DNA of 47,887 nt from the IMG/VR virus record IMGVR_UViG_3300024265_000083, positions 1 to 47,887 of that record; one strand, written 5' to 3'. The stretch comes from a virus. A program made the translations under genes and the position numbers. The notes under the pieces are model-generated. The model had not been told where the DNA came from, made no database searches, and saw only the letters and a list, made by a program, of their open reading frames with translations. This document shows, piece by piece, positions 1-47,887 of this stretch (the stretch's first letter is position 1; the number at the start of each line of letters is the position of its first letter).

Positions 1-45
1 AAGTTCGATGCAGTATGGCGTAACGCTAAGACGGATGTTTACTAA
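1..45 (+). CDS. 3' end of an unidentified upstream gene (partial)
   Basis: The first 45 bases read as 14 codons ending KTDVY and a TAA stop, directly before the AAGGAGCAG ribosome binding site of the next gene. The spacing fits the tight packing of the rest of the window, so this is probably the tail of a gene cut by the window edge. Too little is visible to name it. By position it would belong to the tail-assembly region, perhaps the major tail protein. Confidence 0.5.
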   Translation, partial: KFDAVWRNAKTDVY

Positions 46-53
46 GGAGCAGA

Positions 54-278
54 ATGGTATACAACAAAAAACAAACGCCAGTAGGTAGAATGGCTATCCC
101 TAATCGGGATGGTAAGACATCGACAGATGTATATATAGATAAGAAGGGGAGCATCATAGATGACCCTCCTAGTTGGGTAAATGAAAACAGAAAAAGGCAA
201 AGCAAAGTGGGGCGGTCGATGGTTATGACTGTCCCTGACTTGCCGTGGATGAAAAAAAAGGAGCAAAAAGATGGTTAA
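54..278 (+). CDS. Hypothetical protein upstream of tail assembly genes
   Basis: A 74-residue basic, hydrophilic protein with no membrane segment or recognised motif. The ATG follows AAGGAGCAG at a normal distance. The 3' end overlaps the next ATG by eight bases, which implies translational coupling to the tail assembly chaperone gene. Its position just before the chaperone pair and tape measure suggests a small tail or head-tail joining accessory protein, but this is inferred from order only. Confidence 0.65.
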   Translation: MVYNKKQTPVGRMAIPNRDGKTSTDVYIDKKGSIIDDPPSWVNENRKRQSKVGRSMVMTVPDLPWMKKKEQKDG

Positions 279-678
279 GTTAAGTGACATCGCAAGGGGT
301 ACGGAAGAATTAAAGCTACCGATAACTGGAATTACAGTGGTCTTCTATGACTGCCTGTTGGTTGCAGACAAGAAAAAGATAGAGAAAATCTATGCTGACG
401 CTTCGGCTTCACTTCCAAAAGACCATGACTTAAAGGGTGCTAAAGATAAAGAATTTAAAGTAGAAATCAGTTTAAAAGCTTACACAAAATCACGAGACGT
501 AACGGCTGGGCTGATTATAAAGGAATGGGACTTAACAGATGACGATGGTAAGGCATTACCGTTCTCTGAAAAGACCGTAGACCTTATTCCTGACGACGAT
601 TACAAAGCGATTAACTTAAAGATAAATGAAATCATAGGGGCAAGTTCTGTTGATGATGAAGAAAAAAAGGATGGATGA
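271..678 (+). CDS. Tail assembly chaperone, upstream part (lambda gpG-like by position)
   Basis: A 135-residue acidic protein with alternating helices and strands and no signal or membrane segment. It is assigned as the first tail assembly chaperone because it lies directly upstream of the tape measure gene and ends in a canonical -1 slippery heptamer, A AAA AAG at 663-669, in the right reading phase to continue into the next gene. In many long-tailed phages this pair makes a short product and a rarer frameshifted fusion, which together coat the tape measure protein during tail polymerisation. The sequence does not visibly resemble a particular chaperone family, so the call rests on position and the frameshift signal. 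Confidence 0.75.
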   Translation: MVKLSDIARGTEELKLPITGITVVFYDCLLVADKKKIEKIYADASASLPKDHDLKGAKDKEFKVEISLKAYTKSRDVTAGLIIKEWDLTDDDGKALPFSEKTVDLIPDDDYKAINLKINEIIGASSVDDEEKKDG

Positions 679-711
679 TTGAGCTTGTCCATGTTTTTAA
701 ATCGGACAAGC
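663..711 (+). promoter_or_regulatory. Probable -1 programmed ribosomal frameshift site
   Basis: The heptamer A AAA AAG (663-669) sits in the X XXY YYZ phase of the upstream frame, seven bases before that frame's TGA. It is followed after 13 bases by a perfect 8-bp hairpin: GCTTGTCC at 683-690 pairs with GGACAAGC at 704-711. A -1 slip leads exactly into the frame of the 675-902 gene and gives a fusion of about 210 residues. Site, frame and position before the tape measure all match the known G/GT arrangement. The spacer is longer than the usual 5-9 bases. Confidence 0.8.
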
Positions 712-902
712 CTAGAACGATACCGGAGGCGTTTGCCGAGGTAGCTTTATGCGAGCAGCTTAACTGTTTGTATACCGATTTAATGGAGCAGCCTCAGTGG
801 TGGATAGACAGAAGAATCATTTGGCTAAAGGCTCGGATTGCAGCTCAAGGAATAAAGACGGCTACAAGAGAACTTAAAGAGAATCATAATAAGGAAGAGT
901 AG
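675..902 (+). CDS. Tail assembly chaperone, frameshift extension (gpT-like by position)
   Basis: A 75-residue domain with a Trp-rich helix (QPQWWIDRRIIWLKAR), typical of the C-terminal helical region of chaperone fusions. It could start at its own ATG at 675, which overlaps the upstream TGA and has a GGATGG-like upstream sequence. More probably it is made mostly as a -1 frameshift fusion with the upstream gene. Its stop overlaps the GTG start of the tape measure gene by one base. The T part of such fusions is known to bind the tape measure and tail tube subunits. Confidence 0.7.
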   Translation: MIELVHVFKSDKPRTIPEAFAEVALCEQLNCLYTDLMEQPQWWIDRRIIWLKARIAAQGIKTATRELKENHNKEE

Positions 903-3580
903 TGGCTAACAAAAAAGTCAAAGTCGTAATATCGGCGGATGATAAATTCTCAAAAAAACTAAATAAGATGGGGAAAGAGGCTCAGCAGTTTAATAAAAAG
1001 CTGACTAAGACCGGCAAGACCATGACAAAGTTTATAACCCTTCCCATCCTAGCACTAGGGGTTGCTTCGATTAAAGCGGCCTCTGACTTTGAGAGTTCTT
1101 TCACTGGTGTCCGTAAGACTGTCAACGCTACTGAAAAAGAGTTTGCTCAGTTCTCTAGCCAGCTACGAAAGATGGCTACTCAAATCCCTATCAATGTAAA
1201 TGAATTGAACGGGATAGCCGAGGCTGCTGGTCAATTAGGAATCCAGAATGAAAACTTAATTGGATTCACGAAGGTCATGGCAAATTTAGGCGTGACGACA
1301 AATCTGTCCGCTGATGAAGCGGCGACCTCGCTGGCACGGTTTGCAAACATAACTGGATTATCGCAAAAAAAGTTTGAAAACTTAGGCTCGGCAATAGTAT
1401 CTCTTGGTAACAATTTTGCAACTACAGAAAAAGAAATCGTTGAGATGGGCTTACGGCTTGCGGGCGCTGGTACAACAATAGGACTAGCAGAAACAGACAT
1501 ACTAGGCTTATCAACTGCTATGAGTTCGGTAGGTATTAGGGCTGAGGCTGGTGGCTCCGCTTTTAGCAAAGTAATGATTGAGATAGCTAAGGCAGCAGCA
1601 AATGGTGAAAAGGGGGTCGCAGGGTTTGCTGAAGTGGCAGGTGTTTCGGCAAAGGAATTTATAGAACAGTGGAGAAGTGATCCTGCTAACGCTTTGCAAG
1701 GATTCATAAAAGGTCTTGGAGAAGTAAGCGAAGAAGGCGGGAACATGTTTTTAACCCTTGATAGTTTAGAGCTATCAGGGATAAGAGTAATAGATGTGCT
1801 AGGTAGAATGGCTAACAACAGTGAAATCTTAGCTGATGCTCTACAAATTTCAGAAACAGGGTTTAGTGAAAACAAAGCATTAGCAGAAGAAGCAGCGTTA
1901 CGATATAAAACATTCGCATCACAGGTGAAATTACTTACAGGAGAATTAAGAGATTTAGCCATTGATATAGGCCAAACATTGTTGCCTCCCATAAAAAGCA
2001 CGATGAAAAGCATGAAGTCACTCACAAAAGTAGCTAAGAGCTTATCACCTGCTAGTAAGGCAGTAGCAAAAACACTATTAGCAATAGCAGCAGCATCAGG
2101 GCCAGTAATTTTTGGGATTGGGAAAATAAGAGCTGCACAATTAGCGTTAGCAGAAAGCACAACAGCGACAACGGTGGCATTGAAAGCACAAAGATTGGTC
2201 TTGTTATCTTATGTCGCTGTTGCTGCTCAAGCCGTTACTTTAATTGAAAAATTAACGCAAAGCACCGAAGAAGCAAACGAGGAATGGAAACAATTTGATA
2301 ATTCCATGCGAGGAGTAAGCCAGGCACAAAGGCTTTGGACGGTAGCCGTAAATACTTTTATACCATCATTCATAAGACAAAAAGAAGAAGTAAAGTCAAC
2401 AACAGACGGAATAGTTGATATGGCTTTATCTATAACTGAAACTTCGATAGCTATTGAACAAGACATGACACCAGCCGTAAAAGAAAGTGCAGCAGCTTTA
2501 GAGGATTTTCAACTAGAAGCAATAGCCGCAGTTACAGGCATAGGGTTAAGCGCCGACCTTTACGATGAGATAACAAGAAGAATTATGGCAAGCAATGAAG
2601 ATCAAATAAAATCATTTGACGAAGCTAGAGAGAATTTATTTAGTTTTGCAGGCGTGTTTGCTGAAATGGTAGACCTCGTAGATCTTAGTTATGACAAACT
2701 AATAACATTACTTACAGATCGTTTAGTAGCAATGCGAGAGTGGTCAGCTAATATGCAGATAATTTCTAGCATAGTAGGCGAAGAAATGACTAAAGACCTT
2801 GAAGACCTTGGTCTAGCAGGTGCAGAACTAGTGAAAGAATTAGCCGACAATGCAGAAAAGTTAAAAGAGCCCGGTGGTTTTGTAGAACTAATGGAGGAAG
2901 GCTCAGAGTTGGCAGGCGCAGGATTTGTAAATCGGTTGGTAGAAAAGGAATCAGAAGCTGAGGAGGCAGCTAGGGTATTAGCAGAAAAAACCGCAGAAGC
3001 AGCACGAAATAAGCTTAAATTTGGCATGCGTAGAGCAGGTTTAGAAGGTGGCGAAACATTACAGACAGCGTTGAGAACTATTTTATCAAGCGAATTTCCA
3101 GGAGTAGCTTCTGCCGCAACTTCTTTAGGTAAGAGAGTTAGGGATAGAGTATTGGCAGGACTCACGGGCGTTACACCAGCAGGGCCAGCTGCCCCAGGAA
3201 CTAATTTCCCAACAGGTCCAGAACCTCCAAGTGCTGGAGTAGTAAAGGTAGGGCCAAGTACTCCAGAATTAGGGCCAGCACTTCCTCTAGGGCCTCCTCA
3301 AGCTAGAGGCGGTTTAGTAGCCCACGGTCTATTTGAACTCGGAGAAAAGGGCCGTGAACTCGTCATCCCCAACAACATATTAAGCTTCTTCCAAAAGTCA
3401 GGTATTCCAGTAGCAGGCGCTAATAATGGCGGTTCAGTAACCAACAATTCACCTATTCAAATCATAAACAACTTCGGCCCCGACTCAGTTAGAAAGGACT
3501 CCGACATCGAATCAATATCTAACAGGGTTATATCTAAACTAGGCAGGCAAAACGAGGTTTCACTAGCGGGGTTATTCTAA
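902..3580 (+). CDS. Tail tape measure protein, TP901 family
   Basis: An 892-residue protein that sets tail length and is carried inside the tail tube. The N-terminal third has the TP901/PhageMin_Tail signature (ESSFTGVRKTVNATEKEF, then Ala/Gly-rich helices with NLGVTTNLSADEAATSLAR). Hydrophobic segments lie near residues 44-60, 385-410 and 430-445, as expected for a protein ejected into the host membrane. The C-terminus has a Pro/Gly-rich stretch and then the GLVAHGLFELGEKGRELV motif common at the end of tape measures. It starts at GTG 902, overlapping the chaperone stop. At about 0.15 nm per residue it predicts a tail near 130 nm. Confidence 0.95.
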   Translation: MANKKVKVVISADDKFSKKLNKMGKEAQQFNKKLTKTGKTMTKFITLPILALGVASIKAASDFESSFTGVRKTVNATEKEFAQFSSQLRKMATQIPINVNELNGIAEAAGQLGIQNENLIGFTKVMANLGVTTNLSADEAATSLARFANITGLSQKKFENLGSAIVSLGNNFATTEKEIVEMGLRLAGAGTTIGLAETDILGLSTAMSSVGIRAEAGGSAFSKVMIEIAKAAANGEKGVAGFAEVAGVSAKEFIEQWRSDPANALQGFIKGLGEVSEEGGNMFLTLDSLELSGIRVIDVLGRMANNSEILADALQISETGFSENKALAEEAALRYKTFASQVKLLTGELRDLAIDIGQTLLPPIKSTMKSMKSLTKVAKSLSPASKAVAKTLLAIAAASGPVIFGIGKIRAAQLALAESTTATTVALKAQRLVLLSYVAVAAQAVTLIEKLTQSTEEANEEWKQFDNSMRGVSQAQRLWTVAVNTFIPSFIRQKEEVKSTTDGIVDMALSITETSIAIEQDMTPAVKESAAALEDFQLEAIAAVTGIGLSADLYDEITRRIMASNEDQIKSFDEARENLFSFAGVFAEMVDLVDLSYDKLITLLTDRLVAMREWSANMQIISSIVGEEMTKDLEDLGLAGAELVKELADNAEKLKEPGGFVELMEEGSELAGAGFVNRLVEKESEAEEAARVLAEKTAEAARNKLKFGMRRAGLEGGETLQTALRTILSSEFPGVASAATSLGKRVRDRVLAGLTGVTPAGPAAPGTNFPTGPEPPSAGVVKVGPSTPELGPALPLGPPQARGGLVAHGLFELGEKGRELVIPNNILSFFQKSGIPVAGANNGGSVTNNSPIQIINNFGPDSVRKDSDIESISNRVISKLGRQNEVSLAGLF

Positions 3581-5316
3581 TGGCACTAGACATATTCTTT
3601 AACGGCAATCCCTTACAAACTGAGGAAATAATAATAGAGCGGTTCGAGGAAAGAAGTTCTCCACCTAAGGACATACTTGATTTAGAGCTTGCTCATAAGG
3701 ACGGTAGCAGGGTAGTCAATATAACCGAGAAGCCTAAAGTTATCAGGATGGTAGGTAGTTTAATTACTCCCACTATCTCAGGGTTTCTAGGGCTTACAGA
3801 TGAGTTTAAAAAGATACTCTCGGAGCAGGAAAAGAAGTTAAAGATTATCGACCATAAAGTTATGTCGTTAGATACTGACCATGACATAGGCTCTGCTACT
3901 GGCAATATAGACGCTAACACATGGCATGCTCAAGGGATTACTCCTAAGTGGTCAGGCAACGGTTTTGATTTTAGTTTCTGGATAAGAGATAACAATAATA
4001 CGTCAAATGCTTTCATTCATCTTAGACCTGATAATGCAGACGAACCTACGAGTGGGGCTTCTCAAGACATAGAATCATTCACCTTAGATAAAGACGACTT
4101 CGGTGATTCGTTCACCAAGGTAACGCTTAACTTCAACGCTGCTCTAACGGCTGGCATAAAGTATTGGATAGTCGTAGCCACTGGCGGAACTGGCGATTGG
4201 GACGTAGAAACTGAATCAACTGGGACTTACTCGGGCGGTGCTATGTCTGTATCACCAGACGGAGGCCTTGCTTGGACTACTGGCAGTGACGATATGCAAT
4301 TCCAATTATCTGTAAATAAAGCGGAAACTAGAGAGTGGACTGCTAGTGTTCTAGGTGAAATCAAGATACCGCATGAGCATTGGAGTACAACCTATTCACC
4401 TTTTGAAGTCAGCATGTATGCAGCCGACCCATACGCAAAAGATACAGGGTTTACAACCTTCTCAGGGACTTCACTCTCAGGATTGTTTCAGGACACTGTG
4501 GTTACGTTCTCAGGCACGAAAGAGCCGCTACCCATCATAGATTATGCGATTACAACGCTAGGCGGTATAACGGGAATATCACTAACTAATCAAGTTAATA
4601 ATCAGACTATAATTGTAAGCACGGCATATAACAACGGCGATGTACTTTCTTTTGATACCGCTCAAGTGAAAACCTTTTTAAACAACTCAGAGATAATATA
4701 CTCTGGCATGTTTCCTGATTTCGCTCTCGGCTCCAACACTATCAGGTCATCATTTACAACAACGGGAACTCAGCTAATAGACCAGTCTCAAGAAGATAGG
4801 AATACTCTCTGGGGTGTAATAGGAAACACGTGGGCAGCTACGAGTTTTCAACCAGCGATTACGGGCGAAAGACCTAAGACATCAGTTTTAATAGCTGGTC
4901 ATATTGCCGTTACTAATAATATTACCGTGGAAATACAAGGGGATAGTGCTGGCGACCCTGACGGTGTAGCAATAGGAAGCATCGCCACAGTTCAAGCTGG
5001 TAGCATTTCTAACTCCTTTAGTTGGGTGGACTTTGATTATGGAACTTTCCCAAGCTTAACAAGTGGAGTGACCTATTGGATAGTCTACAAAGCGTCAGAT
5101 GTTCCAGGGCAAGACCCTAGTGATGGTTTCTACAGCATAGGCTATCAGAGCGGTACAAACCCATACGCTAACGGAGAATTTAAAACCTCTCTGAATGCTG
5201 GGGCTACTTGGCAAGTCCCTCTTAATTCTGATGGTACGTTTAGAGATTATGTAAGCGAAGCCCCACCGTCTCATACTTTTAACCAGACAATCAGCTATAA
5301 AAGGCGCTGGCGATAA
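3580..5316 (+). CDS. Distal tail protein (Dit-like) with two adhesion-type insertions
   Basis: A 578-residue protein directly after the tape measure, where the distal tail protein normally lies. The first ~100 residues (FNGNPLQTEEIIIERFEERS, then DLELAHKDGSRVV) look like a Dit N-terminal domain that forms the hub ring. Two similar beta-rich modules follow, around residues 110-245 and 400-540. Each contains a WIVxA/WIVYKAS strand and a GG/AGATW turn, resembling choice-of-anchor or carbohydrate-binding jelly-roll domains. This makes it an evolved Dit that may contact host glycan. Its stop overlaps the next start. Confidence 0.75.
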   Translation: MALDIFFNGNPLQTEEIIIERFEERSSPPKDILDLELAHKDGSRVVNITEKPKVIRMVGSLITPTISGFLGLTDEFKKILSEQEKKLKIIDHKVMSLDTDHDIGSATGNIDANTWHAQGITPKWSGNGFDFSFWIRDNNNTSNAFIHLRPDNADEPTSGASQDIESFTLDKDDFGDSFTKVTLNFNAALTAGIKYWIVVATGGTGDWDVETESTGTYSGGAMSVSPDGGLAWTTGSDDMQFQLSVNKAETREWTASVLGEIKIPHEHWSTTYSPFEVSMYAADPYAKDTGFTTFSGTSLSGLFQDTVVTFSGTKEPLPIIDYAITTLGGITGISLTNQVNNQTIIVSTAYNNGDVLSFDTAQVKTFLNNSEIIYSGMFPDFALGSNTIRSSFTTTGTQLIDQSQEDRNTLWGVIGNTWAATSFQPAITGERPKTSVLIAGHIAVTNNITVEIQGDSAGDPDGVAIGSIATVQAGSISNSFSWVDFDYGTFPSLTSGVTYWIVYKASDVPGQDPSDGFYSIGYQSGTNPYANGEFKTSLNAGATWQVPLNSDGTFRDYVSEAPPSHTFNQTISYKRRWR

Positions 5317-6488
5317 TGGCTACCAGAAAATCTTTTGAGTACAAAGTATTCGATATCAACTATACATATATAACAGCGTGGGATGACGCTACTTTCGACT
5401 CATTTAATGCGGTGCTTGATGGGGGATTAGGAAATCTAACCATAACTCTCGCTCGTAAGTTCGCAGACTTTGATGAAGGAGTAAGCGTCAAGGAATCAAA
5501 CATCGTGGAGATATGGGTTAAAGACCAAGACACGCCAGCAACTAGAATATACTCAGGCGTTATCACTGCCTATGCTCCGCTGATAGATGGCAGGCTAGAG
5601 GAAGTCGAAGTCTTTTGTTTAGGCTTTTTAAATGTTTATGCGGTTGTGCCTTATAAGAATGGAACGGCTACAACGATTGTTCAAAATAGCGTAGACCCTA
5701 CAAACATCGTTAAAGATGTAGTGGACAGAGTTTCAGCTGAATTTCCAAGTGACGCTCTCGCTACGAGGATTGCATACAACGCTACTTCAATACCTAGCAA
5801 TACTGGCACTACTGTTTCCTATACGTTCAATGCTGATATGGCACTAGAGGCTTTAATAAGGGCGCAAGATTTAGCACCCGATGGATGGCATTACTATCTA
5901 GGTGGCGACAATCTACTTCAATTTAAACAAACTGCTAGTCAGCCGAAACATCAATTCATATTCGGGCGTGACTTTAAAAAGATACAGGTCTTTAAGAATG
6001 TGGAGAACGTGAGGAACAGCTTAATATTTTGGAATGGCAGGGATAACGACGATGGTGAGTTGATATCAAAACTCTATACCGATACAGACTCAATAACCAG
6101 CTTCGGTAATCGTTGGGAGAAATCCACAGACGGCAGGGTAAAAATAGAGGGAACGGCTGACACTTTAGGAACAGCGTTTGTAAATGCGAATAAGGACTTA
6201 GATATTAGGACTACCGTAGAAATATTAGACACCTCGGTAGACGGCTCGATAGGTTACAACATCGAATCAATAATCTGTGGTGATACTTGCACCTTCTTAA
6301 ACCTTCCGTCAGCTACATCTAAAACCTTTAATTATAATATGCTAGTCGTTTCAGTTGACTATCATAAATCGTTTGTACGATTAGAGATTGAAAGCAAGAC
6401 TAATAACACAGCTAGAAATCTTGCTAGCATAAAACGGCAATTAAACAATCAAGATTACGGAGAAGGGCAACCGGCTTATACGACATGA
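5316..6488 (+). CDS. Tail hub / minor tail protein
   Basis: A 390-residue protein coupled to the distal tail gene by a one-codon overlap. The N-terminus (FDINYTYITAWDDATF) and the segment RIYSGVITAYAPLIDG resemble hub proteins that form the tail tip below Dit (gp27/Tal-like). Residues around 200-215 (WHYYLGGDNLLQFKQ) and VENVRNSLIFWNG fit the baseplate-hub fold. It is shorter than Tal proteins that carry peptidase domains, so lysis or penetration activity must be elsewhere. Function is inferred from order and these weak similarities. Confidence 0.7.
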   Translation: MATRKSFEYKVFDINYTYITAWDDATFDSFNAVLDGGLGNLTITLARKFADFDEGVSVKESNIVEIWVKDQDTPATRIYSGVITAYAPLIDGRLEEVEVFCLGFLNVYAVVPYKNGTATTIVQNSVDPTNIVKDVVDRVSAEFPSDALATRIAYNATSIPSNTGTTVSYTFNADMALEALIRAQDLAPDGWHYYLGGDNLLQFKQTASQPKHQFIFGRDFKKIQVFKNVENVRNSLIFWNGRDNDDGELISKLYTDTDSITSFGNRWEKSTDGRVKIEGTADTLGTAFVNANKDLDIRTTVEILDTSVDGSIGYNIESIICGDTCTFLNLPSATSKTFNYNMLVVSVDYHKSFVRLEIESKTNNTARNLASIKRQLNNQDYGEGQPAYTT

Positions 6489-6952
6489 GCATCATAGGAA
6501 TAAATTGCGATACGGTAGACGGACACCATGCAAGGGAAATGCTTGCTAGCACTCAAAGATGGAGCGGAGATATTGCTGACACGACAGTAGGCAGTGTCTC
6601 TAGTTTTGAGACCAACGCAGCTCTTACAGGCTCTACATGGGTTCCGGCTCAAGCAGGTAGGCTAGATGCTTTTGTAGGGTGCGAACTTGTATTGCCTGAT
6701 AGTTCAGCGCAAGTGAGAGGCAGGATAAGACTTGAGAACGTGACGGATGCAACAGATCAGTTCAGCCAGACACCTGAACAGAAAGTAACAGCTGCCGGTG
6801 ATAGCGTTTCATATTTTATTAGAAAAGATGACTTTAGCCTTATATCAGGCAAGACTTATCAATTATCTTTTCAGGTTCAACAGACTGGCTCAGTCCAAAA
6901 CGTAGGAGTATTTGAGGGAACTTTAACAGGCAGAGAGTATGCGACCGAGTAA
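6485..6952 (+). CDS. Small tail fibre-like protein
   Basis: A 155-residue protein, ATG overlapping the hub stop by four bases. The N-terminus contains CDTVDGHHAREML, close to the DTVDGYHA element seen repeatedly in phage tail fibres. The remainder looks like a beta-sandwich (QVRGRIRLENVTD, then KTYQLSFQVQQTG). It is the last gene of the tail block before the lysis genes, so a receptor-contacting tip protein is likely. No trimerisation repeat or chaperone domain was seen. Confidence 0.6.
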   Translation: MSIIGINCDTVDGHHAREMLASTQRWSGDIADTTVGSVSSFETNAALTGSTWVPAQAGRLDAFVGCELVLPDSSAQVRGRIRLENVTDATDQFSQTPEQKVTAAGDSVSYFIRKDDFSLISGKTYQLSFQVQQTGSVQNVGVFEGTLTGREYATE

Positions 6953-6979
6953 GCAATAAGAAATTAACAAAGGGGAGTA

Positions 6980-7177
6980 ATGGGAGAGGATAGACGAACG
7001 GAAGGCGAAGCATTAGTAGCCCTTCAAGTTAGAATGGACGGCTTAGAGGAATCTCAAGGAGAGATGAAAGGAACATTGAAAGAGCTTATGGATAAAGTAA
7101 ATAATCGAGTACCCGTCTGGGTCATGGTAGTGATTAGTCTTCTTGCTAGCACTACAACTTGGTTTGCTAAAGGGTAA
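6980..7177 (+). CDS. XhlA-like membrane protein of the lysis module
   Basis: A 65-residue protein with an amphipathic N-terminal coiled-coil region (ALVALQVRMDGLEESQGEMK) and one C-terminal membrane helix (VWVMVVISLLASTTTWF). This is the architecture of the haemolysin XhlA family, which works with a holin in PBSX-like lysis cassettes. It has a clear ribosome binding site (AAAGGGGAG). It sits two bases before the M23 peptidase gene, in keeping with a lysis role. Confidence 0.7.
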   Translation: MGEDRRTEGEALVALQVRMDGLEESQGEMKGTLKELMDKVNNRVPVWVMVVISLLASTTTWFAKG

Positions 7178-7179
7178 TT

Positions 7180-8010
7180 ATGATATTTCCTATTGATATA
7201 CGTTATATAAAATCATGCAAGGATACGGCTTATGCTAGCGATAATGGTGCTGATATATCCTGCCCCAAAGGTACTCCAATAGTCGCAATCGCTGATGGCA
7301 CTATTATTTATTCTGAACATGGACATGCGAAAAGCTATCCTGGCTTTGAGGCCGTTGATACAAGATATTCTATTCGATTTAAACTAGATACTCCTATTCA
7401 AGGATTTCCAGAAGTTTTTTATACACACCTGTCGAAACTTGCATTTACAGAACATAACTACGGAAGGCGAGTGAGGCAGGGCGAATATTTAGGGGAAACT
7501 GGCGTAGCGAGAGGTAATAAACACTTACATATTTCCTTGTATTATGGTCAGCAATTTATGCCTCCCTTCGTGTTAAGGGATTTTCTTTGGAAAGAAGTAT
7601 TGCCCGAACAATTAAATAAAAAGAGAGATAATAGCATCGTAGAAACGGAGGACGAGATGGCATTTAAAGAAGCGTTTGCGTTAATGGACAACCACCGCAA
7701 AGTTAATTTCAGAATAGATATTACTAACGGCTGGGGAGTGTCTAAAGAACTTTCGAGAGGCGGAAAAGAAAACGCATGGTATGAATCGAAAGCACAGACT
7801 AAACATTTCCCAGGGGGGAAACTAGAACAGATACCGCCCGATACTGACAATAGTATTCGTGTCCAAACAGTTGATGGAAAAATATTAGCTAGCTCACCTA
7901 AAAAGTTCGGACAAGTTAAGCACATAGTTGACGGAAGTATTTTCATTAAACAGTCCGGCTTACTAAATAAAAAGACCTATCTATATCTGAGCTATATATA
8001 TGAACTCTAG
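7180..8010 (+). CDS. M23-family peptidase (endolysin or tail-linked peptidase)
   Basis: A 276-residue protein. The first ~130 residues match the LytM/M23 metallopeptidase fold that cuts peptidoglycan cross-bridges: GTPIVAIADGTII follows the metal site, FYTHL has His83, and the HLHIS motif has His115 and His117. The usual metal-site H-x-G-x-D reads D-N-G-A-D (Asp21-Asp25), so the first metal-ligand His is replaced by Asp. That could change metal binding or activity. The C-terminal ~110 residues are unrecognised and may bind the wall. No signal peptide is present, so release would depend on the neighbouring holin. Confidence 0.75.
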   Translation: MIFPIDIRYIKSCKDTAYASDNGADISCPKGTPIVAIADGTIIYSEHGHAKSYPGFEAVDTRYSIRFKLDTPIQGFPEVFYTHLSKLAFTEHNYGRRVRQGEYLGETGVARGNKHLHISLYYGQQFMPPFVLRDFLWKEVLPEQLNKKRDNSIVETEDEMAFKEAFALMDNHRKVNFRIDITNGWGVSKELSRGGKENAWYESKAQTKHFPGGKLEQIPPDTDNSIRVQTVDGKILASSPKKFGQVKHIVDGSIFIKQSGLLNKKTYLYLSYIYEL

Positions 8011-8101
8011 AACTCTAGGTTTGGTGGGTGGTCGGGTCTGCTCCACTTGGCCACCCACCATTTATATAAAAATTACTGTCGATAAACCGAAGGGAGGGAA
8101 A

Positions 8102-8377
8102 ATGTTACCAGAATCATTGTTATCTCAAGCAGCCGTTTTGACTACGGCGATATGGGTTATAACTCAATTCTTGCGGAAGTTTCCCATTATCGACGAAGCT
8201 TTTGAGAAAGTCTCTGGCGAAACCGTTGCTCTCGTCGCTACTTTTGTCGTAGGTATAACGGCAATCGTCACGGGTGAATTATCGCTTACTGTTGAAACCG
8301 TAACGCTACTAATCGGCGCAAGTATTTCATCTCAAGTCGTACATGATAAAGCTCTAAATAAAATAAACGCACTGTAG
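8102..8377 (+). CDS. Holin-like membrane protein
   Basis: A 91-residue protein with two membrane segments (around AVLTTAIWVITQFL and VALVATFVVGITAIV) and a charged linker, the layout of small class II holins. The ATG at 8102 is chosen because GGGAGGG lies just upstream; the frame is open to 8000 but that would overlap the peptidase stop without a binding site. It lies between the two wall-degrading enzymes and is followed at once by a terminator, so it closes the late operon. Confidence 0.75.
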   Translation: MLPESLLSQAAVLTTAIWVITQFLRKFPIIDEAFEKVSGETVALVATFVVGITAIVTGELSLTVETVTLLIGASISSQVVHDKALNKINAL

Positions 8378-8383
8378 AATATA

Positions 8384-8415
8384 AAGGCTCGGCTAGTAAA
8401 ATAGTCGGGCTTTCT
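8384..8415 (+). terminator. Intrinsic terminator after the holin
   Basis: A 12-bp stem (8384-8395 with 8402-8413) closed by a six-base loop, with every position pairing when G-U is allowed, ending in TTT. The 155 bases from here to the next ATG hold no gene. TTGTGA near 8435 with TAGATT 16 bases on could be a weak promoter for the lytic enzyme gene, but it is not convincing. Confidence 0.7.
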
Positions 8416-8570
8416 GCTTGTAAAGTTAAACCATTGTGATACCATTTAAACCTATTAGATTAAGCTCTACGGATAGAGAGGGGTGTTTAGCTACAACCAT
8501 ATCAAGGCTATACTGTTTGATTGATAGACAAAGAACTTGCTGGTTATGACTATAAGAAAAGTGAGGAAAA

Positions 8571-9224
8571 ATGAACAGAAATTTAAAGGACTTTTTGATT
8601 ACATCGGCTGCAATTATCGCAGGGTTAGGGTTAATAGTATCGCTAACTTATATGCCCGAACCGACAAAGCCGAAAGTTAAGGAAGCATTTTTAGAAACCA
8701 CCGTTACTATCGAAGCAACTGCCACGATTGAAGAAACTATTACAGTGTCACGAGGTGTTACGAGAACGCCGGAACCTACGCCAACACCCAAGCCAGCATC
8801 AACTATCGTTACAACTAAACCTCACGTCACCAAAGTAGAGGCAGTGGATAGACTTAATAGAGCATTAGCAGGCTCACCGATGGCTGGATATGAAGATACG
8901 TTTTATGAGTATGCAAATAAGTTTAATCTTGACTGGCGGTTATCCGCAGGAATCGCAAAAATAGAATCAGGCTATGGCAGGCAAACACCAGGAGGCTTTA
9001 ATGCTTGGGGAATGACTTGCGGTTGCTCTACTTATCGTATCGGTTGCGGTACGGTTCAAGGTATTAGCTGGGATAGATACCCTAATTGGGGAACTGCGAT
9101 TTTAGCTCATAACGATTATATATTTAGAAAGTGGGGTTCAAATGCTGGGCCTTACAATATGAGAGGTTATGCAACTAGTCCAACTTGGCCTAGTAAAGTT
9201 AATTCTGCTATGAACTCTATATGA
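8571..9224 (+). CDS. Membrane-anchored glucosaminidase/lysozyme-like enzyme
   Basis: A 217-residue protein with an N-terminal signal-anchor helix (about residues 9-28), a Thr/Pro/Glu-rich linker (RTPEPTPTPKPAS) and a C-terminal lysozyme-fold domain. The segment WRLSAGIAKIESGYG places a likely catalytic Glu at residue 132, as in GH73-type glucosaminidases and transglycosylases; NAWGMT and TAILAHNDYI follow as usual. A membrane-tethered enzyme of this kind could be exported by the host and act in lysis as a SAR-type endolysin. It stands in its own transcription interval between two terminators. Confidence 0.75.
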   Translation: MNRNLKDFLITSAAIIAGLGLIVSLTYMPEPTKPKVKEAFLETTVTIEATATIEETITVSRGVTRTPEPTPTPKPASTIVTTKPHVTKVEAVDRLNRALAGSPMAGYEDTFYEYANKFNLDWRLSAGIAKIESGYGRQTPGGFNAWGMTCGCSTYRIGCGTVQGISWDRYPNWGTAILAHNDYIFRKWGSNAGPYNMRGYATSPTWPSKVNSAMNSI

Positions 9225-9282
9225 TATAATCTAATCTCGGGCGGACGCTCACTTTCAAGTGGGTTTGTGTACCAAGGGAATT

Positions 9283-9308
9283 AGCTCTCTTAATTGGGGG
9301 CTTTTTCT
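9283..9308 (+). terminator. Intrinsic terminator
   Basis: AGCTCTC (9283-9289) pairs with GGGGGCT (9296-9302) across a six-base loop, followed by TTTTTCTTT. A smaller hairpin, CACTT-TC-AAGTG, lies just upstream. It ends the transcript of the lytic enzyme gene and separates it from the opposing HNH gene. Confidence 0.75.
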
Positions 9309-9347
9309 TTGTGCTATATTAGCCATGTCGTTTCACAATAATTGATG

Positions 9348-9965
9348 TTAACTATTTCTAATATTTGGAGTATTTAAAGCACGCTCTATATCCCATCCAC
9401 GATATAAACGCTTGTTTAATGTTTTGTATTCAACAGCACTTTTTTCTTTAAGATCATATAGTTTAGTATTTTTACCTTTATAGGAAACGATAATATTATT
9501 TCTTCTATTACTAGATTGTTCAGATTTTAATAACCATTTACAATTTTCTTTATTATATCCCTTATTAACATCTATTCTCTCAATGCTATATTCATCAGAT
9601 GGTTTTTTACCCATATCATTATAGAAGTTTATAAACTTATGCCAATTTTTACAAACCTCTATACCTCTACCACCATAATTATTATATGCATAGTAGTTTT
9701 TGTTATGGCATCTTGTCATCATATATTTCCACGTTTTATATTCTTTTGTTTTACTCATTCCATGAGTTTTGTGTGCTTTTGATATAATTTCACGTTGAAG
9801 GCAGCCACATGATTTTGAGGTTCCTTGTATTAAACTTTGTTTTCTAACAATCCTTTCATTGCTGCAGTCACATTTGCATAAAAAAAAATGATCTTCTTTA
9901 GCAGGGTATTTAACACCGTGCATTCTTTTGATAACTGTATACCTACCAAACTTTTTATTTTCCAT
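9348..9965 (-). CDS. HNH/AP2-type homing endonuclease-like protein
   Basis: A 205-residue protein encoded against all its neighbours. Cys pairs (CKCDC and SCGC, residues ~28-55) suggest a zinc-binding N-terminus. Residues ~85-155 contain RCHNKNYYAYNNYGGRGI, YSIERIDVNKGY and NCKWL, the pattern of phage HNH proteins that carry AP2-like DNA-binding modules. The base composition is visibly more AT-rich than the flanking genes, and its binding site (AAAGG) differs from the phage-wide AAGGAGCA. Both suggest recent acquisition as a free-standing mobile gene. Activity is unproven. Confidence 0.75.
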   Translation of the reverse strand: MENKKFGRYTVIKRMHGVKYPAKEDHFFLCKCDCSNERIVRKQSLIQGTSKSCGCLQREIISKAHKTHGMSKTKEYKTWKYMMTRCHNKNYYAYNNYGGRGIEVCKNWHKFINFYNDMGKKPSDEYSIERIDVNKGYNKENCKWLLKSEQSSNRRNNIIVSYKGKNTKLYDLKEKSAVEYKTLNKRLYRGWDIERALNTPNIRNS

Positions 9966-10046
9966 TACAACCTTTCTTATTCCAATATTATATAAGTTAG
10001 CATAACATACACCGAAAAAATATCCTAAATAAATATAGATAAGTGG

Positions 10047-10073
10047 TTGACAATAAAACCAGCTTGATATAAC
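10047..10073 (+). promoter_or_regulatory. Promoter with extended -10 ahead of the ribozyme leader
   Basis: A consensus -35 TTGACA (10047-10052) and a TATAAC -10 (10068-10073) preceded by TG (extended -10), with a short 15-base spacer. Transcription would start near 10080, at an inverted repeat (TTGTCA 10081-10086, TGACAA 10102-10107), and then run through the hammerhead motif into the 10186 gene. Confidence 0.6.
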
Positions 10074-10100
10074 GTAGCTCTTGTCAGTGTGACGGCTTAA

Positions 10101-10170
10101 TTGACAAATATCGAAACCCTCTTCGGAGGGTATAGCGGAGATGACCTACCGCTACTGATGAGAGAGGTCG
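10101..10170 (+). ncRNA. Type II hammerhead ribozyme candidate
   Basis: All core positions of a hammerhead are present in circularly permuted type II order. C11.1-GAAA is at 10112-10116. Stem III follows: CCCTC-TTCG-GAGGG, 10117-10130, closed by A15.1-U16.1. H17 is A at 10132. Stem I is TAGCGG 10133-10138 paired with CCGCTA 10149-10154, and CTGATGA (10155-10161) and G10.1 come directly after. Stem II is open and weaker: G-C, A-U, an internal loop, then GTCG/TGAC. Cleavage is predicted between 10132 and 10133, in the leader of the 10186 gene. Stems I and III are perfect; only stem II is uncertain. Confidence 0.8.
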
Positions 10171-10185
10171 CAGCGAGGGAGGAAC

Positions 10186-10605
10186 ATGATAGCAGAAATA
10201 GGAAATGTATTATTAGTAACGGTAGCGTTTATAGCTTTCTTTGCTTTTATAATTATGGAAATAGTATGGACAGCTACCGCAACAAATTATAATGATGGTG
10301 GAGATGGAATCGGATATATCTTCTCATTTTTCATTTACTTAGGTTTCCTAGTAGCAATGAGTAATGAAAACTATCCTTGGTTGCCACCACCAGAAAGAAA
10401 TCCTATTATCGAATGGGAAATACTTATCGTATCGTCATTTCCATTTGTTGCTTTTGGTATAGCTATTGTCGGTGTCATGGGAACAGGCTTAATCTACCCA
10501 ATAGTTCAAACTATTAGAGAGCGAAAGGTTAATGCAGTCTTTTTATCATGGATAGTGATAATTCCTATTATTTTATTTAGCTATGGTAAATGGTTAGGAG
10601 TTTAA
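10186..10605 (+). CDS. Membrane protein of unknown function
   Basis: A 139-residue protein with four predicted membrane helices (residues ~6-28, 38-54, 76-102 and 116-134). The ATG follows GGGAGGAAC. It is the first gene after the hammerhead motif and extended -10 promoter, so its mRNA may carry a self-cleaved 5' end. No family was recognised; roles in superinfection exclusion or membrane control are possible but not supported by motifs. Confidence 0.75.
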   Translation: MIAEIGNVLLVTVAFIAFFAFIIMEIVWTATATNYNDGGDGIGYIFSFFIYLGFLVAMSNENYPWLPPPERNPIIEWEILIVSSFPFVAFGIAIVGVMGTGLIYPIVQTIRERKVNAVFLSWIVIIPIILFSYGKWLGV

Positions 10606-10606
10606 A

Positions 10607-10825
10607 ATGAACTTGATTAAAGTCCGCAAACCCCTAAGACACAGAAAGATAAACCGTTCATGTTCGGGTAGGCTCGTACCAACTAAAGGTAATTCCCTAG
10701 CTTGCCTAGAATGTAAGTGGATACTAGACAGGAGTCAGGTAGAGGGTAAGGGGTATGACTTCGAGGCAGCGGTTAGGGCAGGGATTAGGTATCAGGAGGG
10801 ACGAAACAAGAAGTATATAGCTTGA
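10607..10825 (+). CDS. Small basic hypothetical protein
   Basis: A 72-residue Lys/Arg-rich protein with a possible half zinc knuckle (SCSGRL, then CLEC). The start is one base after the membrane protein stop. The C-terminal half (FEAAVRAGIRYQEGRN) is helical. It may bind nucleic acid, but nothing specific is recognised. Its stop codon lies inside the -35 box of the next promoter. Confidence 0.65.
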   Translation: MNLIKVRKPLRHRKINRSCSGRLVPTKGNSLACLECKWILDRSQVEGKGYDFEAAVRAGIRYQEGRNKKYIA

Positions 10826-10851
10826 CTTCTCAACCACTTTGACAGTATAAT
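10822..10851 (+). promoter_or_regulatory. Strong sigma-70-type promoter
   Basis: TTGACT (10822-10827), an 18-base spacer and a perfect TATAAT (10846-10851). A second TTGAC begins at 10839 inside the spacer. It lies 20 bases upstream of the RHH regulator gene, which may therefore control its own promoter. Confidence 0.75.
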
Positions 10852-10870
10852 AAACCAAACGGAAAGGGGC

Positions 10871-11053
10871 ATGATGGCAAAACCGAAGAAAGAGTTAGTA
10901 GCTAGGAGCATACGGTACGAGCCTAGAGTTGACGAGGGGCTAAAGATTTTAGCGGATAGGGATAACCGCAGCGTTAATCAATATGTCGTTACATTACTAA
11001 AGAAAGACGTAGCAGCTAATCGTAAGTATATCGACCAAGTTAAGGGGGCGTAG
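10871..11053 (+). CDS. Ribbon-helix-helix (Arc/CopG-type) DNA-binding protein
   Basis: A 60-residue protein. VARSIRYEPRVDEGLKILADR followed by NRSVNQYVVTLLKKDV matches the strand-helix-helix pattern of Arc/CopG repressors, in which the strand residues read DNA as a dimer. Two ATGs (10871 and 10874) follow AAAGGGGC; either could be used. It stands first behind a strong promoter and is likely a regulator of the early genes downstream, possibly self-regulating. This is the only clear transcription factor in the window. Confidence 0.8.
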   Translation: MMAKPKKELVARSIRYEPRVDEGLKILADRDNRSVNQYVVTLLKKDVAANRKYIDQVKGA

Positions 11054-11226
11054 TGAAAATAGAGCATGACGAAGATATGGCATCAGATAGAGAATGTACT
11101 TATTGCGACGATAGTTTATCTAGTAAAGGCTATTTGAAATTAAATTCTTATGGGGATAGCCGAGATGTTTGCGATGCCTGCCTAATTAAAGTTCTTGATA
11201 ATGCTCTAATCTTTAAGGGGGCGTAA
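11053..11226 (+). CDS. Small zinc-finger-like protein
   Basis: A 57-residue acidic protein starting at GTG, which overlaps the RHH gene's stop. Two Cys pairs, CTYC (near residue 14) and CDAC (near residue 40), would form a treble-clef or ribbon-type zinc site. It is one of many Cys-rich microproteins in this phage. The function is unknown; a host-protein or DNA binding adapter is conceivable. Confidence 0.65.
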   Translation: MKIEHDEDMASDRECTYCDDSLSSKGYLKLNSYGDSRDVCDACLIKVLDNALIFKGA

Positions 11227-11321
11227 TGTACTACCGAGAAATTGATATAGGGGTAATAGTTTTTCTATTCGCTATCAGGTATTTAATCAACAAGGCAGTT
11301 AAGAAATGGAGGAGCGTATGA
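11226..11321 (+). CDS. 31-residue membrane microprotein
   Basis: An ATG overlapping the upstream stop (TAATG) opens a 31-codon frame with one hydrophobic helix (IGVIVFLFAIRYLI) and a basic tail (KAVKKWRSV). Its end overlaps the start of the next gene (GTATGAGC). The coupling at both ends supports translation. Nothing else can be said of its role. Confidence 0.5.
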   Translation: MYYREIDIGVIVFLFAIRYLINKAVKKWRSV

Positions 11322-11764
11322 GCAAGTTTAATGTAGGGCAGAGGGTAAGAACTGACAGAGGAGATATCCGTACTATTGAGAAAATTAAGGCTGATGGAAT
11401 ATATGCTTGCAAAGGTGAGGCCGGAACCTATACGGATAGTTATTTGTCGCCCCTCTCCATCGAAGATGTCCAGACAGGGGATATTGTAACACTTACAAAC
11501 AGAGGCATAACTGAATATGTCGGTATATTATTTGCTAGTGAATATTTCATAGTAGAAGGATTAAATACTTCCAACCCTAAAGAAGCACTTAGTAGGCCAG
11601 CTAGAGCAAACAACCTTTCAAGAGCGCAATACATTGAAGAGGCTAAACGACAAAACTGGACTCTCTACCTCCCCGATGAAGTAGAAGAAGAGATGATAGA
11701 GATTAAGGGTAAGCCGTATTCAGTATCAACTATTGACTTAGCCCTAAAAGCTTATGTCAAATAA
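11318..11764 (+). CDS. Hypothetical protein with KOW/SH3-like N-terminus
   Basis: A protein of 148 residues if it starts at ATG 11318, which has GGAGG six bases upstream; an ATG at 11306 would overlap more and lack a site. The N-terminus (KFNVGQRVRTDRGDIRTI) looks like a small beta-barrel of the SH3/KOW kind. The second part (VQTGDIVTLTNRGITEYVG) repeats that pattern. No catalytic motif was seen. It lies just upstream of the Rad52-like annealing gene. Confidence 0.7.
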   Translation: MSKFNVGQRVRTDRGDIRTIEKIKADGIYACKGEAGTYTDSYLSPLSIEDVQTGDIVTLTNRGITEYVGILFASEYFIVEGLNTSNPKEALSRPARANNLSRAQYIEEAKRQNWTLYLPDEVEEEMIEIKGKPYSVSTIDLALKAYVK

Positions 11765-11802
11765 CGAGCGAGTAACCAAACACGAGCAGTAAGGAGAGTA
11801 GT

Positions 11803-12591
11803 ATGGATTTAAAAATGCTAGCCGAGCCATTCCCTAGCGAGGACATCGAGTGGAGGGCAGGGGCGTTAATGCCTAATGAGGATAAATGTCTTGCCCTTGC
11901 TTATGTAACCAACAGAGCGATTATGAACCGTTTAGATGAGGTTTGTGACCCTGATGGTTGGTCAAATAATTTCGAGGCGTGGAGAGCTAAGGGCGTTCTT
12001 TGTGGAATCACTATCTATTTCGATGGTGGTATTGGCAAAACTAAATATGATGGTGCTGACGAAAGCAATATAGAATCCACTAAAGGCGGTTTTTCAGACT
12101 CTATGAAACGTGCAGCGGTTCAATGGGGGATAGGTAGATATCTTTATAAGCTCCCCGCATATTGGGTTAAGTGTACAACCTACAATGTCGGTGGTAAGCG
12201 TAAAGTTGGTAAGCTACTAGAAACGCCTGCCTTGCCCGAGTGGGCTAGACCAGAGGGAGATACAACTAAATCAACATCAAGTCACGTTGCAAGCGATTCT
12301 AAGCCCTCTAGCGACAAGCCTAATCCATCTACTAAGAAGGTATCAGAGGGTCAACTAAAACGCCTATACGCTATCAGGATGCAAAAAGGTTTATCCGAAG
12401 AGGCGGTCAAGAAAAACCTCAAGCAGAAATGGAACTTTGATAAGGAGCTTGAAGAACTACCAGTCACCACCTACAACGAACTATGTGACGGTATGAACAA
12501 GATGGATGATAAAGGTACGGTTAAGGTAACGGAAACCCCGCCGGAAGGGGATAGCGCACCAATTAACTTAGAGGAGGATATCGAGTTTTAA
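11803..12591 (+). CDS. Rad52/22-family single-strand annealing protein (Sak-like)
   Basis: A 262-residue protein. Residues 1-125 match the Rad52/22 domain (EDIEWRAGALMPNEDKCLAL, VCDPDGWSNNFEAW, then FSDSMKRAAVQWGIGRYLY), which forms rings and anneals complementary strands in phage recombination and replication. A low-complexity Ser/Lys linker follows. Then comes a small helical module (SEGQLKRLYAIRMQKGL) found after many phage annealing proteins. The C-terminus is the acidic tip NLEEDIEF, resembling the C-terminal peptide of SSB proteins. AAGGAGAG precedes the ATG. It heads the replication gene block and likely works with the helicase and RecU-like nuclease. Confidence 0.92.
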   Translation: MDLKMLAEPFPSEDIEWRAGALMPNEDKCLALAYVTNRAIMNRLDEVCDPDGWSNNFEAWRAKGVLCGITIYFDGGIGKTKYDGADESNIESTKGGFSDSMKRAAVQWGIGRYLYKLPAYWVKCTTYNVGGKRKVGKLLETPALPEWARPEGDTTKSTSSHVASDSKPSSDKPNPSTKKVSEGQLKRLYAIRMQKGLSEEAVKKNLKQKWNFDKELEELPVTTYNELCDGMNKMDDKGTVKVTETPPEGDSAPINLEEDIEF

Positions 12592-12592
12592 G

Positions 12593-12886
12593 ATGGAATA
12601 TAAAATAATTGACGAGATAGACAGGCGAGCCATTGAAGAAACTCTTAAGCATTACGGTTTAGTGTGGGATGCGGAACTTTTATACGGAGTTAAAGACGTT
12701 GACCATATTTCTCAAAGCGATTTAAGGATGGTTAAGAAAAGTTATTTTTATCAGAATAGACTTTTAAATCTTAGAATGGCCGAAGTCGGGAAAATACTAT
12801 CAGAGAAGTTTAATAAAGCATGTAAAAATGCAGCTAGGAATTTTGACAAGTTTGGACAAAAACTTAGAGAAAAGGGGAAATTATGA
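12593..12886 (+). CDS. Hypothetical helical protein
   Basis: A 97-residue protein, mainly alpha-helical and basic towards the C-terminus (FNKACKNAARNFDKFGQKLR). It begins one base after the Rad52-like gene stop and overlaps the KGG-protein ATG by four bases, so it is co-translated with both. Its placement suggests an accessory to recombination or replication, without direct evidence. Confidence 0.7.
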   Translation: MEYKIIDEIDRRAIEETLKHYGLVWDAELLYGVKDVDHISQSDLRMVKKSYFYQNRLLNLRMAEVGKILSEKFNKACKNAARNFDKFGQKLREKGKL

Positions 12887-13131
12887 GCAAGAGAGGCCCG
12901 AAACCAGGTAGTGAGAAAGCAAAGCACGGCGGTAATGCAGTCAAAGAGAAATATGGCATCGGTTTTTATAGACAGATAGGTTCTAAAGGTGGTCAAGCTT
13001 TAAAGGCTAGCAGAGATTCAGACTACTTTAAGAACATCGGCAAAAAGGGTGGTACTCAAACCCTAATCAATAACGGCACGGAGTTTTTTGTAGAGATAGG
13101 CAAGAAGGGCGGACGACCGAGGAAGGGATAA
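12883..13131 (+). CDS. KGG-repeat protein (stress-protein-like)
   Basis: An 82-residue, very basic protein with repeated KGG-type modules: FYRQIGSKGGQA, YFKNIGKKGGTQ and FFVEIGKKGGRP. This matches the KGG repeat of Con-10/GsiB-like stress proteins, which are hydrophilic and largely disordered. The spacing of about 25 residues and the GRPRK end suggest nucleic-acid contact. In a phage the role is unknown; it could be a DNA-compacting or protective protein. It is coupled to the upstream gene by an ATGA overlap. Confidence 0.75.
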   Translation: MSKRGPKPGSEKAKHGGNAVKEKYGIGFYRQIGSKGGQALKASRDSDYFKNIGKKGGTQTLINNGTEFFVEIGKKGGRPRKG

Positions 13132-13132
13132 T

Positions 13133-13372
13133 ATGGCTAAAAGAAAAACTATAGACCATGAAATGATGATAGCAACACAGGTAACCAATGTTTCAAGACA
13201 TTTAAAAAAAGGCCCAACGATAACCATTGGATTAGACTTTCCAGATTATTTGCCGGGAACTAAACAAGAAGCTGAAATATTAGCTCAAAAGTTGATTGAG
13301 CAATTAGCAGATGGCCCAATAAAAATAAAAGGGTTATCTCTAAAATGGTTTGAGGATATCGAGGAGTCTTAG
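13133..13372 (+). CDS. Hypothetical protein
   Basis: A 79-residue protein starting one base after the KGG gene. GLDFPDYLPGTKQEAEIL and KIKGLSLKWFEDIEE look like a small alpha/beta fold. No motif is recognised. The next small gene begins two bases beyond its stop. Confidence 0.65.
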   Translation: MAKRKTIDHEMMIATQVTNVSRHLKKGPTITIGLDFPDYLPGTKQEAEILAQKLIEQLADGPIKIKGLSLKWFEDIEES

Positions 13373-13374
13373 TG

Positions 13375-13542
13375 ATGGCAAGAATAATATGTGATAACTG
13401 TGAGCAATTTATAGTTAAGGCTAAGGTATTACCGGATAGATTGATTCCCTACAAACGTAGATGCCCCATATGTGGCGAGCGAATAGAGGATATCCCAAGA
13501 GAAAGGGCTTTATGTGGGCGTACTAATAGCACCAGACGTTAA
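13375..13542 (+). CDS. 55-residue zinc-ribbon protein
   Basis: An ATG directly after the upstream stop opens a short frame with CDNC (near residue 6) and CPIC (near residue 34), the two Cys pairs of a rubredoxin-like zinc ribbon, then a Cys-Arg end. Ribbons of this size in phages often bind RNA polymerase or ribosomes, but no partner can be read from the sequence. The 3' end overlaps the next frame by 29 bases. Confidence 0.65.
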   Translation: MARIICDNCEQFIVKAKVLPDRLIPYKRRCPICGERIEDIPRERALCGRTNSTRR

Positions 13543-13912
13543 GGAGAAGGCAAGTGATATTCTGGTTAGGTTGGATAATGAAAACGTCCTGTGCGTCGAT
13601 TGTCAGCTTGTATCGGTTACTCATAAGCATGGGGTTATATATTGCAAGCCTAAACCTCATGCTAATACGGGACTTAGGAAGATAGAGAAGCTGCCGACTA
13701 GGGTAGAGGGTTGCGATAGATTTAAAAATCATTGGGACGGCAAAACGATAGTCGCTCGTTTTATCAGGAACATGTCGTTAAACAGGGACGAACATACGAG
13801 GTGGGAGATATCTGACCAGCATGATAAAAAGATGCAGAGGGTTGTAGATAATCCTAAGGCTTATAGGTGTCCGCTGCTTCGGGAGATTTATATTGAGGGG
13901 GTGAGAATATAA
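13514..13912 (+). CDS. Cys-rich hypothetical protein
   Basis: A 132-residue protein. CVDC (near residue 27), a later YC, GC and a C-terminal YRCPLL could bind zinc. The GTG at 13514 gives a 29-base overlap with the preceding gene; a TTG about 19 codons later is an alternative. The basic middle (ARFIRNMSLNRDEHTRWEI) suggests nucleic-acid contact. No family was recognised. It is coupled to the following gene by a one-base stop/start overlap. Confidence 0.65.
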   Translation: MGVLIAPDVKEKASDILVRLDNENVLCVDCQLVSVTHKHGVIYCKPKPHANTGLRKIEKLPTRVEGCDRFKNHWDGKTIVARFIRNMSLNRDEHTRWEISDQHDKKMQRVVDNPKAYRCPLLREIYIEGVRI

Positions 13913-14223
13913 TGGAAGAGATAATTAAAGAACTAAAGGATTTAAAACTACAACAAAAATCAGGAGAGTTCACTGATGATCTACCTAGTGAAATTCACGG
14001 AAAGTATTTCGCAAATAAACCAGTTGCTGAGGGTTTGGATGTCGATAAGCATCGATGGTACGAGACAACCATAACGGTCTACAAGGTTGCTGAGGGTTTT
14101 ATCGGAGTTCGTAGTTGTACTGATCTCTTCTCTGAAAGTATGGGCTATGACGATGTGCAGTGGGAGCCATGGTTTGGAGAGATGGTTGAGGTCAACATAC
14201 CGACATATATAGTAAAAAAATAG
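13912..14223 (+). CDS. Hypothetical acidic protein
   Basis: A 103-residue soluble protein with an N-terminal helix (EEIIKELKDLKLQQKS) and a beta-rich remainder (HRWYETTITVYKVAEGFIGV, then VQWEPWFGEMVEV). No motif is recognised. It overlaps the preceding stop by one base and is followed by a GGAGG site for the lipoprotein-like gene. Confidence 0.65.
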   Translation: MEEIIKELKDLKLQQKSGEFTDDLPSEIHGKYFANKPVAEGLDVDKHRWYETTITVYKVAEGFIGVRSCTDLFSESMGYDDVQWEPWFGEMVEVNIPTYIVKK

Positions 14224-14234
14224 GAGGTTAAGAA

Positions 14235-14651
14235 ATGTATAAAAAGATTAGCGTAGTAATACTAAGTATCTTTATTATGCTCATAACTATGGGAGCAGAG
14301 GGCGGTTGCTTCGGTGATGAGGCAGACGTTGTATCGCATAACCTATCTAAAGACGCTGACCAGTTCAAGATAAACCGCAGAGCAGTGTTTTATAACGGTA
14401 TCACAGGAGAATACATGCTAACGATGGAAGGAAGAATATCCATTGAAGATGAGGGACATCAACTAGAAGTAGTAGTTAAGGTTGGTGACGATGCTTATAA
14501 GAAACACTTTTTAGGGCTATCAGACAAAATAGGATATATTGTCGAACAACTAGAAACAGCTGATGTAGATAGATACAGATACAAAGTCATATTTAGACCG
14601 CAGCAAATCATACCTGACTATGATATAGATGTTGGTAGTGACGCTAACTAG
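14235..14651 (+). CDS. Phage beta-sandwich lipoprotein-like protein
   Basis: A 138-residue protein with a signal sequence (KKISVVILSIFIMLITM) ending before GGC, although the lipobox (AEGGC) is not ideal. The mature part begins DEADVVSHNLSKDADQFKIN and continues with RRAVFYNGITGEYMLTMEGR, a pattern I recall from small beta-sandwich lipoproteins encoded by many phages of Gram-positive hosts. Proteins of this type are exported and anchored in the host membrane and have been proposed to act in superinfection exclusion. Its stop touches the -35 box of the next promoter. Confidence 0.7.
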   Translation: MYKKISVVILSIFIMLITMGAEGGCFGDEADVVSHNLSKDADQFKINRRAVFYNGITGEYMLTMEGRISIEDEGHQLEVVVKVGDDAYKKHFLGLSDKIGYIVEQLETADVDRYRYKVIFRPQQIIPDYDIDVGSDAN

Positions 14652-14680
14652 TTGACAACCAAATAGGGTTAGTTTAAAAT
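14652..14680 (+). promoter_or_regulatory. Consensus-like promoter
   Basis: TTGACA (14652-14657), exactly 17 bases, then TAAAAT (14675-14680). Start of transcription is expected near 14687. That is the first base of an element complementary to the loop of the downstream terminator hairpin. Confidence 0.75.
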
Positions 14681-14686
14681 AGGTAT

Positions 14687-14783
14687 AGCAACGGTACTTG
14701 AAAAGCTAACTTGTAACTAATAAAATAGAATTGCAAAAACCACCACCTTCTGTATCGTTGCTGAACAGCCGGTGGTTTTTGCA
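14687..14783 (+). ncRNA. Candidate structured small RNA (about 95 nt)
   Basis: The interval between a strong promoter and an intrinsic terminator holds no gene. The predicted 5' end AGCAACGGTAC (14687-14697) can pair over 11 positions, with one G-U, with GTATCGTTGCT (14752-14762). That segment lies mostly in the apical loop of the terminator hairpin. The helices cross, so they form either a pseudoknot or a mutually exclusive switch that could regulate read-through into the replication genes. No known RNA family was recognised. It could be a discrete sRNA or the attenuator leader of the replication operon. Confidence 0.55.
14732..14783 (+). terminator. Terminator/attenuator hairpin before the replication genes
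   Basis: TGCAAAAACCACC (14732-14744) is perfectly complementary to GGTGGTTTTTGCA (14771-14783). A small inner stem CTGT/ACAG lies under an 11-base loop. The GC-rich CCACC/GGTGG core followed by five T is a classic intrinsic terminator and works in either direction. The 14801 gene starts 17 bases later. Confidence 0.75.
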
Positions 14784-14800
14784 TATATTGAAAGGTTGTT

Positions 14801-14971
14801 ATGAGAAATGATGAGTATATCAACATTAAAATGGGTGTAGACGGCAATATATTTGGTCTCGAATATCATTCAATGACACTAGAAAAACAGAAAGAGTTAC
14901 ACGATACGTTTAATAGATTTAGTAAGTTTCTAGAAAGATATAAATGGAATGAAAGTAATGTAGAAAAATAA
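14801..14971 (+). CDS. 56-residue hypothetical protein
   Basis: An ATG preceded by GAAAGG opens a 56-codon frame: a beta N-terminus (DEYINIKMGVDGNIFGLEYH) and a long helix (EKQKELHDTFNRFSKFLER). Its stop lies one base before the next ATG. It is the first gene after the attenuator and reads as a normal small phage protein; no function is assigned. Confidence 0.6.
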   Translation: MRNDEYINIKMGVDGNIFGLEYHSMTLEKQKELHDTFNRFSKFLERYKWNESNVEK

Positions 14972-14972
14972 A

Positions 14973-15677
14973 ATGGCTAATAAGGGATGGGTTAAATATC
15001 ACCGTCAAATTCTCGACAACAAACTAATCCAAGATCATAACTGTTTTATCTTGTTTAGTGGATTGCTTTTGTTGGTTGATAAAGATACAGGCGAGTATGA
15101 TGCAGGTCGTTATCAGCTTGGTTTGATATTTAAAATGAATCCAAACACCGCTTATAAAGCGTTAAAAAGATTAGAGAAAAAGTGGAAAACGGTAACACTA
15201 ATAAGTAACAACCAATACACACGCATTAAGGTGCTTAAATGGCATGATTACCAACAGGTCGGTAACACCATCGGTAACAACGCGGTAACAACGGGGGAAC
15301 AACCAGATACCACTAAACAAGAATTAAGAATAGAGAATGAAGAAAAGAACATACATATTATTTTTGATTATTGGATTTCTAAAAACATTGTTAAGCATAA
15401 GGAATTTAGTGATGATATGAAAAAAGCAGCTATCAAAGTATTGTCAGTATTTAGCCTAGAAGAAATAAAAACATCAATTAACAATTATTCGATAGTTTTA
15501 AAATCTGATGGTTACTTTAAACATAAGTGGACGATTGAAGAATTTTTAATAGGCAGCGGAAAAGACAGAATACCGTTCGCCCATATAAAGAAGTTTTCTG
15601 ACGAATCAAAACCACTTGATAATTTTAAAGGCGAGCCAAAACAAAAAGTCCGAGACGATATTGAAAGGTATACATAA
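14973..15677 (+). CDS. Replication initiation / helicase-loader-like protein (DnaD-like)
   Basis: A 234-residue protein. The N-terminal ~100 residues (GWVKYHRQILDNKLIQDHN, then a winged-helix region with NPNTAYKALKRLEKKWK) are those of phage replisome organisers. A C-terminal helical domain (EEIKTSINNYSIVLKSDGYF, then KWTIEEFLIGSG) is the conserved phage C-terminal module that contacts the helicase. It lies directly before the DnaB-like gene, with a one-base overlap, as such loaders usually do. It probably recognises the phage origin, but no iteron array was found nearby. Confidence 0.85.
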   Translation: MANKGWVKYHRQILDNKLIQDHNCFILFSGLLLLVDKDTGEYDAGRYQLGLIFKMNPNTAYKALKRLEKKWKTVTLISNNQYTRIKVLKWHDYQQVGNTIGNNAVTTGEQPDTTKQELRIENEEKNIHIIFDYWISKNIVKHKEFSDDMKKAAIKVLSVFSLEEIKTSINNYSIVLKSDGYFKHKWTIEEFLIGSGKDRIPFAHIKKFSDESKPLDNFKGEPKQKVRDDIERYT

Positions 15678-16987
15678 TGGAACACATGAGCAGAGATTTA
15701 GAAAGAAAAGTATTAGGTACGATAATCGAAGAGAACATAGATCAAGGGTTATTTGATTATAAATTAAAAGAAGATGACTTTTTCTTCCCTGAAAATAAAG
15801 ACCTATTCAGAGCAATCAAGATAGTAACCCATAACGAAAACCCTATTGATATGGACTTTCTAAAAAAAGAAGGCATACCGGCATGGCAAATATCTGAGGC
15901 CATGCAATACAACAGCTTCAAGCATAACTTAAAGCCAAACGTCGAAGAATTAAAAGACTTATCATCTAGAAGAGCAATGAAAAGAGGCAGTCGAGAAATT
16001 ATAGAAGTTTGCGATGAAGCGGGGAGCGATAAAACTAGAGAGCAACTACTAGAGTTTGCAATATCTCAATTTACCAAACTGGAAGAAAGGGAAACTCCGA
16101 GCAATGAAGTAACAGGTTTTGATATGTCGCAGATATTCGATGATATGCAAGACAAAATAAACAGGGGCGAAGATTTAGGGATAATGACGGGCTTTAAAGA
16201 TATGGATGCGATAACAAAAGGCTTTAGAGGTGGTCAGCTAATCGTAATAGCTGGTAGGCCTAAGATGTCAAAAAGTTGCCTTGCCGCTAATTTTGCTTTA
16301 TCCACTATCGACCGTGGATATGGCTGTCTATTTTTCTCGTTTGAATTAAGAGCAGATGAAATGGTGCATAGGTTTATGTCAATGATATCAGGAGTACCGC
16401 TCAATAAGCTTTACGAGGGGTATAGGGGCGAAGAAACGGATGCGGCAAAGGATAAGCTGTTTACTGATCTATTAACTTTAATAACTGGTAGGACGTTTAC
16501 GATATCAGAATTAAAAGTTAGGGCTAAGTCAGTTAAGAACAAGATGGCGAAAAAAGGTCAAAAAATGGGAATGATAATTGTCGATTTATTAACCCACGTT
16601 AAAAGCGATAGAAAAGAAAACAGGCAACAAGAGGTAGCAGAGGTTAGTAGAGAGCTTAAACTACTAGCTCAAGAACTTGACGTACCTGTCGTCGCTGTAT
16701 CTCAACTTAACAGGGATTTAGAGCATAGGAATAATCCGAGGCCGAAAATATCAGACCTGAGAGAATCAGGCAGCATTGAGCAGGACGCTGATAAAATTCT
16801 GCTAATGTATCGGCCAGAATATTATTTATCGCAGAAACCATTTCAAGATTTAACAAAGGAGGAAGCCGATATATTACATGACATGAAAGGCAAGTGTGAG
16901 ATTAACATTGCAGCCCAACGTCAGGGAACCAACGGAATTGTGGAACTTGAGTTTGACGGTAAGTGCGTGAGGTTTAGGGACGTATGA
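15677..16987 (+). CDS. DnaB-like replicative helicase
   Basis: A 436-residue protein with a DnaB N-terminal domain (LERKVLGTIIEENID, FFFPENKDLFRAI) and a RecA-type helicase core. Walker A is GRPKMSKS at residues 193-200, where the usual Gly before the Lys is Ser. Walker B is MIIVDLLTHV near residue 300. VVAVSQLNRDLEHR and ISDLRESGSIEQDAD are the H3/H4 motifs of the family. It unwinds DNA ahead of the phage or host polymerase as a hexamer. Length is a little below bacterial DnaB. The start overlaps the loader gene's stop. Confidence 0.92.
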   Translation: MEHMSRDLERKVLGTIIEENIDQGLFDYKLKEDDFFFPENKDLFRAIKIVTHNENPIDMDFLKKEGIPAWQISEAMQYNSFKHNLKPNVEELKDLSSRRAMKRGSREIIEVCDEAGSDKTREQLLEFAISQFTKLEERETPSNEVTGFDMSQIFDDMQDKINRGEDLGIMTGFKDMDAITKGFRGGQLIVIAGRPKMSKSCLAANFALSTIDRGYGCLFFSFELRADEMVHRFMSMISGVPLNKLYEGYRGEETDAAKDKLFTDLLTLITGRTFTISELKVRAKSVKNKMAKKGQKMGMIIVDLLTHVKSDRKENRQQEVAEVSRELKLLAQELDVPVVAVSQLNRDLEHRNNPRPKISDLRESGSIEQDADKILLMYRPEYYLSQKPFQDLTKEEADILHDMKGKCEINIAAQRQGTNGIVELEFDGKCVRFRDV

Positions 16988-17373
16988 AAGAAAAAGCATT
17001 CATAACCATATTAAAAAAAGCCCTTAATAAAAAAGGTGGCTGGTATTACAAGATACCCGACGTGGGATATGTGCCGGACAAACAACGCTTCTATCCTAAA
17101 CGGCCTTTCGATATTATCTACGTTATTGACGGCGTACCATGTGCTATCGAGGCTAAAGTATTACGGCAGAAATCAGCGACTACCAAGCTATTACAGATAC
17201 ATCAGATAGACGCTTTAAGGGAGTTTAGAAACGCAGGAGGGATGTCTTATGTGGCTTTCAAATTGGCAAGGGGATATTCAGTTATTGAGTTTTCGGACTT
17301 CATTTCAAAAAAGAAATGGACGATAGATGAACTTATTGAGGGTAATTTAATCGAGAGAATAGGGGAGCGGTGA
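16984..17373 (+). CDS. RecU-like PD-(D/E)xK nuclease (putative Holliday junction resolvase)
   Basis: A 129-residue protein. Catalytic-type residues are Asp43 (KRPFDIIYV), then Glu56 and Lys58 (CAIEAK), followed by Gln in QIHQIDAL, the order seen in RecU/VRR-NUC-like resolvases. The family cuts four-way junctions made by recombination. The placement after the helicase and in the same block as the Rad52-like protein supports a role in resolving recombination intermediates before packaging. ATGA overlap with the helicase stop. Confidence 0.8.
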   Translation: MKEKAFITILKKALNKKGGWYYKIPDVGYVPDKQRFYPKRPFDIIYVIDGVPCAIEAKVLRQKSATTKLLQIHQIDALREFRNAGGMSYVAFKLARGYSVIEFSDFISKKKWTIDELIEGNLIERIGER

Positions 17374-17786
17374 TGAGGGAACTAAAGTTTCGGGCGTGGC
17401 ACAAAGAAAGAAAAGTGATGCAAGGGGATGCGGAAGCTTGTCCAGATGACTCTTGGGGTGGGGACTCTTTTGGATATAATGTCTGCCTTAACTCTATTGT
17501 TAAGTTAGCTCAAGACCAGAATCAAATACTCATGCAATACACAGGACTTAAAGATAAGAACGGCAAAGAAATCTATGAAGGCGACATAATCAATTACAAA
17601 CTAGAAGGATGGCAGCATTCAAAGTTGTCTATTGATAAGAATGTAAATGTCGTTTGGGGTAAGTATGGCTTTGTGTTAGACACAGATGACCCATATATAA
17701 AAATAAATCATGAAGAATGTTTTAATGCTGAGATAAGTATTGAAGTAATCGGCAACATCCATGAAAAGGAGCAGCGAAATGACTAA
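17370..17786 (+). CDS. YopX family protein
   Basis: A 138-residue protein with the YopX signature at both ends: MRELKFRAWHKERKVMQ at the start, QYTGLKDKNGKEIYEGDIIN in the middle, and IEVIGNIHE at the end. The family is common in phages of Firmicutes and other bacteria and forms a beta-barrel, but its function is unknown. ATGATG overlaps the RecU-like gene stop. Confidence 0.92.
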   Translation: MMRELKFRAWHKERKVMQGDAEACPDDSWGGDSFGYNVCLNSIVKLAQDQNQILMQYTGLKDKNGKEIYEGDIINYKLEGWQHSKLSIDKNVNVVWGKYGFVLDTDDPYIKINHEECFNAEISIEVIGNIHEKEQRND

Positions 17787-17952
17787 ACAAGATTGCAACC
17801 ACGAATGGATACCAGTACAGACAAGAAAGAAGTTTGAGTGGGAAACCTATTTTCATCAAGAGGTTGAAAGGAAGCAAATAAAAGAAATTGAAACCATATC
17901 AAAACTCTACTGCCCCAACTGCAACACCTATAAGGAGCTAGACAATGTTTAA
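17779..17952 (+). CDS. Small zinc-binding hypothetical protein
   Basis: A 57-residue protein starting at the ATG at 17779, which follows AAGGAGCAG; an upstream ATG at 17761 lacks a site. An N-terminal CNHEW and a C-terminal CPNC could bind one zinc ion, as in small phage proteins with the CxH...CxxC plan. Function unknown. Confidence 0.65.
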   Translation: MTKQDCNHEWIPVQTRKKFEWETYFHQEVERKQIKEIETISKLYCPNCNTYKELDNV

Positions 17953-18319
17953 AAGAAAGAAAGTAACTGGCGGTGAGTTAAGCAGTGACGCCTTTACGCA
18001 AAGAGTCAGAATAGCATTAAACGAAATAGACCGAGAAAAAAGACAACAGAAATTTGCAGATGAACACAATAAAGAGGAACGAAAGAAAGCAGAAAAAGAA
18101 TTTGAAGAAATAGAAAAGGAAATCTTAGACCAGTTTTGCCCTGTCTTAAAAAAGAAATGTCGCCGTGATTGTCAAAGCTATGAACCACCAGAGATACACG
18201 GAAGCCATAACCATACTGTTTATGATAAAGGTTTTGAGATAAGACACGCTTACGGGTACTCAATAAGGTGTGGAGGCTGTCAAAACGATACAGTCATAAG
18301 GAGCAGAACTAATCGCTAG
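17945..18319 (+). CDS. Hypothetical coiled-coil protein with Cys-rich C-terminus
   Basis: A 124-residue protein. Residues ~25-62 form a long charged helix (EIDREKRQQKFADEH, then KKAEKEFEEIEKEI). The C-terminal half contains CPVLKKKCRRDC and CGGC, enough for one or two zinc sites. No family was recognised. An AAGGAGCAG lies within its last codons and probably serves the following HNH gene. Confidence 0.65.
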   Translation: MFKRKKVTGGELSSDAFTQRVRIALNEIDREKRQQKFADEHNKEERKKAEKEFEEIEKEILDQFCPVLKKKCRRDCQSYEPPEIHGSHNHTVYDKGFEIRHAYGYSIRCGGCQNDTVIRSRTNR

Positions 18320-18548
18320 GCTAACCGCAGAACAAAAAAGAGTAAGGGAAGCTGTAGGGCAGAGAGTGATAGATAAATACGGCTATGAGTGTTGCGAGAA
18401 CTGCCAGAGGAATAGACATTCTAATCTGACATACCGACACAAAGTTAATGCTAGTCAAGGTGGCCCATACACTGAGGACAACATTTTTTTATGGTGCTTA
18501 CGCTGTCATGGCAACTTAGATCATGGATTAAACATAATCGAATATTGA
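18312..18548 (+). CDS. Small HNH endonuclease, probably starting at AUC
   Basis: The HNH core is clear: CENCQRNRHSNLTYRHKVN, then YTEDNIFLWCLRCHGNLDH, with two Cys pairs holding zinc and an H-N-H active site. A GTG at 18366 would begin just before the first Cys pair, without a binding site. In the same frame, ATC at 18312 lies eight bases after AAGGAG (18298-18303) and adds MARLTAEQKRVREAVGQR, a typical start for this family. There is no ATG in between, and an in-frame TAA lies just upstream of the binding site. The AUC start is inferred. Confidence 0.75.
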   Translation: MARLTAEQKRVREAVGQRVIDKYGYECCENCQRNRHSNLTYRHKVNASQGGPYTEDNIFLWCLRCHGNLDHGLNIIEY

Positions 18549-18617
18549 CAGACTGAGGTGATAAGCATTAAACTAATATCGAGTTACCAGACCTCATTAA
18601 AGACTGGAAATCATACT

Positions 18618-18690
18618 AGAGCCGCCCCTACAAAAGTAGGGTCTCTCTTGCTGCTAAGGAGCCGCTCCGCTTGGGGCGGTTTCCTTTATT
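18618..18690 (+). terminator. Tandem hairpins with intrinsic terminator
   Basis: The first hairpin is CCCTAC-AAAA-GTAGGG (18626-18641), with AGAG/CTCT able to extend it. The second, CCGCTCC-GCTT-GGGGCGG (18662-18679), is followed by TTT and framed by AAGG/CCTT. Together with 18549-18617 this makes a gene-free stretch of about 180 bases that ends the replication operon. TGAGGT and ACCTCA in the upstream part form a third, wider pairing. A TTGACA overlaps the HNH stop, but no good -10 follows. Confidence 0.65.
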
Positions 18691-18730
18691 CTAAATTGGG
18701 TATCAACTCAAAAGGCAACGAGAGGAAACC

Positions 18731-18895
18731 ATGAGGCTTTATATTCGCAACAAAACACTTTATTTATTAACCGAAAAGAAATTCCCCGATGGATACAGGA
18801 TAAGAGAACATAAACTAATAGCCATGAGGCTTGCGAGGTTCAATTCTAAGCGACACAAAGGGCGTGGCGAGCATATAGACATACGAAAGATATGA
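18731..18895 (+). CDS. 54-residue basic hypothetical protein
   Basis: An ATG after GAGAGGAAACC opens a 54-codon frame rich in Arg and Lys (REHKLIAMRLARFNSKRHKG). Its TGA overlaps the next ATG. It is probably a nucleic-acid-binding microprotein; no family is recognised. Confidence 0.55.
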   Translation: MRLYIRNKTLYLLTEKKFPDGYRIREHKLIAMRLARFNSKRHKGRGEHIDIRKI

Positions 18896-18996
18896 AACGT
18901 GATTCTAACGATTTTCAAATAAGAAAGAAAAAAGCTATTGACATGATAGCAAATTGGTGTAATCTTAAACCAAGCAGCAGAGGGAGAAACACATGA
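18892..18996 (+). CDS. 34-residue hypothetical microprotein
   Basis: A short frame coupled by ATGA overlaps at both ends, beginning MKRDSNDFQIRKKKAIDMI. Charged and helical. The coupling to two other frames is the only support; it could equally be non-coding. Confidence 0.4.
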   Translation: MKRDSNDFQIRKKKAIDMIANWCNLKPSSRGRNT

Positions 18997-19199
18997 CTAA
19001 AGACGAAAGACTAGCAAGAGATTTAATATTCGCAAGAAACACTATCAAAGATATTCACAAGGTAATGGAAAATTCTTACTACCAAGGATACCTAGCCGGA
19101 CAAAACGCAAAGAGTAAACGGACTTCCGAGGAAATCAACAAAGCGGCAAAGTGGTATGTTTTGGATATTAGAAGTCAATCTCAAGTAGAAAGGGGTTAA
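18993..19199 (+). CDS. Hypothetical helical protein
   Basis: A 68-residue protein with ARDLIFARNTIKDIHKVMENSYYQGYLAG, a mixed helix pattern. GAGGGAG precedes the ATG at a good distance and the stop overlaps the next start. No family recognised. Confidence 0.6.
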   Translation: MTKDERLARDLIFARNTIKDIHKVMENSYYQGYLAGQNAKSKRTSEEINKAAKWYVLDIRSQSQVERG

Positions 19200-19555
19200 T
19201 GGTGGAGAAGTCAAACTGCAATATTTGTAAATCAAGATTTACATTTGATTCTTGTAAGCCTTGTTTAACGGGATTTATCAACACCTTAATAGATGAAGTA
19301 AGGGGGTTGAAAAGCCGTCACCATAGCCATGATTTTGGGGGTAAATATATCCACGCTAAAGACCTAATTGATACTAAAAAGATGGATATGTCAGATTTAA
19401 AGGGAGAGCCTACCACTAAACTGCCAACAATATATCAAGGTTGGGTTTGTGATGTATATTTTGGCAGTTTTTGTAAGTGTAACGAGTTAAATTGTGTTAA
19501 AAGCCAGAGAGATGAGTTTAACTGCCGACCTATTAAACTTCAAGAGGTCAAGTAA
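19199..19555 (+). CDS. Cys-rich protein with CRPI tail, copy 1
   Basis: A 118-residue protein. CNICKSRFTFDSCKPC at the N-terminus is a likely zinc site. The C-terminus CKCNELNCVKSQ then FNCRPIKLQEVK resembles the end of the 22700-22912 protein (CICTSKEVKGWCQSTSCRPI). The shared tail suggests a mobile zinc-binding module used by several small phage proteins. Function unknown. Confidence 0.65.
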   Translation: MVEKSNCNICKSRFTFDSCKPCLTGFINTLIDEVRGLKSRHHSHDFGGKYIHAKDLIDTKKMDMSDLKGEPTTKLPTIYQGWVCDVYFGSFCKCNELNCVKSQRDEFNCRPIKLQEVK

Positions 19556-19701
19556 TGCCACTACAAAGTAACTCTGAATACCAACACATCAACGAAACCG
19601 AAGCAGCCGACCACAAACAACACAAACACGACAAAGAACTTCTACAAGAGAGAATAGATAAAGACCAAGGGTTAGATAAAGGGGAGGAAGACAATGGGTG
19701 A
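19555..19701 (+). CDS. 48-residue hydrophilic microprotein
   Basis: A TAATG start coupled to the CRPI gene. The product is very polar and His/Lys/Asp-rich (ADHKQHKHDKELLQERIDKD) and ends by overlapping the next ATG. Likely disordered or a single coiled helix. No function assigned. Confidence 0.5.
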   Translation: MPLQSNSEYQHINETEAADHKQHKHDKELLQERIDKDQGLDKGEEDNG

Positions 19702-19897
19702 AGAGTTTGTAATCAGTGAAGATGGTTTAAGAGAACACTTTGAAGTTATCAATAATCAAAGCATAAGGATAAAAACATTAGCAAGAGATAGAGAGTGCTT
19801 AATAGATATTCTTATTGATAAAGAAGGCTACGAGTTAAAAGAAATATCAAAAATACTTTCTGAGTATATAGATGAGAAAGGAAATGATGGCAGATAA
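19694..19897 (+). CDS. Hypothetical helical protein
   Basis: A 67-residue acidic, helical protein (SIRIKTLARDRECLIDILI, then LKEISKILSEYIDEKG). GGGGAGGAAG precedes the ATG. Its end overlaps the next gene. Nothing recognisable. Confidence 0.6.
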   Translation: MGEEFVISEDGLREHFEVINNQSIRIKTLARDRECLIDILIDKEGYELKEISKILSEYIDEKGNDGR

Positions 19898-20063
19898 AAA
19901 TATTTACGATATGCAATTACACGAAACTATCACCGTTGGTTATTTATATATCACAAGAGTAGCAGGTGGCTGGCTTTACGGTAGCACTAATGAAGATGAA
20001 TCAGCCCAGACTGTATTCGTGCCTTATCATAACGAGTTTCAAGATGGAGCGATGGGTAAATGA
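19884..20063 (+). CDS. Hypothetical beta-rich protein
   Basis: A 59-residue protein starting at one of two adjacent ATGs (19884/19887) after GAAAGGA. TITVGYLYITRVAGGWLYG and QTVFVPYHNEF suggest a small beta-barrel, a pattern I have seen in phage early proteins of unknown role. Confidence 0.6.
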   Translation: MMADKNIYDMQLHETITVGYLYITRVAGGWLYGSTNEDESAQTVFVPYHNEFQDGAMGK

Positions 20064-20096
20064 CCCACACCAACCCCCTACAAGGGAGATGAAGAG

Positions 20097-20390
20097 ATGA
20101 AGGTAACTTGTCCTATATGTGGTGAGATGGATTTAGAAAAACATTATATAGATAGCGACCAGGCTACACTAATACCGACAGTTTACGCTCCAACGATTGA
20201 GAAATATTTAGAGCTACACATAGAGTTGTTTGGAGAATCTTATGAGGAACTTTATGGAGAAAAACCAACGTCTGAACGTTTTAGAAAATGTATTGGAAAG
20301 TTCAGTCATTTCAGTATAGACGATGAGGGCAGCGAAGGGGTAGACGCTCATACCTTTATCGAGCCTATTGAGTATTGGACTGATAATTGA
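20097..20390 (+). CDS. Hypothetical protein with N-terminal zinc knuckle
   Basis: A 97-residue acidic protein beginning KVTCPICGEMDLEKHYI, so a CxxC...H-type metal site is likely. ATG follows GGGAGATGAAGAG. The stop overlaps the next start. No family was identified. Confidence 0.6.
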   Translation: MKVTCPICGEMDLEKHYIDSDQATLIPTVYAPTIEKYLELHIELFGESYEELYGEKPTSERFRKCIGKFSHFSIDDEGSEGVDAHTFIEPIEYWTDN

Positions 20391-20857
20391 TGACCCCCGA
20401 ACAATCAGTAGTCAGTTTAGAGCTAGGTAGGGAGATGGAGAAGCGAAAGATATTGGTTGATAGTTATTGGCTATGGGGCTTGATGGGTCTTGAAGATGAA
20501 GATCCAAATAAGGGTTGGGAAGTTGTTGTCGATAACGACGATACTTTCGATAGTGGAATCTATAAATTCGTCCCTGCCCCTCAAACAGATGAACTACTAG
20601 CGGTGTTGCCTAACAGTATAACGACAGGTGGCTTTAAGTATTACTTTTCAATGATGAAAGATTGGGACGCTACTAAAAAAGAGCCTGCTTATATTGCCGG
20701 ATATAACAAGTGGGAGAATACGCAGCTACAAAAAAGAGTAGACATAAGACCAGTAGATAGCCTAGCCAAGCTCTTAATATACCTCCACGACAACAACCTA
20801 CTAGACCTCACAGCCAACTTACATGAGATAGAGGAACAAAGGGAGGGAAAGGAATGA
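20387..20857 (+). CDS. Hypothetical protein
   Basis: A 156-residue soluble acidic protein. The N-terminus SVVSLELGREMEKRKILVDSY resembles the helical start of small phage proteins that read LELAKKLKELGF, a common theme in early regions. The C-terminus RPVDSLAKLLIYLHDNN is helical. No catalytic motif. ATGA couplings at both ends. Confidence 0.65.
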   Translation: MMTPEQSVVSLELGREMEKRKILVDSYWLWGLMGLEDEDPNKGWEVVVDNDDTFDSGIYKFVPAPQTDELLAVLPNSITTGGFKYYFSMMKDWDATKKEPAYIAGYNKWENTQLQKRVDIRPVDSLAKLLIYLHDNNLLDLTANLHEIEEQREGKE

Positions 20858-21186
20858 GAACACCACAAGAATATGAGGCTATATGTAACGGAATAGGAAA
20901 GACATTTCAAGTTAGTAGTGCGTTAAGTTCTTTGTGTGACATAGATGATGAAAAAACTACAACTGATACTTATTTTGGGTTAAAGGCTTTAAAAGAATTA
21001 AATGTTATAGCAGACCAAAACCATAGAGCTGTTATAGATTTAATAGTTGGAAAAGGAAATGTTGAGTATGGAGACATAAAGATAATGAAACAGATATTCG
21101 GTAGTCAATTAAATGAATATCAAGAGCAATTAGTTGACTTAGGACAAGAAAATCTTGCAGCCACTGACAGAATAATAAGGGGATAG
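20854..21186 (+). CDS. Hypothetical helical protein
   Basis: A 110-residue, mostly helical acidic protein (VNEYQEQLVDLGQENL-like pattern towards the end; the middle has GLKALKELNVIADQNHRAVI). Coupled to the upstream gene by ATGA. No recognisable family. Confidence 0.6.
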   Translation: MRTPQEYEAICNGIGKTFQVSSALSSLCDIDDEKTTTDTYFGLKALKELNVIADQNHRAVIDLIVGKGNVEYGDIKIMKQIFGSQLNEYQEQLVDLGQENLAATDRIIRG

Positions 21187-21223
21187 TAATGACTCTTAGC
21201 TACAAAGACTCAAGGGAGGAATA

Positions 21224-21385
21224 ATGGAAACGATACTAACGATGATTGTCTTAGTTTTAATAACGCTAGTGACAGCTATGGCAATATTATTTGGTTGCAT
21301 AATGGGGATAGCCTTAGACGATGAACGCAGAGAACAAGCAAGATGGCTAGTATGGCGTGGTAGATTTCCAAAGGAGAAGAAATGA
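21224..21385 (+). CDS. 53-residue membrane protein
   Basis: An ATG preceded by GGGAGGAATA opens a 53-codon frame with one strong membrane helix (MIVLVLITLVTAMAILFGCI) and an Arg-rich cytoplasmic tail (ERREQARWLVWRGR). Likely a small inner-membrane protein; role unknown. Its TGA overlaps the next ATG. Confidence 0.6.
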   Translation: METILTMIVLVLITLVTAMAILFGCIMGIALDDERREQARWLVWRGRFPKEKK

Positions 21386-21483
21386 CTCTTAATTATGCAG
21401 ACTCTTTAAAGCTCAAGGAAATCGGAATAGAGAACTTTATTTATGACCTTATTATTGAACTAGAGGGGAGAGCGAATGAGTGA
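21382..21483 (+). CDS. 33-residue microprotein
   Basis: An ATGA-coupled frame (MTLNYADSLKLKEIGI) that also overlaps the following gene. A truncated relative, MTLSYKDSREE, stands at 21189-21224. The coding nature is supported only by coupling. Confidence 0.4.
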   Translation: MTLNYADSLKLKEIGIENFIYDLIIELEGRANE

Positions 21484-21895
21484 GGAAAAAGCACAAAAGA
21501 GAATTGAGTTAAACGATACAGACCCTTTTATTGACTGTGATATTCCCTCTGTCTATCAAACATCGCCTTGCAGCAAACAGGTATTGCAATTAATAGAAGC
21601 TATGAAAGACTATCGGGCTGGTTTCTCCGACCTTAAAGCCCGACTAGAGATAGCAGGGGCGGAGAGGGATAAATACAAGACAGGGCTTGAAACAGTTAAG
21701 AGTAGTTTCTTTAAGCAGTTTGACCAAATAAAGACACCGAGAGAGGTTGCTATTTTATCTATGGCGTATATTACCAAGCTTTTAAAGGAGGGCGACCCTG
21801 ACGCAGAGGATGAAGATTTAATATCCTACTTAGATGCAGGTGAAGATATTGAGTATAGGAAAAAGCGTCAAGAGCTTTTAAAGGAGGAACGATAG
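21476..21895 (+). CDS. Hypothetical coiled-coil protein
   Basis: A 139-residue acidic protein. The N-terminus is FIDCDIPSVYQTSPCSKQVL, then a long helix (FSDLKARLEIAGAERDKYK) suited to oligomerisation. AGGGGAGAGCG precedes the ATG. Function unknown. Confidence 0.65.
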   Translation: MSEEKAQKRIELNDTDPFIDCDIPSVYQTSPCSKQVLQLIEAMKDYRAGFSDLKARLEIAGAERDKYKTGLETVKSSFFKQFDQIKTPREVAILSMAYITKLLKEGDPDAEDEDLISYLDAGEDIEYRKKRQELLKEER

Positions 21896-21897
21896 AG

Positions 21898-22065
21898 ATG
21901 AAAACCATAAGAGTAAATATTCAAAACGGTCAAGATAGAGAAAATATGGTTAATGCGCTAGCTAATGCTGGATACAAGGTCTGTGTTGATAAAGTCGAAG
22001 ATGAACGTCTTTTATATAATAACCATAGATATTACGTTTGTTTTGAACTAAAGGACTCTCAATGA
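21898..22065 (+). CDS. 55-residue ferredoxin-like-fold microprotein
   Basis: A 55-residue protein with KTIRVNIQNGQDRENMVNAL, then YKVCVDKVED and YYVCFELK, a compact beta-alpha-beta-beta pattern common in small phage early proteins. GGAGG lies upstream. ATGA overlap with the next gene. Confidence 0.6.
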   Translation: MKTIRVNIQNGQDRENMVNALANAGYKVCVDKVEDERLLYNNHRYYVCFELKDSQ

Positions 22066-22517
22066 CCCCTCTTAATCAAATCATACAAGATAGTTTAGAT
22101 AATGGGTGGGATATGTTTGGTTGGAAAGATCACGTTGAATATAAAGATTGGGATTGCTATTTCAGCTCAACAGATTATGAATCGCAAGATTGCTTTGAAA
22201 TCTTATTACAGACACCAGGCAGTAAGATTGATTGGAAACAAGACTTTTCTTTATCCGATCTCATCTTCAATCATAATTTTATGAAAGCATTATATGGTGA
22301 GGAGTTAATACATTACGACATGAATCCCTATAAGCATTGTGGTGGTATTGTTTCAAATCCTGATGAAGGTATTAGTAAGTGTTTTAAATGTGGTGAAGAG
22401 GGTTTATTAAACGAAGAGCTAGTAGATGAGGCTTATCTAGTTCACGGTTACAAACTCTACGAAATCGAATCAGACACCGACCGCCTTAATTACCTTTTAC
22501 AGAGTAGGGGAGCTTAG
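22062..22517 (+). CDS. Hypothetical zinc-binding protein
   Basis: A 151-residue acidic protein. HCGGIVSN and CFKCGEEG near residues 90-110 form a likely zinc site. The N-terminal half is Trp/Asp-rich (DNGWDMFGWKDHVEYKDWDC). No family recognised. Confidence 0.65.
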   Translation: MTPLNQIIQDSLDNGWDMFGWKDHVEYKDWDCYFSSTDYESQDCFEILLQTPGSKIDWKQDFSLSDLIFNHNFMKALYGEELIHYDMNPYKHCGGIVSNPDEGISKCFKCGEEGLLNEELVDEAYLVHGYKLYEIESDTDRLNYLLQSRGA

Positions 22518-22519
22518 AG

Positions 22520-22696
22520 ATGCCGGATATAACAAGGTGTTCAAACGGTAAAAATAAATTTACTGAATGTCAGAAAGCTGATAAGTGTTATCGCTGGACA
22601 GCTAAACCAACACCGCTAAATCAATCATATTCAAACTTTTACAGCCTACACGTTGAGGGCGAAGATTGCGAATACTATATACCTATTAAGGAGTAA
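22520..22696 (+). CDS. 58-residue Cys-containing protein
   Basis: A short frame with MPDITRCSNGKNKFTECQ, then DKCYRWTAKPTPLNQSYSNF and DCEYYIP. The conserved-looking RC...C..C.R pattern is one I have seen in small phage proteins near replication genes. Four Cys may hold a metal. Function unknown. Confidence 0.6.
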   Translation: MPDITRCSNGKNKFTECQKADKCYRWTAKPTPLNQSYSNFYSLHVEGEDCEYYIPIKE

Positions 22697-22699
22697 GAG

Positions 22700-22912
22700 A
22701 TGGAGAAGTTAACACCAAGACAATCATTGTGGGAAGAATTTGTAAAATTTAAAGAGGAACAGCAAGAACGACTTGTAGGATCAGCCGACCAAGAGGTTAT
22801 ATATGAGGGTTTGAAAGATGATGAAAGTTTATGTATCTGCACTAGCAAGGAAGTAAAGGGTTGGTGTCAAAGTACTAGCTGCCGACCTATACGATTACAG
22901 GTGATTGAATGA
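22700..22912 (+). CDS. Cys-rich protein with CRPI tail, copy 2
   Basis: A 70-residue protein. A helical N-terminus (RQSLWEEFVKFKEEQQER) is followed by CICTSKEVKGWC and SCRPIRLQVIE, the same tail as in the 19199-19555 protein. Likely one zinc site. ATGA-coupled to the next frame. Confidence 0.65.
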   Translation: MEKLTPRQSLWEEFVKFKEEQQERLVGSADQEVIYEGLKDDESLCICTSKEVKGWCQSTSCRPIRLQVIE

Positions 22913-23064
22913 AAACCCGAAAGGTAAAATCATTAGAGAATCAAGTAAAGAGATGGCAAGAGAGATGTGAGAAGACAGAAGAGGCCGTTGAAACTCTTTA
23001 CCAGAAATACGATAGGCTGCAAGAGAAGTATGAAAAACTGAAGGAGAGAGCTAACCGAGATTGA
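22909..23064 (+). CDS. 51-residue coiled-coil microprotein
   Basis: A single long charged helix (VKRWQERCEKTEEAVETLYQ). Coupled by ATGA to the previous gene. Its TGA lies inside the TTGACA of the next promoter. May be a small oligomerising or spanin-like helper; no direct support. Confidence 0.55.
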   Translation: MKTRKVKSLENQVKRWQERCEKTEEAVETLYQKYDRLQEKYEKLKERANRD

Positions 23065-23090
23065 CAACCACTAAACCAATATGACATCAT
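23061..23090 (+). promoter_or_regulatory. Possible promoter for the terminase genes
   Basis: TTGACA (23061-23066), an 18-base spacer and CATCAT (23085-23090). Expected start is near 23097, the A of the small terminase ATG. No ribosome binding site precedes that ATG, which would make the transcript leaderless. The -10 matches only four of six positions. Confidence 0.4.
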
Positions 23091-23096
23091 TTAACT

Positions 23097-23741
23097 ATGA
23101 CGACTAAGGAGCAAACAGATAAGGAACTGCTAGAAGAGAAAAAGGGTTATTTCATATGCGGTCGCACAATAAAGAACGGAGAGAACAAAGGTAAACCCTG
23201 TGGTCGCAAGGCAGGATGGGGAACTAATAGAGTCGGAGAACAAGGCGTAGGATGTAAGCACCACGATGGTAAGTCTGTTGGAGAGGTAAGAACTACTGGC
23301 AAGTACAGCAAGCGATTTAGCAACACACGCATTAAAGCCATTATGGAAGAGATGGAAGAGAACCCCCACCCTACCGACTTAACAGACGAGCTAGCACTGC
23401 TTAGAGGTAAGCTTGCCTTGATAATTGAGAACTTAGATAAGTTTCCCGAGATAATAAGTAAGTTTGTGAGAGACGAGCAGTTTAGTCTTGATGAAGCAAT
23501 CACATGGAGGCAAGCTATACCAACGATTACCAGCTCACGCCTCGAAGAATCAATCGCAAAGATAGCTAAGACCGAGCATGAAATAAAAGTAGGTATGAAG
23601 ATGGTTATCGAAGTACCGCAGATAGAGGACTTTATGATAAGGGTAAGCAGAGAAATAGGTAATCATGTCAAAGACAAAACTACAAGACGAGCAATCGCAA
23701 GAGGAATCGAATCAATACCACTTCTCACAGATACTAAGTGA
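23097..23741 (+). CDS. terS: Terminase small subunit (putative)
   Basis: A 214-residue protein directly upstream of the large subunit gene. A Cys/His-rich N-terminus (CGRTIKNGENKGKPCGRKAGW, then GCKHHDG) forms a likely zinc module that could read packaging-site DNA. The basic GKYSKRFSNTRI and long helices that follow (residues ~90-180) are compatible with the small terminase oligomer. Identification rests on position and architecture. It overlaps the large subunit by 77 bases. A binding-site-like AAGGAGCA lies inside its fourth to sixth codons, with no good downstream start. Confidence 0.7.
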   Translation: MTTKEQTDKELLEEKKGYFICGRTIKNGENKGKPCGRKAGWGTNRVGEQGVGCKHHDGKSVGEVRTTGKYSKRFSNTRIKAIMEEMEENPHPTDLTDELALLRGKLALIIENLDKFPEIISKFVRDEQFSLDEAITWRQAIPTITSSRLEESIAKIAKTEHEIKVGMKMVIEVPQIEDFMIRVSREIGNHVKDKTTRRAIARGIESIPLLTDTK

Positions 23742-25293
23742 CACTCTCTTAGGCTTAGACGCACCGCTAGGACATCAAGAGGAATGGGATAGATGGTCTC
23801 TCAGCCCTATCGAGTTTATCCGTGATACCGTAAAGATATTCGACCCTAACAGTTTGCCCTCGATGTTTCGCTTTGAACTGTACGACTTCCAAGAATACGC
23901 AATCAATGAAACCATGACCATTGAAATAACCGCTGATGGTAGAAGAGTTTACATTGAAAACGTCATGTGGGAGAAATCTCGACAGATGGGTATGTCATGG
24001 ACTGGTATGGCTATTCAGTTATGGGGATTACTATTCGATAGTGGCTGGGCTTCTTTAAATCAGAACCGCAAGGAATCAAAGGTAGATGATGGAGGCGAGG
24101 GCAGTACCACAGACTCTTTAATGGGTAAACTTCGTTTCATGTATGACAACCTCCCTGAATGGATAAAAGACTTCGCGCCGGTATCGTTTAAGTTTCTCGA
24201 AGCTAGAAATAGAAGGACTGGTGCATTCGTACACGGTGAATCAGCTAACGTCAATTCAGGGCGTGGCGGTACTTATAAGATGGTATTCCAAGATGAGGAT
24301 GCTTTTATCCCTGCTAGTGAGATAGTATTCGCAGCAGTACGTCATGGCTGTAAGAGGGGGATTGTTAAGAACTCGACACCTAACGGTAAGGGTAATTGCT
24401 TTTATCGTATTAAGCAGTTAGAGAATACGACATTTAAGAAGCTACGTTTCCACTGGTCGCAACATCCTGTCTTTGGACATGAGCAAAGTACGCTAGAAGG
24501 AAAGATAACTAGCCCGTGGTATGAAGTCCAATGCTCAGACATGACAGTAGAGGATATAGCGCAAGAGCTAGATATCAGTTATGACAAGTCAGTACAGGCA
24601 AGAGTGTTTCCAGAGTTCAGCCAAGAGCAGAACGTACTTAGAGATCCATTTCAAAAGGCTTATGACCCTGAAAGAGAACTGCACCTAGACTTTGATTATG
24701 GAGTCAGTGACCCTACATCAGTTGGATTCATGCAGATGTATGATGACACAATGGTATACATAGCAGAGTATGAATCAAGCGGTATCGTATCAGTCCATGT
24801 AGAAGCCATAAAGGGCATTTTAAGCAGCATAGGCTATACAGGCAGGCATGAGGATTTAGTATGTCATGGTGACCCGTCAGGCTCAAACACAGACCCTATC
24901 ACCGGAACCAGTGTAGTTGCGGAATACGGGGAAGCTGGTATAATAATAAACCACGAACAAACCGGAGTGAAAGCCGGTATTGATAAAGTAAGAGTGAGGC
25001 TCAAGCAGCGAAAGATATTAGTCAATGAATCATGCCTCCATACTATTAACTGTTTTGAAAATTGCAGATGGAAAACGGATAAGGCAGGAGGTGTCGTACC
25101 TGGACAAACAAAGTATTTGCATGACTGGACTTCACACGCAATGGACAGGATAAGATACAAGGTAATGATATTATTCCCGACCGAGGATAACAGCGAGGAT
25201 GCTTTCTTACAATTTATGAGGGAAGAGGTCGAAGCTGGGGCTATCAATCCAGGGAGATTACAGGAGACGATGCTAGAGGGATTGGAGGAATAA
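23665..25293 (+). CDS. terL: Terminase large subunit
   Basis: A 542-residue ATP-driven DNA packaging motor and nuclease. The ATPase domain shows the Walker A variant SRQMGMSW (about residues 104-112) and Walker B KMVFQDEDAF (about 205-213), followed by VKNSTPNGKGN as coupling motif. The C-terminal RNase H-like nuclease has LDFDYGVSDPTSVG (from about 342), a further Asp in VCHGDPSG, and DWTSHAMDRIRY. Length is normal. The start inside the small subunit gene is forced, because no Met, Val or Leu start occurs in frame before residue ~66. Confidence 0.95.
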   Translation: MSKTKLQDEQSQEESNQYHFSQILSDTLLGLDAPLGHQEEWDRWSLSPIEFIRDTVKIFDPNSLPSMFRFELYDFQEYAINETMTIEITADGRRVYIENVMWEKSRQMGMSWTGMAIQLWGLLFDSGWASLNQNRKESKVDDGGEGSTTDSLMGKLRFMYDNLPEWIKDFAPVSFKFLEARNRRTGAFVHGESANVNSGRGGTYKMVFQDEDAFIPASEIVFAAVRHGCKRGIVKNSTPNGKGNCFYRIKQLENTTFKKLRFHWSQHPVFGHEQSTLEGKITSPWYEVQCSDMTVEDIAQELDISYDKSVQARVFPEFSQEQNVLRDPFQKAYDPERELHLDFDYGVSDPTSVGFMQMYDDTMVYIAEYESSGIVSVHVEAIKGILSSIGYTGRHEDLVCHGDPSGSNTDPITGTSVVAEYGEAGIIINHEQTGVKAGIDKVRVRLKQRKILVNESCLHTINCFENCRWKTDKAGGVVPGQTKYLHDWTSHAMDRIRYKVMILFPTEDNSEDAFLQFMREEVEAGAINPGRLQETMLEGLEE

Positions 25294-25428
25294 GTGTCTT
25301 TTTTTAAAAAGGTCTTTTGTTGGCATAAATATCAACGCATAAATATGAGCATGGGCTTTTATAAAGACATCAGAACAGATCGTTGTATCTATTGTGGGAA
25401 AGAAAGACAGAGGTACGTCAAATGGTAA
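25294..25428 (+). CDS. 44-residue zinc-knuckle microprotein
   Basis: A GTG frame directly after the terL stop, preceded by TGGAGGAATAA. The sequence FFKKVFCWHKYQRI ... CIYCGKERQRYVKW carries a CxH/CxxC metal-site pattern typical of small phage proteins. Function unknown. Confidence 0.55.
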   Translation: MSFFKKVFCWHKYQRINMSMGFYKDIRTDRCIYCGKERQRYVKW

Positions 25429-25446
25429 TGGGGAAAGGAGCAAAAG

Positions 25447-25554
25447 ATGGCAGGATGCGCAGTTAGCATAATAGGAATTATTACGGTTTGGTGGTTATTG
25501 TTCGGTGGCGGAGCTTCTAAAGTTATTGACCTATTAAATAAGTTGACTAGTTAA
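25447..25554 (+). CDS. 35-residue membrane microprotein
   Basis: AAAGGAGCAAAAG precedes an ATG that opens one hydrophobic helix (CAVSIIGIITVWWLLFGGG) and a short polar tail. The consensus binding site supports translation. Function unknown. Confidence 0.5.
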   Translation: MAGCAVSIIGIITVWWLLFGGGASKVIDLLNKLTS

Positions 25555-25591
25555 GATGCCAACAGGGAACTATTAGCATAAGGGAGGAAAG

Positions 25592-25792
25592 ATGGGCGAA
25601 GGATTAAGTGCAATGCTAGAGGCTATGCTTGGCAACGGTGATAAAGAAAAGGGTGTTTATGAGCATAACTTTAAGGGTTATAGGGGCAAGGATGATGGCG
25701 TAAAGACATGTTTTTGTATTGGCAAGGAGTGCAAAGATTCTAGCTGTCCACTAAGCGGTGCTTATAAGTCTTGCGATTGTTGCGGTAAGTAG
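25592..25792 (+). CDS. Cys-rich zinc-binding protein
   Basis: A 66-residue protein whose second half has CFCIGKECKDSSCPLS and then CDCCGK, eight Cys in about 28 residues. It may hold two zinc ions. AGGGAGGAAAG precedes the ATG. It belongs, by pattern, with the other Cys-rich microproteins of the phage; function unknown. Confidence 0.65.
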   Translation: MGEGLSAMLEAMLGNGDKEKGVYEHNFKGYRGKDDGVKTCFCIGKECKDSSCPLSGAYKSCDCCGK

Positions 25793-25984
25793 ATGCCAAC
25801 ATACGAATACACCTGTGAGAACCAAGAGTGCGAATGTAGAAGCGCGACATTGAGAGTTAAGGTAGCAGACAGGGATAATCAACAGTGTATATTTTGTAGC
25901 CAGCCCCTCAAGCTAAAGATATCACTAAGCTATCTTGACAGATCAGGGATACCGACTAGGAATGTAAGTGAGCGGATGGAATGA
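25793..25984 (+). CDS. FmdB-like zinc-ribbon protein
   Basis: A 63-residue protein. MPTYEYTCENQECE and CIFCSQPLKLKI match the FmdB-type zinc ribbon found in many bacteria and phages. These small ribbons are annotated as putative regulators without firm evidence. It begins right after the previous stop and overlaps the next ATG. Confidence 0.75.
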   Translation: MPTYEYTCENQECECRSATLRVKVADRDNQQCIFCSQPLKLKISLSYLDRSGIPTRNVSERME

Positions 25985-26130
25985 AAGATAAGGTAATGCA
26001 CATACGAGAGCCTGAAGATGGTAACTATAAGAAGCTATTTGAAACAATGACAGCTAGTGGATATGCGACTAACGGCAAATTGTGGATTATTGATAAGGGA
26101 ATAAAGATATGGCCTCACGGAAAATATTAA
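25981..26130 (+). CDS. 49-residue hypothetical protein
   Basis: ATGA-coupled to the FmdB-like gene. KLFETMTASGYATNGKLWIID looks like a small alpha/beta unit. The tail IKIWPHGKY closes it. No family recognised. Confidence 0.5.
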   Translation: MKDKVMHIREPEDGNYKKLFETMTASGYATNGKLWIIDKGIKIWPHGKY

Positions 26131-26207
26131 ATCTATCCAGACGGTGAGGATAGGGCATTAGTTGACAGCTCACAGCATTGACAATCAAGCAGTAAAAGGA
26201 GAGTGAA

Positions 26208-26333
26208 ATGAGCGACATATACAAGATTTTAAGAACTCTTAATAGCCTCAAAGCACTCGCTAATGGTAAACTATGGATGAGAGTGCAAAATATATTTATC
26301 GGCAGAGGCGTTGGCAGGATGTGGAGGCGGTAA
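26208..26333 (+). CDS. 41-residue microprotein
   Basis: AAAAGGAGAGTGAA precedes an ATG opening a basic helical peptide (SDIYKILRTLNSLKALANG, ending GRMWRR). Its TAA overlaps the next ATG (TAATG). Moderate support from the binding site and coupling. The 77-base gap before it contains two TTGACA-like boxes without a -10. Confidence 0.5.
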   Translation: MSDIYKILRTLNSLKALANGKLWMRVQNIFIGRGVGRMWRR

Positions 26334-26515
26334 TGCTAGTTAAATGCAAAGTAAACGGCTTATCCAGAATGTATCAACCTCAAACCATAGGCCAGCTATT
26401 AAAGCGTTACCAAGACAACCCCGATCATGTCATACTAAACGGAGAGATAACTAAGGACTTCGATTACTTGATACGGGAGAAAGATAGCATTGATTGGCAA
26501 GGGGATAAGGGATGA
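26333..26515 (+). CDS. Hypothetical protein
   Basis: A 60-residue protein starting at ATG 26333 in a TAATG overlap and preceded by GGAGGCGG; the frame is open further upstream but without a site. QPQTIGQLLKRYQDNPDHVI then KDFDYLIREK is a helical plus acidic pattern. Function unknown. Confidence 0.6.
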   Translation: MLVKCKVNGLSRMYQPQTIGQLLKRYQDNPDHVILNGEITKDFDYLIREKDSIDWQGDKG

Positions 26516-26688
26516 AAGAAGAAACATATCCAGTTAGTTTAAAAACATATATTGAGGAATGTTCTGGTGAGTGTCATAGACCTTGTAGACCTATTGATCG
26601 ACCTAGAATGAAGATAGATGGTAAAGAGGTATTTGTTAAGCAGAAGATAATTTATGCAAGTATTACCGACCACCCAACCAAGGAGTAG
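26512..26688 (+). CDS. 58-residue Cys-containing protein with CRPI motif
   Basis: ATGA-coupled to the previous gene. It contains ECSGECHRPCRPIDRPRM, again a Cys-rich stretch with CRPI as in two other proteins here, then a beta hairpin (KEVFVKQKIIYASI). Function unknown. Confidence 0.55.
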   Translation: MKEETYPVSLKTYIEECSGECHRPCRPIDRPRMKIDGKEVFVKQKIIYASITDHPTKE

Positions 26689-26691
26689 ATG

Positions 26692-26893
26692 ATGGCAGAC
26701 ATTTGAAGAAAATGAAAGGTTTAAAGTAGAATATAAAAAAGAACGTGTGTTTAAGCCTTATCAAATCATAGATAATGATTCTGATACTGATATAGATTTA
26801 GTAGATTCTTATGTGACTAAGGACGAAGCGTTGCTTAATAGAGATAGATTAAATAGAGTTTACACAGAGGGACTAATAACGGGCAGGCTTTAA
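26692..26893 (+). pseudogene. Frameshifted small gene
   Basis: AAGGAGTAGATG gives a proper start, but the frame stops after MADI (TGA at 26704). The adjacent frame, open from 26702 to the TAA at 26893, reads as a sensible 63-residue protein (FEENERFKVEYKKERVFKPY, then DLVDSYVTKDEALLNRDRL) with no start of its own. One missing or extra base near 26700 would restore it. It is a decayed gene, a sequencing error or a recoding site. Confidence 0.55.
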
Positions 26894-26918
26894 GGGCTAA
26901 CACTAAAGGAGTAGAGGG

Positions 26919-27197
26919 ATGAAGTACAGAAAGAAACCAGTAACAATTGAAGCAGTTGAATTTACTGGAACTAACTATGACGAGTGTATTGAATTCTGCG
27001 AGAACTCGTATTGTCCAGACTCCCGTGAGGTAGGGTATCGAGACGAGAGCCTCATTATTAAGACTCTTGAAGGAGAAATGCTTTGCAATGTCGGAGACTT
27101 TATCATTAAAGGTGTTGAGGGTGAGTTTTATCCTTGCAAGCCAAGTGTCTTTGACAAAACTTATGTAGCCCTCTCCAACCAAAAGGAGAAGTCGTGA
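26919..27197 (+). CDS. PGDYG-family-like phage protein
   Basis: A 92-residue protein. KYRKKPVTIEAVEFTG at the start and NVGDFIIKGVEGEFYPCKPSVFDKTY at the end (first part of the motif: GDFIIKGVEGE) match the widespread small phage protein with the PGDYG/GDWI pattern; function unknown. The shorter 41451-41666 protein is related. GGAGTAGAGGG precedes the ATG. Coupled to the next gene. Confidence 0.75.
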   Translation: MKYRKKPVTIEAVEFTGTNYDECIEFCENSYCPDSREVGYRDESLIIKTLEGEMLCNVGDFIIKGVEGEFYPCKPSVFDKTYVALSNQKEKS

Positions 27198-27412
27198 GTA
27201 AAGATGAACAAATAAGCTGGAGAGTACCGACACTATTAACACTAGAGTGTTTTCCAGGTAAACAATACTTAGATGAAAAATATCGTACTGAGCCGATACC
27301 TAAAGAGTTATTGAAGCCTGATTATTCAAGCGTTCCAATGGCTGAAGAAATGATAAAAGTTTGTAAGAAAAGACTTGAAAATAAGTTTGGAATTTCTTTT
27401 AAGGAAAAGTAG
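27194..27412 (+). CDS. Hypothetical protein
   Basis: A 72-residue protein starting at GTG and overlapping the PGDYG gene. KDEQISWRVPTLLTLECFPG is followed by a Pro-rich stretch and a helix (MAEEMIKVCKKRLENKFG). No recognised motif. Confidence 0.6.
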   Translation: MSKDEQISWRVPTLLTLECFPGKQYLDEKYRTEPIPKELLKPDYSSVPMAEEMIKVCKKRLENKFGISFKEK

Positions 27413-27417
27413 GGGTA

Positions 27418-27498
27418 ATGGCTAACTATCTAAAGTTTTTGAAATCATATAATAAATTTATTGAGGGTTATAAGTTATTTCTGACTAACCAACCCTAA
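27418..27498 (+). CDS. 26-residue microprotein (doubtful)
   Basis: A short frame MANYLKFLKSYNKFIEGYKL after AGGGGTA. Aromatic and amphipathic. The only support is a modest binding site and tight spacing. Confidence 0.35.
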   Translation: MANYLKFLKSYNKFIEGYKLFLTNQP

Positions 27499-27522
27499 CC
27501 GCTTTAAGGGAAAGGAGAGATT

Positions 27523-27867
27523 ATGGATAGAAAGAGATTTATAAAAACGCTAGGCATAGGCGCTGTAGCTATATTTGTTATGCCTGTAGAGCTATTAGCG
27601 GAACGAACGCCAGCCATAGAAGAAGTCGCAACACAAGACAAGTGTGATTATTGTGATAAAGAAATAACTAAAGATTATTGCTTCATTAAGGAAGGTGGTG
27701 AAATATACCAAGTTCATTATGAACATAAAGGCAAAAAGGATTGCTTGTATGGACAGTGGGATAAATTAGGAGTAATTGTTGAAGAGAGCGTTTGGAGTGT
27801 CGAAATGGATACTAGCGGTAAGCATTTTGTATTCGAGTTGAGTAAAGACAACACTAAGGCTGAATGA
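27523..27867 (+). CDS. Exported protein with Tat-like signal and zinc motif
   Basis: A 114-residue protein. The N-terminus DRKRFIKTLGIGAVAIFVMP then ELLA looks like a signal sequence with an RKRF twin-Arg-like start. The mature part has CDYCDKEITKDYC followed by HYEHKGKKDC, a LIM-like metal site. An exported, metal-binding phage protein could act at the host envelope. AAAGGAGAG precedes the ATG. Coupled to the next gene. Confidence 0.65.
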   Translation: MDRKRFIKTLGIGAVAIFVMPVELLAERTPAIEEVATQDKCDYCDKEITKDYCFIKEGGEIYQVHYEHKGKKDCLYGQWDKLGVIVEESVWSVEMDTSGKHFVFELSKDNTKAE

Positions 27868-28064
27868 CCATGAATGAATGCTACTGCCTAAAGGAAAACG
27901 AAAGACCAATCAAATGCGGGGATAAATGCCCTAGAGTATTCGGCCTTGAGAATATGCTTAACAACCGAGAGATCATTGATAACATGGACGAAGAGGATAT
28001 TGAGAAAGCTCAGATTGAATTCTTAAAACAGCTAGTGCCATGCCATCATCAGTATTGGGTTTAG
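27864..28064 (+). CDS. Cys-rich hypothetical protein
   Basis: A 66-residue acidic protein. ECYCLKENERPIKCGDKCPR suggests a zinc site, then an acidic helix (DEEDIEKAQIEFLKQL) and a final CHHQYWV. ATG overlaps the previous stop. Function unknown. Confidence 0.6.
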   Translation: MTMNECYCLKENERPIKCGDKCPRVFGLENMLNNREIIDNMDEEDIEKAQIEFLKQLVPCHHQYWV

Positions 28065-28154
28065 ATGAATAGGCGATTTGGGTTAGTGGTTATTTCATGT
28101 TTGCTAATTGATGTGGTGATAGGTTATTATATTTGCGATATTCTACTTAGGTGA
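28065..28154 (+). CDS. 29-residue membrane microprotein
   Basis: TAG directly followed by ATG. The product is one hydrophobic helix (FGLVVISCLLIDVVIGYYI) with Arg at both ends. Support is limited to its position and composition. Confidence 0.4.
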   Translation: MNRRFGLVVISCLLIDVVIGYYICDILLR

Positions 28155-28193
28155 ATATGATAATCCTTAAACGTGAACAGCATAAGAATACGG

Positions 28194-28213
28194 AGTCAGT
28201 CGAAAGGCTGACT
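28194..28213 (+). other. Stable GNRA hairpin
   Basis: AGTCAGTC (28194-28201) pairs with GGCTGACT (28206-28213), eight pairs with one U-G, closed by a GAAA tetraloop, followed by ATTTTAA. It lies 20 bases before the 28234 ATG. It may be a weak terminator, an mRNA-stability element or a processing signal. The 29-codon frame over it (28157-28246) is unlikely to be a gene. Confidence 0.5.
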
Positions 28214-28233
28214 ATTTTAATGGAAGGTATCAG

Positions 28234-28422
28234 ATGGAATGTGTGATATCAAACGATGCTCTAGAGTTTCTACGGAGTACAGGAGTTCCGATAAAGGGAA
28301 GCAAGGTATACAACATCAAGATTGAACCCATTAACTTTGACGCTAAAGAAGATATCAAAACAATAGCAGGTAAGATTAAAACAAAGATGACAAGGGATGA
28401 ACATGGTTCTGGTTGTATCTAA
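28234..28422 (+). CDS. Hypothetical protein upstream of portal
   Basis: A 62-residue protein, ECVISNDALEFLRSTGVPIK at the start and a charged end. GGAAGGTATCAG precedes the ATG. No family was recognised. The 32 bases to the portal start contain only a 19-codon overlapping frame, which is not called. Confidence 0.55.
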   Translation: MECVISNDALEFLRSTGVPIKGSKVYNIKIEPINFDAKEDIKTIAGKIKTKMTRDEHGSGCI

Positions 28423-28454
28423 AGAGATTATGGACATTATAACGAGTCCGCCTA

Positions 28455-30125
28455 ATGTCTAGGTTCCAAGGATTTCTTGAAGCAATAGGTATGTCCACCG
28501 TTTTGGAGGGCATGGGATTTGTTAAGGTTGATGAGGAAGCTGATAAAGCAGCCTCACTAGAGCGTATTCACGGGGCGATGGGGCCAGGAGAAGGATATGC
28601 GTTTGACCCTCAGAGATATCGAACATCGTTTAATAAGGGTAAGAGCGTAGAGCTAGCAGGACGGTTAAGCCCTCAGCAACTTAGAAAGCTATGCACTATC
28701 TATCCCATTGCAAGGGCTTGTATCAATTTAAGGTCATCTCAGATTACTCAATTAGATTATCGGATAATCAGCCGGACGGATGCTAAGAAGCAAGCACCGG
28801 AAGCTATTAGTAATTTCTTTAGAACAGGACTAGGCAGCGGGGAAAGGTTTAGGCACTGGATAGATAAGTGCTTAGAGGATTTAATGTGTTTAGATGCAGT
28901 GACGATTGAAAAGCAAAGACAGGTAAACGGAAAGATAGTAGCGTACCTACCTATTGATTCAGCCACAATAAGACGAGTAGTGACCGAGGCAGGCTTTACC
29001 CCTCAACCTCCTGATAACGCATATGAGCAGATTATCAGAGGCGAGAAGATAGCCGAGTGGACTAAAGAAGAAATGATATACGATATGTTGAACCCTAAGA
29101 CTCACGGCCCTTATGGAACCGCACCGATGGAAAGTCTTATCTTAGTCGTAACAGGAGCATTAAAGGCAGATAGCTATAATCTCTCATTCCTAACAGAGGG
29201 CAACGTGCCAGAGGGCTTAATATTCCTTGATGAGTCAATCAGCAAAGACCCTGCTAAGCTAAAGCAATATCAAAACTGGTTCGATTTGTTTCAAGCGGGC
29301 GATCATAAGATGATGAGACGTTTAAAGATGATGCCTAAAGGTAATTACGTTCCCACCAAGAAACCCGAGGATATGGCATTTGAGGAATTTCAATTATGGC
29401 TACTTAGAAATACCTGTGCAATGTTCGGGGTTATGCCTGACGCTATCGGCTTTACAATGGACGTTAATAGGGCGCAGGGGCAACGTAACGAAAAACAAGG
29501 GGTAGATAAAGGACTTCTACCGCTGGCTAACTTCTTTAAGGAGATATTCGATGACATCCTTTTTGAGATGGGCGCAGGCGAATGGACATGGAAGTGGACT
29601 TCACTTGATATCAGGGATAGAGATATTGAATCTAAGATAGCTGCAAGGATGATACCGCTGGGAGCAATGAAGATAGGGGAATGGCGAGAGAAAGAGGAAC
29701 TAGAGCCAGTTGATATACCTTTATTTATGAAGACAGCATCGGGGCCGGTATTCTTCGACGACCTAATCAATAATGGAAGTACAACAGTTTCAGGCTTAGA
29801 CGCTCAGCGAGGGGAACTAGAGAAGTGGCAAAAGAAAGCTCTCAACGATTTCAATAGGGGAATGGTCAAGCGGGAATTCCAATCAGACGTTTTACCGAAA
29901 GAAATAATGATAGAGATACAAAACGACTTAAAGCGAGTAGATAATAAGTCAGATATCAAAGAACTGTTTAAACGCTTTCTAAGCTTAGATGGAAAGAAGT
30001 TAATGGCAAAGACCGACAATGATGTTATTCGTGTAGCAGAGGACTTGTATAGTTCACTGACACAGTACCAGCACGAGAGGGATACACCCTCGGTGGTCAT
30101 GGTGGAGCAGAACAGAGAAGAATAG
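28455..30125 (+). CDS. Portal protein
   Basis: A 556-residue protein forming the dodecameric ring through which DNA is packaged. Family features are YPIARACINLRSSQITQLDY (clip/stem start), DAVTIEKQRQVNGKIVAYLP, YGTAPMESLILVVTGALKAD and the conserved helix region with FGVMPDAIGF and NRAQGQRNEKQG, as in PBSX/HK97-type portals. Length is normal. It follows terL after 3 kb of small genes, rather than directly as is usual. The start overlaps a short spurious frame; ATG 28455 keeps the full N-terminal domain. Confidence 0.93.
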   Translation: MSRFQGFLEAIGMSTVLEGMGFVKVDEEADKAASLERIHGAMGPGEGYAFDPQRYRTSFNKGKSVELAGRLSPQQLRKLCTIYPIARACINLRSSQITQLDYRIISRTDAKKQAPEAISNFFRTGLGSGERFRHWIDKCLEDLMCLDAVTIEKQRQVNGKIVAYLPIDSATIRRVVTEAGFTPQPPDNAYEQIIRGEKIAEWTKEEMIYDMLNPKTHGPYGTAPMESLILVVTGALKADSYNLSFLTEGNVPEGLIFLDESISKDPAKLKQYQNWFDLFQAGDHKMMRRLKMMPKGNYVPTKKPEDMAFEEFQLWLLRNTCAMFGVMPDAIGFTMDVNRAQGQRNEKQGVDKGLLPLANFFKEIFDDILFEMGAGEWTWKWTSLDIRDRDIESKIAARMIPLGAMKIGEWREKEELEPVDIPLFMKTASGPVFFDDLINNGSTTVSGLDAQRGELEKWQKKALNDFNRGMVKREFQSDVLPKEIMIEIQNDLKRVDNKSDIKELFKRFLSLDGKKLMAKTDNDVIRVAEDLYSSLTQYQHERDTPSVVMVEQNREE

Positions 30126-30127
30126 TA

Positions 30128-31045
30128 ATGGCTAGACTAGGATTTACTAAAGAAGACGGATCAGGCGCTAGGGCTAAAGTTGATGCTCTCCTTAGTCTTT
30201 TTACATCAATAAAGGATTCTGTTTCAGGAAAGACCGTAGCGGTTAATAGTGCTAGACAATTATCTGTCGCTGACCCCCTCTTGGAAATATCAAGAGATAA
30301 TGTAACAGGTCAATCGTCAGAGAATAAATTTGGTAGGAATATAGAGATTGATTCGGGCGTTACCGCCGATATATGGGACGGTGGACACACCGTAGCAAGT
30401 GGTGGTACTTCTCTTATCTGGGTAGCTCCTACGGCTGCTAGAATACATACCATAGCTTCTACAAGCGCCGCAGACGATACAGGCAGTACAGGGGCAAACT
30501 CAATAATTGTATCTTATCTTCCCGATTGGGATACGGCGGAAACTACCGAGACTGTCACAGGAGATTTAAACGCAGGAATAGCAATGAACAACGCTGCAGT
30601 TATGATAAACAGGATGGAAGTTATAATTCAATCAACTTCTACCATTATAAACGCTGGCGTGATAACAGCCACGGCTGCAACAGACTCAACAGTAACAGCC
30701 ATCATAAGGGTAGGCCAAGGGCAAACACAAATGGCTATATATGGAGTCCCTTCTATCCAGAAGTTAAAGATGGGTAGGTTTTACGCAAATGTGAATAAGG
30801 CTGTAGGTGCAGCAGGACTTTTAGATATAACTCTACTTGCAAATACCGCACCGGATACGAACACCGTGCCGTTCATAACAAAACATACCTTTGGATTACA
30901 AACTGTCGGAACGTCAGCATTTACGATTCCTTACTACGGCCCAAAGAAGATAGATGGGCCATGTATCGTTAAGGTTCAGGCAGTCAGCGATACTAATGAT
31001 ATGGATGTGTCGGCAGGATTTGATTTTGTCGTAGTAGATAATTAA
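30128..31045 (+). CDS. Virion structural protein (decoration or fibre)
   Basis: A 305-residue beta-rich protein. NVTGQSSENKFGRNIEIDSG, then ADIWDGGHTVA and ASTSAADDTGSTGANSIIV match a family seen in many environmental phage genomes among structural genes, with unassigned location in the virion. It starts three bases after the portal stop. It could decorate the capsid or form the base of the fibres encoded downstream; the sequence alone does not tell. Confidence 0.7.
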   Translation: MARLGFTKEDGSGARAKVDALLSLFTSIKDSVSGKTVAVNSARQLSVADPLLEISRDNVTGQSSENKFGRNIEIDSGVTADIWDGGHTVASGGTSLIWVAPTAARIHTIASTSAADDTGSTGANSIIVSYLPDWDTAETTETVTGDLNAGIAMNNAAVMINRMEVIIQSTSTIINAGVITATAATDSTVTAIIRVGQGQTQMAIYGVPSIQKLKMGRFYANVNKAVGAAGLLDITLLANTAPDTNTVPFITKHTFGLQTVGTSAFTIPYYGPKKIDGPCIVKVQAVSDTNDMDVSAGFDFVVVDN

Positions 31046-31053
31046 GGAGAAAC

Positions 31054-31440
31054 ATGGCAATCGTAAATACATTAAAAGGAACAGCACAAGACTTTACTGC
31101 TTCATGGGTAGACTATGGGCCAGTAGTGAGCAGTGACGGATTTGATAATATGACAATCTGGATAGATATAGACATAAACAATACTCAGGATGCTCGAATA
31201 AGAATATTAGCTATGCACATTAGCGGAGGCGATGAGTACGTTCATGCAATAGAGAAAACAACTCCGTCCGTAATAAATGTAGAAGACGAATATTTTGAGT
31301 TTACAACCGATGAAGATAAAAAACGAGTTCTCAAGATTGCGCTCGATGGTGTAATCCCTTGTGTGCAAGTTCAGATACAGGCAGGGACGGTTGGCGCAAC
31401 GGCTGGTCAAATATTAGATTCTAAATATATATTGCAATAA
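31054..31440 (+). CDS. Hypothetical virion protein
   Basis: A 128-residue beta-rich protein (SDGFDNMTIWIDIDINNTQD, then ARIRILAMHISGGDEYVHAI) ending IQAGTVGATAGQIL. The pattern suits a small jelly-roll or head-fibre subunit. AAGGAGAAAC precedes the ATG. Located among adhesin genes. Confidence 0.65.
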   Translation: MAIVNTLKGTAQDFTASWVDYGPVVSSDGFDNMTIWIDIDINNTQDARIRILAMHISGGDEYVHAIEKTTPSVINVEDEYFEFTTDEDKKRVLKIALDGVIPCVQVQIQAGTVGATAGQILDSKYILQ

Positions 31441-31461
31441 TATAGACAACTAGGAGATTAG

Positions 31462-31758
31462 ATGAGTGACGGAGTACCTAAGAGATTCGATATAGGTTTA
31501 AAAATAACTCTAGCGACTGGCATGAACTTAGCCGGTCAATCTGGCGTATTCATCAGGTTTAAAAAGCCTAGTGGTACTGAGGGTCAATTTACCGCAACCA
31601 TAGAAGACTCAGCGGTAGGGACCATCTCTTATACGACGACCTCTACATCAGACATAGACGAAGCAGGGGAATGGATATTTGCATCTCATGTCACGTTCAC
31701 AGGTGGAAATGATCTTGAGGGTAACTGTATAAATCAAAACGTCAAGGATAGGTTGTAG
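31462..31758 (+). CDS. Ig-like/BppU-type domain protein
   Basis: A 98-residue single-domain protein. FDIGLKITLATGMNLAGQSG, RFKKPSGTEGQFTATI and SDIDEAGEWIFASHV match the small Ig-like domain found at the base of phage tail fibres and in BppU N-termini. Likely a structural adaptor in the adhesion apparatus. Confidence 0.65.
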   Translation: MSDGVPKRFDIGLKITLATGMNLAGQSGVFIRFKKPSGTEGQFTATIEDSAVGTISYTTTSTSDIDEAGEWIFASHVTFTGGNDLEGNCINQNVKDRL

Positions 31759-31769
31759 GAGGTGAGATT

Positions 31770-32213
31770 ATGAAAGATAGATTAGATGAATTCTTAGGAA
31801 TGGATGGGATTCTTGAAGTCACCGTTCTGAATCGTAAAGGAACTAAGTCTCATTCTGTAATGAAGAATACTATCGTAACCGCTGGCAAGAATTGGGAAGC
31901 TGCTTATCTAGGTGATTCGCCTCCTGCTAATATGGGATGGATAGCCGTAGGAACGGGAACCACCGCAGCGGACGTAGCAGACACCGCATTAGAAACGGAA
32001 CTAGATAGGAATACAGCGACTAGGGCGGTAGCTTTGAATGTAATCAGCTATTCAGGACTGTTTACCGCAGGAGAAGCGACGGGAGCTATTACAGAGTATG
32101 GCTTACTAAATGCTTCATCGGGTGGAACTATGTTTAGTAGAAGCGTTCAGTCAGTTAAAAACGTAGGTGCATCAGATAGCCTTCAGGTTGTTTGGCATCA
32201 GACGAAGGGATAG
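31770..32213 (+). CDS. Fibre-associated structural protein
   Basis: A 147-residue protein. VMKNTIVTAGKNWEAAYLG, then MGWIAVGTGTTAADVADTAL and ALETELDRNTATRA are conserved in a family encoded beside tail fibres in many phages. AGGAGGTGAG is an excellent binding site. The protein probably joins fibres or caps them; no enzyme motif is present. Confidence 0.7.
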   Translation: MKDRLDEFLGMDGILEVTVLNRKGTKSHSVMKNTIVTAGKNWEAAYLGDSPPANMGWIAVGTGTTAADVADTALETELDRNTATRAVALNVISYSGLFTAGEATGAITEYGLLNASSGGTMFSRSVQSVKNVGASDSLQVVWHQTKG

Positions 32214-32221
32214 GTAATAAG

Positions 32222-32497
32222 ATGGCTGATGAATTAAAAATTAAATATCCATTATCAGGATATACTACTTTAGAATCTAAATACGGTTTTGCTATAGCTT
32301 GCCGAGAGAAATTAAGACTAGAACATAATGCAAGGGGTGCAAAATATAAAGCAGGAACTATGACCAGAGAAGAATGGTCTAGTTATCTTGTAAACGAGTT
32401 TAATCCTAAAATGGCAAAGATATCAGAGGATGAGCCGAATCTTTTAGAACAGATAAGGGCTAAGTATATGCCTGATGTGGATACGAAAGAAATCTAA
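32222..32497 (+). CDS. Hypothetical protein in the adhesin island
   Basis: A 91-residue, mostly helical, charged protein (FAIACREKLRLEHNARGAKY, then MTREEWSSYLVNEF). ATG at 32222 is chosen; a TTG at 32192 would overlap the previous gene. Its stop overlaps the next start. The helical make-up among beta-rich neighbours suggests an assembly factor rather than a virion subunit, which is an inference. Confidence 0.65.
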   Translation: MADELKIKYPLSGYTTLESKYGFAIACREKLRLEHNARGAKYKAGTMTREEWSSYLVNEFNPKMAKISEDEPNLLEQIRAKYMPDVDTKEI

Positions 32498-33528
32498 TGG
32501 TACTGGAAAATTTTACAACCTATAACGAAGTAGATGGTGACGGTGATTTTACTATTACATCGTCAAAAATTGATGTAGTTACTATGGACAGAGGAGCGGT
32601 CAGTTACGTCAGTAAAGACTTTGGCGCTAGTCATTTCGGTGATTTTGAGCATCTCTTTGAGTTTTTTGCTAATTCATCAAGTGGTGACAACTGTCATTGT
32701 TGGGTAGGCGTTCAAGATACCGTAGGGACGGTTGAGGATTGGGTAAATGGGCTATCTTTTCTTTATACTCAATCCACTGGAGGCTTTGCGGACTTTTTCG
32801 CTTACAGGACAGTATCAGGAACAGATACAGCAGGCACTAGCGTTCGCCTTAGTAGAGACACTTTATACTATGGTAAATCCGTTAGGTCAAGCGGTACTAT
32901 CACACATTCATTTTATACTGACTCAGACAGAACATCTTTAGCTGGTTCATGTTCACAAACAGGTGGACCGACAGGAGGATTAAGGTATTACGAGCCAATA
33001 GTTTCCAGAGAAGTTAATGGAGGCTCTTTATTATTCACGGGTTTTATACAGAACGTAGATTTGCAGGATGTAGCAGCAATCATATTCAATCAAGAGATAA
33101 ACGAAACGCTTACGATTAGTGAGTTGTTTGGCACGATACCTACGTCGCTATTTAACGAAACTACTACTCTGTCAGAAACTCTTAAGATAATAGCTACGAC
33201 CCTATTAGATGAGAGCACCACGTTAAGTGAAGAACTAATAACTAAGATGACAACCCTATTCGCTGAGACCTTATCTTTATCTGAGCTGCTAGATACTATC
33301 ATTCCAGGAGAGGTGCAAGTAACGCTAAGTCAAGAAATAAACGAAGCTATTGCCTTAACTGAAAGTCTCATTACTTCTATCATATCTGTATTTTCAGAGA
33401 CACTTGCACTTTCTGAGGTTCTTGAATCAGTCATTACTTCAACCCAGGCTTTGTTTTTTAAGAACGTTAGACTTAATTCCCATATAGCTAAAGAGATAAC
33501 TCTTAATAGCCATCTAGTAGGCCACTGA
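32497..33528 (+). CDS. Adhesin-like protein with tandem repeats
   Basis: A 343-residue protein. The first ~190 residues form a beta-sandwich (FEHLFEFFANSSSGDNCHCW, then RTVSGTDTAGTSVRLSRDTL) like a lectin or jelly-roll domain. Six repeats of about 18 residues follow, built on an ETLxLSExL core, and then two copies of a ten-residue LNSH motif. The repeats may form a coiled or beta-helical stalk. One-base overlap with the next gene. Role in the virion is inferred from position. Confidence 0.7.
   Translation: MVLENFTTYNEVDGDGDFTITSSKIDVVTMDRGAVSYVSKDFGASHFGDFEHLFEFFANSSSGDNCHCWVGVQDTVGTVEDWVNGLSFLYTQSTGGFADFFAYRTVSGTDTAGTSVRLSRDTLYYGKSVRSSGTITHSFYTDSDRTSLAGSCSQTGGPTGGLRYYEPIVSREVNGGSLLFTGFIQNVDLQDVAAIIFNQEINETLTISELFGTIPTSLFNETTTLSETLKIIATTLLDESTTLSEELITKMTTLFAETLSLSELLDTIIPGEVQVTLSQEINEAIALTESLITSIISVFSETLALSEVLESVITSTQALFFKNVRLNSHIAKEITLNSHLVGH
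33085..33440 (+). repeat. ETLxLSE tandem repeats in an adhesin gene
   Basis: Six imperfect protein repeats, roughly 18 residues apart: NETLTISELF, NETTTLSETL, DESTTLSEEL, AETLSLSELL, NEAIALTESL and SETLALSEVL. DNA identity between units is low, so the repeats are old or under selection for sequence pattern rather than recent duplication. Confidence 0.75.
33463..33526 (+). repeat. LNSH decapeptide repeat, first site
   Basis: VRLNSHIAKE and ITLNSHLVGH at the C-terminus of the 343-residue adhesin. The same motif recurs at 37826-37920. At DNA level the two sites share ATAACTCTTAAT and CTTAATTCCCATATAGC, so one was probably copied from the other. Confidence 0.7.
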
Positions 33529-34334
33529 TGAGTGTTATCCAAACAGACTTGAAACTTTATAAGTGCACTAGTATTCCTACAGATGATTCTAGCATAGCAG
33601 GAGGAGCAATTACAGGAACTGAAGTTACTGCTCTTGGTGACCTATTTCCTTCTCTAGATGCTACTGCAAATGCTGACGGGGGTGCTGATAAAAATTACTA
33701 TGCTAAGGTCTTCTATAAGAATGATAATGCTGACACCGACCTAACAAGTTCCAAGGTTTACATTAAGAACGCTTTAGATGACCCCTCAGGAGCTACGGTA
33801 ATAACAATAGTTTCAGACAGTGCTAGCGATGACGGAACTAAGCAAGTCGCTATCTATGGTGAAGATGGCTCTAATAACGCCCTAGTCGAGAGAATAGCAC
33901 TAGATGGGACTACGCCTGTAGTCGGTTCTACCTCATTTACTAAAGTATGGCGTGTTCAATTAGAATTACTTAATCAAAGGAATACATTGACGACCGCAGC
34001 GGGGCAGATAGACGTTAAGGAAAGCTCTACAATTTTGGGTAGCATGTCAATTGGAGATAGTTGGGCTACGGCAGAAATACAAATAGGCTTAGAAGCCTTG
34101 CTTGATGACACCAATACGACAACAAACAGATTGACAGCCCCAGGAGGAATTAGCTTTACTCGACCCAATAGCTTAGCAGAGGGCTTAGACGTTGCTAATT
34201 CAGGTGCTTTGTCTTTTGGTCACGAGCAAGGGATATGGATAAAAATGATTGTATCCAGCGGTATCGGTACGCTCCCAACCGCAGGAGAGATATTTGACAT
34301 TGTTTTAAACGGCGTGTCTGGCGGTGGTGCTTAA
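33528..34334 (+). CDS. Virion structural protein (fibre region)
   Basis: A 268-residue protein. TDLKLYKCTSIPTDDSSIAG, LFPSLDATANADGG, then YYAKVFYKNDNADTDLTSSK match a family of phage virion proteins usually encoded near tail fibres, beta-rich and without enzyme motifs. It starts in a one-base overlap with the repeat protein and is followed directly by the tailspike gene. Confidence 0.7.
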   Translation: MSVIQTDLKLYKCTSIPTDDSSIAGGAITGTEVTALGDLFPSLDATANADGGADKNYYAKVFYKNDNADTDLTSSKVYIKNALDDPSGATVITIVSDSASDDGTKQVAIYGEDGSNNALVERIALDGTTPVVGSTSFTKVWRVQLELLNQRNTLTTAAGQIDVKESSTILGSMSIGDSWATAEIQIGLEALLDDTNTTTNRLTAPGGISFTRPNSLAEGLDVANSGALSFGHEQGIWIKMIVSSGIGTLPTAGEIFDIVLNGVSGGGA

Positions 34335-36988
34335 TGGCTTCCGCTATCTCCGAATTTGATAAAGAAAAGATAGGTACTTTTGATACGACAATATCAGGCA
34401 CGACAGTTTCAGGTACTTTATCAGAGTTTACAGTTCCCATAAGAATAAACTCAACAACATGGCCTACTTCCGCAGAGAGAGATAACTTTTTCGGGTCTTG
34501 GAACGTGAGCGGCATGATGTGTCAATTCTTTGACCCAAACAGATATAAAGAATTATCTTTTGAAGTCGAATACTTCGATGCTCCAAGCGAAACGGCTTTA
34601 TACCACTTAAAACCTTTAGAAATAAAAGGTGATGTGGTCGCTAGTGGTTTTATCTTAGCTTACATGAACTCAGGAGGAACTAGCCCTAATCCTATTCAGG
34701 TAGATAATAAGAATGGTTCTTGGGATGAGCATTGCAGGATGGTTCAGCACCTTGGAGATAACTCATTTTCTGGAAGTACGGCTATAGACTCTACAGCAAG
34801 CGGTATGGATTTAACAGACAATGGAACTGCGGATATAGCAGGGATAGCTAGAAGAGGCAGAGAATTTGATGTATATACTGATAATTTAATTACGTCAGCG
34901 CCAATAAGGTATGAAACAAATGGTTTTACTTTAGAAATGTTTTTAAATTTTGACGCTATGGGCAGCGATGATATGTATTTATTTTTTGCTGACGCTGGAG
35001 GAGCCACAGAAACTTATTCATTTAGAGTTTTGAACTCTGACAACAAGTTAATATTCTTTCTGCGTGATAGTGACAATAATACAATATTCAGAAAGAGCAA
35101 TGCTGTGTTAAGTGCTGGAATCACTTATCATGTTGCAGCTGTATTCGAAAGAAACCTTAGAACTTGTCATATATATATAAATGGAGCTTTAGATGAGGAT
35201 ACAGTAACAAGCTCTCTAACAACACAAACAACAGCTGTAGTTAATCCCTTAGGAAATGTAAAGATAAGCAACACGCCGACATCCGTTGAAGGCAGGGGGA
35301 TAGATGGCTGGGTTGATGAGATAAGAATTAGCGACACTCCGAGAACTCAACACTGGTTGAATTTAACTAATTACTCTTTTCGAAATGATGATTGGATAGA
35401 GTGGGGGGCAGAACAAACCCCAACTGAAGGGGGAGACCCTTTTTTAAAAGATGAGTATTGGGATGATTACAATATTCAATCAAGAGACTCTAACCTTGCT
35501 ATAAAAATAAAAGAGCCTACTAGCCGTACATTAACGCTAAGCCCAAGAGGGTCGGGCTTTCCCGATAAATACAGAGTTTCGTATAATGCTCCTATCAGGG
35601 AGGCTGATGGAAAGTTTAGATTATGGGTAAACGGCTCAGACAATCAAGAAACATTGCCAGGTGGATTAGGATATAGGGCTGTTCTTTACTTTGAGTCGGA
35701 TGATGGAGAAATCTGGACAGCTCCCGATCTAAAAGCTGACGGCGATTATTTAGGTAGAACTAGAACTGAAGACATGACATTTAATTCGTCAGCTAATAAT
35801 AATATTGTTTGGCTCCCTACAGCTGAATCACCAAAGGGATTGAATAGACTTTATGTCACCAGAGATGATGATGAAGCCGACTCTGATAAAAGATATAAGA
35901 TAATGATAGGTGGATTGCTTGTTTCTCATTCAGCTCAAAACTATTTTTCAGCTGATGGAATAAATTGGACTTTTGGCCCTGACAATCCTCAATATATAAA
36001 CGGGGAACGACCAGACCCTAGTCCTGAGGGGACTGGAGAAGACTTCACAACGATAGCTAAGAATGAATTGACAGGTGAATGGGAAGCTTATAACCAACTT
36101 ACACAAAGTCCTGACGATGGGAAAAGATATTGGGGTGCTGCCATATCCAAGGATGATTTTGATACGTTTCAAGTAATAGACGACATACCTAATGACTTTG
36201 ACGGGCATTCTCATGGCGGTTTATTTATTTATAGGAATGGAGTTAGGATATGGTTTACGGAAGATTGGCAGTTTATTCCTGTTAACAACAGAACAGTTAT
36301 AGGTGTAAAAGTTAAAAGCAGCAGGACTATGCACAACCTTAACTATATTGAAGATTTATATATACTTCCATTAGGTGACCCAGGAGATGGTGATGAAGGA
36401 TTCATATTAGCTCCAGGCGGGTTAACTTTCAAGAATGAAACTAAAGAACACTGGCTTTACTATGGAGGCATGCCAGTAGACCAAACAGACGTGGGTTGGC
36501 CTACAACAATCGGCAAGGTGTTTATAGCTAAGTGGCCTGTTGATGGATTTACCCAATTAGAATTAACGAGCGGAACTACGGCGACATTAGTTACAGAACC
36601 GATTGGTGATACATTAAGAGGGGATAAATCTTTATGGCTAAACTATACAGCTGGCGGGGGAGAGAATATAAAGGCGGAGTTGCTAGCTTTAGACGGAACG
36701 CCATTAACGAATTATACACTTGCGGACGCAGACGCTTTAACAGGTGAAGATTTTGACGCTGAAGTTACTTGGAACGGATCACCCCTTATTAACTTAACTC
36801 AGAACTTTAAAATTAAGTTTTATTTCACGGGGGCTGGCGTTCAATTAAGGAGCAGAAACTTTAAAGATAGCGGTACGGTGGAGCAATCAAAAGACGTTAT
36901 ATTTGATTATCAAGGAATAGTAGGCAGCGGAAAAGCCTTAATAGATGGGTTTCAATCCCCGTTAACAGAAAGTATACTGGTGAGATAA
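34334..36988 (+). CDS. Tailspike-like adhesin: LamG plus beta-propeller hydrolase-like domain
   Basis: An 884-residue protein. Residues ~25-115 resemble DUF2341-type surface domains (FTVPIRINSTTWPTS). Residues ~190-345 form a LamG/concanavalin-like sandwich (ISAGITYHVAAVF-like strand, CHIYINGALDEDTV, GWVDEIRISDTPRT). From ~375 to 720 there is a five-bladed beta-propeller of GH32/43-like type (PDLKADGDYLG, SADGINWTFG, WGAAISKDDFDTF, HGGLFIYRNG). A C-terminal sandwich follows (ELLALDGTPLTNYTLADADA, then FKIKFYFTGAGVQLRS), which in such hydrolases packs on the propeller. Likely a glycan-binding and perhaps glycan-cleaving receptor protein. Catalytic residues could not be assigned with certainty. 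Confidence 0.75.
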   Translation: MASAISEFDKEKIGTFDTTISGTTVSGTLSEFTVPIRINSTTWPTSAERDNFFGSWNVSGMMCQFFDPNRYKELSFEVEYFDAPSETALYHLKPLEIKGDVVASGFILAYMNSGGTSPNPIQVDNKNGSWDEHCRMVQHLGDNSFSGSTAIDSTASGMDLTDNGTADIAGIARRGREFDVYTDNLITSAPIRYETNGFTLEMFLNFDAMGSDDMYLFFADAGGATETYSFRVLNSDNKLIFFLRDSDNNTIFRKSNAVLSAGITYHVAAVFERNLRTCHIYINGALDEDTVTSSLTTQTTAVVNPLGNVKISNTPTSVEGRGIDGWVDEIRISDTPRTQHWLNLTNYSFRNDDWIEWGAEQTPTEGGDPFLKDEYWDDYNIQSRDSNLAIKIKEPTSRTLTLSPRGSGFPDKYRVSYNAPIREADGKFRLWVNGSDNQETLPGGLGYRAVLYFESDDGEIWTAPDLKADGDYLGRTRTEDMTFNSSANNNIVWLPTAESPKGLNRLYVTRDDDEADSDKRYKIMIGGLLVSHSAQNYFSADGINWTFGPDNPQYINGERPDPSPEGTGEDFTTIAKNELTGEWEAYNQLTQSPDDGKRYWGAAISKDDFDTFQVIDDIPNDFDGHSHGGLFIYRNGVRIWFTEDWQFIPVNNRTVIGVKVKSSRTMHNLNYIEDLYILPLGDPGDGDEGFILAPGGLTFKNETKEHWLYYGGMPVDQTDVGWPTTIGKVFIAKWPVDGFTQLELTSGTTATLVTEPIGDTLRGDKSLWLNYTAGGGENIKAELLALDGTPLTNYTLADADALTGEDFDAEVTWNGSPLINLTQNFKIKFYFTGAGVQLRSRNFKDSGTVEQSKDVIFDYQGIVGSGKALIDGFQSPLTESILVR

Positions 36989-37740
36989 TGAAAACATTGA
37001 TACTAGATTTATACCCTACGAACATACCCTTCGTCATACAAACAACAGATGCAACGGGGGACAAGACTAATCCTAGTGCGGATAACTTAATTGTCTACGA
37101 AGAGGGAGGGGCAGATACTTCTTTTGACTCTACCGAGATAACAGGTTCGCCATTTGACCCCGCTCAAGTTAATTCTAAGACAGGTTTATGGGGTGTGATG
37201 ATACCTAAGTCGGCTTTTACGTCAGGACGCTTTTATATCGCTCTGTGGGAAGTAACGGTAGATAGTGTAACGACTGCTAAGAAGGAAATATATTTTGCTG
37301 TTGACGCAGCAGACTTTAAAGCGACCGCAGCCCCGACCGCAGCCGCAAACGCTGATGCTGTATTAGATGAGTTAGTAACTGAACATCTTGTAACCGACTC
37401 GCTCAGTGTCGTACTTCAATCAGCCAATAACTTAGCAACTACAATATCAGGTTCGGTATATCAATTTCAAAAGAATACGGCTAGAGCTGGATTTCCATTT
37501 CCAATACTGACCGCAGCCGGTGAGCTTGTAACAGGCGCAACGGTAGCAGTAGAACTTACTAAGGATGGGGCTGCTTTTGGTGCAGGCGATAACTCGATAA
37601 GCGAGATTAGCGATGGTTGGTATAGTTATGACTTCTCATCAGACGACGTAAACGCTAACAACATAGGATTTAAAGGAGTGCCGACAGGGGGAAGCGCAAC
37701 TGGTATAGCAACGAACTTTACCATAGTAACGCAACCGTAG
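36988..37740 (+). CDS. Two-domain virion protein of the adhesin island
   Basis: A 250-residue protein. The N-terminal domain (TNIPFVIQTTDATGDKT, then WGVMIPKSAFTSGRFYIALW) and the C-terminal domain (FPFPILTAAGELVTGATVAV, then ISDGWYSYDFSSDDV) are both Ig-like. They are joined by a linker with ANADAVLDELVTEHL, which is common in fibre-region proteins. Probably a connector or fibre subunit. Confidence 0.65.
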   Translation: MKTLILDLYPTNIPFVIQTTDATGDKTNPSADNLIVYEEGGADTSFDSTEITGSPFDPAQVNSKTGLWGVMIPKSAFTSGRFYIALWEVTVDSVTTAKKEIYFAVDAADFKATAAPTAAANADAVLDELVTEHLVTDSLSVVLQSANNLATTISGSVYQFQKNTARAGFPFPILTAAGELVTGATVAVELTKDGAAFGAGDNSISEISDGWYSYDFSSDDVNANNIGFKGVPTGGSATGIATNFTIVTQP

Positions 37741-37923
37741 ATGTTTAATTGGGGATTGTTACAGAAATACATATCTAAGAGCGTAAATTTTTGGGGCGGT
37801 AGTCAAGCTGTGTCTGCTCCTGTTGTTATTGGAGAGATAACTCTTAATTCCCATATAGCAACGGCACTTAGCTTAAACTCTCATCTAGCAAAGGAGATAT
37901 CACTTGTCAGTCACATTGATTGA
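37741..37923 (+). CDS. 60-residue LNSH-repeat protein
   Basis: Directly follows the previous stop. Trp-rich N-terminus (MFNWGLLQKYISKSVNFWGG) and a C-terminus of three decapeptides: ITLNSHIATA, LSLNSHLAKE and ISLVSHID. The same motif ends the 343-residue adhesin. It may be a detached stalk or capping peptide. Its end overlaps the MuF start by 20 bases. Confidence 0.65.
   Translation: MFNWGLLQKYISKSVNFWGGSQAVSAPVVIGEITLNSHIATALSLNSHLAKEISLVSHID
37826..37920 (+). repeat. LNSH decapeptide repeat, second site
   Basis: Three ten-residue units, related to 33463-33526. DNA of the first unit (from the ATAACTCTTAATTCC stretch) is nearly identical to the earlier site, which suggests exchange between the two genes. 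Confidence 0.7.
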
Positions 37924-39946
37924 GAACTTAGGAGAGATTAGACGCTCATCGTTAAAAGTCCTTCTAGTTGCCCGTAGAGAGAACCCCACCCTTGATGTGA
38001 TAGAAGGTACCCCAAAGTATAGAAGGTTCCTTAGTAGGCTACTAGGAGCCTTTAAGCAACAGATTAGAGAGCTGACTAAGAATCAAGCCTTCATAGCTGC
38101 TTTGAATGACGGGGATATAGGCTCGATAGGTAGGCTTATGAAACCTTTAGACTTCTTTTTCCCCATCGAAGAATTTGAAGCCTTTTTAATATGGGCTGCG
38201 GAGTTCGGCACGATATCGGCAAGAGATAAGATAATAATAACCCAACAGACAAATAGACTGGAACGCATAAAGGTTGACTCCTCGGAGGGTTTTGTATCTA
38301 AAGAGGCTGTCACCCTAATTAGGCAGAGAAGCCCTATATCATACGGCGAGATGGATGAGAGTACCCTTAAGCAAATCAGTGGAGTAATCGCTAGGGGCTT
38401 TAGAGATGGACTAAACACCGATGATACAGTTACTAATCTGACTAGAAAGTGGAGTACCTTATCGGCTCACAAAGCTGATGTGATGGTAAGGACTGAGATA
38501 GCTTTTGCGGTATCGGCAAGTGAGAATTCACAATTTAAGGATTTGGGTGTAATTGCAACCACTTTTACAACTGTTGGCGACGACAGGGTGTGTCCCGTGT
38601 GTTTTCCTCTTGATGGTACGACCATACAAATAAATGGAAAGTTTCCTGTTGAGGGTGGTTTTGGTAATCAAGAATTTCCACCCTTGCATTTCTTATGTTA
38701 TGACGACAAAACAGAACTTTATACAGACGAAGGCTGGAAAGATTTTAGCGATTTAAAAGGAAACGAAAAAGTTTTAAGCCTTAATCCTGAAACATTTGAA
38801 CTTGAATGGCAACCATATATTCGTCAAGTCAGATATTCATACAAAGGAAAGATGATTAGCTTTAAAAGTAGAGGCTTGAACTTACTAGTCACGCCAGACC
38901 ATCAGATGTTTGTTGGCGCAAGAGTTGATAGGGGTAAAAAAGGGCGTAACGTAGAATGGGATTTTGTTAAGGCTCAAGAGCTAATGGAAAAAGTAGAATT
39001 TAGAATACCTCGAACAGGAAAATGGACAGGTAAAAGTCGAAAGTCAATAAATATAAATGGCTTAAAAATAGATGCAAAGACCTTTTGTTATTTTATGGGA
39101 TATTATTTAAGTGAAGGTTCGACGGTCAAAAGAGGCGACAACTGGTATCAGACAAGCATACATCAGCAAGGCGATGAAGGCCGAGATTATATATATGAGC
39201 ATATTAAAGAGATGCCAGTTAAAGTTAATAGAGGCGTAGATAAAATATATATAAATAATGTTCAATTAGGAAAGTATCTAAAACAATTCGGTAAGAGTTT
39301 TGAAAAGTTTGTACCTAAAGAGATAAAAGAACTTGATAAAGATTTAATCGGTATATTCTTAGATGCTTACTGTTATGGTGACGGCTATACAGCAACAGCC
39401 AAATGGTCAGAAAAGAACTTAGTTTCTACGGCTAGGCGTTATTTTACTAGCAGTAAGAAAATGGCAGAGGATATAGGTGAGCTGCTTTTAAAGTTCGGTA
39501 AACATCCATCATTTCGTTGCGATCCGACTAAAGGCAAGGAGCAGAAGTTTAGTAACGGAACTTATATTATCAACCACGACACATGGGTTGTTTTTGAATG
39601 TCATTCTAAGACGGCAATTGGAGGCAAGGATGCAAGTCACGGTGTTGTAACTGAAGAGGTTGATTATGATGGCGAGGTTTTTTGTATAGAACTTCCCAAA
39701 AATCATGTGTTCTGGGTTAGGAGAAATGGTCAAACGGCGTTCTCTGGTAATTGCAGATGCTACACCATGCCAGTATTCCAAGATATCAGCGTAGACATCC
39801 TAGACCTACCCGCAGGGCCGAAGCCTAAGAGCTTTATAACCCCATCCAAGCTAAGGAAACCTAAGAAGCCAGCACCGACCAAAGAGCTTCAATCAGTACC
39901 AGTCGAGGCAGGGGTGACAGGAGAACCGCCAAGTGATAATATATAG
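37904..39946 (+). CDS. MuF-type head morphogenesis protein interrupted by an intein
   Basis: A 680-residue precursor. The exteins form a MuF-like minor head protein: N-terminal helices, then TLSAHKADVMVRTEIAFAV, VGDDRVCPVCFPLDGTTIQI and PPLHFL joined after splicing to CRCYTMPVF, restoring the conserved HxxCRC zinc motif. Residues 265-616 are an intein. The mature protein is about 328 residues, normal for the family, which acts in head assembly and may be ejected with DNA. It normally follows the portal directly; here 7.8 kb of adhesin genes intervene. Start GTG/TTG-like at 37904 overlaps the previous gene. Confidence 0.88.
   Translation: MSVTLIENLGEIRRSSLKVLLVARRENPTLDVIEGTPKYRRFLSRLLGAFKQQIRELTKNQAFIAALNDGDIGSIGRLMKPLDFFFPIEEFEAFLIWAAEFGTISARDKIIITQQTNRLERIKVDSSEGFVSKEAVTLIRQRSPISYGEMDESTLKQISGVIARGFRDGLNTDDTVTNLTRKWSTLSAHKADVMVRTEIAFAVSASENSQFKDLGVIATTFTTVGDDRVCPVCFPLDGTTIQINGKFPVEGGFGNQEFPPLHFLCYDDKTELYTDEGWKDFSDLKGNEKVLSLNPETFELEWQPYIRQVRYSYKGKMISFKSRGLNLLVTPDHQMFVGARVDRGKKGRNVEWDFVKAQELMEKVEFRIPRTGKWTGKSRKSININGLKIDAKTFCYFMGYYLSEGSTVKRGDNWYQTSIHQQGDEGRDYIYEHIKEMPVKVNRGVDKIYINNVQLGKYLKQFGKSFEKFVPKEIKELDKDLIGIFLDAYCYGDGYTATAKWSEKNLVSTARRYFTSSKKMAEDIGELLLKFGKHPSFRCDPTKGKEQKFSNGTYIINHDTWVVFECHSKTAIGGKDASHGVVTEEVDYDGEVFCIELPKNHVFWVRRNGQTAFSGNCRCYTMPVFQDISVDILDLPAGPKPKSFITPSKLRKPKKPAPTKELQSVPVEAGVTGEPPSDNI
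38696..39751 (+). mobile_element. Intein with LAGLIDADG homing endonuclease
   Basis: A 352-residue element from Cys265 (CYDDKTELYTDEGWKDF) to Asn616 (VRRNGQTAFSGN), with Cys617 as +1 nucleophile. Splicing block A is at the start, block B-like LLVTPDHQMF follows, and block F is VFCIELPKNHVFWV. The penultimate residue is Gly instead of the usual His. Two LAGLIDADG-like helices, FMGYYLSEGS and LIGIFLDAYCYGDG, mark a DOD homing endonuclease that can spread the element into empty alleles. The insertion is at the metal-binding CRC motif, a highly conserved site. Confidence 0.93.
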
Positions 39947-39967
39947 TAATCGGAGCAAAGGAGCAGC

Positions 39968-40126
39968 ATGGATGATAAGGTTCTAAGGATTGTTACGAGT
40001 TGGGGAAGCTGGTTAATGACAGGTTTAGCCATAGCCCTTCTTTCTACCAAAAGTTATGACCAAGCAATATTTACGATGCTATTAGCTATATGGTTTCAGC
40101 TAAGGAGCAATAGATGGAGCAACTAA
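39968..40126 (+). CDS. 52-residue two-helix membrane protein
   Basis: An ATG with AAAGGAGCAGC upstream. Two hydrophobic segments (WLMTGLAIALLST and IFTMLLAIWFQL) separated by a short turn give a holin-like layout, although it lies far from the lysis genes. It overlaps the start of the first glycosyltransferase gene by 13 bases, so it may instead be a membrane partner of the sugar cassette. Confidence 0.6.
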   Translation: MDDKVLRIVTSWGSWLMTGLAIALLSTKSYDQAIFTMLLAIWFQLRSNRWSN

Positions 40127-40953
40127 CCACCGCCCTATGTGTACCCGTAAGAGGCCAGCTAAACGAGACTAAGGGCGTTCACGGCCTGTTTAACGACTAC
40201 TTCATGGGAAAGGTTTACATAGCCGACTCCCTACCTACCTCTGAATCAGAGAACTTCTTTAGGAAGCTATACGGGCGGCGGTTAAAGTATCTGTCTATGG
40301 AAGGTTCGTTTATCCTTAACCAGCTTAATTCAATGTGGAAAGAGGCCAGCGAGGATATAGTTATCTATACCCATAACGATGTTTACTTATATGGCGATTG
40401 GGAAACTCAGGTTAAAGACGCTTTCGCTAACCCCGAAGTAGGATTTGTAGCAGCTATCGGAATGAGGGGAACGCTAGCCGGTGGCGGTCGCTTAGATATT
40501 ATGAGCAATATGTTGGAGGCAGAGGTTCACGGTAGACGTTCCACGAAAGAGGAATTTATAACTCATGGGGATGGATTCTTTCTAGCGTTTAGGCGTAAGG
40601 CTCTGTTTGATGTAGGGGGATTTGATGATAAAGACTATGTAAGATTCCACGGTTGGGATCGAAACATTGCCATGCAGATGATTGAAGCAGGCTTTAAAGG
40701 AAAGTATGTACCTATCTCATGCCATCACAGAAGCGGAGTAACAGCTTGCGGAAATGAATATCAAAACGCCGTTAATGAGATACGAGGAATTTCTGAGGGT
40801 GGAGACAAGCTAGATCACGACCATAACATGTATGAAGTGTTTAATAAGAAGTGGGGCGACAAGCTACCCATTATGGTAGACGAAGAGGGCAATTTAATGG
40901 AAGGGCCGAGTCAATGGGGCGATTTCAAGAATTGGCACAAAAAGAATGACTAA
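40114..40953 (+). CDS. Glycosyltransferase, GT-A fold
   Basis: A 279-residue protein. DIVIYTHNDVYLYGDWE (near residue 88) takes the place of the DxD metal site. HGDGFFLAFRRKALFDVGGF, then FHGWDRNIAMQMIEAGFKG and the following SCHH are the acceptor-side motifs of GT2/GT27-type enzymes. It would transfer a sugar from a nucleotide donor to an unknown acceptor. The N-terminus (TALCVPVRGQL) lacks the usual long Rossmann start, so it may be a divergent form. AAGGAGCAATAG precedes the ATG. First enzyme of the carbohydrate cassette. Confidence 0.8.
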   Translation: MEQLTTALCVPVRGQLNETKGVHGLFNDYFMGKVYIADSLPTSESENFFRKLYGRRLKYLSMEGSFILNQLNSMWKEASEDIVIYTHNDVYLYGDWETQVKDAFANPEVGFVAAIGMRGTLAGGGRLDIMSNMLEAEVHGRRSTKEEFITHGDGFFLAFRRKALFDVGGFDDKDYVRFHGWDRNIAMQMIEAGFKGKYVPISCHHRSGVTACGNEYQNAVNEIRGISEGGDKLDHDHNMYEVFNKKWGDKLPIMVDEEGNLMEGPSQWGDFKNWHKKND

Positions 40954-41399
40954 TCTTTTCGATGCTTTAAGCCATGACAAGGGTGACAGAGCCATTGTAG
41001 GTTATCGAGGCTATTATTAAAAACATCCCCATCCATATGATGACAAACTATTTCCCGATGACGTGACTTTTGGAGGCCACAATCGACGCAGACATGAGGG
41101 CGATGCTTGGCGAGAAGATATCTAGCTATACCTCTCGATGTATTTTTCTTTCTTTCCTCAGCGTTCATCGGAGGCAAGGGGTTTCTCTTTCTGATAGCTT
41201 TCATTCTTGCATTGTTCTCTTTTTTGTGACTTTCATTATATTTGCGCCAGATAACTTTACGTCTTTCGGGGTTGTTGGCTGCCCAATGTTTGTCATTGCA
41301 GGGCTTAGAGCAATATTTTTTAATGGAGTAAACACTTTCAATGGGTTCGCCGCATTGAAGGCAGTTACTATGATGAACTTTAGAGGGTTGCTTATTCAT
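40950..41399 (-). CDS. HNH endonuclease (free-standing, antisense)
   Basis: A 149-residue protein from ATG 41399; the frame is open to a TTG at 41435. An N-terminal zinc ribbon (CLQCGEPI, then KKYCSKPC) is followed by a basic helix (ERRKVIWRKYNESHKK) and the HNH core: CVDCGLQKSRH, VCHHMDGDVFNNSL, then WLCHPCHGLKH. Antisense to its neighbours and tail-to-tail with the glycosyltransferase, it is probably a mobile homing-type gene inserted into the cassette. TATAAT on the minus strand just upstream may serve its own promoter. Confidence 0.88.
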   Translation of the reverse strand: MNKQPSKVHHSNCLQCGEPIESVYSIKKYCSKPCNDKHWAANNPERRKVIWRKYNESHKKENNARMKAIRKRNPLPPMNAEERKKNTSRGIARYLLAKHRPHVCVDCGLQKSRHREIVCHHMDGDVFNNSLDNLQWLCHPCHGLKHRKD

Positions 41400-41450
41400 A
41401 GTAACTATCATATTATAGTTATGACAGTTAGTCAATAAAGGAGCAGTAGC

Positions 41451-41666
41451 ATGAAGTTTGAGAGAAAAAGCGGAACAGTTGAAGCGGTACGATTAAATCA
41501 AGACATATCTTTTCCTGAAGTTGTCTTTAACGGAAATGGGGAGCCATTCCACCGAACCGGACTAGCAGGCAATTGGTTAGTTATAGATGATGAGCTTGGA
41601 TGCCAGTTTATTTATACAGACGATGAGTTCACAAGGCTTCATAAGAAACTTAAGGAAGCCAAGTGA
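41451..41666 (+). CDS. Small PGDYG-related phage protein
   Basis: A 71-residue protein: KFERKSGTVEAVRLNQDISF, then LAGNWLVIDDELGCQFIYTD, a shorter relative of the 26919-27197 protein. AAAGGAGCAGTAGC precedes the ATG. Family function unknown. ATGA-type overlap with the methyltransferase gene. Confidence 0.65.
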   Translation: MKFERKSGTVEAVRLNQDISFPEVVFNGNGEPFHRTGLAGNWLVIDDELGCQFIYTDDEFTRLHKKLKEAK

Positions 41667-42214
41667 AAACCTTTGAAGAAATATGGAGCTTATCAGAAAC
41701 CATAACAGGGGCTTTTGACAAGAGAGAAGCGGAAGCGGTTTATAACACTGTCAAGGATTTAGGCGAGGATAACTGCGTAGTCGAAATAGGTTCTTATCTT
41801 GGTCGCTCATCATCAGTAATCGGTCAGGTTGCTAAAGATAAGGGATTTATATTCTATTGTATTGACCCTTTTGTTGAAACGGCTATTAAAGATTTTATGG
41901 CTAATATGTTGAGGGTTAATGCTGGCTATGTCCTTTTCAATAAAACCTCTGTCGCTGCTAATGTCGATTGGAAAAACGGCACTTACCCTAAGATTGATTT
42001 CCTACTTGTAGACGGTGGACACCATTACCCCGAAGTTAGAAATGATTGCCTGCTATGGCTACCCCTTTTAGTTGACGGTGGTACGGTTGCTTTCCATGAC
42101 TATCAATCCTCTTGGCATGGTGTTAAGAAAGCTGTTGATAAGTATGTCACGGGCAGCTTTGGATATAACGAGACAGTTGTTTCCATGAAGATGTTTAGGA
42201 AATATAATGACTAG
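41663..42214 (+). CDS. SAM-dependent methyltransferase (Methyltransf_24 type)
   Basis: A 183-residue class I methyltransferase. VVEIGSYLGRSSSVIGQVAK (residues ~35-55) binds SAM, FYCIDPF is the second strand acidic loop, and LLVDGGHHYPEVRNDCLLW is the metal/acceptor loop typical of Methyltransf_24 enzymes found in sugar and antibiotic gene clusters. GTVAFHDYQSSWHGVKKAV closes the fold. It probably methylates a glycan or nucleotide sugar made by the cassette. Starts and ends overlap the neighbours. Confidence 0.85.
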   Translation: MKTFEEIWSLSETITGAFDKREAEAVYNTVKDLGEDNCVVEIGSYLGRSSSVIGQVAKDKGFIFYCIDPFVETAIKDFMANMLRVNAGYVLFNKTSVAANVDWKNGTYPKIDFLLVDGGHHYPEVRNDCLLWLPLLVDGGTVAFHDYQSSWHGVKKAVDKYVTGSFGYNETVVSMKMFRKYND

Positions 42215-42884
42215 CCCCCTAGTAACCGTATTCACTCTAAGCTATAACAAGCCTGACTATGTGGGTGAAGCTATTGTCTCGGTATTGAATCAGACGTTTA
42301 AGGACTTTGAGTATGTCATTGTTGAGAACTCAACCGATAAGATAACTAGAAAGATAGTTCGTTGGTACGATGATGACCCACGAATAGAAATAATTGACAA
42401 AGACTTTGAGCAGCAAATAAGAGCTAGCTTTAATATTGAGAGCATTATAAAGAACGTCAACTATTCGTCAGCTAACGGCAAGTACATCTTATTCCTAGCC
42501 GACGACGACATATTAAAACCTAATTGCCTAGAAGAACATATCAAAGACTTTCAAGCCCACGAAAAGCACAGGGCTAACTATCACAGCGTCGAGTGTCAGT
42601 TCGCTAACGGCGTGGATACCTTACTCAAAGCAGAGGCGACATTTAATAAGGAATATAAACCCTATTGCAAAACGGATGGGGGAGCAGTCATGTTTGAAAC
42701 CTCGTTATTTGACAAGCTCTTTTTCGATACCGACCTTAAGAACGCAGCGGAGAGTGACGGCCTTTTCTTAAATCAATTAGTAGAACTAACCGACATCCAC
42801 CCAATAGATAAAGTCCTATCAATTAAACGGATAACACCTATATCAAATTACAATAAGAGTGAGGGGAATAGATGGCAAAAGTAG
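42207..42884 (+). CDS. Family 2 glycosyltransferase, tandem copy A
   Basis: A 225-residue GT-A enzyme. VTVFTLSYNKPDYVGEAI and SVLNQTFKDFEYVIVENS form the nucleotide-binding half, and LFLADDDIL near residue 97 is the DxD-type site. It is shorter than many GT2 enzymes but complete through the acceptor region (GGAVMFETSLFDKLFF). It resembles the next gene (NQTF and VENS positions), so the pair arose by duplication. Acceptor unknown. Confidence 0.9.
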   Translation: MTSPLVTVFTLSYNKPDYVGEAIVSVLNQTFKDFEYVIVENSTDKITRKIVRWYDDDPRIEIIDKDFEQQIRASFNIESIIKNVNYSSANGKYILFLADDDILKPNCLEEHIKDFQAHEKHRANYHSVECQFANGVDTLLKAEATFNKEYKPYCKTDGGAVMFETSLFDKLFFDTDLKNAAESDGLFLNQLVELTDIHPIDKVLSIKRITPISNYNKSEGNRWQK

Positions 42885-43570
42885 GAATCATATTACCAAG
42901 CTTTGAGAAACCCATGTTTGTACTGGACGCTATCAACTCAGTTATCAATCAGACGTTTCAAGATTGGGAATTGCTGATAGTTGAGAACTCGAAGAATAAA
43001 AAGGTATGCGAAGTAATTGAAAAGTCCATAGAAGATAGACGTGTAGTCCTAGACTATCGCAATATGGATAACCATAGAAACCTAGACCAATATCCAACGT
43101 CGGTTATCGTGAATGAATGTTATCGTAATATATTCTTAACTGACATCGAATATCTCTTCTACCTAAGCGACGACGACACACTAGAGCCTGAATGTTTAGA
43201 GGAACTAGTTAAGGTATTAGACCAAGGCCATGATGTTTCCTACTGTGCTATCAAGCACTGGACGCAGCAGGAGGCCGGAGGATTCATTGAGAGCCACGAT
43301 CAGCAAGTAGATAAGCTAAGAGGTATCCAAGAGATAGGGAGTCCCGTAGATTGCATATTCGATGGCGGTCAAATTCTCTTTAGGCGAAACTGTTTACACG
43401 AATTAGAGCAACCCTACTATCCAGAAAAGGGAGAACATACAAGCCACTGTGACGGCGTGTTTATGACTAAGTTAATTAGCAAGTTCGCTTGGCATCCAGT
43501 AGCGAGCAATAAACCTCTAGTGAATCATCGGAGAACTAAATTATCGGTATGGAGGAATAACCGTGTTTGA
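42872..43570 (+). CDS. Family 2 glycosyltransferase, tandem copy B
   Basis: A 232-residue enzyme closely paralleling copy A: VGIILPSFEKPMFVLDAINS, VINQTFQDWELLIVENS, then YLSDDDTLEPECLEELV. DGGQILFRRNCLHELEQPYY is the acceptor-side loop. The 13-base overlap with copy A and 8-base overlap with the formyltransferase gene indicate coupled translation. The two likely add successive sugars or the same sugar to different acceptors. Confidence 0.9.
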   Translation: MAKVGIILPSFEKPMFVLDAINSVINQTFQDWELLIVENSKNKKVCEVIEKSIEDRRVVLDYRNMDNHRNLDQYPTSVIVNECYRNIFLTDIEYLFYLSDDDTLEPECLEELVKVLDQGHDVSYCAIKHWTQQEAGGFIESHDQQVDKLRGIQEIGSPVDCIFDGGQILFRRNCLHELEQPYYPEKGEHTSHCDGVFMTKLISKFAWHPVASNKPLVNHRRTKLSVWRNNRV

Positions 43571-44291
43571 GCGAATAGTGTTTCTAGGTGGCAAGGATAT
43601 AGGGTGTAAGATATTAGAACACCTACTTTTAATGGGTGAGCCTGTTAAGGGAGTAGTTCCAAACAAAGCTGATTGGCCTCCCCATAATTATCCTCCAATC
43701 CTTAGAAACCTATCTGAATCAGTCCATTGGTGTCATGGAGAAAATGATTTCGATTTTATCAAATCCCTTGAACCCGATATAATCATAGTCGCCTACTACG
43801 ACGGCATCTTACCAAAAGAAATTATCGACCTACCGAAACATGGCTGCATCAATATCCACCTAGCCGACGCTGAAAAGTATAGAGGCTGCTACCCAACTGT
43901 CCATGCCATTATGAATGGTGATAAAGAATACGGCGTTACAATTCATAAGATAGACGAGGGGATAGACACGGGGGATATTTATGTTAAATGGAATTTCCCC
44001 ATCGATGAAGGTGTGAACGGCAAGGAGCTATACGACAAAGCCACGCACATAGGGTTTAGGTGCTTCCAATACTTTTGGGATGTCTTTAAAGAAGGAATGA
44101 TAGCACCTAGAAAGCAAGCCAACGGAACAGCAATCCACCATAAAAGGGAACTGCCATCGAAAGAAATAGAGGTAAGAGGTAACGATAAACGAAAGATACT
44201 AGCCCTAGACTTTCAACCGCATGAGCCTTGTTACGTTCAAATAGGAAAAAGGAGGTATCACCTAATTGAGGATACCACTATTAAAGCCTAA
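43563..44291 (+). CDS. Sugar N-formyltransferase (Fmt/ArnA-like)
   Basis: A 242-residue protein. The formyltransferase catalytic triad is present at family spacing: Asn97 and His99 (INIHLADAEKYRGCYP) and Asp135 (IDEGIDTGDIYVKW). HxDEGxDTGDI is the signature of enzymes moving a formyl group from N10-formyl-THF to an amine. It lacks the tRNA-binding C-terminal domain of Fmt. Beside an aminotransferase and glycosyltransferases it most likely formylates an amino sugar, as VioF/FdtF-type enzymes do. Overlaps both neighbours. Confidence 0.87.
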   Translation: MFERIVFLGGKDIGCKILEHLLLMGEPVKGVVPNKADWPPHNYPPILRNLSESVHWCHGENDFDFIKSLEPDIIIVAYYDGILPKEIIDLPKHGCINIHLADAEKYRGCYPTVHAIMNGDKEYGVTIHKIDEGIDTGDIYVKWNFPIDEGVNGKELYDKATHIGFRCFQYFWDVFKEGMIAPRKQANGTAIHHKRELPSKEIEVRGNDKRKILALDFQPHEPCYVQIGKRRYHLIEDTTIKA

Positions 44292-45363
44292 ATACTTTCC
44301 CGAGATAACAGAGGAAATCGAAGCTGTCTTAAAAAGTGGATGGTGGGGTATGGGTAGCATGGTCGAACTATTTGAAGATGAGTTTGTTAAGTTCTTAAAT
44401 AACAGAGGCCATAATATCAAGTATGCTGTTGCTGTAAATAGTGGAACGGCAGCATTGCATCTAGCATTAAAGGAAAGAGCAGCGGGAAGAAGTGTAGAGC
44501 ATGGCAATATAGTAGTTCCTGCTTTCACGTTCGCTTCTACGGCTATGGTCGGTCTATACGAGGGTTACGACATACGCTTTGCAGATATCAACCCTAAAAC
44601 GTATTGTATGGATTTAGAACATGCTCAATCTTTGATAGATGAAAACACCGTAGCGGTAATCCCTGTCAACTTTGCTGGACGTACTTATCATTGTGACGAG
44701 AAGTACCGCAGCTTTATTATCGAGGATTGCGCTCACTCCCTAGATATCGCCTCAAAAGTATCTCAATATCAAGCATGGTCTTTTCACGCTGTTAAGCCTA
44801 TCCCTTGCGGTGACGGTGGAATGATAACAATTAAGAATAATGATGTAGCCTACGAGCGATTAAAGAAATTACGCTGGCTAGGGATTGACAAGGATACTCA
44901 CGCTAGAGAGAACCGAGGGTATAACTGGGAATATGATATCGGCATGGTTGGATTCAAATACCACATGAATGATTTAACCGCAGCAATCGGATTAGTTCAG
45001 TTGAAGCACGCTAACGAAACAAGCGCAGGTAGGGCAGTAATTGCCAATAGATACGATCAGGCTTTCGGTGACGATGAAGAAATCAAGTTACCCCCATTAT
45101 CAAGATCGTGGCACTTATACGTTATCCAGATGCTACACGGCGATAGAGATGAGTTTATAGAGCACATGAGGTCTAACGGTATCTCGGTAGGAGTTCACTA
45201 TAAACCGCTTAATCATTACTCAATATTTCCTGACGCTGATTTACCGCATACCGAAGCAGCTTATAAAAGGATAGTGAGTTTACCTATCTATGCAGGTTTG
45301 CAAGAGAGCGAGCAGGAATTTATAATACAGAAAACTAGGGAGTGGCTAAAGAGGAGCAGCTAA
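44266..45363 (+). CDS. DegT/DnrJ/EryC1-family PLP aminotransferase
   Basis: A 365-residue protein. Catalytic Lys177 lies in WSFHAVKPIPCGDGGM. VNSGTAALHLAL binds the PLP phosphate, PAFTFASTAMVGLYEG and IEDCAHSLDI are further family motifs, and YHMNDLTAAIGLVQL lies near the subunit interface. Members convert a keto sugar on a nucleotide carrier into an amino sugar, using glutamate. It would supply the substrate for the formyltransferase. The 5' end overlaps that gene by 26 bases; the start codon is TTG at 44266. Confidence 0.93.
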   Translation: MRIPLLKPKYFPEITEEIEAVLKSGWWGMGSMVELFEDEFVKFLNNRGHNIKYAVAVNSGTAALHLALKERAAGRSVEHGNIVVPAFTFASTAMVGLYEGYDIRFADINPKTYCMDLEHAQSLIDENTVAVIPVNFAGRTYHCDEKYRSFIIEDCAHSLDIASKVSQYQAWSFHAVKPIPCGDGGMITIKNNDVAYERLKKLRWLGIDKDTHARENRGYNWEYDIGMVGFKYHMNDLTAAIGLVQLKHANETSAGRAVIANRYDQAFGDDEEIKLPPLSRSWHLYVIQMLHGDRDEFIEHMRSNGISVGVHYKPLNHYSIFPDADLPHTEAAYKRIVSLPIYAGLQESEQEFIIQKTREWLKRSS

Positions 45364-45890
45364 TGAATGAGAATGAGGAAGTATCACAAGACAATCGCAC
45401 CGATGAAGAAAAGTTTACTTGGAAAATAGTAACCATGATTGGCAGTATCTTTAGAAAAGAACTTGATGAATATTACAAAGACGGATATCCCGATAGAGGC
45501 GTTGAGAAAGAGCGAGATATTATCAAATTAGTTAAAGACTTTTATATAGATCAGGTATTAGACGATACTGAAACATATACAACGAAGCCACCGGAAGAAT
45601 ATAGGGATAGCTTAGCTTGGTCGCAAGGATATGTAGAGGGAAGAGATGAAATAATACATCTTCTTGAAAAGAAAAAGGAACCTGTCGTTAGTCCGTTTGA
45701 TAAAGTAATGAGCTTGTTAATTTTACGGAGCTTTAAGAGTTGGGATAAAGAAATATTAGGCGACTTTGCGACATCAGGCATGATAAACAGCAAAGAAGAT
45801 GAGATTATTGCGGAGTGGGCTATCAATACAGCAATAGATAATATAGCTAAAAAAATAAGAGCAATGGAGGAAGAATCAAAACCGCAATAG
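45363..45890 (+). CDS. Hypothetical acidic protein in the sugar cassette
   Basis: A 175-residue helical acidic protein from ATG 45363, which overlaps the DegT stop and follows GAGGAGCAGC. KELDEYYKDGYPDRGVEKER, then YVEGRDEIIHLLEKKKEP. No catalytic or membrane motif. It may be a passenger or a small partner of the enzymes around it. Confidence 0.65.
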   Translation: MNENEEVSQDNRTDEEKFTWKIVTMIGSIFRKELDEYYKDGYPDRGVEKERDIIKLVKDFYIDQVLDDTETYTTKPPEEYRDSLAWSQGYVEGRDEIIHLLEKKKEPVVSPFDKVMSLLILRSFKSWDKEILGDFATSGMINSKEDEIIAEWAINTAIDNIAKKIRAMEEESKPQ

Positions 45891-47080
45891 TAGCCATATA
45901 CAACTATAACCAAGTCGGTCAGGAGGCTTGGCTGTGTCATGGAAGCGGCATGACCTACACGGCAGCGAAACAGGCTGGATGTGACGTAACCCTAATCGAC
46001 ATGAAATCCTTATCCAACTATGCAGAACTGATTAAAAGCTTAGCAGGATATGACCTAGTAGCGTTTGGATTAAAGAGCGCATCGTATCGCATAGGTGAGG
46101 AAGTAATTAAGGCAGCAAAAGAGGTAGGGGCTAAAGTTTTAGTAGGTGGTATCCATACCGCTGCTTGTCCGAGTGATTTAGTTGATAATCCTGATATTGA
46201 TTATGTCTATTACGGCGAGAGCGAGATAACGTTTCCTAAATTCTTAAAGAACCCCGATGATTATGGTCGAGAGATACGAGGGGAGAAGCCAGAGAACTTA
46301 GATGACTTACCTTTTATGGATAGGTCGATATTTAGGGAAGCGGTCGAGGATGCTTGCGGATGGTGTGGTCATACTACCCTAGTTTCTGCTATTGCAGCTC
46401 GTGGATGCCAATTTAATTGCGCCTTTTGTATGCCTGCCGAGAAGGTACACTTTGGAAAGAAAGTCAGACGGCGATCAGTCGATAACTTCATTGAAGAATT
46501 ATTGCAGCTAAAAGAAACTTATAACCCTGAGATGTTAATAATCTATGATGACACCTTTTTGCATCAGCCTCCGTGGATAGAAGAATTTATAGAGAAGTAC
46601 CCCAAAGTAGGCATTCCTTTCTTCGCCTCAGCAAGGGCAGATGGCATTTGTAGATTTCCCCATTTATTAAAAGGCTTGATAGATGTAGGATTAGAGTTGT
46701 TATCGGTAGGCTTTGAGTCAGGGAGCCAGCGAGTATTGGACATTTTAGAAAAAGGGACTACGGTAGAACAGAATTATGAGGCTGCCAGATATGCCAGAGA
46801 ATACAACGTAAGGGCAATCTATGGTAATTATATGCTAGGTATCCCAACAGAGACTAAAGATGAAGTGAGGGCAACTGTGGCAATGGCTAAAACTATAGAC
46901 GCAGAGCTTAATAGTTGGGCTTTCTTTAGTCCGTATGCTGGTAATAAGTTAGGGGATAAGTGTATCAATGAGGGACTGTCGTTAATGAACCGGCATGAAC
47001 AGCACAGATATCCGAACGCACCGAAAATAAAAGGCGTGGACTATGACTTTTTACATAATGCCATAGCAGGGAAGGTATAG
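45875..47080 (+). CDS. B12-binding-domain radical SAM protein
   Basis: The radical SAM core has the CxxxCxxC cluster motif (RGCQFNCAFCMP, near residue 178), then SARADGICRFPHLLKGL and LLSVGFESGSQRVLD. The N-terminal ~140 residues form a Rossmann-like cobalamin-binding domain (VLVGGIHTAACPSDL, YVYYGESEITFPKFL). An ATG at 45950 removes the first beta-strand. The frame is open upstream and reads KTAIVAIYNYNQVGQEAWLC from ATC 45875, four bases after GGAGG, so a non-ATG start is proposed. Such enzymes methylate or rearrange unreactive carbons. Here the substrate may be a sugar. Confidence 0.82.
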   Translation: MKTAIVAIYNYNQVGQEAWLCHGSGMTYTAAKQAGCDVTLIDMKSLSNYAELIKSLAGYDLVAFGLKSASYRIGEEVIKAAKEVGAKVLVGGIHTAACPSDLVDNPDIDYVYYGESEITFPKFLKNPDDYGREIRGEKPENLDDLPFMDRSIFREAVEDACGWCGHTTLVSAIAARGCQFNCAFCMPAEKVHFGKKVRRRSVDNFIEELLQLKETYNPEMLIIYDDTFLHQPPWIEEFIEKYPKVGIPFFASARADGICRFPHLLKGLIDVGLELLSVGFESGSQRVLDILEKGTTVEQNYEAARYAREYNVRAIYGNYMLGIPTETKDEVRATVAMAKTIDAELNSWAFFSPYAGNKLGDKCINEGLSLMNRHEQHRYPNAPKIKGVDYDFLHNAIAGKV

Positions 47081-47090
47081 GAGGAGCAGA

Positions 47091-47516
47091 ATGGATGCAC
47101 AAACGATTTTTGATAATGCGATTGTAGCTCAGAGAGCCGAGGAAATGAAGACATCAGAACAATTAACTCTAGGTGAATTGATTATGAGTTTAGAGAAATG
47201 TCAGCAAGGGGCTGATATCAGCTTTGATTTTGAACACGCAAGACCAACAGACCTTACAAGCTACAGAGGAAATTACAGAGAACTAGCTATATGCTTTGAT
47301 TTTGATACAGAATTTTTAAAAGTGTCTAAATTTGTCGATATGTTAAAAGAGGCTATTGGAAAAACATATCAAGGCTGGAAAGGTGGCGATTTTCTAATGG
47401 GGAAAACTACACCAATGTGGGCTGCGAATAGTGGCAGCTGTGGACAGACAGCAATCATAGAGGTTGTAGACGATGAACTTGAGGTCATGTTAGTAACAAA
47501 AAGGTTAGGATACTAA
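47091..47516 (+). CDS. Hypothetical protein
   Basis: A 141-residue protein. EQLTLGELIMSLEKCQQGAD, then YRGNYRELAICFDFDTEFLK and MLKEAIGKTYQGWKGGDFLM; the pattern SYRGxYxELA is one I associate with conserved small phage proteins of unknown function. GGAGGAGCAG is an excellent binding site. TAATG coupling to the next gene. Confidence 0.7.
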   Translation: MDAQTIFDNAIVAQRAEEMKTSEQLTLGELIMSLEKCQQGADISFDFEHARPTDLTSYRGNYRELAICFDFDTEFLKVSKFVDMLKEAIGKTYQGWKGGDFLMGKTTPMWAANSGSCGQTAIIEVVDDELEVMLVTKRLGY

Positions 47517-47695
47517 TGGACAAACAAGACTTTAACCGCAAAGAGAAAGACGCACCCTTTAACAGGGCTACCCCTACTAAGATAGTAGATACTAAAATAC
47601 TTCCAAGCGGTGAGGTAGTTAATAAGTGGCAAGATGGATTATGGAGAAACGATAACGGGACTATTGTTACGGTGGCTGAAAAGGAGCAGAAATGA
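47516..47695 (+). CDS. 59-residue hypothetical protein
   Basis: A TAATG-coupled frame, KQDFNRKEKDAPFNRATPT then PSGEVVNKWQDGLWRND. Polar with a small beta end. Its last codons contain AAGGAGCAG for the next gene. Function unknown. Confidence 0.55.
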   Translation: MDKQDFNRKEKDAPFNRATPTKIVDTKILPSGEVVNKWQDGLWRNDNGTIVTVAEKEQK

Positions 47696-47887
47696 CAAAA
47701 ACGTTTAACGGAGAACACTATCTAATAACTACGGACGATTGGTTTTATGCGCCAGATGGACAGAGTTATAAAGCAGTATGGGGTAAGGCACAGATTAGCA
47801 GCGATGAGGAAGTGTTAGGCTTCAAAGGGAGAGCGTCGGCAGCTAATTGGTTTTTAACAGTTACGGGAGATAAAACAAACTGCCCTT
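47692..47887 (+). CDS. Hypothetical protein (cut by window end)
   Basis: The frame runs off the window after 65 codons: TFNGEHYLITTDDWFYAPDG, then AVWGKAQISSDEEVLG and SAANWFLTVTG. The TDDWFxAPDG...AVWG pattern suggests a widespread small phage protein, unassigned. The C-terminus is missing. Confidence 0.65.
   Translation, partial: MTKTFNGEHYLITTDDWFYAPDGQSYKAVWGKAQISSDEEVLGFKGRASAANWFLTVTGDKTNCP

Follow-up and report, generated by a model that had tools for sequence, protein, structure and literature searches.

The leader of an apparent early operon in an IMG/VR viral sequence of 47,887 nucleotides (the whole stretch of DNA that was analysed, hereafter the window) very probably carries a functional type II hammerhead ribozyme. 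An initial annotation had proposed such a ribozyme from the letters alone, and this is now the best-supported reading, based on an independent covariance model, on Rfam RF02276 as the top (sub-threshold) match and on covariation across 23 sequences. The element is a predicted new member of the type II hammerheads, with its leader position, minimal stem II and GUA cleavage site as small variations. Since phages carry many such ribozymes, usually between genes, the find is mostly an ordinary one. In the type II hammerheads described by Perreault et al. 2011 (PMC3088659), stem II is very short and loop I forms a pseudoknot with the bases that directly follow stem II on its 3' side. Cleavage of tandem phage-linked hammerheads has been seen both in E. 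coli and in vitro (PMC3088659).

The hammerhead core nucleotides are all present between positions 10110 and 10170 of the window, in the type II order, as read directly from the letters. The motif comprises the following features.

10111-10170, plus strand: entire type II hammerhead ribozyme, pseudoknot tail included (descriptor simulation, independent covariance model and covariation; Rfam RF02276 below gathering)
10111-10112, plus strand: stem II 5' strand UC, with GA 10162-10163 as partner (alignment register)
10113-10116, plus strand: GAAA (G12 A13 A14 A15.1; invariant in 23/23 sequences)
10116-10131, plus strand: stem III hairpin of 6 bp with a UUCG loop (direct reading, covariation)
10132-10133, plus strand: predicted cleavage site, after A10132 (H17; position in the motif)
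10133-10154, plus strand: stem I hairpin of 6 bp with the 10-nt loop AGATGACCTA, the flush 5' end of the predicted cleaved mRNA (direct reading, covariation)
10142-10147, plus strand: pseudoknot strand 1, UGACCU in loop I (compensatory changes in relatives)
10155-10161, plus strand: CUGAUGA (invariant in 23/23 sequences)
10162-10163, plus strand: stem II 3' strand GA (alignment, covariation)
10165-10170, plus strand: pseudoknot strand 2, AGGUCG (pairs with loop I in the register of the 22 relatives)

The core and the coordinates claimed by the initial annotation were correct when the letters were read directly. These included C10112 followed by GAAA (10113-10116), U10131-A10132 before the cut at 10132/10133, a six-pair stem III (10116-10121/10126-10131) with its UUCG loop, a perfect six-pair stem I (UAGCGG 10133-10138 / CCGCUA 10149-10154) with a 10-nt loop, and CUGAUGA (10155-10161) followed by G10162. 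Stems I and III are closed by hairpin loops and stem II is open, which is the type II arrangement. The motif also has the loop I/3'-tail pseudoknot of at least 4 bp seen in the majority of type II hammerheads, with UGACCU and AGGUCG forming five Watson-Crick pairs and one U-G. Stem II has about 2 bp (UC/GA) and is the weakest in the aligned set, the third position being a non-standard A10110/G10164 where the relatives pair. At H17 the window has A, a minority choice among the relatives (C in 207/223, A in 9/223 and U in 7/223).

Stem II is where the earlier description had to be changed. It had been drawn as an extended helix split by an internal loop, with GAC (10103-10105) pairing to GUC (10167-10169), and the internal loop had been suggested to make a tertiary contact. 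We found that the actual contact is the standard pseudoknot between loop I and the 3' tail, which covaries and to which the GUC belongs. The GAC/GUC pairing is weaker (-3.5 vs. -6.9 kcal/mol for the pseudoknot), and its GAC falls inside the upstream inverted repeat (10081-10107). Since the GUC is used by the pseudoknot, the pairing is the weaker one and the GAC is part of the inverted repeat, the extended stem II is unsupported.

We have investigated how often such a motif would arise by chance. An exact-core descriptor gave a single match in the window, which was this motif. The null consisted of 15,787 first-order Markov windows searched on both strands (about 1.5 Gb). One match with both stems of at least 6 bp was obtained, and none of the 15,787 simulated windows contained a match with both stems of at least 6 bp and a pseudoknot of at least 5 bp. 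The chance that both stems reach 6 bp in a window is at most about 1e-4, and the pseudoknot lowers it further.

Nothing was reported by Rfam at its gathering thresholds. When matches were instead reported by E-value, RF02276 (Hammerhead_II) at 10109-10172 was the only one in the window; it scored 26.3 bits vs. a gathering score of 37 (E=0.32 over the window, 0.0012 over 171 bases). The match lies below the curated cut-off, which is a database criterion and not a property of the RNA, and by itself it would be weak evidence. The Rfam type II model cannot score pseudoknots and represents another part of the type II family. We also built an independent covariance model on 22 viral type II hammerheads other than the window copy, and it placed the motif at 10110-10174 with 65.4 bits (E=5.7e-18). 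Its E-values are approximate, but the gap to the runner-up place (12 bits) is very large. The initial annotation had taken the lack of an above-threshold covariance score as grounds for refutation. Such a score was indeed lacking under the curated Rfam threshold, and the 65.4 bits from the model closer to the subfamily overturn that literal refutation.

Relatives were sought in viral contigs with the type II core pattern, without any stem or pseudoknot requirement. At least 120 viral contigs contained the pattern, and 104 of the 120 listed hold a full type II hammerhead by the descriptor, with 185 type II copies among the matches listed. We have aligned the window with 22 relatives having the same stem lengths and register, chosen partly by the register of the tail. 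The 23 sequences aligned without gaps, all core columns were invariant, and standard pairs accounted for 95.9% of the cells, vs. 75% when shuffled and 33-40% when the partner was slid. The pairing in stems I to III was expected, since these stems were part of the selection. Two-sided changes were present in the pseudoknot at alignment columns 34-60 (6), 35-59 (13) and 36-58 (5); the pseudoknot was not a descriptor criterion, although selecting the relatives partly by their tail register favours it. The covariation result was unchanged when the window was left out.

A related pattern matched members of this subfamily in 13 bacterial contigs. Their sources are Bacillota, Actinomycetes, Flavobacteriaceae, a gill symbiont, Desulforapulum and candidate phyla. 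One type II match lies on a plasmid of Alicyclobacillus fastidiosus (L149, 2025-2075). In Marinithermofilum abyssi (L142, 7057-7901) there are at least five tandem type II hammerhead-like units about 120 nt apart, most with the tail GATAGGCTTATG; they are apparently not intergenic and form a repeat array of another kind.

The surroundings of the ribozyme in the window contain the following features.

7180, plus strand: peptidase-like late/lysis gene
8571, plus strand: glucosaminidase-like late/lysis gene
9283-9302, plus strand: terminator-like site
9348-9965, minus strand: HNH endonuclease gene
10047-10073, plus strand: promoter-like site, TTGACA -35 (10047-10052) and extended -10 TGATATAAC (10065-10073) with a 15-nt spacer (read by eye)
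10081-10107, plus strand: inverted repeat TTGTCA-N15-TGACAA, 8 pairs including the flanking G-U and U-A (repeat search; hairpin in the fold of the upstream product)
10174-10183, plus strand: ribosome binding site CGAGGGAGGA (read directly)
10186-10605, plus strand: first gene of the operon, ATG at 10186, a 139-aa protein with hydrophobic segments (sequence searches)

The predicted cut had been placed between an extended -10 promoter-like site and the ribosome binding site of the gene, and both could be read directly at these places. The promoter-like site was missed by a consensus scan because its spacer is 15 nt and the scan needs 16-18 nt. Between this site and the ribozyme lies the inverted repeat, which could act as an operator or fold into a hairpin at the start of the primary transcript; it is the sole such match in the window, and 5 of 100 shuffles contain one. 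The 139-aa protein gave no family match. Downstream of its gene there are small genes, a gene for a Rad52/Erf-like annealing protein (11803) and one for a DnaB-like helicase (15677), all on the plus strand. Based on this gene order, the ribozyme looks like the head of an early operon. No close relatives of the phage were found in viral contigs through the 139-aa protein, the Rad52-like protein or the DnaB-like helicase, and phage records gave distant matches only. The HNH gene matches those of staphylococcal phages at about 70% identity over some 270 bp, and it is possibly a recent insertion beside the ribozyme operon.

We have then surveyed the placement of 213 viral and bacterial copies with enough flank, among the matches listed. 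In 81% of these copies, the stop codon of a frame of 50 or more codons lies no more than 14 nt upstream (6% in antisense, 9% at random positions). An ATG frame with a Shine-Dalgarno-like motif starts 5-60 nt downstream, mostly at 20-32 nt, in 67% of them (1% in antisense, 8% at random positions). Both flanks are found in 59% of the copies listed, vs. 0.5% in antisense and 1.5% at random positions. Compared with these controls, the typical copy is thus in sense and fills the gap between two genes. The window copy is also in sense, and its 24-nt distance to the ATG falls within 20-32 nt. No upstream frame ends with a stop codon immediately before its stem II; upstream there are the promoter-like site and the divergent HNH endonuclease gene, and no co-directional gene.

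Counted per whole record, there are up to 15 copies in 6 kb (G001), 13 (G010) and 10 (G002). Six records (L049 from G001, L004 from G010, L084 from G002, L031, L024 and L060) hold 8-15 type II hammerheads on one strand, several of them with about one hammerhead per gene, as ribozyme-punctuated operons. Other leader-type copies are found in L024 and L060, just behind a repeated promoter-like TTGTGCAAG...GATACTGT and 21-23 nt from its GATACTGT element. In a group of GC-rich phages (L014, L024, L060, L071 and L120), a repeated cassette, TTGTGCAAG...GATACTGT or gAGAGTGT, ends about 15-22 nt ahead of a type II hammerhead; from the position of the cassette, transcription would start almost at the ribozyme.

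In the mechanism that we propose, the leader RNA of the operon, which leads from the small membrane protein to recombination and replication genes, would carry a ribozyme that cleaves its own transcript at A10132/U10133 while this is being made or shortly thereafter. The cut would release a leader of about 50 nt, with the stem III UUCG hairpin and a 2',3'-cyclic phosphate at its end. The mRNA would then begin with a 5'-hydroxyl directly on the paired stem I hairpin, which could remain an H-type pseudoknot with the tail, just upstream of the ribosome binding site. We infer both where transcription starts and how the stability of the mRNA is affected. Hairpin and 5'-OH ends are expected to slow decay (RNase E, RNase J, RppH, PNPase). 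The most likely benefit would be a defined, structured and phosphate-free 5' end that resists 5'-end-dependent decay and from which the upstream sequence has been removed; end protection itself we propose tentatively, as close to evenly balanced. The window copy has no second cistron to split, so that any selective value must lie in the new 5' end or in leader removal.

The position next to the ribosome binding site would also suit a regulated ribozyme, that is, a ligand-, protein- or salt-controlled switch tuning the membrane protein operon. The upstream inverted repeat might be the binding site of a factor or might base-pair with the motif, and regulation has been suggested for the halovirus copies (PMC3088659). 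We nevertheless consider such a switch unlikely, given that the relatives lack an extra conserved domain. The compactness of the motif and the varied size of the genes that follow the relatives fit general processing better than a specific switch.

Folding bears on whether the ribozyme is still active. The nested minimum-energy fold of the window keeps stems I and III and lacks stem II, which is no evidence against the hammerhead, since stem II is likewise absent in 20 of the 22 relatives. By estimated energies, the hammerhead with its pseudoknot (about -21.7 kcal/mol) and the nested fold (-22.7 kcal/mol) are about equal, and in most relatives the hammerhead is favoured by several kcal. These modelled energies suggest that the window ribozyme may be slower than average. 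They would also agree with a decayed or barely active hammerhead, a relic of an operon with an upstream gene that now serves as a passive leader hairpin: the third stem II pair has been lost relative to the relatives, the fold is only marginally favoured, 81% of the copies listed have the upstream co-directional gene that is missing here, and the divergent HNH endonuclease gene found in its place may be an insertion. All catalytic nucleotides are however intact and the pseudoknot is whole, which makes decay quite improbable.

A chance likeness of two hairpins and a CTGATGA would have in its favour that this heptamer is found 11 times in the window vs. 5.6 expected and that the minimum-energy fold lacks stem II, but it is highly improbable in view of the simulation, of the independent model and of the relatives' folds, which mostly miss stem II too. 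Hammerheads elsewhere serve RNA circles (PMC7761336), as in retrozymes and viroids, but membership of a mobile or circular RNA element is just as remote here, as the copy is single and of type II, the window holds no second ribozyme (no type I or III hammerhead by descriptor) and the viral relatives are intergenic and in sense.

Beyond the window, type II hammerheads might constitute a phage-encoded, protein-free "cut-and-cap" system for both new mRNA ends, an idea that we regard as rather doubtful. Type II is the only hammerhead topology with closed hairpins on both sides of the cut. Because this permutation closes both stems, one cut would leave a 3' hairpin on the upstream mRNA and a flush 5'-OH hairpin or pseudoknot on the downstream one. 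The upstream hairpin would often carry a UUCG or GNRA loop; intergenic arrays would yield individually stabilised single-gene mRNAs, and a leader copy as here would replace the 5' triphosphate by a protected 5'-OH. Among the relatives, 118 of 163 stem III tetraloops are of the UNCG or GNRA type, which suits a stabilising end, yet such loops are also frequent in selected hairpins of any sort.

Were both caps essential, type II would be expected to predominate in viruses. No such predominance was found among the viral loci listed with patterns of similar degeneracy: type I hammerheads were present in 102 of 120 loci and type II in 104 of 120, type I (L152-L271) thus being about as frequent as type II in the viral contigs listed. 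Type I copies listed are also in sense, and 51% are near gene starts, but they fit less closely between genes: both gene flanks are found for 32% of them vs. 60% of the type II copies listed. Loci with at least four copies were 11 of 104 for type II and 0 of 102 for type I (p=0.0007; loci listed). The cut-and-cap idea is thus only partly supported, with type I about as frequent and loci of four or more copies confined to type II.

What type II hammerheads do in phages was left open by the 2011 survey that found them (PMC3088659). Given the strong rule that most lie exactly between a stop codon and a ribosome binding site, and up to 15 copies per record, a role in mRNA processing can be put to a direct test. 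Two possible benefits are separated by the leader position of the window copy, which has no second cistron to split.

The early mRNA of phage T7 is a polycistronic RNA that is cut by the host RNase III beside hairpins, giving mRNAs with structured ends. The likeness lies in this cutting of a polycistronic phage message beside hairpins; in T7 it depends on a protein of the host, whereas the window RNA would cut itself. RF02276 (Perreault et al. 2011, PMC3088659) shares with the window copy the core, the circular permutation, the short stem II, the loop I/tail pseudoknot and the phage setting. The window copy differs from it in scoring below the gathering threshold, in a stem II of 2 bp with A/G at the third position, in predicted cleavage after A (GUA, where most relatives have GUC) and in lying in a promoter leader, not between cistrons. 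The HHphage hammerhead of haloviruses HF1 and HF2 is located 13 nt upstream of a helicase gene (PMC3088659) and is similar in preceding a phage gene start by a few nucleotides in an early region. It is described as a structural variant (PMC3088659), whereas the window copy has the form of a standard pseudoknotted type II hammerhead.
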